Source: an uncultured Pelagibacteraceae bacterium (GTDB lineage: Bacteria; Pseudomonadota; Alphaproteobacteria; Pelagibacterales; Pelagibacteraceae). Taken from it: a DNA stretch of 64,000 nt. The notes under the pieces are model-generated. The model did not search any database and had not been told where the DNA came from. It was given only the letters and a program-made list of their open reading frames with translations. Shown piece by piece: positions 1 through 64,000 of this stretch. The stretch is from the NCBI GenBank assembly GCA_902591695.1, contig CACJBQ010000001.1:1-64000 (forward strand), in the 5' to 3' direction. The first letter of the stretch is position 1. Every line of letters begins with the position of its first letter. A program made the translations under genes and the position numbers.

Positions 1-2437
1 TGAATGCTACAGTAACATTCTTACCTAAAGCAAGTTCACCTAATTTTGTTGAAGGACCATCTGCAATTATATCTCCAGATTTAACTTTATCACCAACTCT
101 AACTAGTGGTCTTTGATTTATGCATGTATTTTGATTTGATCTTTTAAATTTTTGAAGGTTATAGATATCAACACCAGATTTGCTAAAGTCTGTTTCCTCT
201 GTTACTTTTATAACAATTCTTTTACCATCTATTTTATCAACAATTCCATCACGCTTAGCAACAATAGTTACCCCTGAGTCTAAAGCAACATCACTTTCAA
301 TTCCTGTACCAACAAGCGGTGACTCAGGTTTTAATAATGGAACTGCTTGCCTCATCATGTTTGAACCCATTAAGGCTCTGTTTGCATCATCATTTTCTAA
401 GAATGGAATTAAAGATGCTGCAACTGAAACTAATTGTTTTGGTGATACATCAATGTAATCAATAGAGTCAGGTTTTGATAAAAGAAAGTTTAGATTTTGT
501 CTGCATGAAACTAGTTCTTCAGTAATTTTTCCATTTTTATCAAGTTTTGTATTTGCTTGAGCAATAGTGAATTTTGTTTCTTCCATTGCAGATAAGTATT
601 CTACTTTATCTTGGACAACACCTTCTTTAACTTTTTTGTATGGACTTTCTATAAAGCCGTACTTATTAATCTTTGCATAGGTAGATAAACTATTAATCAA
701 ACCAATATTTGGACCCTCTGGTGTCTCAATTGGACAAATTCTTCCATAATGGGTAGGATGGACGTCCCTAACTTCAAAACCTGCTCTTTCTCTTGTTAAA
801 CCACCTGGACCTAACGCTGAAACTCTTCTTTTGTGAGTAATTTCAGATAAAGGATTTGTTTGATCCATGAACTGAGATAGTTGTGAACTTGCAAAAAAAT
901 CTTTCAATGAAACTGTTAAAGGTTTTGCATTAATTAAATCTTGTGGCATTGCTGATTCAACGTCTAAAGTTGTCATTTTTTCTTTAATAGCTCTCTCCAT
1001 TCTATAAACACCAATTCTAGCTTGGTTCTCAACTAGCTCTCCAACAGAACGAACTCTTCTATTTCCTAGGTGATCTATGTCATCAACATCATCTTTACCA
1101 TCACGTAAATCTAACATTTTATGAATAATTGCAATGATATCGTCATTTCTTAATATAGTAATTTTATCAGAACACTCTTGATTTAATCTTGAGTTCATTT
1201 TAACTCTTCCAACATCAGACAAATCATATCTATCTGAGCTAAAAAAAAGATTATTAAATATTTGAGTTGCTATCTCTATGGTTGGTGGCTCACCAGGTCT
1301 TAGCATTTTATAAATTTCCGTTATAGCTTCTTCTTTAGTATTATTTTTATCAGCTAAAATTGTTGTAAGTAGATAAGGTCCTTTGTTTATAGAGTTTGTA
1401 ACCGAAATTTGAAGTGTATGTATATTTGCATCTAAAATTTGTTGAATAATTGTATCATTTAATTCAGTCCCAATTTTAAATACACCGTCCTCTTCTTCAT
1501 TGACTTTGACATCTCTATGTAAAAATTTACCAAACAAAGACTCTCTAGAAACTAGTATGTCTTTTAAACCATCATTAGCTAATTTTTTTGCACTTAAAAA
1601 ATTAATCTTGTCACCTAATTTAATTACTACTTCACCAGTTTTTGCATCGATTACTTCTTCTGAGAAATTTTTTGCTTTGTAGTTTTCAGGATTAAATTTA
1701 GTTTTCCACTTTTCTGTTTTTGGATCAAAATTATACTGTTCACTTTCATAGAACTCATCCACAATTTCTGATTTTGTATAACCTAAAGCTAATAATAAAG
1801 TAGATGAAAAAATTTTCTTTTTTCTGTCAATTTTAAAATATAGAAAATCCTTAACATCATATTCAAAATCTAACCATGAACCTCTGTTAGGTATTACTCT
1901 ACAATTAAACAAAAGTTTACCACTTGCATGAGTTTTTCCTTTGTCATGATCAAAAAATACACCTGGACTTCTGTGCATTTGATTAACTACAACTCTTTGA
2001 ACACCATTAGTTATAAAAGTTCCGCTATTAGTCATCATAGGAACTTCACCCATATAAACTTCTTGCTCTTTAGCTGATAAAATATCTTTAGTATTATTTT
2101 CTTGATCTATTTCGTAAACTACTAATCTCAAAGTACACTTAAGAGCTGATGAATATGTAAGACCTCTTGCTATACATTCTTCAACATCAAATTTTGGTTT
2201 CTCTAATCTATAAGAAACATATTCTAAAGTTGCTTTGTCATTTAAATCCTCAATCGGAAAAATACTTTTAAATACTCTATCAAAACCTTTAGTAAGTTCT
2301 GCAGTCTCAACATTAAATTCTGTTAATTCTTTGTACGAATTTTTTTGAACTTCAATTAAGTTAGGTATAGATAAACTTTCTTTTAGTTTACCAAAACTTT
2401 TCCTAATGTTTTTCTTTTCAGTAAAAGATAATTGCAT
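1..2437 (-). CDS. rpoB: DNA-directed RNA polymerase subunit beta (5' part of gene; runs off window start)
   Basis: Reverse-strand reading begins [38 protein letters not shown] and at the window edge reads [19 protein letters not shown], typical RpoB; follows rplL. Confidence 0.95.
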
Positions 2438-2448
2438 CTATGTTTATA

Positions 2449-2474
2449 AATACTGATTAAAAATAATCAGTATT
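2449..2474 (-). promoter_or_regulatory. Intercistronic hairpin between rplL and rpoB
   Basis: Perfect 11-bp inverted repeat AATACTGATTA-AAAA-TAATCAGTATT directly upstream of the rpoB start. Confidence 0.6.
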
Positions 2475-2493
2475 CGAATTCTTTCTATTTAAT

Positions 2494-2859
2494 TTATTTA
2501 AGTTCTACTTTAGCGCCAGCAGCTTCTAACTTAGCTTTGATCTCTTCAGCGTCTTTTTTATTTACACCAGATTTAACTTCTTTTGGTGCTCCCTCTACAA
2601 GATCTTTAGCTTCTTTTAAACCTAATGAAGTAGCTGCTCTTACTTCTTTGATAACATTAATTTTTTTATCACCTGCAGAAACTAACATGATTGTAAAATC
2701 ATCTTTATCTTCTGCTGGAGCTGCACCACCTGCTGCTGCTGGAGCTGCTGCTGCCATTGGAGTTACACCCCATTTTTCTTCTAATTGTTTTGATAGTTCA
2801 GCTGCTTCTGCAACAGTCAAACTTGATAAGTCTTCTATAATTTTGTTTAGGTCAGGCAT
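2494..2859 (-). CDS. rplL: 50S ribosomal protein L7/L12
   Basis: Ala-rich hinge and conserved C-terminal domain ([43 protein letters not shown]). Confidence 0.97.
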
Positions 2860-2864
2860 ATGTA

Positions 2865-3386
2865 TTACTCTTTGGGTTGTGTTTCAGAATTTTCTGCCGA
2901 CAAACTACTCATTTTTTCTGAATGTGCAAGCAAAATACTGATTAATTTAGATGCAGAAGCATTCAAAATACCCACAATATTAGCTCTTGCTTCATCTAAT
3001 GTAGGTAAACTTGCTACATTTTGGACACCGGCCTGATCTAAGACCTCGTTATCCATGATTCCACCGATCAATTTTAGGTTTTCATTATCTTTTGCAAATT
3101 TTGATAGAATCCTTGCTGACATTATAGCATCTTCTCCAAATGCAACTGCCGTAGGACCAGTAAATAAATTTGATAAATCTTTGCACTTTGTTTTTTCTAA
3201 AGCTAATTTTGTAATTCTGTTTTTTGTTATTTTGAAAATAATTCCATGTTCTCTCATTTTCGCTCTTAATTCATCTAATTGAGTCATAGTTAAACCTTGA
3301 TAATGCGTAACCATAACAGCTTTGCTGTTCTCAAACTTACTAGTCATCTCTTCAATATAATTTTTCTTTTGTTCTTTATTCATCAT
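2865..3386 (-). CDS. rplJ: 50S ribosomal protein L10
   Basis: L10-like sequence; position between rplL and rplA. Confidence 0.95.
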
Positions 3387-3388
3387 AA

Positions 3389-4078
3389 CTATATCGATTT
3401 TCCTAATTTAACTTTATATGAAACACCCATTGTTGATGTAGCAAATACACTTCTAATTAAATCACCTTTCAAAGTATTGTTTGATTTTTCTTTTTCTAAA
3501 GCATCTAAAATTGCATTGTAATTTTTTAATAATTGGTCATCAGTAAAAGATTTTTTACCAATACTAACTCCAATATTTCCGTCTTTATCATTTCTAATTT
3601 CTACTTGACCAGATTTAGCATTAGTTACAGCTTCTTTAATATTTTCAGAAACTGAACCAAGTTTAGGGTTTGGCATTAAACCTTTAGGTCCTAAAACTTT
3701 TCCTAACTTAGAAAGTTTAATCATCATTCCAGGAGTACAAATCAGTTTTTCAAAATTTAACTCACCAACTTTAATTTTTTCAACAAATTCATCACCTCCC
3801 ACAATATCTGCACCCGCATCTTTTGCATCTTGTTTTTTATTATCTTCACAAACTACAGCAACTTTAACTTTCTTACCTGTGCCTCCAGGCAAATTAACTA
3901 CCGTTCTAATATTAACTTCACTCTTCTTTTGTTTGTTATTAATTTGAAAACTTAAGTCTAAAGACTCGTCAAATTTAGTTGTGCAATTTTTCTTAAGCTC
4001 AGGTAATAATTTTTCTATAGACTCCGCGTTCAAGTCTTTTGTCTTTTTAGGTAATTTTTTGTATCTTTTTGATGCCAT
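3389..4078 (-). CDS. rplA: 50S ribosomal protein L1
   Basis: L1 motifs GKVLGPKGLMPNPKLGSV; synteny. Confidence 0.97.
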   Translation of the reverse strand: MASKRYKKLPKKTKDLNAESIEKLLPELKKNCTTKFDESLDLSFQINNKQKKSEVNIRTVVNLPGGTGKKVKVAVVCEDNKKQDAKDAGADIVGGDEFVEKIKVGELNFEKLICTPGMMIKLSKLGKVLGPKGLMPNPKLGSVSENIKEAVTNAKSGQVEIRNDKDGNIGVSIGKKSFTDDQLLKNYNAILDALEKEKSNNTLKGDLIRSVFATSTMGVSYKVKLGKSI

Positions 4079-4503
4079 TATTCTTTTACCTCAATACCCA
4101 TTGATCTAGCAGATCCTGCAATAATTTTAATAGCTTCTTCAATATCATGTGCATTTAAATCATTCATTTTTTCTTTTGCTATACTCTCTAATTGTTTTTT
4201 TGAGATTGAAGCAACAATATTTCTGCCAGGCTCTTTAGATCCACCTTTTAGTTTTACTGCTTCTTTAATATAAAAAGATGCTGGAGGTGATTTAATTTTA
4301 AAATCAAATTTTTTATCTTTATATACTGTGATTTCCACTGGAACAGGTTTACCCGCCATTGACTTAGTTTTATCATTAAAGGCTTTACAAAACTCCATAA
4401 TATTTACTCCACGTTGACCTAATGCAGGACCAACTGGTGGTGCAGGATTAGCTTGACCGCCTTTAATTTGTAATTTTATAAATCCACTAATTTCTTTTGC
4501 CAT
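4078..4503 (-). CDS. rplK: 50S ribosomal protein L11
   Basis: [32 protein letters not shown]. Confidence 0.97.
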
Positions 4504-5033
4504 TAACTTACCTTCTCAACCTGATTATATTCTAAATCAACTGGTGTAGGACGACCAAATATAGAAACTGACACCTTAAGTCTAGCTTTTTCTTCATCAA
4601 TTTCTTCAATCATTCCAGTAAATGATGCAAATGGCCCATCTACAACCTGAACTTTTTCACCTACACTGTAATCTACGCCAGATTTTGGCTGAGCAACACC
4701 ATCTTTAATCTGACCTAAAATCTTTTCTACTTCTTTATCTGAAACTGGAACAGGAATACCTTTTGTACCCAAGAAACCACTAACCCTCTTAATATTCTTA
4801 ATCATGTGATAAATATTATTATCCATTTCACTTTTTATTAGCACGTAGCCAGGAAAGTATTTCTTTTTTCTTTGTATTCTTTTACCTCTCTTTACCTCAG
4901 TAACATCATGAGTAGGTACAATAATCTCCTCAAACTTATCAGCAATCTTAGCTTTATCCGCTTCCTCTTTGATTAAAGAGGCTACTTTATTTTCAAAACT
5001 AGAATGAGATTGAACTATGTACCAATTTTTCAT
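4503..5033 (-). CDS. nusG: Transcription termination/antitermination protein NusG
   Basis: [14 protein letters not shown] start and KOW motif [17 protein letters not shown]. Confidence 0.96.
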
Positions 5034-5224
5034 TAAATACTCACTTTAAGTAAAAGTTCTAAGAAAAATTTTAAAACCTGATCTAAAAGAAGAAAAAATA
5101 AAGACATAACAACTGCCATTACAAATACCATCAAAGCACCTTGTAATGTTTCTTTCCAAGTTGGCCATGTAACTTTAAAAGCCTCTTGTTTTACTTCTTG
5201 TATAAATTTAATCGGGTTTCTCAT
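5033..5224 (-). CDS. secE: Preprotein translocase subunit SecE (start reassigned to MRNPIKFIQEVKQE)
   Basis: SecE-like VKQEAFKVTWPTWKETLQGALMVFVMAVVMSLFFLLLDQVL; the upstream 26 aa of the ORF-track call are translated tRNA-Trp. Confidence 0.9.
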   Translation of the reverse strand: MRNPIKFIQEVKQEAFKVTWPTWKETLQGALMVFVMAVVMSLFFLLLDQVLKFFLELLLKVSI

Positions 5225-5241
5225 AATCAATAAGCTCAAAT

Positions 5242-5317
5242 TGGCAGGAGCGGAGGGACTCGAACCCTCAGCCTCCGGTTTTGGAGACCGGCGCTCTACC
5301 AATTGAGCTACACTCCT
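5242..5317 (-). tRNA. tRNA-Trp (CCA)
   Basis: Cloverleaf AGGAGTG..CCGGT-CTCCAAA-ACCGG..GGTTCGAGTCC..CGCTCCT-G-CCA; encoded CCA. Confidence 0.95.
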
Positions 5318-5327
5318 ATATATAGAG

Positions 5328-6518
5328 TTACTCTATAATTTTAGTTACTACTCCTGCTCCAACAGTTCTTCCACCTTCTCTAATTGCAAAGTTTAATTTC
5401 TCTGCCATAGCAATAGGTGTAATTAGTTTAACAGTAAATTTAGCATCATCACCTGGCATAACCATTTCAGTACCAGCTGGTAATTCTACTTCACCTGTAA
5501 CGTCTGTTGTTCTAAAATAAAACTGTGGTCTATACTTAGTAAAAAATGGAGTATGTCTTCCACCTTCATCTTTTTTAAGTACATACGCTTGTGCTTCAAA
5601 TTTAGTGTGTGGAGTAATTGAACCAGGCTTACAAAGAACTTGACCTCTTTCGATATCAGTTCTTTCAATACCTCTCAATAAAATTCCAACGTTATCTCCA
5701 GCTTCACCAGAATCTAAAAGTTTTCTAAACATTTCAACTCCAGTACAAACTGATTTCTTAGTTTCTCTAATTCCAACTATTTCAACTTCTTCACCAGTCT
5801 TAATCACACCTGATTCAACTCTTCCAGTTGCAACTGTTCCTCTTCCAGAAATTGAGAATACGTCCTCAACTGGCATCAAGAATGGTTTATCAACTTCTCT
5901 AGCTGGTTGTGGAATATGTTCATCAACAGCTTTCATTAATTCTAAAATTGAATTTTTTCCAATTTCATCATCTCTACCTTCAACAGCTGCTAAAGCAGAA
6001 CCTTTAACGATTGGTGTTTTGTCACCTGGGTATTTGTATGAAGTTAAAAGTTCTCTAATTTCTTCTTCAACAAGTTCAATCATTTCTTTATCATCAACTT
6101 GATCTACTTTATTTAAGTAAACAACAATTGCAGGAATACCAACTTGTCTTCCCAAAAGAATGTGCTCTCTTGTTTGTGGCATTGGACCGTCAGCTGCATT
6201 AACAACTAAAATTGCTCCGTCCATTTGTGCAGCACCAGTGATCATGTTTTTAACATAGTCAGCGTGACCTGGGCAGTCTACATGAGCATAGTGTCTTTTT
6301 TCTGTTTCATACTCAACGTGTGCTGTTGAAATTGTTATACCTCTCTCTTTTTCCTCAGGTGCTTTATCAATTTGATCATAAGCAACTGCAGTTCCACCAC
6401 CCGCTTGTGCTAATACATTTGTAATCGCAGCAGTAAGAGTTGTTTTACCATGGTCGACATGACCAATAGTCCCAATGTTACAGTGGGGTTTATTTCTTAC
6501 AAATTTTTCTTTTGACAT
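5328..6518 (-). CDS. tuf: Elongation factor Tu
   Basis: [40 protein letters not shown]. Confidence 0.98.
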
Positions 6519-6563
6519 TACTTTTTACCTCAGTTTTTTTTGTTTCTTCTAATTTTAATTTCT

Positions 6564-6637
6564 TGGAGCGGGTAAAGGGAATCGAACCCTTACATCCAGC
6601 TTGGAAGGCTAGCGTTCTACCATTGAACTACACCCGC
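6564..6637 (-). tRNA. tRNA-Gly (TCC)
   Basis: GCGGGTG..CTAGC-CTTCCAA-GCTGG..GGTTCGATTCC..CCCGC-T-CCA. Confidence 0.95.
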
Positions 6638-6681
6638 ACAACCCCAAGAGTAACACTCCATGTTATCTAAATTTTATTAAA

Positions 6682-6767
6682 TGGTGGAGGGGGAAAGATT
6701 CGAACTTTCGAAGACCGAAGTCAACGGGTTTACAGCCCGCCCCATTTGACCGCTCTGGAACCCCTCC
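6682..6767 (-). tRNA. tRNA-Tyr (GTA)
   Basis: Long variable arm; anticodon loop CTGTAAA; GGTTCGAA-type T loop; encoded CCA. Confidence 0.94.
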
Positions 6768-6896
6768 TTTGGGGAAGTGTCCCCTTGTTCAATAAAGCTT
6801 CAAATAACAAGCGTTTTATATATTTTATTTATGCAAATGCAACACGTGATTTAATAGGAAAATATTAAAAAAAACGTATAAAACAGATACAAATTT

Positions 6897-7640
6897 ATGA
6901 ATAAATCATCATTTTTCATTGTTGGACAACATGCAGTAATCGAAGCTCTTAGAAACCCTAAAAGAAAGGTTTTAAGAGTATTTTTAACTGAAGAGTCTAA
7001 AAAAAATATTCATAGAAAAAACCCTAATAGAAATATTTTAGAGGATGTTAAAGTTTACTTTAAGTCAAAAAAGGAATTAGACAAATACACTTCAAAAGAA
7101 CAATTGATGCATAATGGTTATGTTGCTGAGATTGAACATTTAGATCATCAAGATTTAAAACAATTTATTAAAGGTAAAAATAATTTAACATTTGTATGTC
7201 TTGATGAAGTTACAGATCCAAGAAACATTGGTTCGTTGATAAGAAGTGCTGCATCATTTGATATAGATGGATTAATAATTAAAGAAAGACATTTTCCTAG
7301 AGATAGTAAATTGATGTATAAATCAGCTAGTGGGTGCATGGAACACGTAAATATATTCCAAGTATCCAACATTAATTCTGCATTAAAAAATTTAAGAGAA
7401 AAAAACTTCTGGGTTTATGGTTTTGATACAAAAGGTCAAAAAGATTTCACAGAAATAAAGTGGGAAGGAAACAACATTCTTCTTTTTGGTTCAGAGGGAT
7501 TTGGTATGAGGCAGCATACAGGTAAATATGCTGATTTTTTTGTAAAAATTAATATTAATAAAGATATTGAAAGTTTAAATATCTCAAATAGTGCAGCAAT
7601 TGTGTTTCATCACTTAAGTTATATAAAAAAAAAGAGTTGA
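6897..7640 (+). CDS. rlmB: TrmH/SpoU-family 23S rRNA 2'-O-ribose methyltransferase (RlmB-like)
   Basis: VGQHAVIEALRNPKRKV, LDEVTDPRNIGSLIRSAASF, LLFGSEGFGMR. Confidence 0.88.
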   Translation: MNKSSFFIVGQHAVIEALRNPKRKVLRVFLTEESKKNIHRKNPNRNILEDVKVYFKSKKELDKYTSKEQLMHNGYVAEIEHLDHQDLKQFIKGKNNLTFVCLDEVTDPRNIGSLIRSAASFDIDGLIIKERHFPRDSKLMYKSASGCMEHVNIFQVSNINSALKNLREKNFWVYGFDTKGQKDFTEIKWEGNNILLFGSEGFGMRQHTGKYADFFVKININKDIESLNISNSAAIVFHHLSYIKKKS

Positions 7641-7673
7641 TTATTTAACAAATAATTAATAATTATTGCGCAT

Positions 7674-7749
7674 GCCCTTGTAGCTCAGCTGGTAGAGCAA
7701 TTGATTTGTAATCAATAGGTCCGCGGTTCGAATCCGTGCGGGGGCACCA
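7674..7749 (+). tRNA. tRNA-Thr (TGT)
   Basis: GCCCTTGTAGCTCAGCTGGTAGAGCAATTGATTTGTAATCAATAGGTCCGCGGTTCGAATCCGTGCGGGGGCACCA. Confidence 0.96.
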
Positions 7750-7807
7750 TTTAACTTACTTTTTAATCAAATCAATTTCTGTAACAGCTACTCTTAAAAT
7801 TATAAGT

Positions 7808-7825
7808 GTGGTCAGAGTGGTCAGA
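7808..7825. repeat. Perfect 9-bp tandem duplication GTGGTCAGA x2
   Basis: Direct reading of sequence downstream of tRNA-Thr. Confidence 0.9.
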
Positions 7826-7850
7826 TTTGTAGATAAATAAAGTTTTCAAT

Positions 7851-7976
7851 TTAAAATCCACCTCTCCAGTTATCTTTATCTTCGAACCGCTCTTTCTCTT
7901 TTTTGGATGTGGGTCTAAATAAAAAATAAACTGCAAGAGCGACAGTTAATAAAATTATAACAATCTCAAGTGTCAT
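7851..7976 (-). CDS. Single-pass membrane microprotein, 41 aa (MTLEIVIILLTVALAVYFLFRPTSKKEKERFEDKDNWRGGF)
   Basis: ATG-to-TAA ORF below the ORF-track length cutoff; clear N-terminal TM and basic/acidic tail; same strand as nadK. Confidence 0.65.
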   Translation of the reverse strand: MTLEIVIILLTVALAVYFLFRPTSKKEKERFEDKDNWRGGF

Positions 7977-8015
7977 AACCAAGAAACACAATCTCTAAAA
8001 ATTTTTTCATTTAAT

Positions 8016-8153
8016 CTACCAGGCTGTTAATTTCCAGCACTCATTAGCGTCTTCAATACGAACGTAACAACCAAGAAAAGACATAATTTTAAATGCACAA
8101 AAACCTCCAACTAAAATAATGACTACAAGCATTATTGGATTAATTTTTTTCAT
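8016..8153 (-). CDS. Single-pass membrane microprotein, 45 aa (MKKINPIMLVVIILVGGFCAFKIMSFLGCYVRIEDANECWKLTAW)
   Basis: ATG-to-TAG ORF starting 4 nt after the nadK stop on the same strand; TM segment and three Cys. Confidence 0.65.
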   Translation of the reverse strand: MKKINPIMLVVIILVGGFCAFKIMSFLGCYVRIEDANECWKLTAW

Positions 8154-8157
8154 TTAT

Positions 8158-8928
8158 TTAACTAGTCTCTTTTCTTATTTGCTCTATTTTAATCTTTTTT
8201 TGTAAACTTCTATTTTTATCATAAAGAAGATTAAACTTTATTTTATTGTTAGTTTTTACTATAATTGATTTAGCATTTCTTACTTCTAAATTATCTGCTA
8301 CAGCACTAATAGGTCTCTTAATTGGGTTTAAGTTGGTTATAACTATTTTAGTTTTATCATTAACAATTTTACCCTTCCATCTTCTTGGTCTAAATGCACT
8401 TATAGGTGATATTGATAATTTTTTTGAATGAAGACTTAAAATAGGGCCATGAACAGAAAGATTGTAAGCAGTACTTCCAGCGGGTGTTGAAACTAATACA
8501 CCATCAGAAACTAGTTTTTTAATTATTTGTTTTGATCCTTGTTTAATAGATAAAGAAGCAGCTTGTCTGCTTTGTCTAAGTACAGAAACTTCATTTATTG
8601 CAATAGATCTCTTGGTTTGATTATTTTTATTTTTAACAATCATTTCTAATGGAGAAATTGAAAGTAAATTTGCCTTTGACAAGCTTTTTAAAATATCTTT
8701 TAAGGAAAATTTATTCATAAGAAAACCATAATTTCCAGAGTTAATTCCATAAAAATGTTTTTTAGAATTTCTATTCTTTTTTAGTGTTTGAAGCATAAAA
8801 CCATCGCCACCGATTACAATAATGAGGTTTTCTTTTTTAAACTGATTGGATTTAATTTTTTTTAATAATAAATTTTTTATCTTTGAGGATTTTTTATTTT
8901 TATCCGAAATAATTTGAAGTTTACTCAT
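8158..8928 (-). CDS. nadK: NAD kinase
   Basis: IVIGGDGFMLQTLKK, NEVSVLRQSRQAASL, DGVLVSTPAGSTAYNLSVHGPIL. Confidence 0.93.
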   Translation of the reverse strand: MSKLQIISDKNKKSSKIKNLLLKKIKSNQFKKENLIIVIGGDGFMLQTLKKNRNSKKHFYGINSGNYGFLMNKFSLKDILKSLSKANLLSISPLEMIVKNKNNQTKRSIAINEVSVLRQSRQAASLSIKQGSKQIIKKLVSDGVLVSTPAGSTAYNLSVHGPILSLHSKKLSISPISAFRPRRWKGKIVNDKTKIVITNLNPIKRPISAVADNLEVRNAKSIIVKTNNKIKFNLLYDKNRSLQKKIKIEQIRKETS

Positions 8929-8932
8929 TTAG

Positions 8933-9018
8933 TGGTGCCCTCGGCCAGACTCGAACTGGCACTCCGCAAGCGGCAAGGATTTTAAGTCCTTTGTGTCTAC
9001 CAATTTCACCACGAGGGC
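8933..9018 (-). tRNA. tRNA-Leu (TAA)
   Basis: GCCCTCGTGGTGAAATTGGTAGACAC..GGACTTAAAATCC..GCCAGTTCGAGTCTGGCCGAGGGCACCA, long variable arm. Confidence 0.95.
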
Positions 9019-9089
9019 ATTAATGAATTTCATGAGTGTTTATGCTAATATTTATAATTGAACAAGTCTAATAATTAAAATTTTCTTTA

Positions 9090-9497
9090 TCAAGAGCCCT
9101 TTAATCCTTTCTTAAGATATTTTTCGTTTAATTTACAATCTCTGTATCCTCTTTTAACTACATTTAAATATCTTTCAGTTGGAAATTTGAATGGTGATTT
9201 TTTTACCATTGTATAAGTCATGACTTTTTTTCCATAATAATAAAAGTAGTATTTTTTATAAAGAATTGGAAAATCTTCATATACATCTAATTTTTTTTCA
9301 TCACTTTTAGAAATTTCAAATAATGCTCCTGGAACAATGGAATTTTTTTTTGGTTCAATATCAGCAGCTCTATACTTGCTTCTAAAAGTTAATTTAAAAT
9401 CTTTTAAATTTATTTTTTTTAAAAAAATACTGTCTTTACATCTGCGTTTCATTTGAAAATGATGAAGATTACTACCATAAGCAAAATACAACATCAT
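9090..9497 (-). CDS. Gamma-glutamylcyclotransferase (AIG2/GGCT)-like protein
   Basis: N-terminal YFAYGSNLHHFQMKRRC. Confidence 0.75.
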   Translation of the reverse strand: MMLYFAYGSNLHHFQMKRRCKDSIFLKKINLKDFKLTFRSKYRAADIEPKKNSIVPGALFEISKSDEKKLDVYEDFPILYKKYYFYYYGKKVMTYTMVKKSPFKFPTERYLNVVKRGYRDCKLNEKYLKKGLKGS

Positions 9498-10243
9498 CTA
9501 TCAACCACCTCAATTTTTTTTTCATTCACAAATTTTAAAATTTGAGAATTACAATCATCTATTTTATTTTGATCTTCTGATCTAATTACTATTGAAACAC
9601 CTAATTTACCTGCGTGAAAAAAAGGATAGCTTCCTATCTCAACATCTTTATTATTATTTTGAACTTTTGTTAAAGAGTTGGCTATTTCACTTTCAACAGT
9701 TCTTAAACTGATTGTAAGACTTTTAATAGGTTTACCCCCTACTATTCTGTTAGTTAAACCACCTAACATTGATTTCAAAATAGAAGGGACTCCTGGTAAT
9801 GAAAATACATTTTCAACATTAAAACCTGGTGCACCACTTGTTGGATTTAAAATTAATTTTGCATTCTCTGGCATGTATGCCATTTTTTGTCTACCTTCAT
9901 TAAATTCACCTGGTTGGTAATAAGATTCTAAAATTTTAAATGCTTCTTTATGAACTTCGTATTTTATTCCAAATGCTTTTGAAACTGATTGTGCAGTAAT
10001 ATCATCATGAGTAGGTCCGATACCACCAGTTGTAAAAACATAATCATATGTTGATCGTAGTAAATTTAAAGTATCAACAATAAGATCTTCAACATCAGGT
10101 ATTACTCTAACTTCAGCAACATTGACACCGATTGAATTTAGCCAGATTGCTAAAGTAGATGTATTCGTGTCTTGAGTTCTGCCAGATAAAATTTCATTAC
10201 CTATTATTAAAATTGAAGCATTAACTTTTACTTTTTTATCCAT
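9494..10243 (-). CDS. CinA-N / MoaB-like molybdopterin-binding domain protein
   Basis: IIGNEILSGRTQDTNTSTLAIWLNSIG, FTTGGIGPTHDDITAQSVSKAFG. Confidence 0.85.
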   Translation of the reverse strand: MDKKVKVNASILIIGNEILSGRTQDTNTSTLAIWLNSIGVNVAEVRVIPDVEDLIVDTLNLLRSTYDYVFTTGGIGPTHDDITAQSVSKAFGIKYEVHKEAFKILESYYQPGEFNEGRQKMAYMPENAKLILNPTSGAPGFNVENVFSLPGVPSILKSMLGGLTNRIVGGKPIKSLTISLRTVESEIANSLTKVQNNNKDVEIGSYPFFHAGKLGVSIVIRSEDQNKIDDCNSQILKFVNEKKIEVVDR

Positions 10244-10263
10244 ATGAAATATATAGTTTACTA

Positions 10264-10962
10264 ATGGAATTTACCAAGTCTTTAATAAAAGGCAAACTAA
10301 TCAAACGTTATAAAAGGTTTTTTACTGACGTGAGACTGGGTAAAGAAATTGTCACAGCTCACTGTCCTAACACAGGATCAATGAAAGGATTGTTAGATGA
10401 AGGTAATGAAGTTTATTTACTTCCTAATAATGATCCGAAGCGAAAGCTTAAATATGGATTGGAAATTATTAAATCTAGAAAAAACTTAGTGGGTGTTAAT
10501 ACTCATATGGCAAATAGAATAGTTGAGCATGGGCTCAACAACAATCTTATAAATGAACTTAAAAATAATGACTCTATAAAACCAGAGGTTTTTTTTAATA
10601 AAGAAACTAGATTTGATTTTTTATTAGAAAAAAAGAGACAAAAAACCTTTATTGAAGTAAAAAATGTTACATTATTTAGAAATAAAGACACAGCAGAATT
10701 TCCAGATGCTCCAACAGCCAGAGGAATTAAGCATTTATTAACCCTTATTGATGCCATAAAAAAAAGTTATAAAACGTACTTAATATTTTTAGTTCAAATC
10801 CAAAATATGAAATATTTTAAAATAGCTAAAGATATAGACGAAGAATATTATAAAACCTATTTAATAGCTAAAAAAGCTGGTGTAAATTTTTTAGCTTATA
10901 GATGTGATATAAGTTCTAAAAAAATTTTTATAGACAAAAAATTAAAAATTATCGATGACTGA
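10264..10962 (+). CDS. sfsA: DNA/RNA nuclease SfsA-family protein
   Basis: VTAHCPNTGSMKGLLDEGNEVYL; FIEVKNVTLF; FPDAPTARGIKHL. Confidence 0.9.
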   Translation: MEFTKSLIKGKLIKRYKRFFTDVRLGKEIVTAHCPNTGSMKGLLDEGNEVYLLPNNDPKRKLKYGLEIIKSRKNLVGVNTHMANRIVEHGLNNNLINELKNNDSIKPEVFFNKETRFDFLLEKKRQKTFIEVKNVTLFRNKDTAEFPDAPTARGIKHLLTLIDAIKKSYKTYLIFLVQIQNMKYFKIAKDIDEEYYKTYLIAKKAGVNFLAYRCDISSKKIFIDKKLKIIDD

Positions 10963-11725
10963 TTATAAAGAGAAGTTTGAAAAAATGAGAGTTGCAGGAA
11001 ATTTAGCTGCAAGAACATTGGACATGTTAACTGAAAATATTAAAGAAGGCATCTCAACTGATTATATTGATAAGTTAGGATACGAATTTATAAGGGATAA
11101 TGGTGGGTACTCTGCTCCACTTTATTATAGAGGGTTTACAAAATCTTTATGTACATCCTTAAACCATGTTGTGTGTCATGGAATACCTTCTGATAGAATT
11201 TTAGAAGAAGGTGACGCTGTAAATGTTGATGTTACAGCAATCGTTGACGAACATTACGGTGACACAAGTAGAATGTTTTGTATTGGAAAAACTCCTGTTA
11301 AGTTAATGAATCTTATAGATGCTACTTACGAGTCTATGATGAGGGCAATTGAAATTTTAAAACCTGGAATTAAATTAGGAGATATTGGATATGAAATTCA
11401 ATCTTTTGTGGAAGAAAAAGGTTTTTCAGTTGTGAGAGATTTTTGTGGTCATGGAATTAGCACAACTTTTCACGAACCACCAAATATTCTGCATTATGGA
11501 ACTAAAAATTCTGGCATGGAACTTAGTCCTGGAATGACATTTACTATAGAACCAATGATTAATTCAGGTAAATATGATGTTAAAATGTTGAATGATGGGT
11601 GGACAGCTGTTACAAAAGATAAATCTTTATCTGCACAATTTGAACATACGTTAGGAATTACTGAAAATGGTTATGAAATCTTTACAGAATCTGCTAAAGG
11701 TTATTCAAAGCCTCCATACTTATAA
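10955..11725 (+). CDS. map: Methionine aminopeptidase type I
   Basis: HVVCHGIPSDRILEEGDAVNVDVTAIVDEHYGDTSRMF; CGHGISTTFHEPPNI; EPMIN. Confidence 0.95.
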   Translation: MTDYKEKFEKMRVAGNLAARTLDMLTENIKEGISTDYIDKLGYEFIRDNGGYSAPLYYRGFTKSLCTSLNHVVCHGIPSDRILEEGDAVNVDVTAIVDEHYGDTSRMFCIGKTPVKLMNLIDATYESMMRAIEILKPGIKLGDIGYEIQSFVEEKGFSVVRDFCGHGISTTFHEPPNILHYGTKNSGMELSPGMTFTIEPMINSGKYDVKMLNDGWTAVTKDKSLSAQFEHTLGITENGYEIFTESAKGYSKPPYL

Positions 11726-11728
11726 TTA

Positions 11729-13021
11729 ATGATTAAAAGATACTCGCGAAAAGAATTAACTGATATTTGGTCAGAAGAAAATAAATACAAAATCTGGTTA
11801 GATGTTGAAGTTGCAGCCGCTGAAGCAATGGAAAAAATTGGTCAAATTCCAAGGGGTGTTGCTTCAATCGTTAGAAAAAAAGCTAGAATTAATGTTAGCA
11901 GAATTCATAAAATAGAATCTGAGGTAAAACACGACGTAATAGCATTTCTTACCTCTATAACTGAAAAAGCTGGAATTAAAGCACGCTACTTACATCAAGG
12001 AATGACATCATCAGATGTTTTGGATACTAGTTTTAATATTCAATTAGTTCAATCAGGTAAAATCATTTTAAAAGATATAGATCAAATTTTAAAAGTTTTA
12101 AAAAGACAAGCCAAAAAATATAAATTTACACCGTGTATGGGAAGAAGCCATGGTATACATGCTGAACCAATTACTTTTGGATTAAAATTAGCTTCTTTTT
12201 ACGAAGAATTTAAAAGAAATAGAAAAAGACTAAAAGATGCGATCGATGAAGTATCAACATGTGCAATATCTGGCGCTGTTGGAACATTTGCTAACATTAA
12301 TCCAAATGTTGAAAAACATGTAGCAAAAAAATTAGGTCTAAAAGTTGAGCCAATTTCAACACAAGTAATTCCAAGAGATAGACATGCATTTTATTTTTCT
12401 ATTTTAGGTATTATTGCAGGATCTATTGAAAGAGTAGCAGTTGAAATAAGACACCTACAAAGAACTGAAGTTTATGAACTACAAGAATATTTCTCTAAAA
12501 ATCAAAAAGGCTCATCAGCAATGCCACACAAAAAAAATCCAATATTAAGTGAAAATTTAACTGGCTTAGCTAGAATGGTAAGAAGTGCAGTTATCCCAGC
12601 TCTTGAAAACATAGCACTTTGGCATGAAAGAGATATTTCTCACTCAAGTGTTGAAAGAAATATTGGACCAGATGCTAATATAACAATTGATTTTGCATTA
12701 GTTAGACTTGCAAATATCTTAGATAACATGATTATTTATCCAAAAAAAATGCTTGAAAACTTAAATTTAACTAGAGGTTTAATTTTTTCTCAAGAAGTAA
12801 TGCTGGAGTTAACTAAGACAGGTCTAAGCAGAGAAAAATCATACAAGATGGTACAATCATATGCAAAAAAATGTTTTGTAGAAAATTTAAATTTAATTGA
12901 CGTCATTTCATCTGATAAATTTATAATGAGTAAAATTTCACCTAAAAAACTAAATTCTATATTTAATTATTCTAAACACTTTAAAAATGTAAATTTTATC
13001 TTTAGAAGAGTTTTTAAATAA
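11729..13021 (+). CDS. purB: Adenylosuccinate lyase
   Basis: [42 protein letters not shown]. Confidence 0.95.
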
Positions 13022-13806
13022 TGAAAAAAGGTAAAAAATTATACGAAGGAAAAGCCAAGATCATATATGCAACAAATGATAAAAACTTAGTTATCCAATA
13101 TTTTAAGGATGACGCAACTGCATTTAATAATCAAAAAAAAACTACAATTGAGGGTAAAGGTGTTCTAAACAATAGAATTTCAGAACATATACTTTCAAAC
13201 CTCTCTCAAATAGGAATCAAAAATCATTTAGTTAAAAGATTAAATATGCGTGAGCAAATTATAAAGCTTGTAGAAATAATTCCGATAGAATTTATTGTGA
13301 GAAATGTTGCAACAGGTTCGATTACTAAAAGATTGGGCATTGAGGATGGTACTGTTTTAAAAGAACCTCTAATTGAATACTGCTTAAAAGATGACAAGCT
13401 TGGAGATCCATTAATATCCGAAGAGCATATTTTAGCATTTGATTGGGCATCAAAAATAGAAATAGATAAAGTTAAAAAAATGATTTTAAGAATTAATGAT
13501 TTTATGATTGGGATGTTTAGAGGTGTTGGAATTAAACTTATCGATTTTAAATTAGAATTTGGGAGAGTTAAAATTGATGGAAAAAATGAAGTTATTTTGG
13601 CAGATGAGATTAGTCCTGATACTTGTAGATTGTGGGACAGTATTACAGAAAAAAAATTAGATAAAGATAGGTTTAGAAAAGATCTGGGTGATTTAATTCC
13701 TGCATATACTGAGGTTGCTAAAAGATTAGGTATACTTCATGAACAATCTAATGTTTCAGCAGTAAATGTAACTAAATTATCTTCAGTTAAAAGAAAGAAA
13801 AAATGA
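13021..13806 (+). CDS. purC: SAICAR synthetase
   Basis: [42 protein letters not shown]. Confidence 0.95.
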
Positions 13807-14045
13807 AAATTTCTGTAATCATTACTCTAAAAAAGGATGTACTTGATCCACAAGGAAAAGTTATTCATCAAACACTGGATGGAATGGGTTTTCAGGACAT
13901 TAATGAAGTTAGACAAGGTAAATATTTTGAAATAGATACTAAAGAAACTGATAACGACAAAGCAAAAGCAAAAGTTGAAGAAATGTGTAAAAAACTTTTG
14001 GCAAATCTTGTAATTGAAAATTATAAAATTATTGATCCAAAGTAA
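13803..14045 (+). CDS. purS: Phosphoribosylformylglycinamidine synthase subunit PurS
   Basis: [36 protein letters not shown]; in pur operon. Confidence 0.94.
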
Positions 14046-14048
14046 TTA

Positions 14049-14732
14049 ATGAAATCATCAGTTATTACTTTTCCAGGTTCAAATTGTGACAGAGACATGG
14101 ATGTTGCTCTTAAAAAATTTGGATTTAAAAATAAAATGGTTTGGCATGCTGATGCTGAATTACCAAAAAGTGATTTGGTTGTATTGCCAGGTGGTTTTTC
14201 ATATGGGGACTACTTAAGATGTGGAAGTATGGCATCTAAATCAAAAATAATGCAGTCAGTAATTAATTTTGCAAATTCAGGAGGTATGGTTATGGGTATC
14301 TGTAATGGATTTCAAATATTAGTGGAAACTGGTTTAGTTCCAGGTGTTTTGCTTAGAAATAAATATTTAGAATTTATTTGTAAAAATGTTTTTGTAAAAA
14401 TTAATGATAAAAAAAATAAATATTTTAAAAATGTTGATAACGAAGTTTTAGAATTTCATATCGCTCATAATGAAGGAAATTATTTTTGTACCAATGATCA
14501 ATTAAAAAAAATTGAAGATAATAATCAAATAGCTATTAACTATTGTGATGAAAATGGAAAAATAGAAGATCAATATAACCCTAATGGATCCTTAAAAAAT
14601 ATTGCAGGTATATTTAATAAAGAAAAAAATGTTCTAGGAATGATGCCCCACCCTGAAAGAATGATTGATACATCTTTATCAGGTGAGGATGGATCATTAT
14701 TTTTTAAAAACTTAATAAATAACTTAAAATGA
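14049..14732 (+). CDS. purQ: Phosphoribosylformylglycinamidine synthase subunit PurQ
   Basis: FPGSNCDRDMD; LPGGFSYGDYLRCG; GICNGFQIL; PHPER. Confidence 0.95.
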   Translation: MKSSVITFPGSNCDRDMDVALKKFGFKNKMVWHADAELPKSDLVVLPGGFSYGDYLRCGSMASKSKIMQSVINFANSGGMVMGICNGFQILVETGLVPGVLLRNKYLEFICKNVFVKINDKKNKYFKNVDNEVLEFHIAHNEGNYFCTNDQLKKIEDNNQIAINYCDENGKIEDQYNPNGSLKNIAGIFNKEKNVLGMMPHPERMIDTSLSGEDGSLFFKNLINNLK

Positions 14733-16921
14733 TTGTAAACGAACAAGCAGCAGTTGATCACGGTTTAAAGAAAGATGAATACGCTAAAATTTGTGAGCTA
14801 TTAAAGAGAACTCCCAATATCACAGAGCTAGGTATTTTTTCTGCAATGTGGAATGAACATTGTTCTTATAAATCATCAAGATTACACCTAAAAAAACTAC
14901 CTACTAAAGGAAAGAAAGTTATTCAAGGTCCTGGAGAAAACGCTGGTGTTATCGATATTGAGGATAATGATGCGATAGTTTTTAAAATAGAAAGTCACAA
15001 TCACCCTTCATTTATTGAACCATATCAAGGTGCTGCTACTGGTGTTGGAGGAATAATGAGAGATGTATTTACAATGGGCGCAAGACCAATAGCTAACTTG
15101 AACTCCATTCATTTTGGGTCACCACAAAATAAAAAAACAAAAAATTTATTAAGAGGTGTTGTTCATGGCATAGGCGGTTATGGAAACTGCATGGGTGTTC
15201 CAACAATAGCTGGACAAACAAGCTTTGATAGCTCGTATAACGGAAATATTTTGGTTAACGCTATGACATTGGGATTAGTCAAAAAAGATAAGATTTTTTA
15301 TTCTAAAGCTGCTGGTTTAAATAAACCTGTCATTTATGTAGGGTCTAAAACAGGGAGAGATGGAATTCATGGAGCAAGTATGGCTTCAGCTAGTTTTGAT
15401 GAAAAAATTGAGGAAAAAAAGCCAACAGTTCAAGTTGGAGATCCATTTACTGAAAAACTTTTACTAGAAGCTTGTCTAGAGTTAATGGCAGGAGACTCAA
15501 TTATAGCCATTCAAGATATGGGTGCTGCAGGATTAACTTCTTCAAGTATTGAAATGGCTTCAAAAGGAAACCTCGGAATTGAAATAAATTTAAATAAAGT
15601 GCCATGCAGAGAAACCAAAATGACACCATACGAAATTATGCTCTCTGAGAGCCAAGAAAGAATGCTGATTGTTTTAGAAAACGGCAAAGAAGAACAAGCA
15701 AAAAAAATATTTGATAAATGGAATTTAGATTTTGCGGTAATTGGAAAAACGACTAAGTCAAAAAAAATAGAACTCTATTTTAATGAAGAAAAAGTTGCAG
15801 ACATACCTGTTAATACATTAGTTGAAAACTCTCCTATGTATGATCGAAAATGGAAAAAAGCAAAGTTACCTAAAAAAAATAAAATTAAAAAAGAAGATCT
15901 TAAGCATTTAAAAATTATTGATGTTCTAAAAAAAATTTTAGCAAATCCAAATGTATGCAGCAAAGAATGGATTTGGCAACAATATGATCATACTGTAATG
16001 GGTGACACTATACAGAAGCCAGGCGGAGACTCAGGGGTTGTAAGAGTTCATGGCACAGATAAAGCTGTAGCTGCTTCGGTAGATTCCTCTGCAATTTATT
16101 GTTGGGCTCACCCTTTAACTGGTGGAAAGCAAGTAGTTTGTGAAAGTTTTAGAAATCTTATATCTGTTGGCGCAAAACCTATTGCTATCACGAATTGTTT
16201 AAATTTTGGTAGTCCTGAAAATGAAGAAAACATGGGTGAGTTTGTTGAATGTGTTCAAGGTATTAGTGAAGCTAGCGAATATTTAAAATTCCCAGTAGTT
16301 TCTGGAAATGTATCTTTCTACAACCAAACAAAAGAAGAAGGTATAAAACCTACGCCTGCAATTGGTGGGGTTGGGTTAATCAAGAATTATCAGAATATGA
16401 TCACTATGGATTTTAAAGAAGTTAATAATTTAGTTTTGGTGATTGGAAAAACCGAGGGACATATTGATCAAAGTTTATTTGCAAGAAATATTTTAGATGA
16501 AAAAAATGGACCTCCACCTGAGGTAAATCTATTTAATGAAAAAAATAATGGAGAAACTTTACTCAAATTAATTGATAATAATTTAATAAAAAGTGCTCAT
16601 GATGTTTCTTTAGGAGGTATAATTACTGCAGTATCAAAAATGTGTATTAAGGGAAAAAAAGGAATAAATATTAAAAAACCCAAATATCTAATTAATGAAA
16701 TAGAATACTTTTTTGCTGAGGATCAAGGTAGATATATTATAGAAATAAACAAAAAAGATTTTAAAAAAGTAGCTGATATATTGCATAAAAATGCAGTCCA
16801 TTTCGATGAACTTGGTACAATTAATGAAAATGAACTATATATTAATGATAAGACAAAAGTTACAATTGACGAACTATCAACTTCTAATAAAAGTTGGCTT
16901 ACAAACTATATGAGTAAATAA
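14729..16921 (+). CDS. purL: Phosphoribosylformylglycinamidine synthase subunit PurL
   Basis: FSAMWNEHCSYKSSR; GPGENAGVIDI; VGGIMRDVFTMGARPIA. Confidence 0.96.
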   Translation: MIVNEQAAVDHGLKKDEYAKICELLKRTPNITELGIFSAMWNEHCSYKSSRLHLKKLPTKGKKVIQGPGENAGVIDIEDNDAIVFKIESHNHPSFIEPYQGAATGVGGIMRDVFTMGARPIANLNSIHFGSPQNKKTKNLLRGVVHGIGGYGNCMGVPTIAGQTSFDSSYNGNILVNAMTLGLVKKDKIFYSKAAGLNKPVIYVGSKTGRDGIHGASMASASFDEKIEEKKPTVQVGDPFTEKLLLEACLELMAGDSIIAIQDMGAAGLTSSSIEMASKGNLGIEINLNKVPCRETKMTPYEIMLSESQERMLIVLENGKEEQAKKIFDKWNLDFAVIGKTTKSKKIELYFNEEKVADIPVNTLVENSPMYDRKWKKAKLPKKNKIKKEDLKHLKIIDVLKKILANPNVCSKEWIWQQYDHTVMGDTIQKPGGDSGVVRVHGTDKAVAASVDSSAIYCWAHPLTGGKQVVCESFRNLISVGAKPIAITNCLNFGSPENEENMGEFVECVQGISEASEYLKFPVVSGNVSFYNQTKEEGIKPTPAIGGVGLIKNYQNMITMDFKEVNNLVLVIGKTEGHIDQSLFARNILDEKNGPPPEVNLFNEKNNGETLLKLIDNNLIKSAHDVSLGGIITAVSKMCIKGKKGINIKKPKYLINEIEYFFAEDQGRYIIEINKKDFKKVADILHKNAVHFDELGTINENELYINDKTKVTIDELSTSNKSWLTNYMSK

Positions 16922-17151
16922 TGGCGATGGATTTAAAAGAAATTGAGAATTTTATAAAAGAGGCAATGCCAGATGCAATTGTTGAAATACAAGATTTAGC
17001 AGGTGATGGAAATCATTATTCAGCTACTGTTACCTCGTCTCAATTTTCTGGAAAAAGTAAAATTGAGCAACATAAAATGGTTTACAATTCATTAAAAGGT
17101 AGAATGGGCAATGAACTGCATGCATTAGCAATTAAAACAAAGGAGAGTTAA
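16921..17151 (+). CDS. BolA family protein
   Basis: DLAGDGNHYSATVTSSQFSGKSKIEQHKMVYNSLKG. Confidence 0.88.
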   Translation: MAMDLKEIENFIKEAMPDAIVEIQDLAGDGNHYSATVTSSQFSGKSKIEQHKMVYNSLKGRMGNELHALAIKTKES

Positions 17152-17490
17152 ATGGATCAACAAACAAACGATTTAATAAAAAATGAAATTGAAAACAACG
17201 AAGTATGTCTGTTTATGAAAGGCACACCTGACGCTCCACAATGTGGGTTTTCAATGGCTACTTCAAATATTTTAAAAATCCTAGAAGTAAATTTTAAAGG
17301 AGTAAATGTTTTAGAAAATCAAAATTTAAGAGAGGGTATTAAAGTTTTTAGTGATTGGCCAACCATCCCACAACTTTATGTTAAAAATGAATTTATTGGT
17401 GGATGTGATATCGTTAAAGAAATGTATGAAAGTGGTGAATTGGCAAAACTTTTTGAAAGTAAAAATATAAATTTTAAAGCTAAAAGTTAA
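17152..17490 (+). CDS. grxD: Monothiol glutaredoxin (Grx4/GrxD family)
   Basis: VCLFMKGTPDAPQCGFSMATSNIL (CGFS active site); WPTIPQLYVKNEFIGGCDIV. Confidence 0.93.
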   Translation: MDQQTNDLIKNEIENNEVCLFMKGTPDAPQCGFSMATSNILKILEVNFKGVNVLENQNLREGIKVFSDWPTIPQLYVKNEFIGGCDIVKEMYESGELAKLFESKNINFKAKS

Positions 17491-18108
17491 TTATCTAGAA
17501 TAATATTCAATCACCAGATTAGGCTCCATAACAATTGGATATGGAACTTCTTCAAACTTTGGAACTCTAACAAACTTTAATTTTTTGTTTTTTTCATCCA
17601 TCTGAATATATTCTGGAGTTTCTCTTTCTTTATTAGCAAGAGCAATATCAATTATTGCAAGTTGTTTAGATTTATCTCTTATCTCAATTGAATCTTCTTC
17701 TCTAACTAAATAACTTCCAATATTTACTTTTTTACCATTTACTTTCACATGGCCATGATTGATTAATTGTCTAGCTGAAAAAATTGTTGTTGCAAATTTT
17801 GCTCTATAGATAACGGCATCCAATCTTCTTTCAAGAAGGCCAATTAAATTTTCTCCAGTATCACCTTTAAGCATTACCGCTTTTTTGTAAATATTTCTAA
17901 ACTGTCTCTCGTTAATGTTGCCGTAATATGCTTTTAATTTTTGTTTAGCTTGAAGCTGTATTCCATAATCAGATGGCTTTGATGTTTTTGTTTGACCATG
18001 TTGTCCTGGTCCGTAAGCTCTAGTATTAAAAGGACTTTTAGGTCTTCCCCAAAGGTTAACTTTTAATCTTCTGTCTACTTTATGTTTAGAGTTTAATCTT
18101 TTTGTCAT
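17491..18108 (-). CDS. rpsD: 30S ribosomal protein S4
   Basis: [32 protein letters not shown]4 domain [23 protein letters not shown]. Confidence 0.96.
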
Positions 18109-18148
18109 TTGATAGTGGGCTTTATAAACTTACTCATCATTTTGTCAA

Positions 18149-18862
18149 TCAACGTTTTTTACCTAAACTTGCAAATACTCCTGATAAAATACGTGTTTCT
18201 TTGGTTGATAATTCCATCCTATAAAAAATATTCCTCAAGTTTTCAAGCATAATCGGTTTCTTCTCTTTTGATTTAAAAAAATTAATCTCTTCAAGATTCT
18301 GTATACAGAGTTTTGCCATAGCAACTATTTCTTTTTTAGATGCTGATTTAACTTTATTTGATTTCTTAAAAGAAGATGTTTTTGAATTAATTATGCTTGA
18401 TAGATATTGAGCAATTATTATCAAGCTGTGAGATAGATTTAATGATTTAAAATCAGAATTAGTCGGAATTTGGAGAGCATAATTAGCATAGCTCATTTCA
18501 TTATTTGATAGACCAGACGCTTCTGAGCCAAATAAAAAAGCTATTTTCTTTTTATAATTTATTTTTTTTAAATCTTCTAATTGTATGTGTTTAATATTTT
18601 TATTTCTAAATCGTGCTGATGTTGCAATTACAATATCAATATTTTTTAAAGGTTTTTCTAAATTTTCAAAATTTTTTGCCTTATTAATTATATTTTTTGC
18701 TCCTACAGAGGTTGCTAAAATTTTATCATTTGGAAATATTGGTTTGGGGTCAATAACAATAAGTTTATTAAAATTAAAATTTTTTATTCCTCTTGCACAT
18801 GCTCCTATATTTTCTGAGAGTTGAGGTTTGTGTAAAATGAAAGAAATATTATTAACAGACAT
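18149..18862 (-). CDS. trmJ: TrmJ-like tRNA (Cm32/Um32) methyltransferase, SpoU family
   Basis: ISFILHKPQLSENIGACARGIKNF; FLFGSEASGLSNNEMSYANYALQIPTN. Confidence 0.82.
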   Translation of the reverse strand: MSVNNISFILHKPQLSENIGACARGIKNFNFNKLIVIDPKPIFPNDKILATSVGAKNIINKAKNFENLEKPLKNIDIVIATSARFRNKNIKHIQLEDLKKINYKKKIAFLFGSEASGLSNNEMSYANYALQIPTNSDFKSLNLSHSLIIIAQYLSSIINSKTSSFKKSNKVKSASKKEIVAMAKLCIQNLEEINFFKSKEKKPIMLENLRNIFYRMELSTKETRILSGVFASLGKKR

Positions 18863-19725
18863 TAATCTATACCATGATTTCTATTATAACTAGAAATGGC
18901 TGATGGTTTAATATCATTTAAATATTTTGGATCTACTGTCCAAGTAGAAACTTTTAATGGATAACATTTTGCTACATCGGATGAATGTTCAGATCCACAA
19001 TCACCACCTGGACAAGCAGAAAGTGCACCCAATAAATCTGTTTCAGCAAAAAATTCTAAATAATCACCAGGTCTTACAGGACTTGCTTTCATAAAGTATT
19101 GTTTAGTATCATTGGTAAATCCAGTTAACATAAATACATTTAATACATCATGAACTATTTTTTCCGCATGATCTAATTGAATATTTTTTTCTTTAACCAA
19201 AGCTCTTGTTAAATTTGAGTGACAACAATAATGATAATCATTATCGCTCAAAAGTTTTGATGTATAAGGATCACATCTTGTACCAATGACATCATGAACC
19301 GATCCTCCATCCTTATCATAATCATACCAATCTAGAGTGTCCCAAGTTATAGTGGCTAAAGATCTTAGATATGGAAAACTACTAAACATTTTATCTCCAA
19401 CTGAAAGATGAGTTCCATAGAGTGCTCTTGTTTTTCCTGAGTAGAATTTTTCCTCTAAATTATTTAAATTAAATAAATTTAAATCACCTACTTGAGGTCC
19501 CTCTACACTTTCAATTCTAAAAAACTCACCAAATTTAACTTCAAACGTTTTTGCATCTCTCGGAGGTATTATAACTTCCTCTTTTTTAATTAAGTGTTCC
19601 CGAGCGGAATGTAAAATACTTAAATTTTTTTCTTCAATATTAGTATTTGGGTAACAAACTATTGGTTTGGCTCCTATTCTATCTTTTAGATCAGATGGTT
19701 TTTCTGAAAATTTTTTTATTTTCAT
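18862..19725 (-). CDS. DUF1989 / urea carboxylase-associated family protein
   Basis: FEVKFGEFFRIESVEGPQVGDLNLFNLNN..., HDVIGTRCDPYTSKLL, CPGGDCGSEHSSDVAKCYPLKV. Confidence 0.7.
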   Translation of the reverse strand: MKIKKFSEKPSDLKDRIGAKPIVCYPNTNIEEKNLSILHSAREHLIKKEEVIIPPRDAKTFEVKFGEFFRIESVEGPQVGDLNLFNLNNLEEKFYSGKTRALYGTHLSVGDKMFSSFPYLRSLATITWDTLDWYDYDKDGGSVHDVIGTRCDPYTSKLLSDNDYHYCCHSNLTRALVKEKNIQLDHAEKIVHDVLNVFMLTGFTNDTKQYFMKASPVRPGDYLEFFAETDLLGALSACPGGDCGSEHSSDVAKCYPLKVSTWTVDPKYLNDIKPSAISSYNRNHGID

Positions 19726-19727
19726 CC

Positions 19728-21329
19728 TTACGAACTTCCAGGAGCTTTATCCTTAAATAACTTATAATCTAAACTATCAACAAGAGCTTTGAAAGATGCA
19801 TCAATGATATTTGGTGATACTCCAATGGTAAACCAGTTAACACCATTCGAATCTGTACTTTCAATACTAACTCTTGTTACAGCTTCTGTGCCAGTGTTTA
19901 AAATTCTAACTTTGTAATCAACAAGTCTTAAATCTTTTAAATATTCTGAATATTTAGCAAGCTTGTTAACATTTTTTCTAATTGCATTATCTAGAGCATT
20001 AACAGGTCCATTTCCTTGTCCTTCACACAAAATTTTGTCTCCATCTACTTCTAACTGAGCTTTTGCATATGAAACTATTTCTCCTGCATTATCTTTCTTT
20101 ACCGAAACATCATATTCATTAATAGAAATATATCTTGGTATCTCCCCCATTAATCTTCGGGCTAACAACTCAAAGGATGCGTCAGCGCCATCATAACTAT
20201 AACCAATAAATTCTCTATCTTTCACTTCATCTAAAAGTTTTTTAATTTTTGGATCACTTTTCTCAACTTTAATTCCTATTGAATTCAATCTCGACATTAT
20301 ATTGGATTGTCCTGATTGATCTGAAACCACTATATTTCTAGAGTTTCCAACTTCTTCTGGATTTATGTGCTCATAGGTTTTAGGATTTTTTTGAACTGCT
20401 GATACGTGCATTCCACCCTTGTGAGAAAAAGCAGAAGCTCCAACATAAGGTAAATGTTTATTGGGTTTTCTATTTAATATCTCATCTAATAATCTTGAGC
20501 ATTGAGTTAAGTTTTTTAAATTTTCTCTCTTAATACTTAATTCAAATTTTTCTGAAAAATCTTTCTTTAAAAAAAATGAGGGAATTAGTGACATTAAATT
20601 AGCATTTCCACATCTTTCTCCCAAACCATTAATTGTGCCCTGGACTTGTCTAACACCTGCTTGAACTGCTGCAAGACTGTTAGCCACAGCATTTTCGGTA
20701 TCATTATGAGCATGTATTCCTAAATTTTTTCCAGGGATTTGCTTGCTTACTTCAGATACAATTTCAGTTATCTCGTGTGGAAGTGTGCCACCGTTAGTAT
20801 CACATAATACAATCCATCTAGCACCATTATCAAAAGCAGCTTTTAAACATAACATTGCATATTCTGGATTAGCTTTATATCCATCGAAAAAATGTTCAGC
20901 GTCAAACATGAACTCTTTTCCAGATTTAACAATATGTTTTGTGCTTTCGCTTATATTTATTAAATTCTGTTCATTGCTTATTCCTAATGCGACATCTACT
21001 TGAAAATCCCATGATTTTCCAAACAAACAAACAGAAGTACTTTTTGAATTAATTAATGATGAGAGCATAGGGTCATTTTCCGCACTATGTTCAGATTTTT
21101 TAGTCATACCAAATGCAGTTAATTTCGTTGATTTAAAATTATGATCTTTATTGAAAAACTCAGTATCAGTTGGATTTGCACCTGGCCAACCTCCTTCAAC
21201 ATAATCAACACCCAATTTATCTAAAGCTGATGAGATTTTTTCTTTATCATTAATTGAAAAATCTACACCTTGAGTTTGTGCACCATCACGCAGTGTTGTA
21301 TCAAATATATAAAGTTGTTCTTTACTCAT
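19728..21329 (-). CDS. cimA: (R)-citramalate synthase
   Basis: YIFDTTLRDGAQTQGVDFSINDKEKI; GIHAHNDTENAVANSLAAVQAGVRQVQGTINGLGERCGN; C-terminal LeuA-type regulatory domain. Confidence 0.88.
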   Translation of the reverse strand: MSKEQLYIFDTTLRDGAQTQGVDFSINDKEKISSALDKLGVDYVEGGWPGANPTDTEFFNKDHNFKSTKLTAFGMTKKSEHSAENDPMLSSLINSKSTSVCLFGKSWDFQVDVALGISNEQNLINISESTKHIVKSGKEFMFDAEHFFDGYKANPEYAMLCLKAAFDNGARWIVLCDTNGGTLPHEITEIVSEVSKQIPGKNLGIHAHNDTENAVANSLAAVQAGVRQVQGTINGLGERCGNANLMSLIPSFFLKKDFSEKFELSIKRENLKNLTQCSRLLDEILNRKPNKHLPYVGASAFSHKGGMHVSAVQKNPKTYEHINPEEVGNSRNIVVSDQSGQSNIMSRLNSIGIKVEKSDPKIKKLLDEVKDREFIGYSYDGADASFELLARRLMGEIPRYISINEYDVSVKKDNAGEIVSYAKAQLEVDGDKILCEGQGNGPVNALDNAIRKNVNKLAKYSEYLKDLRLVDYKVRILNTGTEAVTRVSIESTDSNGVNWFTIGVSPNIIDASFKALVDSLDYKLFKDKAPGSS

Positions 21330-22681
21330 TTAAATTTCCAAGTCGTTTTACCATCTTTATCTTCTATTAAAACACCTTTGTCTAAAAGCTCATTTCTAAT
21401 TTTATCAGCTTCTTCGTAATTTTTGCTCTCTCTAGCCTTATTTCTTTCCTGAATTTTTTGTAAAATTTCTTTTTCAGAAATTAAAGCTTTGCTAATTTTA
21501 AATTTAAGCCAATTTTCTTTACTTTCATTTAATAGTCCTACAAATTTACAAGCAGAAACAAATAAAGATTTATCTTCATCGTTACCTTTTTGAGCTTTGT
21601 CGTATAATTGATGTAAATTAGCAATATATCCAGGAGTGTTTAAATCATCGTAAAGTGGCTGAAGAATTTCATCAGAAACCTTAAGATTATTTTCAATATC
21701 TAAATATGAGTTGTACCATTTATTTATTGTGTTTTGACAGTCGTCCAAAAGTTTATCATTCCAATCTAATGGTTGTTTATAATGAGCACTCAGTAAAGCT
21801 AATCTTAAAACTTGACCACTTATCTTATTTCTAAAATCTTTTATTTTTAAAATATTTCCCTGAGACTTAGCCATCTTTTCATTTGACATCGTTATGAATG
21901 CATTATGCATCCAAAATTTTGCAAATATTTTTGTATCATTTGCGCATCTTGATTGAGCTATTTCATTTTCATGGTGAGGAAATAACAAATCTATACCACC
22001 ACCGTGAACATCAAACTCATCTCCTAAAAATTTCTTTGACATTGCTGAACACTCTAAGTGCCATCCTGGTCTTCCTTTTCCCCATGGAGACTCCCATGAT
22101 GGTTCGTCGTATTCTGATGGTTTCCATAAAACAAAATCTTCTGAATTTTTTTTGTTTTCACTAACATCTACTCTTGATCCAGCAATAAGATCTTCTAATT
22201 TTTTATTTGAGAGTTGACCATAATCCTTGAATTTTTTAACTTCAAAATAAACATGTTTATTATTTTCATAAGCAAATCCTTTTTTTATTAATTCAGAAAT
22301 CATTTCAATCATTAAATCTATATTTTCTGTTGCTTTAGGTTGATGGGTTGGTTCTTCACAATTTAAGTAATGACAATCCTCACTAAAACTTTTAGTTACC
22401 TTATTCGTCAATTCTGAAATCGAAATATTATTTTCTTTTGAAGATTTAATAATTTTATCATCTATATCTGTAATATTTCTTACATAAGTAACTTTAGGAT
22501 AATTTTTTTTAAAAATTTTAAACAGAACATCAAATACAACTATTGGTCTAGCGTTCCCAATATGGGGATCGTCATAAACAGTTGGACCACACACATACAT
22601 TCTAATGTTATTTTTTTCTAATGGAACAAACTTCTCTTTTTTATTTGTTAGATTGTTTGTTAAAAAAATATCTTTGCTCAT
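21326..22681 (-). CDS. cysS: Cysteinyl-tRNA synthetase
   Basis: MYVCGPTVYDDPHIGNARPIVVFDVL; GRPGWHLECSAMS; MAKSQGN. Confidence 0.95.
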   Translation of the reverse strand: MSKDIFLTNNLTNKKEKFVPLEKNNIRMYVCGPTVYDDPHIGNARPIVVFDVLFKIFKKNYPKVTYVRNITDIDDKIIKSSKENNISISELTNKVTKSFSEDCHYLNCEEPTHQPKATENIDLMIEMISELIKKGFAYENNKHVYFEVKKFKDYGQLSNKKLEDLIAGSRVDVSENKKNSEDFVLWKPSEYDEPSWESPWGKGRPGWHLECSAMSKKFLGDEFDVHGGGIDLLFPHHENEIAQSRCANDTKIFAKFWMHNAFITMSNEKMAKSQGNILKIKDFRNKISGQVLRLALLSAHYKQPLDWNDKLLDDCQNTINKWYNSYLDIENNLKVSDEILQPLYDDLNTPGYIANLHQLYDKAQKGNDEDKSLFVSACKFVGLLNESKENWLKFKISKALISEKEILQKIQERNKARESKNYEEADKIRNELLDKGVLIEDKDGKTTWKFK

Positions 22682-22697
22682 TATTTTTAGGAATATA

Positions 22698-22725
22698 CTT
22701 AAAAAATAGATTTGTGAATCTATTT
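22698..22725 (-). terminator. Putative intrinsic terminator after nadE
   Basis: Minus-strand AAATAGATT-CACA-AATCTATTT immediately followed by further T residues, a few nt after the nadE stop. Confidence 0.65.
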
Positions 22726-22727
22726 GA

Positions 22728-23465
22728 TTAACTTGGAATTTTGCACACTGGAATTGGCTCCATTTTATGCAAATTTTGTTTTCTAATTGTTTCGTATTTA
22801 GCTCTATTAGCTGAATTTGGATTATCCATGGCTTCTTCTAGTTCTTCATATTTTAGTCCAAGTTGACCTTCGTCAGTTCGTCCATCATCCCATAAACCAT
22901 CCGTGGGGGCAGCATTTATAATTTCTTTTAAAATTCCAAGCTCTTTCCCAAGCTCCCAGACTTCAGTTTTATTGCAATCAGCTATAGGAGATATGTCCAC
23001 CCCACCATCTCCGTATTTAGTATAAAACCCTACACCAAAATCTTCAACTTTATTTCCAGTTCCAACTACTATTCCTTTGTTCGCTGCAGCAACTTGATAA
23101 AGCGTTGTCATTCTCAATCTAGCTCTAGAATTCGCCATACCATGTTCATTATTAAATTTTGATAAGCTGGAGCTAAAAGCCAAAAATAACTCATCTAAAT
23201 TGATAGTATGCGCCTCAACATTTTTAAAATTTTTAACTAACCACTCTTGATGCTTTAAGCTTAAATCATGTTGATGTGATTTCTGTTTGATAGGCATTGA
23301 TAATACAATAGTTTTTAAACCTGTCATTGCACTTAATGTACTAGAAACTGACGAATCTATTCCTCCAGAAATTCCTATAACCAAAGATTCTGCCTTGCTT
23401 GGCATATTATTTGCATAATCTTTGATCCAATTAGAAATAAAATTTACTTTTTCTGAAGTATTCAT
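22728..23465 (-). CDS. nadE: NAD+ synthase, ammonia-dependent type (no glutaminase domain)
   Basis: VIGISGGIDSSVSSTL; GTGNKVEDFGVGFYTKYGDGGVDISPIADCNKTEVW; 245 aa. Confidence 0.88.
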   Translation of the reverse strand: MNTSEKVNFISNWIKDYANNMPSKAESLVIGISGGIDSSVSSTLSAMTGLKTIVLSMPIKQKSHQHDLSLKHQEWLVKNFKNVEAHTINLDELFLAFSSSLSKFNNEHGMANSRARLRMTTLYQVAAANKGIVVGTGNKVEDFGVGFYTKYGDGGVDISPIADCNKTEVWELGKELGILKEIINAAPTDGLWDDGRTDEGQLGLKYEELEEAMDNPNSANRAKYETIRKQNLHKMEPIPVCKIPS

Positions 23466-23503
23466 GATTTTAAGTTATTAGATATTTAAAATTTTACAAT
23501 GTC

Positions 23504-24883
23504 TTAAGATGCCGCTCTATCTGCGTTTTTAGAATAAGAGCTATTCTTTTTAATCTCATCTGAAATCAAGAAAGCTAATTCTAGAGCTTGGTTTGCATTT
23601 AGTCTTGGATCACAATGAGTATGATATCTTGATGACAAGTCTTTTTCAGATATTTTTTGAGCTCCACCAATGCATTCTGTTACATCTTGACCAGTTAATT
23701 CTATATGTAAACCACCAGCATAACTTCCTTCGCTTTGGTGACATGCAAAAACATTTTTAACTTCTTTTAACACACTATTAAATGGTCTTGTTTTAAATCC
23801 TGTAGCAGCTTTTACTGTGTTTCCATGACAAGGATCGCACGACCAAATTACATTTAAACCCTCTTTTTTTATTGCCCTAATTAATTTTGGTAAAAATTTT
23901 GAAACATTATCTGCACCAAATCTTGATATTAGTGTGATTTTACCTTTTTCATTCTTAGGATTTATTCTATTACAAAGATCAATTAAATCATCAGCTTTTA
24001 AAGTAGGTCCACACTTAATTCCTATTGGATTTTCTATACCTCTGCAAAACTCAACATGACCACCATCTAGTTGTCTTGTTCTATCTCCAATCCAAACAAA
24101 GTGAGCAGATGTGTCATGATTTTCTCCTGTTGTAGAGTCAGTTCTTGTCATTGTTTCTTCAAAAGGAAGTAGCAATGCTTCATGTGATGTCCAGAAGTTA
24201 ACAGTTTTTAATCTTCTGTTAAAATCTGAATTAATTCCACATGCATCCATGAAAGCTAATGCATTTGCGATATTATCTTCTAATTCTTTAAATCTTTTTA
24301 ATTCAGGCGAGTTTTTGATGAAACCTAAATTCCAATTGTGAACATTCTTAAGATCTGCAAAACCTCCATGACAGAATGCTCTGATTAAGTTTAAAGTCGC
24401 AGCTGATTGTGAGTATGCCTTGAATAATCTCTTGGGATCTGGAACTCTAGCCTTTTCAGTAAATTCCATAGCATTTATGTTATCACCTAAATAACTTGGA
24501 AGCTCAATCCCATCTTTTATTTCTGTCGGTGCACTTCTAGGTTTTGAAAACTGCCCAGCTATTCTTCCAACTTTTACTACTGGTAATGAAGCTGAGTAAG
24601 TTAAAACTAATGACATTTGCAACATTAGTTTAAATGTATCTCTAATATTATCTGGATTAAATTCTGCAAAACTCTCAGCACAATCTCCACCCTGAAGTAA
24701 AAATGCTTTTCCGTCTACTACATCAGCTAATTGGCTTTTAAGATGTCTTGTTTCTCCAGCAAATACTAATGGGGGAAACGTTCCTATCTTATCCAAAACT
24801 TTACCCAATTCTTTTTTATCAGGATATTCTGGAATATGTTTTACAGGATACTTTCTCCAACTATTTTTTTGCCATTTTTTCAT
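23504..24883 (-). CDS. Class II 3-deoxy-7-phosphoheptulonate (DAHP) synthase (start at MKKWQKNSWRKYP)
   Basis: GDCAESFAEFNPDNIRDTFK; VGRIAGQFSKPRSAPTE; WIGDRTRQLDGGHVEFCRGIENPIGIKCGP; ORF track starts upstream at 24934. Confidence 0.93.
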   Translation of the reverse strand: MKKWQKNSWRKYPVKHIPEYPDKKELGKVLDKIGTFPPLVFAGETRHLKSQLADVVDGKAFLLQGGDCAESFAEFNPDNIRDTFKLMLQMSLVLTYSASLPVVKVGRIAGQFSKPRSAPTEIKDGIELPSYLGDNINAMEFTEKARVPDPKRLFKAYSQSAATLNLIRAFCHGGFADLKNVHNWNLGFIKNSPELKRFKELEDNIANALAFMDACGINSDFNRRLKTVNFWTSHEALLLPFEETMTRTDSTTGENHDTSAHFVWIGDRTRQLDGGHVEFCRGIENPIGIKCGPTLKADDLIDLCNRINPKNEKGKITLISRFGADNVSKFLPKLIRAIKKEGLNVIWSCDPCHGNTVKAATGFKTRPFNSVLKEVKNVFACHQSEGSYAGGLHIELTGQDVTECIGGAQKISEKDLSSRYHTHCDPRLNANQALELAFLISDEIKKNSSYSKNADRAAS

Positions 24884-24944
24884 ATACAACCTACAAATGA
24901 ATATATAATTTAAAAAAAATTTTGCAAACAGCAATTATCTAAAT

Positions 24945-25631
24945 ATGAAAAAAATACTAAAAATATATCAAAATGTTGAAAATTCACTCTCATATTTTTT
25001 ATCTAATAATTGTGATGAAAAAAAATTTTTAAAAGAAAAATTTAAGAGAAAAAAAATTATTTTTTTAGATTTAGGCTGTAATTTAGGAACATTCACAGAT
25101 TTTATTAACAGAAACCTAAAAATAAAAAAAATTTATATTTTTGAACCCTCAAAAACATGTTTCAAACTTCTTAAAAATAAATATAGCAGTAGAAAAATTA
25201 AAATCTTCAATAAAGCTATATCTAATAGAAAAAAAAATACCAAATTTTATGAAAAAGAAATTGTTTCTCAATCAACACTTAATAACAAAAAAAATAAAGT
25301 ATTTAAAAATCTTAAAAATAAATCAATATATACTATAGATTGTTTATCTTTAGATGAATTTTATAAAAATAATAAATTCAAAGAAATTTATGACCTCGTT
25401 AAAATTGATTGTGAAGGAGAAGATTTTAATATCATTAAGGGTGCTAAAAATTTATTGAAAAAAAATTTTATTAAATTAATTAAAATTGAAATAGAATTTG
25501 AGAAAAATAACTTTTATGAAATCATAAATTATTTGAATAGATTTAATTACAGACTTATATCACTTACAAAAGTAAAATTTAATAAAAACCAAAGTATAAA
25601 TCACATCGATGCATACTTTGAAAAAAAATAA
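24945..25631 (+). CDS. FkbM-family methyltransferase
   Basis: FLDLGCNLGTFTDFINRNLKIKKIYIFEPSKTCFKLL; VKIDCEGEDFNIIKGAKNLL. Confidence 0.82.
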   Translation: MKKILKIYQNVENSLSYFLSNNCDEKKFLKEKFKRKKIIFLDLGCNLGTFTDFINRNLKIKKIYIFEPSKTCFKLLKNKYSSRKIKIFNKAISNRKKNTKFYEKEIVSQSTLNNKKNKVFKNLKNKSIYTIDCLSLDEFYKNNKFKEIYDLVKIDCEGEDFNIIKGAKNLLKKNFIKLIKIEIEFEKNNFYEIINYLNRFNYRLISLTKVKFNKNQSINHIDAYFEKK

Positions 25632-25636
25632 TTCAG

Positions 25637-27211
25637 TTAAATACGATCTTCACAAAACTTAAGAACAACATTTTTAGGTAAATGTTTTGTCCAATATTCA
25701 TAATAATCAGTAAAATCATCATTTTTAAGGATCGATTTGCAATAACCTTTAGAGTTTTCGTATTTTAATGATTTTATTAAACTTAAATTACTTAATGAAA
25801 TTAAAAATATTAGTGAAATAATTATAATTTTATTGAACTTTAAATAATTTAACAAATATATTAAAGGAATTATTAATAATATTTCTGAATTCAAAAAATA
25901 TGTATCTTGTTCGTATCTAAATAAGATAATTGACTGAACTATAAAAAATCCAAAAAAAAGTAATATAATTGTATTTCTTTTTATAAAATCAATTTTATTA
26001 AAATTATAAAAAAAAATTATCAAATTCATCCAAACTAAAATTGATTGATAAGAAAAGTTCAAAAAATATTTATTCAACACAAATTGAAAATGTTTTATAA
26101 AAGAAAATAAATATAAGCTTAAAGAATCGAAACTAAGTTCATCTTTAACTTCTCCACTAACAAACATGTTTAAATGTCCCATAAAATTTGTGAATGAAAT
26201 TGACCAAATTGCAATTGATGCTGAAAAAAAATATATTAAAAAATATTTATAAATTAGATAAGTTGATCCTATTAAAATGTTGTAAGTAAGTAGATTCTGA
26301 TAATTGGCATTTTCAAAAAACTTAATGTAAAGAAATAAGCTAACATTAAGACCAAAATAATTTAAAATTAAGAATATAAAATCTAAGTCTCTACTTAAGA
26401 AAAAAGTATTATTAATAATGGTTTTATACGAAATAAAACTTATTACTATTAAATAAATTAAAAATAATAAAATTTTATAATTAAGCAATTTACTAACAGA
26501 TTTATAATCAAAATAATTAATATTTTTTATCTTCATTGTTGGCACAAAACTTAATAATAAAAATGGTATGCTAAAATAAATTATTTTTTTTTGCATCATT
26601 GATGAAAATAAAAAAATAAAACCAATAATAAAAAAAATTATTTCAATTTTCTTTTTTGAATTTATAAATTTTAGAAAAAAATAAATACTCAAAAAAATTA
26701 AAAATAATGAAATAAGTCCACTTTCAAGTCTATTAGAAGCGGAAATAAACCCAGTAGAAAAAATAAATAAACAACTTAATAAAAAAGAATTAAATCGGTT
26801 AAAGCTCAAAAGAAAGAGTATTTTATTCAGAATAATAACGGTTAAAACTGAAAAAAATAATATAGTTATTTTAGATACAAAGAAAAGTTTGCTTAACGAA
26901 ACATTTACATCTTCACTGTTTATGAAGCCACTTAATGCATAATGATCTAAAAAACCTATTAAATAGAAAATTTTATAGGATATTGAAGTAAATATAAACG
27001 TAAACAATGATGGGTGATCTAAGTGATGCTGTTCATAACCTTCATTATATATCAAGGTCCCATAAACAAATACAATATCATCTCTATTATAAGTTGACCA
27101 ATGCTTTAAAGAATTTATTGTAAAATCAAAACCTGGGTTTAAATATAAAGTTAAGCTTGTAAAAATTAAACATAATAAAATGTAAGGTAAAAAATTATTC
27201 TTTTCTAACAT
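25637..27211 (-). CDS. Polytopic membrane protein, possible GT-C (GT39-like) glycosyltransferase
   Basis: Many TM segments; first-loop NEGYEQHHLDHPSLFTF; adjoins glmS and overlaps its end; ATG at 27211 preferred over 27220. Confidence 0.5.
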   Translation of the reverse strand: MLEKNNFLPYILLCLIFTSLTLYLNPGFDFTINSLKHWSTYNRDDIVFVYGTLIYNEGYEQHHLDHPSLFTFIFTSISYKIFYLIGFLDHYALSGFINSEDVNVSLSKLFFVSKITILFFSVLTVIILNKILFLLSFNRFNSFLLSCLFIFSTGFISASNRLESGLISLFLIFLSIYFFLKFINSKKKIEIIFFIIGFIFLFSSMMQKKIIYFSIPFLLLSFVPTMKIKNINYFDYKSVSKLLNYKILLFLIYLIVISFISYKTIINNTFFLSRDLDFIFLILNYFGLNVSLFLYIKFFENANYQNLLTYNILIGSTYLIYKYFLIYFFSASIAIWSISFTNFMGHLNMFVSGEVKDELSFDSLSLYLFSFIKHFQFVLNKYFLNFSYQSILVWMNLIIFFYNFNKIDFIKRNTIILLFFGFFIVQSIILFRYEQDTYFLNSEILLIIPLIYLLNYLKFNKIIIISLIFLISLSNLSLIKSLKYENSKGYCKSILKNDDFTDYYEYWTKHLPKNVVLKFCEDRI

Positions 27212-27212
27212 T

Positions 27213-29033
27213 CTACTCAACTGTAACAGATTTGGCTAAATTTCTTGGTTTATCGATATCATAACCTTTTTTAAGAGCAGAGTAATAAGCAAGTTTTTGA
27301 AGTGGAATAGTCAAAAGGAATGGAAGCAAGTCATCGTTAGTGTTCTCTACTTCAATAGTTTCCCAAATATTTTCTGACACAACTTCATCTTTACTTTTGT
27401 TGGTTATCAATAATACCTTAGCTCCTCTAGCAATTACTTCCTGCATATTAGAAATTGTTTTTTTGTAATAATTATCTCTCGGGGCCAAAACAACTACTGG
27501 CATGCCCTCTTCTATTAATGCCAAAGGTCCATGTTTCATTTCCCCCGCTGGATATCCTTCAGCATGAACATATGAAAGTTCTTTAAGTTTTAATGCACCT
27601 TCTAAAGCTATTGGATATGAATACCCTCTCCCTAAAAACATAGAACCTTTAGCTTCATTAAATGTTGAGGATATTACCTGTATATCATTATCATGAAGCA
27701 AAGTTTTCTCTATCAAGCTAGGCAAAGATTTTAAATCTTTAATCTTTTCTTGATATTCTTTTTTTTCAATTTCATTTCTCATTGATCCAAGTTTTAAAGC
27801 TAAAATATATAAAACAAGTATTTGACCTAGAAATGCTTTTGTTGATGCAACTCCAATTTCAGGACCACAATGAATTGGTAAAACAAAATTAGAATCTCTT
27901 GCTATTGAGCTTTCGATTACATTAACAACAGCACATGTTTTCATACTATTTTTGTTACATTTATCTAAAGCTGCATAAGTATCTGCTGTTTCCCCAGATT
28001 GTGAAACAAAGACATATAAAGTGTCCTTTTTAAATCTATTTTTTCTATATCTAAATTCTGACGCTATATCTATGTTAACATCTAGATTTGTAAGTTCTTC
28101 AAACCAATATTTTGCCATTAAGCAAGAGTGATACGCTGTTCCACATCCTATTAAGGTGATTGAATTAATCTCTTCTTTTTTCCAAGGAAAATTAAAAATA
28201 TTTATATCTTTATTTACATTATCTACATATTCTTTAATTCCAGTTTTAACTGTTAGTGGTTGCTCTTCAATTTCTTTTGCCATGAAATGTTTAAAGTCAC
28301 CTTTATCGTAATTTGCTTGATCTGATGATAATTCTAATATTTTTTTATTAACTTTCTTTCCCTCTTCATTAAAAAAAAGAACTTGATCTTTTTTAACTAC
28401 ACAAAATTCACCATCATCAAGATAAGTAATTTTATTTGTCATAGATTTTAAAGCATAAGAGTCTGAACCTAAGTAGTTTTCATTTGGACCATAACCAACA
28501 GCTAAGGGTGAGCCTCTCCTAGCACCAACAATTAAGTCTGGCATGTCCTTAAAAACAATTCCAAGAGCAAAGCTACCATGAAGTTGTTTTAATGTTTTTG
28601 TGATAGCTTCTTCTAATTCTGAAGTCTTTAAATGTTCTGTTATTAAATGAACGATTACTTCTGTGTCTGTTTGAGATTTGAAGTTATGACCTTTATTAAT
28701 TAAATATTTTTTTAATATTGTAGAATTTTCAATAATTCCATTATGAACTACTGAAACATTATGTGAAGAATGAGGGTGTGCGTTCAAACTATTTGGAACA
28801 CCATGAGTGGCCCATCTTACGTGTCCTATTCCAATATTTCCTCTTAAATTTTTTAAATCAAAGTTATTCTCTAAATTATCTACTCTCCCCTCTGATTTAA
28901 CTTCGTTAATTTCACCATCTGAAAGTGTAGCTATACCTGCTGAGTCATATCCTCTATACTCTAATTTTTTTAACGAATTAATTATATTTGCATAGACAGG
29001 TTTGTTGCTTGATATTCCTATAATTCCACACAT
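27213..29033 (-). CDS. glmS: Glutamine--fructose-6-phosphate aminotransferase (isomerizing)
   Basis: MCGIIGISSNKPV; GIGHVRWATHGVPN; two SIS domains; C-term DKPRNLAKSVTVE. Confidence 0.97.
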   Translation of the reverse strand: MCGIIGISSNKPVYANIINSLKKLEYRGYDSAGIATLSDGEINEVKSEGRVDNLENNFDLKNLRGNIGIGHVRWATHGVPNSLNAHPHSSHNVSVVHNGIIENSTILKKYLINKGHNFKSQTDTEVIVHLITEHLKTSELEEAITKTLKQLHGSFALGIVFKDMPDLIVGARRGSPLAVGYGPNENYLGSDSYALKSMTNKITYLDDGEFCVVKKDQVLFFNEEGKKVNKKILELSSDQANYDKGDFKHFMAKEIEEQPLTVKTGIKEYVDNVNKDINIFNFPWKKEEINSITLIGCGTAYHSCLMAKYWFEELTNLDVNIDIASEFRYRKNRFKKDTLYVFVSQSGETADTYAALDKCNKNSMKTCAVVNVIESSIARDSNFVLPIHCGPEIGVASTKAFLGQILVLYILALKLGSMRNEIEKKEYQEKIKDLKSLPSLIEKTLLHDNDIQVISSTFNEAKGSMFLGRGYSYPIALEGALKLKELSYVHAEGYPAGEMKHGPLALIEEGMPVVVLAPRDNYYKKTISNMQEVIARGAKVLLITNKSKDEVVSENIWETIEVENTNDDLLPFLLTIPLQKLAYYSALKKGYDIDKPRNLAKSVTVE

Positions 29034-29036
29034 AAA

Positions 29037-29648
29037 TTATTTTTTCTTTCTTTTGTAATTCTTTACTTCTAATTGTGGCGATCTTGTAATTGCTAAAGAT
29101 TTAATTTTAACATTCTTAGTTATAACTGATCCAGCTCCAACAACACTATCTTTATTTATTGTAATTGGAGCAACTAAAGAAGAGTTTGAGCCAATAAATA
29201 CTTTGTCTTTAATTTTTGTCTTATTTTTATTTACTCCATCAAAATTACAAGTAATTGTACCGGCTCCAATATTCACTGACTTTCCAATTTGAGCATCTCC
29301 AATATAAGACAAATGACTAACTTTAGATTTATTTCCTAAAGTACTTTTTTTAATCTCTACAAAATTACCTACTTTAGATCCTTCTTTTAAAATTGTATTA
29401 GGTCTTATTCTGGCATATGGACCAATCTCGACCTTATTTTCAATTTTACAAGATTCTAAATGTGAAAAAGATTTTATTATTACATTATTCCCAATTTTAA
29501 CCTTTGAGCCAATAACAACATATGGCTCTATAGTCACATTATTTCCAATCTTGGTATCTTTTGAAAAAAAAATAGTTTCAGGACTTATCATCTTTACACC
29601 TGACTTCACAAATTTTTCTCTAAGTTTTTTTTGATTTAAAACTTCCAT
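29037..29648 (-). CDS. glmU: Stand-alone GlmU C-terminal acetyltransferase (left-handed beta-helix) domain protein; uridyltransferase domain absent
   Basis: GPYARIRPNTILKEGSKVGNFVEIKKSTLGNKSKVSHLSYIGDAQIGKSVNIGAGTITCNFDGVNKNKTKI; LAITRSPQ; only 203 aa. Confidence 0.88.
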   Translation of the reverse strand: MEVLNQKKLREKFVKSGVKMISPETIFFSKDTKIGNNVTIEPYVVIGSKVKIGNNVIIKSFSHLESCKIENKVEIGPYARIRPNTILKEGSKVGNFVEIKKSTLGNKSKVSHLSYIGDAQIGKSVNIGAGTITCNFDGVNKNKTKIKDKVFIGSNSSLVAPITINKDSVVGAGSVITKNVKIKSLAITRSPQLEVKNYKRKKK

Positions 29649-29717
29649 TAAGAATTGATTTACATTAAGTATATATATTGATTAATTCACAATTTATTTC
29701 TTTAAAATACTTTTAAA

Positions 29718-30401
29718 ATGAAACAAAAATTTACAATTTTATTCGATTTAGATGGCACATTGGTTGATACCGCCCCAGACCTAATGAGGGCACATAACCA
29801 TGTTATGCAAAAATTCGGCTATCCAACCAAATCAACTGAAGAAATTAGAAATCTTGTTGGTAAGGGTGCTGGAGCAATGATTGGTAGATCTATATGGGGT
29901 CAAGCAAAAAAAGAATTTAGTAAAGTAAATGATGAAAAAGTAAAAAAAGAAATGGTTAATGAGTTTATTAATTTTTATGGAAAGAATATAATAAACGAAA
30001 GTACTCTTATAAAGGGAGTAAAAGAATTTTTGAATTGGTGCAAAGATAAAAGTATATCAATGGCTGTTTGTACAAATAAGCAAGAACATTTATCAAATGA
30101 TCTTTTAAAAAAAATTGGTATCTATGATTATTTTGAATATGTGGCTGGATCAGATACTTTTGATTATTGTAAACCAGATCCAAGGCATCTTACCTCTGTA
30201 GTTGAAATACTAGATGGAGATATAAAAAAATCGATAATGATAGGTGATAGTGAGACTGATGCAAATGCTGCAAAGGCAGCTGAAATACCAATTATTTTAA
30301 TAGAGGACGGATATACTGAAAAAAATAAAGACGAAATTTATCACAATCACTTAATAAAAGACTTTATAGGTATTGAAAAAATAATATCTGAATATCTTTA
30401 A
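29718..30401 (+). CDS. gph: HAD-family phosphoglycolate phosphatase
   Basis: FDLDGTLVDTAPDLMRAHNHVM; MIGDSETDANAAKAA. Confidence 0.88.
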   Translation: MKQKFTILFDLDGTLVDTAPDLMRAHNHVMQKFGYPTKSTEEIRNLVGKGAGAMIGRSIWGQAKKEFSKVNDEKVKKEMVNEFINFYGKNIINESTLIKGVKEFLNWCKDKSISMAVCTNKQEHLSNDLLKKIGIYDYFEYVAGSDTFDYCKPDPRHLTSVVEILDGDIKKSIMIGDSETDANAAKAAEIPIILIEDGYTEKNKDEIYHNHLIKDFIGIEKIISEYL

Positions 30402-30454
30402 TATTGATTAATTTATTTTAACTATTAAAACAAAATCACAAATAAGGAGTAATT

Positions 30455-31957
30455 TTGTTATTACACACAGTTAAAGTATATCCATCAAAAATTAATCTTC
30501 CAAAGAAGAAACAGCTTGCATGGAAAATTGCAGAGATAGCAAGCGATAATGCTAAATTAAATAAAGATGCTATTGAGATGGTTATCAATAGAATTATTGA
30601 TAATGCTTCTGTTGCAATTGCTTCATTAAATAGAAAGCCGGTAATTTCATCTAGAGAAATGGCTTTAAGACACCCTAGAAAAAATGGTGCAACTTTATTT
30701 GGTGTAAACTCAAAATTAAAATTTGATTGTGAATGGGCAGCATGGTCAAATGGTACAGCTGTTAGAGAATTAGATTTTCATGATACTTTCTTAGCTGCAG
30801 ATTATAGTCATCCAGGTGACAACATTCCTCCTCTTATAAGTGTAGCACAACAAAACAAAAAAAGTGGATTGGATTTATTAAGAGGAATAATTACTGCATA
30901 TGAAGTTCAGGTAAATTTAGTCAAAGGTATTTGTTTGCATAAGCATAAGGTTGACCACATCGCTCATTTAGGCCCTAGTGTTGCTGCTGGATTAGGAACA
31001 ATGTTAAAATTAAATACTGAAACTATATATCAATCTGTTCAACAGGCATTACATACATCAATATCTACAAGACAATCTAGAAAAGGAGAAATTTCAAGCT
31101 GGAAAGCTTATGCTCCTGCTCATGCTGGTAAGCTTGCTATCGAAGCTGTAGATAGAACTATGAGAGGTGAAGGTGCTCCAAGTCCAATATATGAAGGTGA
31201 AGATAGTGTAATAGCAAGAATATTGGATGGAAAAAAAGCAAACTACAAAGTCCCTTTACCAAAAAAAGGTGAGAGTAAAAAAGCTATTTTAGAAACATAC
31301 ACAAAAGAATATTCTGCAGAATATCAATCACAAGCATTAATTGATCTAGCTAAAAAGCTAAAAACAAAAATTTCAAATTTAAATCAAATTAAAAAAATTG
31401 ATATTTTCACTAGTCATCACACTCATTATGTAATTGGGACAGGTGCTAATGACCCTCAAAAAATGGATCCTAATGCTAGTAGAGAAACTCTTGATCATTC
31501 TATTATGTATATCTTTGCTGTAGCTTTAGAAGACGGAGATTGGCATCACGTAAAATCTTATACAAAAGCTAGGGCTAATAGAAAAAGTACTATTAAGATT
31601 TGGAAATCAATACAAACATATGAAGATAAAAAATGGACAAAGAAATATCATGATCCAAATCCAAAAAAAAAAGCATTTGGTGCTAAAGTGGTTGTAACCC
31701 TTAATAATGGAGAAAAAATAACAGAGGAACTAGATAGAGCAGACGCACACCCATATGGTGCTAGACCTTTTAAAAGAGAAAATTACATTAATAAATTTTT
31801 AACTTTAACCCAGGGTATTTTAGATAAAAAAGAAAGTAATCGTTTTTTAAAAACAGTACAAAATTTGAAAAATTTAAAACCTAGCCAACTTCATAAATTA
31901 AATATTGAAGTAAGAAAAAGTAAATTGAAACAAAATAATAAAAAAGGAATTTTTTAA
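30455..31957 (+). CDS. prpD: MmgE/PrpD family 2-methylcitrate dehydratase (TTG start)
   Basis: [33 protein letters not shown]; followed by prpB and prpC; GGAG upstream of TTG. Confidence 0.9.
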
Positions 31958-32853
31958 TGCATTTTGTAGAAAAAGAACCAAGTCAAAAAAGATTAGATTT
32001 TGATCAAAAATTAAAATCAAATAAAATATTAAGAGCTCCTGGTGCTTATAATCCGTTGACAGCAAAATTAATTGAAGAAATTGGTTATGATGCTGTTTAT
32101 GTATCTGGTGGAGTAATGGCCAATGATCTTGGTTTTCCTGATATTGGCTTGACAACTCTTCAAGATGTAAGCACAAGATCTTATTTAATTTCTAGAGTTA
32201 CTAATCTACCAACAATAGTTGATATCGATACAGGATTTAAATCTTGTAAAGAAACTATAGAAACATTTGAAGAATTTGGAATAACAGGTGTTCATTTAGA
32301 GGATCAAATTGAAAGAAAAAGATGTGGGCATCTTGATAATAAAGAACTTATTTCAACTGATGCCATGGTAAAAAAAATTAAAGAATGTGTTGCTGCAAAA
32401 AAAGATCAAAACTTTAAAATTATAGCTCGTTCAGACGCTAAGAGTGTTGAAGGTATCAATAAAATGATCGAAAGATGCAAAGCCTACATTGATGCTGGTG
32501 CTGAAATTATTTTCCCAGAAGCTCTTGAAGATGAAAAAGATTTTGAAAAAGTTCGTAAAGAATTGTCTGGTTACTTGTTAGCTAATATGACTGAATTTGG
32601 TAAATCGAAATTGTTTAATTACAAAGAATTAGAAAATTTTGGGTATAATATAGTCATTTATCCAGTAACCTCACAAAGATTAGCAATGAAAAATGTCGAA
32701 GATGGATTAAGAGACATTTATGCAAATGGACATCAAAATAATATTATTGATAAGATGCAAACCAGGAAAAGACTTTACGAATTAGTCGATTATGAAAAAT
32801 ATAATTCATTAGATGAAAAAATTTATAATTTTAGTACGGAAGGACATGAATAA
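31957..32853 (+). CDS. prpB: Methylisocitrate lyase
   Basis: APGAYNPLTAKLIEEIGYDAVYVSGGVMANDLGFPDIGLTTL; HLEDQIERKRCGHLDNKEL. Confidence 0.92.
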   Translation: MHFVEKEPSQKRLDFDQKLKSNKILRAPGAYNPLTAKLIEEIGYDAVYVSGGVMANDLGFPDIGLTTLQDVSTRSYLISRVTNLPTIVDIDTGFKSCKETIETFEEFGITGVHLEDQIERKRCGHLDNKELISTDAMVKKIKECVAAKKDQNFKIIARSDAKSVEGINKMIERCKAYIDAGAEIIFPEALEDEKDFEKVRKELSGYLLANMTEFGKSKLFNYKELENFGYNIVIYPVTSQRLAMKNVEDGLRDIYANGHQNNIIDKMQTRKRLYELVDYEKYNSLDEKIYNFSTEGHE

Positions 32854-33977
32854 TGAGTGATGAAATTAAAAAAGGTTTATTAGGAATAGTTGTTGATGAA
32901 ACTGAAGTTTCAAAAGTAATGCCAGAAATAAACTCTCTTACATATAGAGGATATGCAGCTCAAGATTTATGTGAATATTGTAGATTTGAGGAAGTTGCAT
33001 ATCTTATCCTTAATAAGGATCTCCCGAATACTATCCAACTTAGACAATTTGAAAAAGAAGAAAAAAACAATAGGGAGTTAACAAAAAATTTATATGAAAT
33101 AATCAAACACATGCCAAAGAAATCTCATCCTATGGATGTTGCTAGGACTGCTGTAAGTGTAATGGGATTAGAAGATAAAGAAACTACAGACTCATCTCCT
33201 GAAGCCAATATGAGAAAAGCATTAAGAATTTTTGCAAAAACTCCTACTGCGTTGGCAGCATTTTATAGAATTAGAAAAGGAAAAAAAATTATTAAACCAA
33301 AGAAAAACTTAACTTTTGCTGAAAACTTTTTCTATATGTGTTTTGGAAAAGTTCCTCAAAAGGAAATTGTTAAAGCATTTGATGTTTCTTTAATTTTATA
33401 TGCTGAACACAGTTTTAACGTATCAACTTTTACAGCTAGAACAATCACCAGTAGCTTATCTGATATACACGGCGCAATAACAGGAGCAATTGCTAGTTTA
33501 AAAGGCCCTCTTCACGGTGGCGCCAATGAAGAAGTGATGCATATGATGAATAAAATTAAAAAACCAGAAAATGCACTTAAATGGATAAATAGTGCGCTTA
33601 AAAATAAGGAAGTAGTCATGGGATTTGGTCATAGAGTTTATAAGTCAGGCGACTCGAGAGTTCCAACTATGAGAAAGTACTTTGGTAAAGTGGCTAAACT
33701 TAAGAAAGATAAAAAATTTGAAAAAATCTACGATATTGTTGAAAGAGTAATGATCAAAGAGAAAAATATATATCCTAACGTTGATTATCCAACAGGACCT
33801 ACTTACCATCTAATGGGATTTGATACTGATTTTTTCACTCCAATATTTGTAATTTCAAGAATCACAGGCTGGTCTGCACATATAATGGAACAGCACGCTG
33901 CAAACAAACTTATTAGACCACTTGCAAGCTACAAGGGTAGCAAGCACAGAAAAGTGATGCAGTTAAATCAAAGATAA
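32853..33977 (+). CDS. prpC: 2-methylcitrate synthase / citrate synthase family
   Basis: LTYRGYAAQDL; LHGGANEEVMHMM; GFGHRVYKSGDSRV; context. Confidence 0.92.
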   Translation: MSDEIKKGLLGIVVDETEVSKVMPEINSLTYRGYAAQDLCEYCRFEEVAYLILNKDLPNTIQLRQFEKEEKNNRELTKNLYEIIKHMPKKSHPMDVARTAVSVMGLEDKETTDSSPEANMRKALRIFAKTPTALAAFYRIRKGKKIIKPKKNLTFAENFFYMCFGKVPQKEIVKAFDVSLILYAEHSFNVSTFTARTITSSLSDIHGAITGAIASLKGPLHGGANEEVMHMMNKIKKPENALKWINSALKNKEVVMGFGHRVYKSGDSRVPTMRKYFGKVAKLKKDKKFEKIYDIVERVMIKEKNIYPNVDYPTGPTYHLMGFDTDFFTPIFVISRITGWSAHIMEQHAANKLIRPLASYKGSKHRKVMQLNQR

Positions 33978-33985
33978 TTTTAAAA

Positions 33986-34993
33986 TTAACTAAATGCTTC
34001 TGCCCAGGTACCTTGAGTTGATGCTTTAGAATATTCGGTAGCTCTACCTTCGAAAAAATTCATATGCTCAACTGCATTTAGCATTGTATCCAACCAAGTT
34101 AGTGGATTTTTTTGAACATCATAAATTGGCTCTAATCCTAATTGAATAAGTCGTCTATTCGCAATAAACCTAATGTAATCTTTAACTTCTTGAGCAGTTA
34201 AACCTTCCATTGGACCCATTTCAAAAGCTAAATCAATAAAAGCATCCTCGTGCTCAACAATTATTCTACAAGCTTCATAAAGCTCTTTTTTAAGTTTGGG
34301 TGTCCAGATTTCAGGATTTTCTTTTATAAACTCCTTAAAAATTCTGATCATAGAGTTACAATGAAGTGTTTCGTCTCTTACTGACCAAGTAACTATCTGC
34401 CCCATTCCTTTCATTTTATTATGTCTTGGAAAATTTAATAAAATAGCAAAACTTGCAAACAACTGTAACCCTTCTGTAAATGCACTAAACACTGCAACAG
34501 TTTTTGCAATATCCTCTTTAGAATTTACATTGAAGCCCTGCATGTAATCGTACTTGTCTTTCATCTCTTTGTATTTCATGAATGCAGAGTATTCTGACTC
34601 AGGCATACCAATAGTATCTAAAAGATGAGAATAAGCAGCTACATGAACTGTTTCCATTGCTGCAAATGCTGTCATCATCATTAATACTTCTGTTGGTTTA
34701 AACACAGTTGTATAATGTCTTAAATAACAATTATTAACTTCTACATCTGCTTGTGTAAAAAATCTAAAAATTTGAGTTAATAAATTTTTTTCTGGTTGAG
34801 ATAAATTCTTTTGCCAATCTCTAACATCGTCTCCTAAAGGAACTTCTTCTGGTAACCAATGAATTCTTTGTTGAGTTAACCATGCATCATAACACCATGG
34901 ATATCTAAAAGGCTTGTAAACTGGGTTTTCTACTAGTAGACCCATCTTTTTTGGTTGAATAATCTCTTTATTAATTTTTTCTGCTACTGACAT
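33986..34993 (-). CDS. nrdB: Ribonucleoside-diphosphate reductase subunit beta (start at MSVAEKINK)
   Basis: QADVEVNNCYLRHY; AAMETVHVAAYSHLLDTIG; SVRDETLHCNSM. Confidence 0.94.
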   Translation of the reverse strand: MSVAEKINKEIIQPKKMGLLVENPVYKPFRYPWCYDAWLTQQRIHWLPEEVPLGDDVRDWQKNLSQPEKNLLTQIFRFFTQADVEVNNCYLRHYTTVFKPTEVLMMMTAFAAMETVHVAAYSHLLDTIGMPESEYSAFMKYKEMKDKYDYMQGFNVNSKEDIAKTVAVFSAFTEGLQLFASFAILLNFPRHNKMKGMGQIVTWSVRDETLHCNSMIRIFKEFIKENPEIWTPKLKKELYEACRIIVEHEDAFIDLAFEMGPMEGLTAQEVKDYIRFIANRRLIQLGLEPIYDVQKNPLTWLDTMLNAVEHMNFFEGRATEYSKASTQGTWAEAFS

Positions 34994-36924
34994 GATAAAC
35001 ACTCCTCGTATTCTGGCTGCTCGTTAGATTGTTGATTTTTAGATTTGTAAACATTTGCTGTAATATCAGTTGATCTAGCATCATTGATATTTTCAGCTCT
35101 CTGAATTGATTTTGATCTACAGTAATAGAGACTTTTTAAGCCTTTCTTCCATGCATCAAAATGAATTTTGTGTAATTCTTTTTTATGAACATCTGCTGGT
35201 AAAAATAAATTTACTGATTGAGCTTGAGAAATATAAGGAGTTCTGTCACCACTAAGTTCAATTATCCAATTTTGATTAAGCTCAAATGCTGTTTTAAATA
35301 CGTCTTTTTCTAAATCAGTTAAGAAATCTAGATGGCTTACAGATCCTTGATTAGTAGTGATTGTAGACCATGTTTCGTCATCATTTTTACCATGACTTTG
35401 CAGTATTTCTTCCAAATATCTATTTCTAACATTGAAAGATCCTGACAAAGTTTTGTGCGTATAACTGTTCGCAGCTATAGGTTCTACTCCTGGCGACGCT
35501 CCACCACAAATAATTGAAATAGAAGCTGTTGGAGCTATTGCTGTTTTATTTGAAAATCTTTCCTTATAACCATACTCAGCCGCATCTGGACAAGCACCTC
35601 TTTCTTCAGCTAAATCTTTAGACGCTTGATTAACTTTTTCATCTATGTTTTTAAATATTTTTTTATTCCATGATTTTGCCATTACTGACTCAAGTGGAAT
35701 TCTATTTTTTTGTAAGAACGAGTGAAAACCCATTACACCCAAACCAACACTTCTTTCTCTTTCTGCTGAATATTTTGCATCTTTAAACTGGTCAGGAGCT
35801 TTATTAATAAAATCAGACAAAACGTTATCCAAAAATCTCATTACATCAGCAATCATATCTGGATCATCTTTCCATTCGTCATATTTTTCTAAATTTAAAG
35901 AAGATAAACAACAAACTGCCGTTCTATCTCTTCCATCTTTATCAATTCCAGTTGGTAAAGTTATTTCGCTACACAAGTTAGAAGTTTTAACTGTTAAATT
36001 TGCTAACTTATGGTGCTGTGGAATTTGTCTATTAACAGTATCAATATAAATAATATATGGCTCTCCTGTTTCTATTCTTGCAGTTAATAATCTAATCCAC
36101 AAATTTCTAGCTGAAATAGTTTGTTGTATAGTTCCGTCAGCAGGACTTTTTAATGCCCATTGCTCATCGGTTTCAACTGCTCTCATAAATGCATCAGATA
36201 CTAAAACACCATGGTGTAAATTTAATGCTTTTCTATTTGGGTCACCACCCGTTGGTCTTCTCATCTCTATAAACTCTTCGATCTCCGGATGATCAATTGG
36301 AAGATAACAAGCTGCCGATCCTCTTCTCAATGAACCTTGGCTAATTGCCATAGTTAACGAGTCCATAACTTTAATAAACGGAATTATTCCTGAGGTCTTT
36401 CCAACTTTTCCAATTTTCTCACCAATAGATCTTAAGTTACCCCAATAACTTCCAATACCACCACCTTTAGCTGCAAGCCAAACATTCTCGCTCCAAAGAT
36501 CTAAAATTCCACCCAAACTGTCTGAAGCTTCATTTAAAAAACATGAAATTGGTAAACCTCTCTTTGTTCCACCATTTGATAAAACTGGTGTTGCGGGCAT
36601 AAACCAAAGATTACTGATATAGTTATAAATTCTTTGTGCATGTAAATTGTCATCTGAATACGTGCTAGCTACTCTTGCAAATAAGTCTTGATAAGATTCA
36701 TTTGGACCAAGATATCTATCTTTCAAAGTTGCTTTTCCAAAATCAGTTAAGTTTGAGTCTTTTGATCTGTCAATTTTAATTATGATACCTTTATCGTTTT
36801 GAAAAAGTTCTGTTTCATTGTTTAATGAAAAAAGATCTGGTCTATTACCTTTTGAAACTTCTTTAACTTCTGGGCTATATTCAGAGACAGCTTGTTTGAG
36901 GGCTTGAGAAAGAATCTTATTCAT
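34984..36924 (-). CDS. nrdA: Ribonucleoside-diphosphate reductase subunit alpha, no evident N-terminal ATP-cone
   Basis: FMPATPVLSNGGTKRGLPISCFLNEASDSLGGI; NLCSEITLPT; C-term YEECLSCQ. Confidence 0.95.
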   Translation of the reverse strand: MNKILSQALKQAVSEYSPEVKEVSKGNRPDLFSLNNETELFQNDKGIIIKIDRSKDSNLTDFGKATLKDRYLGPNESYQDLFARVASTYSDDNLHAQRIYNYISNLWFMPATPVLSNGGTKRGLPISCFLNEASDSLGGILDLWSENVWLAAKGGGIGSYWGNLRSIGEKIGKVGKTSGIIPFIKVMDSLTMAISQGSLRRGSAACYLPIDHPEIEEFIEMRRPTGGDPNRKALNLHHGVLVSDAFMRAVETDEQWALKSPADGTIQQTISARNLWIRLLTARIETGEPYIIYIDTVNRQIPQHHKLANLTVKTSNLCSEITLPTGIDKDGRDRTAVCCLSSLNLEKYDEWKDDPDMIADVMRFLDNVLSDFINKAPDQFKDAKYSAERERSVGLGVMGFHSFLQKNRIPLESVMAKSWNKKIFKNIDEKVNQASKDLAEERGACPDAAEYGYKERFSNKTAIAPTASISIICGGASPGVEPIAANSYTHKTLSGSFNVRNRYLEEILQSHGKNDDETWSTITTNQGSVSHLDFLTDLEKDVFKTAFELNQNWIIELSGDRTPYISQAQSVNLFLPADVHKKELHKIHFDAWKKGLKSLYYCRSKSIQRAENINDARSTDITANVYKSKNQQSNEQPEYEECLSCQ

Positions 36925-36958
36925 AAACTTTAATTATATTTTGTTATTAGTACGAAAA

Positions 36959-36974
36959 CAACTATATGTTGTAG
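36959..36974 (-). promoter_or_regulatory. NrdR-box-like site (distal partner below)
   Basis: caaCtAtATgTtGtag matches all conserved core positions of the recalled consensus acaCwAtATaTwGtgt; upstream of nrdA start. Confidence 0.6.
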
Positions 36975-36989
36975 GCGTTTATCGTAAAT

Positions 36990-37005
36990 ATACTATATAA
37001 ACTTT
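36990..37005 (-). promoter_or_regulatory. Degenerate second NrdR-box-like site, 31 bp from the first
   Basis: ataCtAtATaaacttt matches the 5' half of the consensus; 31-bp spacing between equivalent C positions. Confidence 0.4.
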
Positions 37006-37104
37006 TGTACAATAGAACATTTATAGAACGCGACAAAATGATAATCAATAAAAAAATAAATTTTTTTGCAAGAAATTAACAAAAAAAGAGTAAGAAAATA
37101 GGTA

Positions 37105-38559
37105 ATGAATCAAAACATAAAAATAGACTCATTTGGCTTTAGAGAATATGACGCTCGTTGGTTGTATGAAAAAGACATAAATTTAGCTGGTATAGAGAAT
37201 CTTGGTAAGGGCTTAGGATCACAAATAAAAATTCATACCAAAAAAGATAATCCTCGAATAATAGTAGGCCATGATTATCGTTCCTATAGTGAAGAGATAA
37301 AAACTGCTCTTAAAAAAGGATTAATGTCTACGGGATGCAGCATAGAGGATATTGGTCTTTCATTGTCTCCAATGGTTTATTTTGCACAATTCAATTTGAA
37401 TGCAGATGCGGTTGCAATGATTACAGCAAGTCATAATGAAAATGGGTGGACTGGTGTCAAGATGGGAATCAAAAAAGGACTAACTCATGCACCTGAAGAA
37501 ATGAAAGAATTAAAAGAAATTACCTTAAATGAAAAGTTCACAAAAGGCGAAGGTAGTGAAAAACAAATAAAAGATTTTGATAAAATTTATAAGGATGACT
37601 TAATTAATAAAAACAAAATTAAGAAAAAAATCAAAGCTGTGGTAGCCTGTGGGAATGGAACAGCAGGCGTTTTTGCTCCAGATATTTTAAGAGGTATTGG
37701 ATGTGAAGTAATAGAGTTGGATTGTAACCTGGATTGGAATTTTCCTAAATACAACCCAAACCCAGAAGATTTAGAAATGCTTCATGAAATAACTAAAGCA
37801 GTTAAAGAAAACAATGCTGATATAGGTTTTGGATTTGATGGTGATGGAGATAGGGTTGGTGTTATTGATGATAAAGGTAATGAAATATTTTCAGACAAAA
37901 TAGGACTTTTAATAGCTAGAAATCTATCAAATAAACATAAAAATTCAAAATTTGTAGTAGATGTAAAATCAACAGGTTTGTACTCAAAAGATAAAATCTT
38001 ATTAGAAAACAATTGTGAAACAATTTATTGGAAAACAGGTCATTCTCATATTAAAAGAAAAGTGAACACTGAAAAAGCATTAGCAGGCTTTGAAAAAAGT
38101 GGTCATTTCTTTTTTAATCGACCTTTAGGATATGGTTATGATGATGGAATTAACTCAGCAATTCAAGTTTGTCACTTATTAGATAATCAAAATAAAAAAA
38201 TGAGTGAAATTATCAGTGAATTACCTAGTACATTCCAAACACCAACAATGGCACCTTTTTGCAAAGATGAAGAGAAATATATTGTTGTTGAAGAACTCGT
38301 TAAACAAATTAAAAATTTAAAAGAAAATAAATCTCAAATAGATGGTCAAGTTATTAATGATATTTTAACTATTAATGGTGTTAGATTTTCATTTGAAGAT
38401 GGTTCTTGGGGACTTATAAGAGCATCTTCAAACAAACCATCTTTAGTTATTGTTACTGAAAGCCCAACATCAGATGAAAGAAAGAAAAAAATCTTTAATT
38501 TTATTGACGATTTGTTGCAAAAAACAGGTAAAGTCGGTGAGTATGATCAGAAAATTTAA
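37105..38559 (+). CDS. Phosphomannomutase/phosphoglucomutase
   Basis: FGFREYDARWLYE; MITASHNENGWTGVKMG; FGFDGDGDRVGVIDDKG. Confidence 0.92.
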   Translation: MNQNIKIDSFGFREYDARWLYEKDINLAGIENLGKGLGSQIKIHTKKDNPRIIVGHDYRSYSEEIKTALKKGLMSTGCSIEDIGLSLSPMVYFAQFNLNADAVAMITASHNENGWTGVKMGIKKGLTHAPEEMKELKEITLNEKFTKGEGSEKQIKDFDKIYKDDLINKNKIKKKIKAVVACGNGTAGVFAPDILRGIGCEVIELDCNLDWNFPKYNPNPEDLEMLHEITKAVKENNADIGFGFDGDGDRVGVIDDKGNEIFSDKIGLLIARNLSNKHKNSKFVVDVKSTGLYSKDKILLENNCETIYWKTGHSHIKRKVNTEKALAGFEKSGHFFFNRPLGYGYDDGINSAIQVCHLLDNQNKKMSEIISELPSTFQTPTMAPFCKDEEKYIVVEELVKQIKNLKENKSQIDGQVINDILTINGVRFSFEDGSWGLIRASSNKPSLVIVTESPTSDERKKKIFNFIDDLLQKTGKVGEYDQKI

Positions 38560-39659
38560 TTCTTTAAATTATCTTCATCGTTTTTATTTTCTAAATTATC
38601 GTTATCAGCTTTAATTTCTAAATTATCACCATCCTGATTATTTTCTTGTTCAGGAGTTTCGTCGCTATAAAACTTTCTAACCAATTCCTCCTCTTTAAGT
38701 CGTTGTTCTTCATCAAATTTTTTCTCCCATTCTTTCATTCGCTTATTTTCCTCATCTTCTCTCTCTTTTTGAGCAATTTCAGCTAATCTAATTCTCTCGT
38801 TTTCTTCATCAATTCTTTTTTGTCTTTCCTCCTCTATTTTCAGTTCTCTTTCTCTTTGACGTCTTTCATTTTCTTTATTTATTCTCTCACGTTCAGCTTC
38901 TTTAAGTTCTTTTTCTTTATTTCTTAATTCCTCTTCCTTGGCTCTTTGCTCAGCCTCTTCTTTTAAAATTTGTCTTTGAATTTCTTGTTGTCTTTCAGTT
39001 TCTAGATCTCTTAATCTTTCTTCCATTTCTTTAAGTTTTTCTTGCTCATATTTCAGCTTCCTAGCTGCCTCCCTTAATCTTTGTTCTTCCTCAAGTCTAC
39101 TTTTCCTTTCAATTTCTTTTAATCTTATTTTTTCTTGTCTTTCTTTTTCTTTTTCATCTCTTCTCTTTTGAGCTTCAATTTCTTTATTTTTTAATTGTTC
39201 CTCTTTAATTTTTATATTTTCTTCTCTAATTCTTTGTCTCTCTAACATTTTTAGCCTTAAATCTTCTTCTTTAAGCTTTATGGCTTCCTCTCTAAGTTTT
39301 CTAGTTTCCTCGTCTTTAATTTTTTTCTGTTCTATTTTAATTCTTTGAGCTTCTACTTTTTTTCTTTTTTCTTCATTCTTTTTTTCTTGCTTTTCATTTT
39401 CAATGATTAATTTTTTTTGAAAAAGAAGTTTCTTTCTTTCTTCTTTAAGTTCGTCTTGTTTAGCTTTTTTCGCTAATTTTTTTTCTAAAATTAATTCTCT
39501 TTTCTTCTCTTTCTCTAATTGTTTTTGTAATGCTAAATCTTTTTTAACTTTGTTTTTTTTAAAATCTTTTAAAATCGAGGAAAACTTATTTTTAGTTTTA
39601 TCTATTGGATCAAATAAATTCTTTTTAATATTTTTATTTATGTCTTTTATTGAAACCAT
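38556..39659 (-). CDS. Long charged helical/coiled-coil protein with acidic C-terminal tail, unknown function (ATG start MVSIKDINK)
   Basis: Over 250 residues almost exclusively K/E/R/L/Q/I/A; tail DGDNLEIKADNDNLENKNDEDNLKN. Confidence 0.75.
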   Translation of the reverse strand: MVSIKDINKNIKKNLFDPIDKTKNKFSSILKDFKKNKVKKDLALQKQLEKEKKRELILEKKLAKKAKQDELKEERKKLLFQKKLIIENEKQEKKNEEKRKKVEAQRIKIEQKKIKDEETRKLREEAIKLKEEDLRLKMLERQRIREENIKIKEEQLKNKEIEAQKRRDEKEKERQEKIRLKEIERKSRLEEEQRLREAARKLKYEQEKLKEMEERLRDLETERQQEIQRQILKEEAEQRAKEEELRNKEKELKEAERERINKENERRQRERELKIEEERQKRIDEENERIRLAEIAQKEREDEENKRMKEWEKKFDEEQRLKEEELVRKFYSDETPEQENNQDGDNLEIKADNDNLENKNDEDNLKN

Positions 39660-39788
39660 TTTTAAAAGTATCAATTAGAATAATAACACTAAATATTATG
39701 TGTGGCTAAATTGAGTTTTTTTTTTAGACTAAATACAACTTAAGATTGTCTGATTTTAAATTAGTTAATAAAAGGCATTTTCAACTAA

Positions 39789-39870
39789 TAAGTGTTCTTA
39801 AATATTTAAAGAATCACTTAATTTAGATTCGTGAGGTGATGGAGGGAGACTGAAATCACCTCTTTTTTTT
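39789..39870 (+). ncRNA. Candidate small RNA 3' region: imperfect hairpin plus intrinsic terminator
   Basis: TAAGTG-TTCTT-AAAT/ATTTAAAGAATCACTTA inverted repeat followed by GAGGTGAT..ATCACCTC and T8. Confidence 0.4.
39833..39870 (+). terminator. Intrinsic terminator (plus strand) in the gap between two minus-strand genes
   Basis: GAGGTGAT-(GGAGGGAGACTGAA)-ATCACCTC followed by TTTTTTTT. Confidence 0.7.
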
Positions 39871-39875
39871 GCTTG

Positions 39876-40661
39876 TTATAATTTTAAGTATTCGTAAAAA
39901 AATTTAATTGAAACCACTAAAAGAAAAATTCCAAAAAACTTACTAATTTTATTCTTATCAATACTGTGTACTGTTTTAGCTCCTATCCGAGCCATGAAAG
40001 TTGTAATTGGTATAAATATTAAAAATGCTGGTATGTTTATAAAACCAATACTTAGTGGAAGACTAGAATTTAAAAAACTTCCTGAAAGAAGAAATCCTAT
40101 TGCTCCAAACAGAGCAATTAGAAAACCTATGGCTGCTGCACTCCCTATAGCTTTATTTATTGAATAACCAAAAAACTTAAGGATAGGTACATTCATTACA
40201 GCTCCTCCTATACCCATAGGAGCTGATATAAACCCAACAAGAAAACCAAGAATTACTTTTAAATGTAATTTCATTTTAACAATTATGTTTTGCTCCTTTT
40301 CTTTTATTAAAAGTAAGTAAATTCCTAAAAATAAGATCATTATAGAAAAAAATAAAACCAAAGATTTAGTTTTTAGAGAAGCTGCAAAAACAGTTCCAAC
40401 AATCACTCCTAGCACAACAAAAAGACCGTAATTCTTTACAATATCAAAATCAACTGCTTTAAATTTATGATGTGTTAAAACTGAAACTGTAGAGGTTGGT
40501 ATTATGATTGCAAAAGAAGTTCCAACAGCAAGATGCATTACATATTGAGGATCAATTTCTAAAGAACCAAAAATAAAATATAAAAAAGGAACAGTTATCA
40601 ACCCTCCACCTATACCAAATAATCCAGCCACAAAACCTACTGGTATTGCTGTTAAAGCCAT
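39876..40661 (-). CDS. Sulfite exporter TauE/SafE family membrane protein
   Basis: GFVAGLFGIGGGLITVPFLYFIF; GFISAPMGIGGAVMNVPIL. Confidence 0.88.
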   Translation of the reverse strand: MALTAIPVGFVAGLFGIGGGLITVPFLYFIFGSLEIDPQYVMHLAVGTSFAIIIPTSTVSVLTHHKFKAVDFDIVKNYGLFVVLGVIVGTVFAASLKTKSLVLFFSIMILFLGIYLLLIKEKEQNIIVKMKLHLKVILGFLVGFISAPMGIGGAVMNVPILKFFGYSINKAIGSAAAIGFLIALFGAIGFLLSGSFLNSSLPLSIGFINIPAFLIFIPITTFMARIGAKTVHSIDKNKISKFFGIFLLVVSIKFFYEYLKL

Positions 40662-40701
40662 TAATAAAATAATATAACTGTATTCGTTTGTTAAAATTGA
40701 A

Positions 40702-41694
40702 TTAAGCAGACTGCCCTACTCTAGTATCTACATTGTTGTATTTAATTTTATCCATTATGTGATCTATTTTTTTAACATCAGCATCTCTTACACACATGTT
40801 TTCACTTAAATACCTTTTCCAATAACTAGCACCTGATTGACCATGAAATAAACCAAGAGTGTGTCTCATAATTTGATTTAATCTTGTTCCCTTTTTTAAT
40901 TCTTCTTTAACATAAGGAATAAGTTGTTCAATCACATCTTGTCTACTTGGCACATCTTCATTATTAAATATTTCTCTTTCAATATCTGCTAACAAATATG
41001 GGGTATGATAAGCAGCCCTTCCAATCATTACACCATCTGTTTTTTCTAAATGAGGCTTTATTTCATCTACTGAAGTTATTCCTCCATTAATAATGATCTC
41101 ATCATTAGGAAAATCTTTTTTTAATTTATAAACATATTCGTATTTTAAAGGAGGAATATTTAAGTTTTGCTTAGGTGTAAATTTACCTAACATTGCTTTT
41201 CTTGCATGAATGATGAAAGTTTTAACTCCAGTTGCTTTTAAGATTGAAATAAAACTATGTAAATTTTCATAATCTTCTACATCATCGTAACCAATTCTTG
41301 TTTTTATAGTTACTGGTAGTTTTGTAACTGATTGCATTTTACTTAAACAATCTGCCACTAAATTTGGCTCTTTCATCAAACAAGCACCAAATCTATTTTT
41401 TTCAACTTTTTTACTAGGGCAACCTAAGTTTAGATTGATTTCATCATACCCAAAATCTTCGCCTATTTTAGTCGCTTCAGCTAAAAGTTTTGGAGAAGAA
41501 CCTCCTAATTGAAGTGCTACAGGTTTCTCATTAATATTAAACTCTAATAACTTTTTTTTATCTCCTCTATTTATGGCTTCATCGACTACCATCTCAGTAT
41601 AAAGCAGAGTATTTTTGGATATTAATCTAAGAAAAAATCGCTCATGACGATCTGTGCAATCCATCATAGGAGCAACTGATACTTTCCTATTCAT
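40702..41694 (-). CDS. dusA: tRNA-dihydrouridine synthase (DusA-like)
   Basis: SVAPMMDCTDRHERFFLRLIS; NLNLGCPSKKVEKNRFGACLMKEP; MIGRAAYHTPYLLADIE. Confidence 0.92.
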   Translation of the reverse strand: MNRKVSVAPMMDCTDRHERFFLRLISKNTLLYTEMVVDEAINRGDKKKLLEFNINEKPVALQLGGSSPKLLAEATKIGEDFGYDEINLNLGCPSKKVEKNRFGACLMKEPNLVADCLSKMQSVTKLPVTIKTRIGYDDVEDYENLHSFISILKATGVKTFIIHARKAMLGKFTPKQNLNIPPLKYEYVYKLKKDFPNDEIIINGGITSVDEIKPHLEKTDGVMIGRAAYHTPYLLADIEREIFNNEDVPSRQDVIEQLIPYVKEELKKGTRLNQIMRHTLGLFHGQSGASYWKRYLSENMCVRDADVKKIDHIMDKIKYNNVDTRVGQSA

Positions 41695-41716
41695 GATATA
41701 ACTTTATATTATTTTT

Positions 41717-42253
41717 TTATGAGTTTGAAGCTTCAGTGTCGTCTGAAGATACATCTACTTCTTGATTTTCTGACTCTGAAACTTCATCTAAAGAAACTTC
41801 TCCTTGCTCATTCATCGTTTCTTCTCCTACTGAATTATCAACGTCTGCTGTAGCTGTTTCAGATAGCTCAGCTAAATCTTCTTTTGTTACTTGAATTTTT
41901 TCTGGAGTTTTTCTTGCTCTTTTAGATGGTAAAATTGGAGTACCACTTTTTGAAATTTCACCTTTGTAAAGATTTTCAAAATCATCACCTATTTCTTCAT
42001 CATCCTCAGCAGTATCGTCAACTTGTTCGACATGTTTTCGGAGTTTGTAAACTGCGCTATCAGTTAAATCTGAAACTTTAATTTTTTCTTCAGCAATTTC
42101 TCTTAATGAAATAACCGTATTTTTATCGTTATCTCTATCAATTGTTGGTTCTATTCCTGCATTAAGTTGAGTAGCTCTTTCTTTAGCAACAAGTACTAAT
42201 TCATAAGGACTCTCTACTTTGTCTATACAGTCTTCTACAGTAACTCTTGCCAT
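41717..42253 (-). CDS. rpoZ: RNA polymerase omega subunit with long acidic C-terminal extension
   Basis: MARVTVEDCIDKVESPYELVLVAKERATQLNAG; 178 aa. Confidence 0.9.
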   Translation of the reverse strand: MARVTVEDCIDKVESPYELVLVAKERATQLNAGIEPTIDRDNDKNTVISLREIAEEKIKVSDLTDSAVYKLRKHVEQVDDTAEDDEEIGDDFENLYKGEISKSGTPILPSKRARKTPEKIQVTKEDLAELSETATADVDNSVGEETMNEQGEVSLDEVSESENQEVDVSSDDTEASNS

Positions 42254-42297
42254 GCGGAGTATCTACACAGTGAGTCTTTAAAAATCAAGGCCTATTT

Positions 42298-43503
42298 TTA
42301 TAAATAATGAGGATTTAACTTATTTTTAACTAAATAAAGAAGAATAATTGATCCAAAGATATAAGTTCCTGATACAACGGCTATGTCTTCAATTGAAAAA
42401 CCAATATCAATCAGAAAGCCAAATAGAGCCGTACCAAATGCTGTTGAAAACACCATCAATGCAGTTGTTAGGGCTTTTATGGACCCGATATATTTAACAC
42501 CATAAATCTCAGCCCAAGTTGAGGAACCAAGCACGTTTGCCAAACCATTGGTTACCCCCACTAAACCAAAAAATACAAAAGAAGACAGCGGTGCATTAAA
42601 ATAGTAGAGAACTATGGTGCCAAAAAGAAGTGGGATATTCATATAGATTAATAATTTTCTACTTGAAAATTTATCAATTAAAAAACCAGATATAAACAGA
42701 GTAATCACTGATAAAATAGAGTAAGCCATAAATGATTGTGCAATTACATAAGGTCCCCACTCTTTAGAAGAAGATATAAAAGACTGATAAACAAAAGATC
42801 CTGTTGCAATCCATGGCATTGCTAACATCGTCATACAAATAATGTAAAATCTATAATCTTTTAAAACTTCTATTCTTTTCCATTGTTTAATTTCTTTATT
42901 ATTCTCTTCTATTTTAGATTCTTCTCTCGTATCAAGCTTAACATCTTTAACTAAAAGAAAAGTTGCAACAGGTAGAACAAGTATAACTAAAATAGAAATT
43001 GAAAACCAAATATCTCTCCATTCTATAAAAGTTAATAAAAAAACAATTAAAACTGGCATTATAAATTCAGCCAATGACAATCCTAACCAACCTGTACTTA
43101 AAGCCCTACCTCTATTTTTTTCAAAAAAACGAGATATGGTTGTTGTAGCTGTATGACTTGATAATCCTTGTCCAGCTAAACGCATTAAAAAAATTCCTAC
43201 AAATAAAAAAATAACTGATGAAATTTTTGAAAATATAAAACAGGATGCTGATAAAAAAATTATTACATAAGATGCAAATTTTAATATGTTTACGTCATCG
43301 ATTTTTTTTCCAATCCAAACTAAAACAATACTACTTAATAAAGTGGCTGATGCATAAATTGAGCCAAATTGTCCATGTGTAATTGATAAGGCGTCTCTAA
43401 TACTAGAATTAAATAGACCAAGAAAAAAACTCTGTCCAAAACTTGAAAAAAATGTAAAAATAAAACCAAATACAATTACTTTTAAACTTAAACTTTTAAA
43501 CAT
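42298..43503 (-). CDS. MFS transporter
   Basis: 12-TM-like pattern, MRLAGQGLSSHTATTTISRFFEKNRGRALS. Confidence 0.85.
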   Translation of the reverse strand: MFKSLSLKVIVFGFIFTFFSSFGQSFFLGLFNSSIRDALSITHGQFGSIYASATLLSSIVLVWIGKKIDDVNILKFASYVIIFLSASCFIFSKISSVIFLFVGIFLMRLAGQGLSSHTATTTISRFFEKNRGRALSTGWLGLSLAEFIMPVLIVFLLTFIEWRDIWFSISILVILVLPVATFLLVKDVKLDTREESKIEENNKEIKQWKRIEVLKDYRFYIICMTMLAMPWIATGSFVYQSFISSSKEWGPYVIAQSFMAYSILSVITLFISGFLIDKFSSRKLLIYMNIPLLFGTIVLYYFNAPLSSFVFFGLVGVTNGLANVLGSSTWAEIYGVKYIGSIKALTTALMVFSTAFGTALFGFLIDIGFSIEDIAVVSGTYIFGSIILLYLVKNKLNPHYL

Positions 43504-43514
43504 AGAAAAAAATT

Positions 43515-44390
43515 ATGACTTGTAATGTTGCTTTCATAGGTCTTGGGGTTATGGGCTACCCAATGGCTGGATATATATCAAAAGCCGGACACAATGTAAC
43601 TGTTTTTAATAGAACTAAATCTAAAGCTGAAAAATGGATTGGTGAATATAAAGGTAAAATGGCCAATACACCTGCGGAGGCTGCAGATGGTGCTGATTTT
43701 ATTTTCACATGTGTTGGTAATGATGATGATTTAAGAGAAGTAGCAACTGGAGAAAATGGATTATTTAACACAGCAAAAGCTGGGTCTATTTTTATTGATA
43801 ACTCAACTGTATCTGCAGAAGTATCAAGAGAATTAAATAAAAAAGCAAATGATAAAGGGTTTAGTTTTTTAGATGCCCCCATTTCTGGTGGACAAGCTGG
43901 TGCTGAGGGCGGAATACTAACAGTAATGGTTGGTGGCGATGAAGAAGTGTTTAAAAAGGCTGAACCTGTGATTGATTGTTACAGTAAAAAAGTAAAATTA
44001 ATTGGTCCTTGTGGAAGTGGTCAGTTAACAAAGATGATGAACCAAATGTGTATTGCTGGAACAGTCCAAGGTTTATCTGAAGCAATCAATTTTGGAATAA
44101 ACGCTGGTTTGGATATGGATAAAGTTATGGAAACAATATCTAAAGGTGCAGCACAATCTTGGCAAATGGAAAATAGATACCGAACTATGACTGATGATAA
44201 GTTTGATTATGGTTTTGCTATTGATTGGATGAGAAAAGATCTAAAAATTGCAATCGAGGAAGCAAAAAAAAATGGTTCACCTGTGCCTATAACAGAAATT
44301 ATTGATGGTTATTATGCTGAGGTTCAGGAAATGGGTGGAAATCGTTGGGATAGTTCAGGTTTGATTGCTAGATTAAAAAAGAAAAAATAA
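43515..44390 (+). CDS. NAD(P)-dependent beta-hydroxyacid dehydrogenase (3-hydroxyisobutyrate dehydrogenase family)
   Basis: VAFIGLGVMGYPMAGYISKAGH; FLDAPISGGQAGAEGG. Confidence 0.88.
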   Translation: MTCNVAFIGLGVMGYPMAGYISKAGHNVTVFNRTKSKAEKWIGEYKGKMANTPAEAADGADFIFTCVGNDDDLREVATGENGLFNTAKAGSIFIDNSTVSAEVSRELNKKANDKGFSFLDAPISGGQAGAEGGILTVMVGGDEEVFKKAEPVIDCYSKKVKLIGPCGSGQLTKMMNQMCIAGTVQGLSEAINFGINAGLDMDKVMETISKGAAQSWQMENRYRTMTDDKFDYGFAIDWMRKDLKIAIEEAKKNGSPVPITEIIDGYYAEVQEMGGNRWDSSGLIARLKKKK

Positions 44391-44395
44391 TATTT

Positions 44396-45001
44396 GTGAC
44401 GGATACAGTTCCTTATTACGAGGACTTTGCAGAGATCAAAAAGAAAATTTGGTCAATGCTGGATAATGCTGTGAAAGATAGAGGTTCTCCTTTTAGAATA
44501 CCGGTATTCATTTGTGGTGATCAATCAGACTTTGATGGAAGAATTGTTGTTCTAAGAAAATCTGATCAATCAAATAATTTAGTACAATATCATAGCGATA
44601 TTAGGTCAGATAAAATTGAAAAATTAAAAGCAAATAAAAATGCAGCAATGTTATTTTACGATAAAGATGAAAAAATACAGGTTAGATTGAAAGTTGAATG
44701 TACGGTTAATCACAATAATGATGTAACAAAAGAATCTTGGTCTAAAACCCAACATATTAGTAGAAAATGTTATTTGGTTGATAATGGTCCAGGAACTGAG
44801 TCAGATCTACCAACGTCTGGTCTAAAACCAGAATTAGATAATTTTGATTATACCAAAGAACAAAGCGAAGAGGGTTATAAAAACTTTACTGTTATTCAGT
44901 GCAAAATTAAATCTATAGAATGGCTTTATTTAGCAGCTAAAGGCCATCGAAGAGCAAAGTTTAATTTAGAAAATAAAAAAGATACCTGGTTAGTTCCATA
45001 G
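44396..45001 (+). CDS. Pyridoxamine 5'-phosphate oxidase-like (FMN-binding) family protein (GTG start)
   Basis: VVLRKSDQSNNLVQYHSDIRSDKIEKLKANKNAAMLFYD. Confidence 0.78.
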   Translation: MTDTVPYYEDFAEIKKKIWSMLDNAVKDRGSPFRIPVFICGDQSDFDGRIVVLRKSDQSNNLVQYHSDIRSDKIEKLKANKNAAMLFYDKDEKIQVRLKVECTVNHNNDVTKESWSKTQHISRKCYLVDNGPGTESDLPTSGLKPELDNFDYTKEQSEEGYKNFTVIQCKIKSIEWLYLAAKGHRRAKFNLENKKDTWLVP

Positions 45002-45205
45002 ATGGTTACTGGATATATATTTACAGCATTTCTTATAATTTTAGGATTAGCTGTAATGAGATTTGGGAGTATTCATTTTAAAAAATTTAAAGAGGGTAAA
45101 ACCAAAATCAAATCTAAGTTAAGTGGGCAATTATCTTTCTTAATTTTATTTATAGTAATAATTGGATTGATCATTTATTCGATTAACGATCTATTATTTA
45201 ATTAA
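45002..45205 (+). CDS. Small two-TM membrane protein, unknown
   Basis: 67 aa, two hydrophobic segments; starts immediately after the preceding stop. Confidence 0.6.
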   Translation: MVTGYIFTAFLIILGLAVMRFGSIHFKKFKEGKTKIKSKLSGQLSFLILFIVIIGLIIYSINDLLFN

Positions 45206-45218
45206 ACCAATTATTCTT

Positions 45219-45509
45219 TTAAATACCTTTAATAATTATATTTGTACCTTCAGAATTATCGAGTCTTATTTGTTTTATTGGTTTGTATTCTTCCGAATTG
45301 TACCATTTTAATGCTTTTTCATATGTAGGGAATTTAAGAATAATAATTCTAGGAAAATTTGTTTCACCATCAAAAATTTGAAATTCACCAGCTCTTACTA
45401 AAAACTCACCACCAAATTTTTTTACGAGTGGTGTAACCTTTTCAACATATTCTTTATAATTTTCAGGATTAGTTACTTTTAATTGAGCTATCACGTAACC
45501 TGCTGGCAT
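45219..45509 (-). CDS. DUF1330 family protein
   Basis: MPAGYVIAQLKVTNPENYKEYVEKV; RIIILKFPTYEKALKWYNSEEY. Confidence 0.85.
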   Translation of the reverse strand: MPAGYVIAQLKVTNPENYKEYVEKVTPLVKKFGGEFLVRAGEFQIFDGETNFPRIIILKFPTYEKALKWYNSEEYKPIKQIRLDNSEGTNIIIKGI

Positions 45510-45518
45510 TTATCTCCT

Positions 45519-46031
45519 TTAAAAAATTGATTTCGAGTATTTTTTCCAATTATCTTGATAATGTTTTGTGTTTTCAAATACTGCTTTTTTTTCTTCCTCT
45601 GAAACTTCTCTAATAACTTTACCTGGTGAGCCAACAACCAAAGAGTTATCTGGTATAATTTTATTTTCTGTTATCAAAGCTTTAGCTCCAATAATACAAT
45701 TCTTTCCAATATTAGCTTTATTTAAGATAACAGCTCCAATCCCAATTAAACTATTATCTCCAATGGTACATCCATGAAGCATGACTAAATGTCCAACAGT
45801 AACATTTTTTCCTACTTTTAATGGGCAGCCTGGATCTGTGTGTAATACGCTTCCATCTTGTACATTAGATCCTTCACCAATATGAATATTTTCAATATCT
45901 CCTCTAAGCACTGCATTAAACCAAATACTTGTATTTTTTTCTAAAGTAACGTCCCCTATTATTGTAGCATTTGGAGCTACCCAATTTTCGCCAGAGTTTT
46001 TTGGTTTTTTATCTTTTAAATCATAAAACAT
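45519..46031 (-). CDS. Gamma-carbonic anhydrase-like hexapeptide-repeat protein
   Basis: VAPNATIIGDVTLEKNTSIWFNAVLRGDIENIHIGEGSNVQDGSVLHTD; LHGCTIGDNSLIGIGAVIL. Confidence 0.9.
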   Translation of the reverse strand: MFYDLKDKKPKNSGENWVAPNATIIGDVTLEKNTSIWFNAVLRGDIENIHIGEGSNVQDGSVLHTDPGCPLKVGKNVTVGHLVMLHGCTIGDNSLIGIGAVILNKANIGKNCIIGAKALITENKIIPDNSLVVGSPGKVIREVSEEEKKAVFENTKHYQDNWKKYSKSIF

Positions 46032-46050
46032 AATCTATATATTTTACATT

Positions 46051-46605
46051 ATGCCTATACAAACTCCAATATGTGATTTTGGTCAAAAAGCTATTCCATT
46101 TGAATTAAAATCTACTGATAATAAAATTCTGTCTTTAAATGATATCAAGGGTGAAAATGGAACTTTGATAATGTTCATTTGTAATCATTGTCCATATGTT
46201 AAAGCTATTACAAAAGAATTAGTTGAAGATTGTAGTGAATTGAAAAAAATTGATATCAACTCAGTTGCTATCTGCTCAAATGACTTTGTTTATTATCCAG
46301 ACGACTCATTTGATAACATGATCAAGTTTTCAAATGAAAATCATTTCAATTTTCCTTACTTGCATGATGAAACTCAAGAAATTGCTAAAGCATATGATGC
46401 TGTATGTACTCCAGATTTCTTTGGCTACAATAAAAATCTAGAACTTCAATACAGAGGACGATTAAGAGAACTTAAAAAGTTTATTCCAGTTAAAGACGGA
46501 GAGAGTGATCTGCTTACAGCTATGAGACAAATAGCTGAAACCGGAAAAGGTCCTGAACATCAAATACCCAGTGCAGGCTGTAGTATTAAATGGAAGTATG
46601 ATTGA
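46051..46605 (+). CDS. Thioredoxin/peroxiredoxin-fold family protein
   Basis: LIMFICNHCPYVKAITKELVED; HDETQEIAKAYDAVCTPDFFG. Confidence 0.8.
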   Translation: MPIQTPICDFGQKAIPFELKSTDNKILSLNDIKGENGTLIMFICNHCPYVKAITKELVEDCSELKKIDINSVAICSNDFVYYPDDSFDNMIKFSNENHFNFPYLHDETQEIAKAYDAVCTPDFFGYNKNLELQYRGRLRELKKFIPVKDGESDLLTAMRQIAETGKGPEHQIPSAGCSIKWKYD

Positions 46606-47687
46606 TGTATCTAATTGTAACTAGATCATTCCCACCTGAGCTTGGTGGCATGCAAAATCTATTGTGGGGCCTCTCGAGAGAACTATCTAAAAATTTTATG
46701 ATAAAAGTTTTTGCAGATCATATGGAAGGTCATAAAGAATTTGATGAGCAAGCCTCTTTTTCTATCGAAAGAGTTGGTGGAATTAAACTACTTAGAAAGT
46801 ACAGAAAGGCACAATTAATTAATGAATATATCAAAGAAAATAAAATTGATGGCGTTATTGCTGATCATTGGAAAAGTTTAGAACTTATTAAAACTTCTAA
46901 AAAAAAATACTGTTTAATTCATAGTAAAGAAATCAACCATCCAAAAGGCTCTAGTCAAAATAAAAGAGTGGTTAGTGTTTTAAATAATGTTGAAAAAGTT
47001 ATAGCAAATTCTCATTTTACAAAAAATTTAGCAATAGAAATTGGTGTTAATGCAAATAAAGTAATTGTAATAAATCCAGGTGTGGATCCAGCCGAAAAAT
47101 TAAATAAAAAAACTTTAGATAAAGTTGAAAGTATACTTAAAGTTAAAAATCCAAGACTTATTACAGTTTCAAGATTTGATAAACGTAAAAACCATGAAAA
47201 AATAGTGATGGCTTTAAGAAATTTAAAACAAATTTATCCTGATATTGTCTACATATGTGTTGGATATGGAGAGGAAGAAGAAAATATTAAAAAGCTAGTA
47301 AAAGAGCTAGATCTTGAGGCACAAGTTATGTTTTTTAAAGATATTAGTAATGATTTAAAAAATGCTTTAGTTTCAAAATCAAATATCTTTGTAATGCCAT
47401 CCATAATTCATAAAAAATCAGTTGAAGGTTTTGGTATTGCATATGTCGAAGCTGCACAATACGGTATACCATCCATTGGTGGAAAAGATGGTGGTGCATC
47501 TGATGCAATTGATCATGAAAAAACTGGTTTAATATGTGATGGTAACAATCTAGATGATATTTATTCTTCTATTAATACAATATTAGAAAACAAAAAATAT
47601 ATAGATTATGGAAAAAACGCTAAAGAATTTGTTCATAAATTTCAATGGTCAAAAATTGTTGAAGAATATAAAAAAATCCTAAGCTAA
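46602..47687 (+). CDS. Glycosyltransferase family 4
   Basis: RSFPPELGGMQNLLWGLS; TVSRFDKRKNHEKIVMAL; EGFGIAYVEAAQYGIPSIGGKDGGASDAI. Confidence 0.85.
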   Translation: MMYLIVTRSFPPELGGMQNLLWGLSRELSKNFMIKVFADHMEGHKEFDEQASFSIERVGGIKLLRKYRKAQLINEYIKENKIDGVIADHWKSLELIKTSKKKYCLIHSKEINHPKGSSQNKRVVSVLNNVEKVIANSHFTKNLAIEIGVNANKVIVINPGVDPAEKLNKKTLDKVESILKVKNPRLITVSRFDKRKNHEKIVMALRNLKQIYPDIVYICVGYGEEEENIKKLVKELDLEAQVMFFKDISNDLKNALVSKSNIFVMPSIIHKKSVEGFGIAYVEAAQYGIPSIGGKDGGASDAIDHEKTGLICDGNNLDDIYSSINTILENKKYIDYGKNAKEFVHKFQWSKIVEEYKKILS

Positions 47688-47690
47688 TTT

Positions 47691-48554
47691 ATGTTTATTC
47701 TAAAATCCAAAGAGTCTATTGGAATACTTTTTGGTATTTTTGCTTATTTATCTTTTTCTATTTTAGACACAATACAAAAAACTCTAATTATTAATCATAC
47801 AGTTTTTCAATTACTTTTCGTGAAGTATTTTTTTGTTTTTTTTTTAGCTTTTTTTGAGTCTAAGAGAAAAAAAAATAATTTATTTTATAAATCTAAAGAT
47901 ATTAAATTACAGATATTTAGAAGCTTATTATCTGTGTTGGAATCTGGGTGTTTTGTTTTATCATTTAAATATTTATCTTTAGCAAATGCTCATAGTATTG
48001 GTTCCTTAGCGCCAGTAATAGTAGTTGCTTTATCTGCAATAATCTTGAAAGAAAAAGTATCTGTTAAAACGTGGATAGCAATTTTTATTGGATTTCTCGG
48101 AGTTTTGATAATTCTAAGACCAACCTCATCAATTTTTGATCCTAAAGCTTTAATACCTCTATTCGCAGCATTTGTACTAGGACTTTATCAGGTGATCACT
48201 AAAAAAGTTTCAAAATATGACTCACACGAAACATCTTTGTTTTTTACCTCAATAATTGGTTTATTAGTTATGTCGTTATTAGCTTTTAATTTTTGGAGAC
48301 CAATAGATAACTCTTTATACCCAATGTTTTTAGGCATAGGTATATTTTTTTCATTAGGTCTTTACCTTCAAATCATTGCTTTAAGTAAAGCTAGAGCAAG
48401 TATAATCCAACCATTTCATTACACTTTAATTTTTTGGGCAATAATTTTTGGATATATATTTTATAATGATATTCCAGATATGTTCACAATTATTGGAGCA
48501 ATAATAATTACTTGTTCTGGCATCTTTGTTTTAAAGCAATCATCAAAAAATTAA
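47691..48554 (+). CDS. EamA/DMT superfamily transporter
   Basis: Ten TM-like segments; IFIGFLGVLIILRP. Confidence 0.85.
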   Translation: MFILKSKESIGILFGIFAYLSFSILDTIQKTLIINHTVFQLLFVKYFFVFFLAFFESKRKKNNLFYKSKDIKLQIFRSLLSVLESGCFVLSFKYLSLANAHSIGSLAPVIVVALSAIILKEKVSVKTWIAIFIGFLGVLIILRPTSSIFDPKALIPLFAAFVLGLYQVITKKVSKYDSHETSLFFTSIIGLLVMSLLAFNFWRPIDNSLYPMFLGIGIFFSLGLYLQIIALSKARASIIQPFHYTLIFWAIIFGYIFYNDIPDMFTIIGAIIITCSGIFVLKQSSKN

Positions 48555-48556
48555 CT

Positions 48557-48580
48557 TAAACTATGATTGTTTATAGTTTA
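48557..48580 (+). terminator. Weak hairpin between the two EamA genes
   Basis: TAAACTAT-GATTGTTT-ATAGTTTA; poor U tract (GTTTTAC). Confidence 0.3.
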
Positions 48581-48603
48581 GTTTTACATATAGTCATCTA
48601 CTG

Positions 48604-49491
48604 ATGTCTAAGAATAAATTAGCAATTTTTTTAATTATAATCTCAGTTTTTTGTGGGACATTAATGTTAACCTTTTTAAAATTAGCACAAGAGGAAGTTA
48701 ATGTTTATGTTGCAGGTTTTTTTAGATTTTTATTTGGTTTCCTAATTATTTTTCCCTATATGCTAAAATCTAATTTTACAGTTTTTAAAACCAATCATCA
48801 CAAGAAACATTTTCTTAGAGCGGTTTTAAATTTACCTTCAATGCTGTTATATTTTTCAGCTTTAGTAATGATGCCAATTGAAAAAGCTACAGCAATATCT
48901 TTTGTTGTCCCTTTCTTAGTAACAATTCTTGCTGTTTTATTTCTTGGAGAAAAAATTTATATGTTCAGGAGTTTTGCTTTAGTTTTAGGATTTATCGGCA
49001 TGTTGGTAATTTTAAGACCAGGAATAATTGAAATCTCTATTGGTGTTTATATGGCGCTAGCCTCGTCTTTTATGTGGTCTGTGGTTATCATAATTACAAA
49101 AAGTGTTGCAAGAGACGATAGTCCAATAACTATTTTATCTTATGGATATACATATATGACAATTTTTAGTTTTATTTTTGCATTGATTTATTGGCAAACA
49201 CCTAGTTTTCAAACTTTCATTTATTTATTTTTCGCAGGTTTTTTTGGTACATTATTGCATCTTTGTATAAATCATGCATATAAACTAGTGGATGTTAGCA
49301 TGACACAACCATATTCTTTTCTAAGTTTAGTCTTCGCTTCTTTAATTGGTTATTATGTTTTTAGTGAAACACCTGATCTCTTCACTTGGATTGGTGCAAG
49401 TATTATATTTTTAGGTGTTTTTATCATGTCATATCGTGAAATGAAGCTTGATAAAGATATTATTAGAAAACGAATAGATATTAAATCTTAA
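48604..49491 (+). CDS. EamA/DMT superfamily transporter
   Basis: ALVLGFIGMLVILRPG; DMT topology; second tandem family member. Confidence 0.85.
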   Translation: MSKNKLAIFLIIISVFCGTLMLTFLKLAQEEVNVYVAGFFRFLFGFLIIFPYMLKSNFTVFKTNHHKKHFLRAVLNLPSMLLYFSALVMMPIEKATAISFVVPFLVTILAVLFLGEKIYMFRSFALVLGFIGMLVILRPGIIEISIGVYMALASSFMWSVVIIITKSVARDDSPITILSYGYTYMTIFSFIFALIYWQTPSFQTFIYLFFAGFFGTLLHLCINHAYKLVDVSMTQPYSFLSLVFASLIGYYVFSETPDLFTWIGASIIFLGVFIMSYREMKLDKDIIRKRIDIKS

Positions 49492-50987
49492 TTTTTCTTC
49501 TTAAAAGTTTTGTAAATATGCCAAACTACAATTAAAATTGTAGTTGCTAGGATGCATGCAGTTAATGTTCTGTCCCACAAAAATTCCCACGAACCATTAC
49601 TTAATAATAATGATCGTCTCAAGTTTTCTTCCATCAATCCACCTAAAACAAAAGCTAATATTAAAGGTGGCATTGGAAAATCATATAATCTTAAAAAAGT
49701 TGCAACTATAGCAATTCCAATCATCAAATAAATATCAAAGTTATTAAATGACATTACATAAATACCAGTGACAGAGAAAAATAAAATTAAAGGAATTAAA
49801 TAATTTTTAGGAACTGCGAGAATTCTAGCAATATAGGGAATAAGTGGTAAGTTTAATATAAGCAAAATTACCATTCCAATGTACATAGACATAATTATTG
49901 ACCAAAAAATTTCGGGGTTAGTCATATAAAGTCTAGGACCAGGCTGGACTCCAAAACCTAACAAAGCTCCTAGCATTACAGCTGTAGTTCCGCTTCCAGG
50001 AATTCCTAAAGTAAGCATTGGAACAAAAGAACCTGAGCAAGCAGCATTATTTGCAGTTTCTGGTGCAGATAAACCATTTACACTCCCTTTGCCAAATTTT
50101 TCTTTCTCTTCATCACTGACTACATTTCTTTCCATTCCATAAGCTAAAAAAGATGCAATTGTTGCACCTGCTCCTGGTAATACACCAATTAAAAAACCAA
50201 TAATTGATGATCTTGGAATTGTTTTATACATTTTTGTACGTTCTTCTTTATTAATTCTAATTGAACCTAGTTCTGTTAAAGAAACTTGTTTAGCAGCACT
50301 GGTTGGATCATTTCTTTTTAAAATAATTGTTAAAGCTTCACTCATTGCAAATGTTGCCATCACAACAAGTACAAAACTAATTCCATCAGTTAAGTTCATA
50401 TTATCAAATGTAAATCTTGTGATATCAGACAAACTATCTTGACCAACTGAAGCTAACATCAAGCCTAGGACCACCATCATCATTGCTTTTAAAAATTGAC
50501 CTTTAGATGAAAAAGCAGCAATTGCGGTTAAACCTAAAATCATTAAAGCAAAATAATCTGGTGATCTAAAAGATAAGCTTACTTTTGATAAACTTGGTGC
50601 CATAAATAATAAATAAATTGCTGATAATGTTCCACCAGCAAAAGAACTCCATGCAGCAATCGCTAAAGCCTTACCTGCTTTACCTTGTTGAGCCATTGGA
50701 TAACCATCAAATGAAGTTGCGACAGTTCCTGGAACTCCTGGTGCATTTAATAATATAGAAGAAGTAGATCCGCCAAATACTGCTCCATAATAAACCCCGG
50801 CCATCAAAATCAATCCTGTTGCAGGATCAAAGCCATAAGTAATTGGTATCATTAGAGCAATTGCAGTCATTGGACCAAGTCCTGGAAGCATTCCAATGAT
50901 TGTTCCGAAAAAACATCCAACCATTACCATTAATATATTTTGAAGCGTAAGTGCTGTAGTTAATCCAATTAATATCCCTTCAATCAT
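49488..50987 (-). CDS. tctA: Tripartite tricarboxylate transporter, large membrane subunit TctA family
   Basis: GCFFGTIIGMLPGLGPMTAIALMIPITYGFDPATGLILMAGVYYGAVFGGSTSSILLNAPG. Confidence 0.95.
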   Translation of the reverse strand: MIEGILIGLTTALTLQNILMVMVGCFFGTIIGMLPGLGPMTAIALMIPITYGFDPATGLILMAGVYYGAVFGGSTSSILLNAPGVPGTVATSFDGYPMAQQGKAGKALAIAAWSSFAGGTLSAIYLLFMAPSLSKVSLSFRSPDYFALMILGLTAIAAFSSKGQFLKAMMMVVLGLMLASVGQDSLSDITRFTFDNMNLTDGISFVLVVMATFAMSEALTIILKRNDPTSAAKQVSLTELGSIRINKEERTKMYKTIPRSSIIGFLIGVLPGAGATIASFLAYGMERNVVSDEEKEKFGKGSVNGLSAPETANNAACSGSFVPMLTLGIPGSGTTAVMLGALLGFGVQPGPRLYMTNPEIFWSIIMSMYIGMVILLILNLPLIPYIARILAVPKNYLIPLILFFSVTGIYVMSFNNFDIYLMIGIAIVATFLRLYDFPMPPLILAFVLGGLMEENLRRSLLLSNGSWEFLWDRTLTACILATTILIVVWHIYKTFKKKN

Positions 50988-51454
50988 CCCATGACCCCAA
51001 TTGATTTTAAGAATGGATCTCTTAAATAAATATCAAGAATACCATGAAGCAAATACATAAAGGCAGCAACAAATGGAAAAGATAATAAAAACATTAATAT
51101 CCACCTTCGTTCTCCTAAAAAATAATATGAAGCAAATAAAAATAAAGAAGTGGTCAAGAAATAACCTACTTTTAAAATTGTAGCTCCATAAATAATAGCA
51201 ATCAGTATAAGAATACCTGTTTTTTTATACTCTAAGTTTTGATGATCAACTTTAATAGTATTTGGGTCTGGTAAAATAAGTTTTAATCCAGAAAAAAATA
51301 ATCCTGCATAACCTAAATAAATTGGAAATGTTCGTGCATTAAATGGTGCATTTTCATCAAATGCAAATACTTGAATTTGGTAAGCAGTATATAAATAAAA
51401 TGCTGAAAAAATAAAAAAGAGCAGTGATATAATTTTTGTAGTATTTATATTCAC
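50984..51454 (-). CDS. tctB: Tripartite tricarboxylate transporter, small membrane subunit TctB family (GTG start)
   Basis: Four TM, NARTFPIYLGYAGLFFSG; position between tctA and tctC. Confidence 0.88.
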   Translation of the reverse strand: MNINTTKIISLLFFIFSAFYLYTAYQIQVFAFDENAPFNARTFPIYLGYAGLFFSGLKLILPDPNTIKVDHQNLEYKKTGILILIAIIYGATILKVGYFLTTSLFLFASYYFLGERRWILMFLLSFPFVAAFMYLLHGILDIYLRDPFLKSIGVMG

Positions 51455-51460
51455 TGCTCT
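51418..51460 (-). promoter_or_regulatory. Terminator-like hairpin overlapping the tctB start codon
   Basis: Minus strand AGAGCAGTGA..TCACTGCTCT (10 bp, extendable) followed by TTTTTATTTTTT; GTG start of tctB lies in the 5' arm. Confidence 0.65.
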
Positions 51461-51481
51461 AATTTCAAATAATCCTAAGGA

Positions 51482-52462
51482 TTATATAACTCCTAGTTTT
51501 TTCATAAGAGCTGTCATTTCTTGTGTTTGTTTTTCTAAGAAAGAAACAAACTTTCCTTCTGGATTATAAATATTAACCCAAGCATTTCTTGCTCTGACAG
51601 TTTCCCATTCAGGAGTTTTTTGAACATCGCCAAGCATTTTTGCAATAGCAGATCTATCAGCATTGCTCATACCTGGAGGGCCAAAGAAACCTCTCCAGTT
51701 AACGAATTGTACATCATATCCTTGTTCTTTAAGAGTTGGTGCATCTGGTGCATCAGAAACTCTTGAAGGCGCAGTGATACCAATAATTCTTACTTGGTCT
51801 CTTGCACCCATCAATTCACCTAAACCAGTTGATATGATTTGAGTTTCTCCAGATAAAAGTCCAGCTAAAGCTTTTCCACCAGCATCATAAGGAATGTATT
51901 GAACTGCATTTGGATCTGCACCTGCAGCTTGGAAAGCTAAAGCACCAATTAAATGGTCCATACTTCCTCTCACTGATCCACCAGCCATTTTAACTGAATT
52001 TGGATCTTTTTTGTAAGCATTAACTACATCTTTAAAATTTTTAAAAGATGAACTTTTTGCAACTGCGATAGCACCGTAGTCACCAATTACACCAGCTATT
52101 GGCACAACATCTTTATAAGATAAAGTTCCACTTCCTTTTACATAACCTTTGTGTCTAGTAATTGATCTTAATACTAATGGTGTTGATTGAACTAAAACTG
52201 TATTAGCAGGTTTAGTATTGATCATGTAAGCTAAAGCTTTACCACCACCACCACCTGACATATTTTCAAATGATGCACTACTTAACATTCCAGCTTTTGT
52301 TAAAGCTTCTCCAGTACCTCTAGCGGTTCCATCCCAACCACCACCAGCACCACCACCAATTACAAAGTGCAATTTGTCAATTGCAACTGAGCTTGTAGTT
52401 GTTGCTGATAATAATAGGATTGCTGAGAATAATACTGAAACTATTTTTTTTAAGTTTTTCAT
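51482..52462 (-). CDS. tctC: Tripartite tricarboxylate transporter substrate-binding protein TctC family
   Basis: Signal peptide; FVIGGGAGGGWDGTARGTGEAL; WRGFFGPPGMS. Confidence 0.92.
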   Translation of the reverse strand: MKNLKKIVSVLFSAILLLSATTTSSVAIDKLHFVIGGGAGGGWDGTARGTGEALTKAGMLSSASFENMSGGGGGKALAYMINTKPANTVLVQSTPLVLRSITRHKGYVKGSGTLSYKDVVPIAGVIGDYGAIAVAKSSSFKNFKDVVNAYKKDPNSVKMAGGSVRGSMDHLIGALAFQAAGADPNAVQYIPYDAGGKALAGLLSGETQIISTGLGELMGARDQVRIIGITAPSRVSDAPDAPTLKEQGYDVQFVNWRGFFGPPGMSNADRSAIAKMLGDVQKTPEWETVRARNAWVNIYNPEGKFVSFLEKQTQEMTALMKKLGVI

Positions 52463-52684
52463 TATTTATCCCTCTCTAATTTAAAAACGTTAGTTAATTA
52501 TAGTCTTAATGTTTATTCAACCTGTAATTAAGTAACACAACTTTTAATTGAAACTACTTTAGCAAAAAAAATATCAATCTAATATGATATTTTATTTTTT
52601 TTACAGATTAAAGTTTCACTTAATTCACTAGTTTTAATTTCTTTTTTCTTATCTTTTAAAAAGTTGATGATAGAAGCTTAATAA

Positions 52685-53761
52685 ATGATTAAACATCAAA
52701 TCAAATCTTATCTTGAAAATACTAAACAAGTATTTTCAATTAAATTTATTTCTGTTCTGATAATTTCTTTTCCTAGCGCAATTATTGCGGACTATTTTAA
52801 TATTCCTCTTGCTTGGTTTTTGGGTCCAATGATTATCACATCAATTGCTGCTTTATCAGGTCTTAAAATTACTATGCCAAAAATTGTATTAAGTTTTATC
52901 TTGATAATTTTGGGTTTGCATATTGGAAATTACATTGATCAAAATCTATTTAATCAAATGCTTGATTGGATTTGGACTTCATTAATTATGTTAATCTACA
53001 TAATAATTTGTATTTTAGTTGTAGCTAAATATCTCCAAAAATTTGCAAGTTATGGAGAAAAAGCCTCAATATTTTCAGCAGCACCTGGTGCGCTGGGTCC
53101 TTTAATGATTTTAGCAGAAAATGAAAGAACAGATTTATCTCAAGTTGCAACTTCTCACTTAATTAGATTAATAATCATAATAACTGTCATTCCATTTATT
53201 ATAGTTAATAATACTGACAACAGTGTTTTGTTAAATGATGACTTCAATTATTTAGATCAAAATCATTTCAATTTAATTTTACTTATTTTTGCTGCTTTGT
53301 TTTTTATATTTGTTTTTGATAAAATTAGAATACCTGCAGCTTTACTATCTGGAACATTATTTGCGAGTGGTTTGTTACAAATTACAGATATAGCCTCATA
53401 TAAATTACCAGATGAAACGGTAAATTTTTGTTTGCTAATTCTTGGTTCTTCGGTTGGTTGTAGATTTGCTGAAAAAACTGTTAAAGAGATAGCTAATAAT
53501 TCTCTGCATAGTATTGTGGCTACTACTATTTTGGTAGTATTAGGTTTGGTTGCAGCCTATGTTGCAACATTCTTTGTTGAGACAAATATTTTAACTCTAA
53601 TATTATCTTATAGTCCTGGTGGAATTTATGAGGTGGCAGTTATAGCAATTGCTTTTGATCTAGACCCAGATTTTGTTGCTTTTCACCATATAATAAGATT
53701 ACTTTTTATACTTTTCACAGTTCCTGTATTTTTAAGAGTATTAGAAAAAATTAAGAAATAA
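52685..53761 (+). CDS. AbrB family putative transporter/regulator membrane protein
   Basis: PLAWFLGPMIITSIAALSGL; SAAPGALGPLMILAE; SYSPGGIYEVAVIAIAFDLDPDFVAFHHIIRLL. Confidence 0.82.
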   Translation: MIKHQIKSYLENTKQVFSIKFISVLIISFPSAIIADYFNIPLAWFLGPMIITSIAALSGLKITMPKIVLSFILIILGLHIGNYIDQNLFNQMLDWIWTSLIMLIYIIICILVVAKYLQKFASYGEKASIFSAAPGALGPLMILAENERTDLSQVATSHLIRLIIIITVIPFIIVNNTDNSVLLNDDFNYLDQNHFNLILLIFAALFFIFVFDKIRIPAALLSGTLFASGLLQITDIASYKLPDETVNFCLLILGSSVGCRFAEKTVKEIANNSLHSIVATTILVVLGLVAAYVATFFVETNILTLILSYSPGGIYEVAVIAIAFDLDPDFVAFHHIIRLLFILFTVPVFLRVLEKIKK

Positions 53762-54692
53762 TTTCAGAAAGTCTTTCAAAAACTTTTTCTGCTGAGAGTT
53801 TAGATAATTCAGGAGCTTGTATTGCTTTAAAATTTTCCCTTTCGATACTTACTTTAAAAGGAGTTGTATGAGATCCAAATAAAGCGATTCCTTTTGAACC
53901 TAAATGTGCTGTCATATGCGCTGGTCCAGTATCATTTGCAACAACAAATGAACTATCTTTAATCAATGTTGCTAACTGTGAAATATCTAAAGCTTTGCCA
54001 TTATCCAAAACACAAAGTGCATTAATATTTGATGCTTCTTTAATTTCATTTGGTCCAGGTGCAATTACTACTTTAAATTTGTTATCTGATTTTTCGTTAA
54101 TCATTGCAATTAACTCATTATAATAAGGCCATTTCTTTGAAGTTAAATGAGGAGAGCAAAAAGGAAAAATAAGAATATATTTATCTAATTTATGGTGATT
54201 TTTTATTTGAGATATGTCTGTTGTGCTCCATGAAAAATCAGGTTTCAAAGTATGATTTGTATTTATGCCTGAACTTTTTAATTGATAATCAAATCTAGAC
54301 AAAACAGAGTCTTTATCAAAATCTTGTTTTGTAGTTCCTTCAGGTAATGTTGTATCAGTAGATGACCAAGTATCTTTCGTTGCTTTTGGAAATAAAATTT
54401 TTTTATAAAAAGCTGTTCTACTTGAGTTCTGGAGATCATAAACTTTAGAGAAATTATATTTTTTTATATTTTTCATTAATGAATATAAATAAATCAGGTT
54501 TAGTCTTGATAATCGCTTATCCAAAATAACATCAGAAATATGTGGATTTTTTTTAAATAAATCAAAGTATGGTTTAGTTGTGAGCAAATAAATTTCATCT
54601 CCTTCATGATTCTCAGAAATATCTTGAATTGCACCACAAGCTTGAGCTATATCACCCAAAGATCCATGTTTAATGATTAAAATATTAGACAT
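53751..54692 (-). CDS. Glycosyltransferase family 9 (heptosyltransferase-like)
   Basis: ILIIKHGSLGDIAQACGAIQDI; VVANDTGPAHMTAHLGSKGIALFGSHTTPF. Confidence 0.88.
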   Translation of the reverse strand: MSNILIIKHGSLGDIAQACGAIQDISENHEGDEIYLLTTKPYFDLFKKNPHISDVILDKRLSRLNLIYLYSLMKNIKKYNFSKVYDLQNSSRTAFYKKILFPKATKDTWSSTDTTLPEGTTKQDFDKDSVLSRFDYQLKSSGINTNHTLKPDFSWSTTDISQIKNHHKLDKYILIFPFCSPHLTSKKWPYYNELIAMINEKSDNKFKVVIAPGPNEIKEASNINALCVLDNGKALDISQLATLIKDSSFVVANDTGPAHMTAHLGSKGIALFGSHTTPFKVSIERENFKAIQAPELSKLSAEKVFERLSEIIS

Positions 54693-54724
54693 ATTTTTAA
54701 CAATTTAACATAGTATAAAATTTA

Positions 54725-55114
54725 ATGAATAAAATTATAGTAGAAGTATCGGTAGGTGAGCTTTTAGACAAGATTTCAATCTTAGAAATTAAAAAAGAAA
54801 AAATTAAAGACCCTGAAAAACTAAAATTCATATCGAATGAACATTCGATTCTTAAAAATCAATTAGAAAAAAATGTTAAATCTGACGATAAACTAAATAA
54901 ATTATTTCAAGATTTAAAAGAAATTAATGCCAAGTTGTGGGTAATAGAAGACGATAAAAGAGATTGTGAAAAAAATAAGGACTTTGGTGATAAATTTATA
55001 AAATTATCTAGAGATGTTCATTTTTTAAATGATGATCGAGCAAAAATTAAATTGGAAATGAATAATCACACTGGTTCAAGCATTAAAGAAATTAAAGAAT
55101 ATACTAGCTACTAA
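54725..55114 (+). CDS. DUF6165-like small protein
   Basis: EVSVGELLDKISILEIKKEKI...KLWVIEDDKRDCEKNKDFGDKFI; family name from memory. Confidence 0.6.
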   Translation: MNKIIVEVSVGELLDKISILEIKKEKIKDPEKLKFISNEHSILKNQLEKNVKSDDKLNKLFQDLKEINAKLWVIEDDKRDCEKNKDFGDKFIKLSRDVHFLNDDRAKIKLEMNNHTGSSIKEIKEYTSY

Positions 55115-55892
55115 AAACTTTAGGAAACCAATCATCTCTCATCAAATCTCCTGTTTTTAAATTAATTCCATCAAATGGAGGTGAAGTTGGCCCTCCTCTA
55201 TTAATATATTTTACATCATCTCCTATAAATCTCATCGAAAATGCTCTTCGTGATTTAGAAGAATTGTTTCCTGTTGAACCATGTACAGTTTTAAAGTTAA
55301 ACAAAACAGCATCACCCAAACTTAATTCTGGAATTAAAATATTTTCCTCAAATTCTTCTTCTGAAGGTAAATCCATAAATGAACTTTCATCTTTATACCA
55401 AGATTGGTTATTGGACCATTTTGTCGGTCTAATTAGCTTTGACCATTTGTGAGATCCTAAAATTAATTTCAGATTATTTTTTTGATCAACCTCATCTAAT
55501 GGAATCCAAAAACTTCCGGTATCATTACCATCAACGCAGTAATATGGCATATCTTGATGCCATGGTGTTTCTTTACTGGTACCTGGATCCTTTATAAAAA
55601 TATGATCATGAAAAATTTGGGTAGATTTAGAATTAGTTGCTTCTGCAACTATTTGAGCTCCAGGTGAATTATATAAACAATCCTTAAATTCTTCTATTCT
55701 TTCCCAATTACAATAATCTTCAAAAAATCTTCCATTTTCATCAGTTACATTTTCTCTCCCGTGCTTACTTGGATTATCTAAAACTTTTTGAAATCCTTTT
55801 CTAAGAGGCTCAATCCAATCTTTAAATACATCCTTAATTATTATTACACCATCATTTTGATAATCATTAATTTGTTTCTCTGATAAAAACAT
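55104..55892 (-). CDS. Phytanoyl-CoA dioxygenase (PhyH) family Fe(II)/2-oxoglutarate oxygenase
   Basis: TPWHQDMPYY (HxD-type) with distal FKTVHGSTGNNSSKSRRAFSMRF (His and Arg). Confidence 0.88.
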   Translation of the reverse strand: MFLSEKQINDYQNDGVIIIKDVFKDWIEPLRKGFQKVLDNPSKHGRENVTDENGRFFEDYCNWERIEEFKDCLYNSPGAQIVAEATNSKSTQIFHDHIFIKDPGTSKETPWHQDMPYYCVDGNDTGSFWIPLDEVDQKNNLKLILGSHKWSKLIRPTKWSNNQSWYKDESSFMDLPSEEEFEENILIPELSLGDAVLFNFKTVHGSTGNNSSKSRRAFSMRFIGDDVKYINRGGPTSPPFDGINLKTGDLMRDDWFPKVFSS

Positions 55893-55894
55893 AT

Positions 55895-56572
55895 TTATTG
55901 TTGAAAGCTGTACTTTTTCTCTAAATATTTAATCACATTATGAATGATAAAAGTCATGAACAAATAAATTCCACCAGCAACAATAAACACTTCGATTGGT
56001 TTAAAAGTTGTTGAAATTATATATTTAGCAACACCTGTTAAATCCATCAAGGTTACTGTGCTTGCTAAAGAAGTTCCTTTCATCATCAATATTATTTCAT
56101 TTCCGTAAGCAGGGAGTGATTGTCGAATAGCAATTGGAATTTGAATTTTATAAAAGATTATTTTGTTTGAAATACCTAAGCTCTTTCCAGCTTCAATAAT
56201 ACCTGGTTTTATTGTTTGAAATGCTGATCTTAAAATTTCTGAGGTATATGCGCCAGTATTTAAAGTAAATGCTATTATTGCGCACCAATAAGGTTCTTTT
56301 AAAATTACCCATAGAAATGTTGTTCTTAAATATTCGATTTGTCCTAATCCAAAATAAATTATGAAAATCTGGACCAATAATGGTGTGCCTCTAAATATGT
56401 ATGAATAGCCATAAGCAAATTTACTAATAAATATATTTTTATTTAATCTTAAAATTGCAAAGAAAAGACCTAGGAATAATCCAAAAAATAATGATGCAGA
56501 TAATAATTTTAAAGTAACTATTGTTGCTCCAAGAAGTTTAGGGAAACTAGTTATCATTAAATCTAAATCCAT
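55895..56572 (-). CDS. Polar amino-acid ABC transporter permease (HisM-like)
   Basis: YIFRGTPLLVQIFIIYFGLGQ; NTGAYTSEILRSAFQTIKPGIIEAGKSLGIS. Confidence 0.9.
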   Translation of the reverse strand: MDLDLMITSFPKLLGATIVTLKLLSASLFFGLFLGLFFAILRLNKNIFISKFAYGYSYIFRGTPLLVQIFIIYFGLGQIEYLRTTFLWVILKEPYWCAIIAFTLNTGAYTSEILRSAFQTIKPGIIEAGKSLGISNKIIFYKIQIPIAIRQSLPAYGNEIILMMKGTSLASTVTLMDLTGVAKYIISTTFKPIEVFIVAGGIYLFMTFIIHNVIKYLEKKYSFQQ

Positions 56573-57264
56573 TAGTACCCCCTGCTATACTTAACTTCTA
56601 ATTTGTTAATTAATTTCATACTTACGTAAGTAAGCAAAAGATATAAAACTGCTGCAAATGAATAGAAGAATAATGGATCTCTAGTAGATCCTGCAGCAAT
56701 ATAAGATTGTCTCATTATTTCAACTAAACCTGTAACTGAGATAAGAGAGGTATCTTTTAAAGTTATTTGCCAAACATTACTTAAATTTGGAATAGCTAAT
56801 CTTAACATCTGAGGTAATATTATTTTATAAAATTGCCCAAACTTATTAATTCCAAGTACCTTTGCAGCTTCAAATTGACCTTTGTCTATTGATTGTATTG
56901 CTCCCCGAAATACTTCTGTTGAATAAGCTCCAGAAATAATACCAATAGCCATTGAACCAGTAATAAAGGCGTTAATCTCTATATATTCGTAATAACCAAA
57001 AATTGAAGCTACATACATGATTGCTCCACTTCCACCAAAAAAGAAAAGATATATGACCAGTAGCTCAGGTACTCCACGGATTACTGTTGTATAAAAATTA
57101 CCAACTAAATTTAAAGTTTTATATTTTGAAAGTTTTAAAGGTGTAAAAATTAATGCAAAAAAGAAACCGACCAACATTGCTGTGATCGACACAGCAATTG
57201 TCATTAAGGTTGCGTAAAATAATTCATCACCCCAACCTGTTTTACCAAATGCGAGAAGTTCCAT
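56572..57264 (-). CDS. Polar amino-acid ABC transporter permease (HisQ-like)
   Basis: TVIRGVPELLVIYLFFFGG; GAYSTEVFRGAIQSIDKGQFEAAKVLGI. Confidence 0.9.
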   Translation of the reverse strand: MELLAFGKTGWGDELFYATLMTIAVSITAMLVGFFFALIFTPLKLSKYKTLNLVGNFYTTVIRGVPELLVIYLFFFGGSGAIMYVASIFGYYEYIEINAFITGSMAIGIISGAYSTEVFRGAIQSIDKGQFEAAKVLGINKFGQFYKIILPQMLRLAIPNLSNVWQITLKDTSLISVTGLVEIMRQSYIAAGSTRDPLFFYSFAAVLYLLLTYVSMKLINKLEVKYSRGY

Positions 57265-57270
57265 ATAGAT

Positions 57271-57295
57271 TGGCGACTATATATTATAGTCGCCA
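57271..57295 (-). promoter_or_regulatory. Intercistronic hairpin between solute-binding protein and permease genes
   Basis: Perfect 11-bp inverted repeat TGGCGACTATA-TAT-TATAGTCGCCA. Confidence 0.7.
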
Positions 57296-57308
57296 GATCT
57301 GAAATGAA

Positions 57309-58160
57309 TTACATAGAAGCGTCGAAACCAAAGTGCTTAATAGCAAGTTTGCTAATAATTCCTTGTTTTCTAGCTTTGTTAATTGCTTTATTAAAGTCTT
57401 TTAAGATTTTGGCATCTCTTTTTCCAATAGCACTATCGCTAGCTTGTCTAATACCAACGCCTACACCATTACCAAATGCACCACCTGAAAAAGTTGGTCC
57501 AACTAATACTACTGGTTTACCAGATTTGTCTGCATAATCAGTAAATGCTACTGCTGCTGCCAAAGCAACATCACATCTTCCAGATGTTAAATCTAGATTA
57601 ACTTCATCTTGAGTTTTATAAGTTCTTACATTCACACTTCCTACATCACCTGACTCTAAAAAGTTTTGGTGAATTGTACCAGTTTGAGTACAAACAGTTT
57701 TGCCAGCAAGTGCTCCAGTTAATGTTTTAAGGGCTTTCTTAACATCAGATCCACCTAATGATAAATTAATACCTTCTGGTGTATCCATTCCTTCTAAACT
57801 TGAACCTTTCATTACTGCAAGAGAAGCTACTTCGTCAGCATAACCTTGTGAAAAAGTAATTGTCTTTTGTCTTTCAGCAGTAATTGACATTCCAGCCATT
57901 ATTGCATCAAACTTTCTCATTACTAGAGCTGGTATCATACCGTCCCAATCTTGTTCAACGATCGTACACTCATACTTCATAATTGCACAAAGTTCTTGAG
58001 CAAGCTCTACCTCAAAACCAATAAGATTTCCTGAAGCATCCTTTGAATTCCATGGAGGGTAAGCGCCTTCAGTTCCAATTTTTATTTTTTCAGCAGAAAC
58101 ATTTCCAATGATAAATAAAGAAGCAAGAACTGTTAAAATAGTTTTTTTGAATATATTCAT
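57309..58160 (-). CDS. Amino-acid ABC transporter substrate-binding protein (HisJ/ArgT-like)
   Basis: Signal peptide; KIGTEGAYPPWNSKDASGNLIGFEVELAQELC; DWDGMIPALVMRKFDAIMAGMSITAER. Confidence 0.92.
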   Translation of the reverse strand: MNIFKKTILTVLASLFIIGNVSAEKIKIGTEGAYPPWNSKDASGNLIGFEVELAQELCAIMKYECTIVEQDWDGMIPALVMRKFDAIMAGMSITAERQKTITFSQGYADEVASLAVMKGSSLEGMDTPEGINLSLGGSDVKKALKTLTGALAGKTVCTQTGTIHQNFLESGDVGSVNVRTYKTQDEVNLDLTSGRCDVALAAAVAFTDYADKSGKPVVLVGPTFSGGAFGNGVGVGIRQASDSAIGKRDAKILKDFNKAINKARKQGIISKLAIKHFGFDASM

Positions 58161-58219
58161 TATTTTCTCCTTTAATTAAGAAGAATTATTTCACAGTTTT
58201 AAATAAGAAAAAAGAAAAA

Positions 58220-59260
58220 TTAATGATTAATTGATGAAGAAAAATTCCAAGAGCAATCAAAACTAGGTATGTAAACTCTTGATAATTTTGCATTTCCAAA
58301 ATTTTGATTAAAAACATTCTGCCAATTTTCAACCTGTTGTGGTTTTTTGTCTTGGCTTCCCACTTGCGCAGTAATAACTCCTTTAGGTTTCAATATTCTC
58401 ACTAATGAATCCATATTTTTAGAAGCTAAGTCTATACAAAATTGATCATCGTTAAGATCAACAAAAATATGGTCATAAGTGTCATCATCTACTGATTTAA
58501 TGCTTTCAAATGCATCGCCCCATACACATTTAACAGAATTTTTTTCTGTTGCCTTCTTACTAATATCTCCGAGATGCTTATTACAAACATCAACTACTTC
58601 TGGATCCAGTTCGTACCAATCAATAAAATTAAATTTTTTAGAAATACATTCTCTTGCTACACCACCGTCACCGCCTCCAATAATTGCAGCTCTTTCATTA
58701 TCTTCATTTAAATCTAAACCAGAACCTACAAAGGTTGAGCTATATAAATGCTCGTCAGTTGACGCGACTTGTATTTCACCATCTATAAATAAAGATTTTC
58801 CAAACTGTTCTAAATCTAAAATTTCTATGTGTTGACCTACTTTAGATTTAAAATCTTCTAAAACATCATTTACTACGTAAGATTTTTGTAAACCTGGTGA
58901 GCTATAAATATCATGATAAAGAGATTTTGTGTCTCTATTAAATTCTTTTTTAACTATTCTTTTGTGTTCAAACTCCTTCTTAATAATGTCTATTGCAACA
59001 GAGGGATTTATTTTTCCACAAGTAAAGAAATCAAAACTAATAATTCCTTTTTCTGGAAAAGTATGAAAACTAATGTGGCTTTCAGCCAACAAAGCAAGAA
59101 TGGTAAAACCTTGAGGTTCAAATTTATATTTTGATATATTTAAGATTGTTACTTTTGCAGCTTTTGCAATATCGTGAATTACTTTTTCAAATACTGATGG
59201 ATCATACTCTTTAGTAGTTCCAATTATGTCTAGGGTTATATGTTCACCAACTTTTGTCAT
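58220..59260 (-). CDS. Fusion: S-adenosylmethionine decarboxylase-like (SpeD) domain plus spermidine synthase-like (SpeE) domain
   Basis: SpeD: LLAESHISFHTFPEKGIISFDFFTCG; SpeE: YHDIYSSPG, LFIDGEIQVASTDEHLY, IIGGGDGGVARECI, YELDPEVVDVC, FVDLNDDQ. Confidence 0.9.
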   Translation of the reverse strand: MTKVGEHITLDIIGTTKEYDPSVFEKVIHDIAKAAKVTILNISKYKFEPQGFTILALLAESHISFHTFPEKGIISFDFFTCGKINPSVAIDIIKKEFEHKRIVKKEFNRDTKSLYHDIYSSPGLQKSYVVNDVLEDFKSKVGQHIEILDLEQFGKSLFIDGEIQVASTDEHLYSSTFVGSGLDLNEDNERAAIIGGGDGGVARECISKKFNFIDWYELDPEVVDVCNKHLGDISKKATEKNSVKCVWGDAFESIKSVDDDTYDHIFVDLNDDQFCIDLASKNMDSLVRILKPKGVITAQVGSQDKKPQQVENWQNVFNQNFGNAKLSRVYIPSFDCSWNFSSSINH

Positions 59261-59345
59261 AATATGCTTGATGAAACCTTAGTAATCAAATTTTTTGCTT
59301 CTTTCAAACAAAAAACTATTATAATACTTCGCTGAGGTTGTAACT

Positions 59346-61379
59346 GTGAAAAACAATTGGTCAAATTTAGAAGCAAAAAAATACATCAAAAAGTATACAA
59401 AACTTGGTCATTCAAAAGATATGGCTTTAAGAGTTTATACAACCAGATTATTAGGAAGAAATAGTGAGCTTGTTCTACATGGAGGTGGAAATACTTCTGT
59501 AAAAACATCAATTAAAGATATTGATGGCAAAAATTACGAGGTGCTCTGTGTTAAAGGTAGTGGTTGGGACATGGCTGAAATAGAGCCAGCTGGTTTACCT
59601 GCTGTAAAATTGAATCCACTTTTAGCTCTTAAAAATAAAAAATATTTAAGTGATGAAGATATGGTTGCATATCAAAAAAGAAACTTAATCGATATTAAGT
59701 CACCTAATCCATCTGTAGAAACTTTTTTACATGCCTTTTTACCTTTCAAATTTGTTGATCACACCCATTCTGATGCAATTATGGATGTAACAAATAGGCC
59801 AAATGGTAAAGATCTTTGTAAAAGAATTTTTGGACCCAAAGTTAGTATAGTACCTTACGTAATGCCTGGATTTGGTTTGGCTCAAAAAATTAATGAAGTA
59901 TATAAGAAAAATCCAAATATTAATTGCTTAATACTTTTAAACCATGGAATATTTACTTTTGATAATGATGCTAAAAGATCTTATGACTTAATGATCAAAT
60001 ATGTTTCAATTGCAGAAAAAACTTTAAGAAAATTAAAAAGAAAAAAAATAAAACAAATCAAAAATTTTAGTACTAAGTTTAAACCTCATGAAATTGCACC
60101 AATTTTAAGAGGTCTATTAACTGAAAATAAAGATCAAAAATTTATACTAAATTTTAGGTCAAACAAAACTTTAGATTATTTTATAAATGGTGAAGAGGTT
60201 AAAAGATATTCTAGTATTGGAACTGCAACTCCTGACCATGTTATTAGAGTCAAGCCTTTTCCATTATTAATTACACCAAAACAAAATTCAACTATTGAAG
60301 ATTTCAAAAAAATAGCTGAGAAAAGTTTCAAAGATTATAGAAAAAAATATGTAAAATATTTCAACACAAACAAAAAAAAAGTTAAAGGTAAAAAAACAAT
60401 GTTAGATACATCACCTAGGGTAATCCTGGTACAAAACGTAGGTTTATTTAGTGTAGGTGATAGTCTTAATGCTTCCAAAATAGCTGGAGATTTGACAGAA
60501 ACTAATGCAAGAGTAATTTCATCAGTAGAGGAAACTACAAAGTATAAATTCATACCTGAAAAAGATTTGTTTGATGTTGAATATTGGTCTCTAGAACAAG
60601 CTAAAATAAAAAAAACTAAAAAAATTCTCCAAGGAAATGTTGTTGTAATAACTGGTGGATTTGGTGCGATTGGTTCAGCCACTTACAAGCTATTTAAAAG
60701 TTATGGTGCAGAAATTGTATTACTTGATTACGATTCTAAAAAAGTTAAAGAAATGCAAAGTAAAATTAAAGATTTATGTTTGCACTGTGATGTAACAAAC
60801 AAAAATAGTGTAAAAAATGCTTTTAAAAAGATTTGTGAACAATTTGGTGGTATAGATATTTTAATATCAAATGCTGGGACAGCAGTTGGTGGATCAATTG
60901 CTGAAGTGAATGATGATATCTTAAGACAAAGCTTTGAAGATAATTTTTTCTCTCATCAAAATTGTGCTTCAGAAACTATTAAAATAATGAAAAAACAAAA
61001 TATTCAAGGATGCTTGTTGTTTAATATTTCGAAACAATCAGTTAATCCTGGAAAAAACTTTGGTCCTTATGGTCTCCCAAAAACAGCTTTATTAAGTTTA
61101 TGTAAGCAATATGCCGTTGATTATGGATCACTTGGCATTAGATCAAATGGAGTTAATGCTGATAGAATTAGGAGTGGTCTTTTAAATGATGGAATGATTA
61201 AATCTCGAGCTAAGGCCAGAGAAGTTTCAACTGATGAATATATGAGAGGAAACTTGCTTTTAAACGAAGTAAAAGCAGAAGATGTTGCAAAAGCTTTTTT
61301 TCATCTAGCTGTATCCAAAAAAACAACCGGAGCAGTATTAACTGTTGATGGTGGAAATATAGCTGCTTCCCTAAGATAA
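59346..61379 (+). CDS. Bifunctional class II aldolase / short-chain dehydrogenase (RhaD-fusion family; GTG start)
   Basis: GGGNTSVK, DHTHSDA, LLNHGIFTF (class II aldolase metal/phosphate motifs); C-terminal SDR TGGFGAIGSATYKLF and YGLPKTA (YxxxK). Confidence 0.9.
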   Translation: MKNNWSNLEAKKYIKKYTKLGHSKDMALRVYTTRLLGRNSELVLHGGGNTSVKTSIKDIDGKNYEVLCVKGSGWDMAEIEPAGLPAVKLNPLLALKNKKYLSDEDMVAYQKRNLIDIKSPNPSVETFLHAFLPFKFVDHTHSDAIMDVTNRPNGKDLCKRIFGPKVSIVPYVMPGFGLAQKINEVYKKNPNINCLILLNHGIFTFDNDAKRSYDLMIKYVSIAEKTLRKLKRKKIKQIKNFSTKFKPHEIAPILRGLLTENKDQKFILNFRSNKTLDYFINGEEVKRYSSIGTATPDHVIRVKPFPLLITPKQNSTIEDFKKIAEKSFKDYRKKYVKYFNTNKKKVKGKKTMLDTSPRVILVQNVGLFSVGDSLNASKIAGDLTETNARVISSVEETTKYKFIPEKDLFDVEYWSLEQAKIKKTKKILQGNVVVITGGFGAIGSATYKLFKSYGAEIVLLDYDSKKVKEMQSKIKDLCLHCDVTNKNSVKNAFKKICEQFGGIDILISNAGTAVGGSIAEVNDDILRQSFEDNFFSHQNCASETIKIMKKQNIQGCLLFNISKQSVNPGKNFGPYGLPKTALLSLCKQYAVDYGSLGIRSNGVNADRIRSGLLNDGMIKSRAKAREVSTDEYMRGNLLLNEVKAEDVAKAFFHLAVSKKTTGAVLTVDGGNIAASLR

Positions 61380-61380
61380 T

Positions 61381-62451
61381 TTAATTAAATAACTTTTTTA
61401 ATCCTTCAGAAGAAGCCTTGGAAATCCCTTTTTCTGTAATTAAACCTGTAACATATTTTGCAGGTGTAACATCAAATGCTAAGTTCATTGCTTTACTTTT
61501 ATTTGGATATATCAAAACTTTTTTAATTTTATTATTCTCATCAATTCCTTCTACATGAGATAATTCTTCAGAACTTCTTTCTTCAATAGGAATATCTTTT
61601 GCATCTTTGATGTCCCAATCAATTGTTGAACTTGGAAGAGCTACATAAAAAGGAACGTTGTTATCATGTGCAGCTAATGCTTTAAGATAAGTTCCAATTT
61701 TATTGCAAACGTCACCATTGGATAAAGTCCTATCAGTACCTACAATACACATATCAACTTCACCCCTCTGCATTAAAATACCCCCTGTATTATCAGCAAT
61801 AATTGTGTTTGGAATTTCCTCTTCGTTTAATTCGTATGATGTTAAGTTTGCACCTTGATTTCTTGGTCTTGTTTCATCTACCCATACATGAACTGGTATT
61901 CCTTTTTTATGAGCATGGTAAATAGGTGATGTTGCTGTGCCCCAATTAATAGTTGCTAACCAACCTGCATTACAATGTGTTAATATGTTTACTGTATCTT
62001 TCTTTTTATTATAAATTTCCTCAATTATTTTTAATCCATTAATACCAATATTTTCACAAAACTTTTCATCTTCATCACATATTTCTTTTGCTTCATTTAA
62101 AGCAATATTTAATAGTTGATCACTATTAATTCCTTTTAATTTTTTTATCATTCGGTCTACAGCCCACTTTAAATTAATAGCAGTAGGTCTTGATTGAATT
62201 AATTCTTTTGCGCTTTTTTTTATAAATTCTAGATCATTATTTTCTTGAACTGCCAAAGCTAGGCCATAAGCAGCTGTACCACCAATTAGAGGTGCGCCTC
62301 TTACCTCCATTATTTTAATTGCATTTATTGCATCATTTACGGTTTTAAGTTCTTTAATTAAAAATTGGTGAGGAAGTTTTGTTTGATCAATAATCTTAAC
62401 AACATTATTTTCAAACCAGATAGTTCGGTACTCTTTTCCCTCTATTCTCAT
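61381..62451 (-). CDS. mtnA: S-methyl-5-thioribose-1-phosphate isomerase
   Basis: IKIMEVRGAPLIGGTAAYGLALAV; ILTHCNAGWLATINWGTATSPIYHAHKKG; VWVDETRPRNQGANLTSYEL; GTDR. Confidence 0.93.
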   Translation of the reverse strand: MRIEGKEYRTIWFENNVVKIIDQTKLPHQFLIKELKTVNDAINAIKIMEVRGAPLIGGTAAYGLALAVQENNDLEFIKKSAKELIQSRPTAINLKWAVDRMIKKLKGINSDQLLNIALNEAKEICDEDEKFCENIGINGLKIIEEIYNKKKDTVNILTHCNAGWLATINWGTATSPIYHAHKKGIPVHVWVDETRPRNQGANLTSYELNEEEIPNTIIADNTGGILMQRGEVDMCIVGTDRTLSNGDVCNKIGTYLKALAAHDNNVPFYVALPSSTIDWDIKDAKDIPIEERSSEELSHVEGIDENNKIKKVLIYPNKSKAMNLAFDVTPAKYVTGLITEKGISKASSEGLKKLFN

Positions 62452-63320
62452 TTATTTAAAACTCTACCAGCTACAGTTTTTAATTTATCTATAGTCTTTT
62501 TTGTTCTTTTTTCTGGAGCAGTAATAATTGCTACATCTAAACAATTATTTGTGGGATCATTTGGATCAATATGATTTTCAAAATTTTCAATCAAATTTTT
62601 AATCATAATTTTTGCTTTTTCAGCATTTCCTAATAATACTTTAATTACTTGCTGAACATCAACGTTTTCATGGTCAGGGTGCCAACAATCAAAATCCGTA
62701 ACCATAGAAACAGATGCATATCGAATTTCAGCTTCTCTTGCGAGTTTTGCTTCTGGCATATTGGTCATTCCAATTACATCTGCTTTCCAAGATCTATATA
62801 AATTAGATTCTGCCAATGTAGAAAATTGTGGACCTTCCATAACAACATAGGTTCCATTTCTTTGATAGTCTATATCTGATGTTTTAATTGCCTCTTCGCA
62901 TGCATTCATTAAACCATTTGAGGTTGGATGAGCCATTGATACATGAGCAACAATCTCATCATCAAAAAAAGTTTTATTTCTTGCAAAAGTTCTATCTATA
63001 AATTGATCTACAATTACAAATTTTCCTGGAGGAAGATCTTCTTTTAAAGAACCAACAGCTGAAACTGAAACAATGTCACTTACACCTAATTGTTTGAGAG
63101 CATCTATATTCGCTCTAAAATTTATGTTTGAGGGAGAAACAAAATGTCCCCTTCCGTGTCTTGGTAAAAAATAAACTTCCTTGCCATTATATTTGGTTTT
63201 TAAAATCTGATCAGATGGTTTTCCCCAAGGAGTTTCTAGATCAAGTAATTCTCTATCTTTAAATTCCTCAACATCATAAAGGCCACTACCACCAATTATT
63301 CCTAATTTATTAGTTGTCAT
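62448..63320 (-). CDS. mtnP: S-methyl-5'-thioadenosine phosphorylase
   Basis: LGIIGGSGLYDVEEF; FLPRHGRGHFVSPSNINFRANIDALKQLGV; VVMEGPQFSTLAESNLYRSWKADVIGMTNMPEAKLAREAEI. Confidence 0.94.
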   Translation of the reverse strand: MTTNKLGIIGGSGLYDVEEFKDRELLDLETPWGKPSDQILKTKYNGKEVYFLPRHGRGHFVSPSNINFRANIDALKQLGVSDIVSVSAVGSLKEDLPPGKFVIVDQFIDRTFARNKTFFDDEIVAHVSMAHPTSNGLMNACEEAIKTSDIDYQRNGTYVVMEGPQFSTLAESNLYRSWKADVIGMTNMPEAKLAREAEIRYASVSMVTDFDCWHPDHENVDVQQVIKVLLGNAEKAKIMIKNLIENFENHIDPNDPTNNCLDVAIITAPEKRTKKTIDKLKTVAGRVLNK

Positions 63321-63361
63321 AATTAAAAATTTATTTATTTATACTTCTATATTGAGTAATT

Positions 63362-63889
63362 ATGAATTTAAAAGATTATATTAGATCTATACCAGATTAT
63401 CCTAAAAAAGGTATTTTATTCAGAGATATTACTACGTTAATTAAAGACGAAAATGCATTTGCTGAAACAATTAATCAGATCGTTGAAAGATCAAAAAAAT
63501 TTAATTTCACTAAAATTGCAGCTATAGAGTCCAGAGGGTTTGTATTTGCTTCTGCTGTTTCATATGTGCTTAAAAAACCTTTTATTATGTTAAGAAAAAA
63601 AAATAAATTACCAGCAGATGTTCACTCAATAAATTTTGAGCTTGAATATGGAACTGCAACAATTGAAGTTCATAAGGATTCTATTAATAAAAAAGATGAA
63701 GTTTTAATTATAGATGATTTAATTGCAACTGGAGGTACAGCTGAAGCAGCAGCAAAGTTGGTTGAGATTTCAAAAGGCAAGGTTGCAGGATTTGTATTTG
63801 TAATAAACTTATTTGACCTAGGTGGAACTGATAATTTAGTAAAAAGTAATTATAAAGTCGAAAATTTAATTGAATTTCCAGGGCATTAG
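63362..63889 (+). CDS. apt: Adenine phosphoribosyltransferase
   Basis: IRSIPDYPKKGILFRDITTLIKD; AIESRGFVFASAVSYVL; VLIIDDLIATGGTAEAAAKLVE. Confidence 0.95.
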   Translation: MNLKDYIRSIPDYPKKGILFRDITTLIKDENAFAETINQIVERSKKFNFTKIAAIESRGFVFASAVSYVLKKPFIMLRKKNKLPADVHSINFELEYGTATIEVHKDSINKKDEVLIIDDLIATGGTAEAAAKLVEISKGKVAGFVFVINLFDLGGTDNLVKSNYKVENLIEFPGH

Positions 63890-63902
63890 GATTTAAAAAA
63901 AC

Positions 63903-63911
63903 TTATCCACA
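63903..63911 (+). promoter_or_regulatory. Single perfect DnaA-box 9-mer TTATCCACA
   Basis: Matches the canonical TTATNCACA; isolated, so function uncertain. Confidence 0.25.
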
Positions 63912-63960
63912 GGCTATATATTGTTTGAAATTAATATTTATGATTATAACTTAACCAGGA

Positions 63961-64000
63961 ATGAGAATTGAAGAAGAGTTAAAATTAGATTATTCAGATG
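63961..64000 (+). CDS. guaC: Probable GMP reductase, N-terminus only (MRIEEELKLDYSD..., runs off window end)
   Basis: N-terminal peptide closely resembles the recalled GuaC start [21 protein letters not shown]; purine-salvage context next to apt. Confidence 0.6.
   Translation, partial: MRIEEELKLDYSD

What the first reader, a model, noticed from the sequence alone, without database searches (positions are those of the whole stretch)
39675..39875. Candidate new small RNA in a 200-nt gap, opposite in strand to both flanking genes
Seen: in one of the longest non-coding gaps, the plus strand carries an imperfect hairpin (39789-39820) followed by a strong intrinsic terminator (GAGGTGAT..ATCACCTC T8, 39833-39870). 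Both neighbours are on the minus strand, so the terminator serves no annotated gene. The terminator loop GGAGGGAGACTGAA is purine-rich and resembles ribosome-binding-site sequence. Long intergenic gaps are rare here, so retention suggests function.
Basis: partly seen in the sequence, partly recalled or inferred. Interest (0 to 1): 0.62.

Follow-up and report, generated by a model that had tools for sequence, protein, structure and literature searches.

The report
Pelagibacter small RNA shared with phages
The gap holds a real, previously undescribed ~92-letter small-RNA gene of the ocean's most abundant bacteria, and its end hairpin has an almost unchanging tip that several unrelated viruses of the same bacteria also carry, which suggests that host and viruses use the same still unknown RNA-binding partner.

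Summary
In detail: 39833-39870 is an 8-bp hairpin plus T8 on the plus strand, opposite both neighbours, with no Rfam match. Comparison shows a real gene. A ~91-nt core (39780-39870) recurs across Pelagibacteraceae (genera g1, g3, g4, g6, g14), normally one copy per genome, in many genomic settings. A -10-like TTAATAA/TTGATAA ends at one fixed distance from the core in 22 of 54 distinct upstream contexts. The usual setting is directly behind a phosphoglucomutase/phosphomannomutase gene; some genomes lack the RNA and have an empty junction. HTCC1062's copy lies in a gap that Meyer et al. 2009 listed but did not pursue.

The unexpected part: the hairpin tip (invariant GGGAGACU, foldable as a GAGA tetraloop above a purine internal loop) also caps intergenic hairpins with quite different, covarying stems in unrelated pelagiphages (HTVC019P, HTVC021P, HTVC027P, HTVC142P and others). 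All 8 pairs covary; a control 14-mer gave 0 hairpins in 77 contigs. Nine genomes tested lack Hfq, CsrA and ProQ. Best reading: an sRNA whose hairpin binds an unidentified Pelagibacter factor that phages also exploit. Transcription and partner are unproven.

The parts
39780..39870 (+). predicted small-RNA gene (~91-92 nt core, 5' end at or within a few nt of 39780, 3' end in the T-run)
   Evidence: Conserved core in same-genus BLAST; covariance models R1/R2; 0 shuffles as stable
39765..39771 (+). -10-like promoter element TTAATAA
   Evidence: T[TAG]?[AG]ATAA ends at exactly -8 from the core in 22 of 54 distinct upstream contexts, 0-3 in other windows tried
39780..39787 (+). conserved 5' box UUCAACUA (UACAACUA / UUCAAUUA in relatives)
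   Evidence: alignments A2 and A4
39790..39796 (+). conserved box AAGUGUU
   Evidence: alignments A2 and A4
39810..39816 (+). conserved box AGAAUCA (AAUC invariant in A4), followed by UUA
   Evidence: alignments A2 and A4
39833..39840 (+). 5' arm of the terminator-like hairpin
   Evidence: 5 of 8 pairs with compensatory double changes in hosts; 8 of 8 with phage hairpins added
39841..39854 (+). apical module GGA-GG-GAGA-CU-GAA: 3x3 purine internal loop, two pairs, GAGA tetraloop; GGGAGACU (39844-39851) invariant
   Evidence: only match of GGGAGACTNAA in the window
39855..39862 (+). 3' arm of the hairpin
   Evidence: as for the 5' arm
39863..39870 (+). T8 tract: intrinsic terminator tail
   Evidence: lost in several lineages that keep the hairpin (L061, L064-L066, L070)
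37105..38559 (+). phosphoglucomutase/phosphomannomutase; in most relatives directly upstream of the RNA on the same strand
   Evidence: Pfam; synteny
38556..39674 (-). K/E-rich coiled-coil ORF lying between the phosphoglucomutase gene and the RNA in this lineage
   Evidence: no Pfam match

Best explanation
39780-39870 is a free-standing small-RNA gene of Pelagibacteraceae, transcribed from its own promoter just upstream and ended by the hairpin. Its main functional part is that hairpin: a freely changing stem carrying a fixed tip (purine 3x3 internal loop, two pairs, GAGA tetraloop; invariant GGGAGACU). The fixed tip on changing stems means that the tip is recognised as a shape by a specific partner, most likely an RNA-binding protein of Pelagibacter. 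Unrelated pelagiphages carry the same tip between genes, so they recruit or titrate the same host partner for their own mRNAs. Shown: conservation, stem covariation, the invariant tip, the fixed -10-like element, about one copy per host genome, presence in phages, and absence of Hfq, CsrA and ProQ from nine genomes. Inferred: transcription, a protein partner, and the direction of the effect.
For: Core 39780-39870 conserved in Pelagibacter, in 5 genera of one family, in no genome sampled from the sister family and in no real case elsewhere in the class (the single class hit lies inside a radical-SAM-like ORF). Stem covariation: hosts 5 of 8 pairs doubly changed, covariation score above all 500 shuffles; with phages 8 of 8 pairs, 99.4% paired against 63.8% shuffled, score 0.992 against 0.241. 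Tip invariant or nearly so throughout. Loop pattern about once per host genome and no excess of complementary 11-mers, which argues against a single conserved pairing target. Named pelagiphages carry the hairpin: behind lysozyme and before primase (HTVC019P, 021P, 022P, 121P, 131P, 201P, Jormungand), before an unrelated primase (HTVC027P), between capsid and tail tubular protein A (HTVC142P, 168P, 109P, 134P, 120P, 309P, Bylgja). IMG/VR: stem of at least 6 pairs in 88 of 96 low-GC contigs against 0 of 77 for a control 14-mer. Fixed -10-like element. Hfq, CsrA and ProQ absent from 9 genomes.
Against: No expression data were available. In some lineages the RNA starts only 3-12 nt after a phosphoglucomutase stop codon or just after a tRNA-Ser, where it could be processed from a longer transcript. 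No partner protein is identified. The RNA is absent from a sizeable share of near-complete Pelagibacter genomes, so it is not essential. The 5' boxes are also conserved and could be the active part. The -10 evidence comes without a recognisable -35.
Confidence: 0.45

Rival explanations
1. RNA mimicry in a defence conflict: the host RNA is the RNA part of an anti-phage or toxin-restraining system, and unrelated phages carry copies of its tip as RNA counter-defence.
For: Patchy presence with an empty junction in some genomes, variable location, sharing only with phages of the same hosts in unrelated phage groups and unrelated positions, no other host use of the tip.
Against: No conserved neighbouring protein gene that could be the toxin or effector; in phages the hairpin sits at a few fixed positions near start codons, which looks more like regulation of phage mRNAs.
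Confidence: 0.2
2. Ordinary base-pairing sRNA: the 5' boxes (UUCAACUA, AAGUGUU, AGAAUCA) pair with mRNAs; the hairpin is mainly a terminator.
For: Strongly conserved, apparently single-stranded 5' boxes in nearly all copies.
Against: No Hfq or ProQ; the most conserved part is the hairpin tip, which a terminator does not need; several copies lost the T-run but kept the tip; phages share the hairpin, not the boxes.
Confidence: 0.17
3. Phage-derived passenger: host copies descend from a stand-alone phage RNA gene (as in IMG/VR group C, L326/L330) that inserted at hot spots and has no host role.
For: Group C copies are also free-standing, opposite both neighbours and followed by T6; host copies change location; two copies flank an inserted gene in G416 (L105).
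Against: Conservation over several genera with compensatory changes, and boxes that phage copies lack, implies selection in the host.
Confidence: 0.1
4. Leftover terminator / 3' UTR of the phosphoglucomutase gene.
For: In most relatives it lies 3-19 nt behind that gene on the same strand.
Against: Kept when an opposite-strand gene separates the two (window, L002-L016) and in genomes where it lies elsewhere, e.g. HTCC1062 and behind tRNA-Ser; 5' boxes and -10-like element conserved; other genomes have the phosphoglucomutase gene without it.
Confidence: 0.05

Closest known systems
CsrB/CsrC/RsmZ-type protein-binding sRNAs
   Same: Short RNA with a purine-rich, GGA-containing hairpin tip that would be bound by a protein
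   Different: One hairpin only, not many; CsrA absent from the nine genomes tested; no host mRNA carries the same tip
Phage recruitment of host factors through RNA sites, e.g. lambdoid boxA/boxB nut sites or HK022 put RNA (own knowledge)
   Same: Short RNA element shared with, or recognised by, host machinery and placed between phage genes
   Different: No boxA-like partner sought or seen; the host copy is a free-standing sRNA, not a ribosomal-RNA leader; antitermination not shown
Type III toxin-antitoxin RNA and its phage mimics (ToxI of ToxIN; own knowledge)
   Same: Host RNA whose structure is copied by phages
   Different: No repeats, no adjacent toxin gene
Alphaproteobacterial alpha-r sRNA families (alpha-r14/NfeR1, AbcR; own knowledge)
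   Same: About 90-120 nt, free-standing, Rho-independent end
   Different: Those expose CU-rich anti-Shine-Dalgarno loops; this one exposes GGGAGAC; no Rfam match
Unassigned GC-enriched gap SAR11_1190/SAR11_1191 of HTCC1062 (PMC2704228, Table 1)
   Same: Overlaps the HTCC1062 copy (G226:C1:1142944-1143035; listed gap 1142870-1143031, 162 nt, 32.1% GC, 29 BLAST hits)
   Different: Listed there but below the 200-hit cut-off and not described as an RNA

Membership tests
Known Rfam families | Score above the curated gathering threshold | tested here: not met
   Window: only tRNAs; permissive scan of 39500-40050 gave no credible match; phage loci: only one tRNA
6S RNA | ~150-200 nt long hairpin with central bubble; Rfam model match | tested here: not met
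   Conserved unit is ~91 nt with one short hairpin; no model match
Intrinsic (Rho-independent) terminator | GC-rich hairpin followed by a T-run | tested here: met
   39833-39870; but several relatives lack the T-run
CsrB/RsmZ-type sRNA | CsrA present in the host | tested here: not met
   0 of 9 genomes; positive controls worked
Hfq- or ProQ-dependent sRNA | Hfq or ProQ present in the host | tested here: not met
   0 of 9 genomes for each; the ProQ control rang only in E. coli
Trans-acting bacterial sRNA | Own promoter and terminator, conserved, no ORF, varied genomic context | tested here: met
   promoter inferred from sequence only
Trans-acting bacterial sRNA | Discrete transcript seen in RNA-seq or Northern blot | not testable with these tools
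   No transcript data held
Type III toxin-antitoxin RNA | Adjacent toxin gene and repeated RNA units | tested here: not met
   Neighbouring genes vary and no toxin gene is seen; single unit

The most novel reading that the evidence does not exclude
A host RNA and the mRNAs of several unrelated phages share one RNA tip because all of them bind the same unknown Pelagibacter protein; the host RNA is the RNA part of a defence or stress ribonucleoprotein, and the phages carry the tip as RNA mimics that disarm or capture it.
Probability: 0.2. Interest if true: 0.9.

Novelty: new variant of a known kind. Interest (0 to 1): 0.72.

Why it matters
SAR11 bacteria are among the most abundant cells in the ocean, have few transcription regulators and, in the genomes tested, lack the usual sRNA chaperones. 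A widespread sRNA with a fixed protein-binding-like tip suggests an RNA regulation system that has not been described there. That several unrelated pelagiphages carry the same tip gives a direct handle: the partner can be fished with one hairpin, and its role in infection can be tested with phage-host pairs already in culture.

Tried and rejected
The first hairpin as a conserved element (one search was a mis-registered first attempt). Rfam membership. Base-pairing of the loop with one conserved target: complementary 11-mers are no commoner than the control. Hfq, CsrA, ProQ as partner. A peptide-coding reading: no frame is kept through stem and loop changes (alignments). An occurrence elsewhere in Alphaproteobacteria: the single hit lies inside a protein-coding frame. 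The O-antigen island as the site: that cluster lies at the rRNA genes (PMC11898729), not here. A loop-only BLAST of the phage collection returned nothing because the query was too short. DNA queries from phage groups B and C found no named phage. One phage query used wrong coordinates and was redone. Literature searches found no description of this RNA or of the phage hairpin; most subscription papers, including the 2009 oceanic small-RNA metatranscriptome study, are not held.

Full report
Observation. The 39775-39872 RNA is more stable than all 200 shuffles. Rfam has nothing for it.

A real gene. BLAST of the gap against 201 same-genus genomes shows that only its right part is widely conserved: 39780 to 39870, ending at the T-run. 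Alignment of 51 copies gives invariant or nearly invariant boxes UUCAACUA, AAGUGUU and AGAAUCA, a variable linker, then the hairpin. A covariance model finds the RNA in 98 of 197 genomes of the order sample, all in the window's own family, and in genera g1, g3, g4, g6 and g14 of the family sample. A second, broader model adds almost nothing. The one match elsewhere in the class is inside a coding frame.

Structure. The end hairpin is supported: in 43 divergent host copies 96.8% of cells pair against 87.3% in shuffles, with 5 of 8 pairs showing double changes. The 14-nt 'loop' can fold further into a purine 3x3 internal loop, two pairs and a GAGA tetraloop; GGGAGACU is the invariant part in the alignment of phage hairpins with the window's, and nearly invariant in hosts.

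Genomic setting. In most relatives the RNA lies 3-19 nt behind the stop codon of a phosphoglucomutase/phosphomannomutase gene, on the same strand. In the window's lineage a K/E-rich coiled-coil gene on the other strand separates the two. Elsewhere the RNA follows a tRNA-Ser(GGA) (genus g4), glycosyltransferase-like or other genes. In G226, which by size is HTCC1062 (contig 1,308,759 bp), it lies between a sulfate permease and a HIT-family gene, again opposite to both; this is the gap SAR11_1190/SAR11_1191 that Meyer et al. listed as GC-enriched, with 29 BLAST hits and no RNA assigned (PMC2704228). Several near-complete genomes lack the RNA and have the phosphoglucomutase and permease genes directly end to end. 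Over 54 distinct upstream contexts a TTAATAA/TTGATAA-like element occurs 22 times, each time ending exactly 8 nt before the core, and hardly elsewhere. That is what a promoter's -10 box would look like and fits a transcript of about 92 nt. Together these make a leftover terminator unlikely.

Shared with phages. A scan of viral contigs for the 14-nt loop gave at least 120 contigs (capped). In 88 of 96 low-GC ones, and in 0 of 24 high-GC ones, the loop is flanked by a stem of 6 or more pairs; a reversed control 14-mer gave 0 of 77. A second loop form gave 40 of 71 low-GC and 0 of 49 high-GC. Phage settings: behind lysozyme and before a T7-like primase/helicase (42 contigs), before an unrelated primase family, phrog_21866 (41), between major capsid protein and tail tubular protein A (22), free-standing opposite both neighbours with T6 (about 10), before a small ORF and large terminase (4), and behind an Hsp20-like gene (3). 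Cultured pelagiphages confirm it: HTVC019P, 021P, 022P, 121P, 131P, 201P and Jormungand before primase; HTVC027P before the other primase; HTVC142P, 168P, 109P, 134P, 120P, 309P and Bylgja between capsid and tail genes. HTVC019P, 131P and 021P have a hairpin without this tip at the capsid position, and carry the tip before primase instead. HTVC008M has a plain hairpin behind its Hsp20 gene. Against 50,697 phage records the RNA's hairpin part matches only pelagiphages or an uncultured marine phage; the other weak matches are to its AT-rich 5' part. In one host and 41 phage hairpins all 8 pairs show compensatory changes while GGGAGACU never changes. The phage contigs were chosen by their exact loop and, for this alignment, by having a stem, so the percentage paired there is partly selected; the variety of pair types and the 0-of-77 control are not. 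From own knowledge, the two main positions correspond to the RNase III site R3.8 and the terminator T-phi of phage T7.

Mechanism. A fixed tip on freely changing stems in host and phage RNAs points to recognition of the tip as a shape. The phages that carry it are unrelated to each other; what they share is the host, so the partner is most likely a host factor. Hosts have the tip about once per genome, so the sRNA is probably its main cellular ligand. Hfq, CsrA and ProQ are absent from nine genomes, and no complementary target stands out. I therefore favour an sRNA-protein particle whose partner phages exploit by placing the tip in their own mRNAs (0.45). A defence-mimicry version (0.2) explains the patchy presence better but lacks a candidate effector. 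The tetraloop GAGA followed by a 3' GAA recalls the sarcin-ricin loop of 23S rRNA; this is only a lead and was not tested.

Limits. No expression data, no binding data. Genomes are partly incomplete. Sampling of phages by exact loop underestimates variants. Nothing here decides whether the hairpin stabilises, silences or terminates phage mRNAs.

Noticed in passing
L404:2530-2720 (HTVC019P, KC465901): The phage hairpin is followed within ~10 nt by a complete tRNA (Cys-like) on the other strand, in the space before primase; possibly the phage attachment site.
   Followed up: partly
L404-L410, right behind the lysozyme stop codon: A second conserved hairpin, GACGCTTCTAGTTAGAAATAGCTAGAGGCGTTTCG, precedes the shared hairpin in all Pelagivirus genomes looked at; probably a terminator of the lysozyme transcript.
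   Followed up: no
L105:1673-1763 and L105:2985-3074 (G416); L104 (G258): Two copies of the RNA in one genome; in G416 an intact and a degenerate copy flank the coiled-coil gene, as if that gene came in with a duplicated copy.
   Followed up: partly
window 38556-39674: K/E-rich coiled-coil ORF without Pfam match, present or absent between the phosphoglucomutase gene and the RNA in different genomes: an insertion hot spot.
   Followed up: partly
window 39811-39815: The conserved box AGAATCA contains GAATC, a CcrM methylation site (GANTC); may be coincidence.
   Followed up: no
L101, L103, L118 (genus g4): The RNA starts 8-14 nt after the CCA end of a tRNA-Ser(GGA), with a conserved TATCCACA between them that also occurs in g4 copies without the tRNA.
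   Followed up: no
L619, L620 and L612 (capsid / tail tubular A gap): Phages lacking the shared tip here have a GGGCGG...CCGCCC hairpin with other loops at the same place, so a hairpin at this position is kept even without the tip.
   Followed up: no
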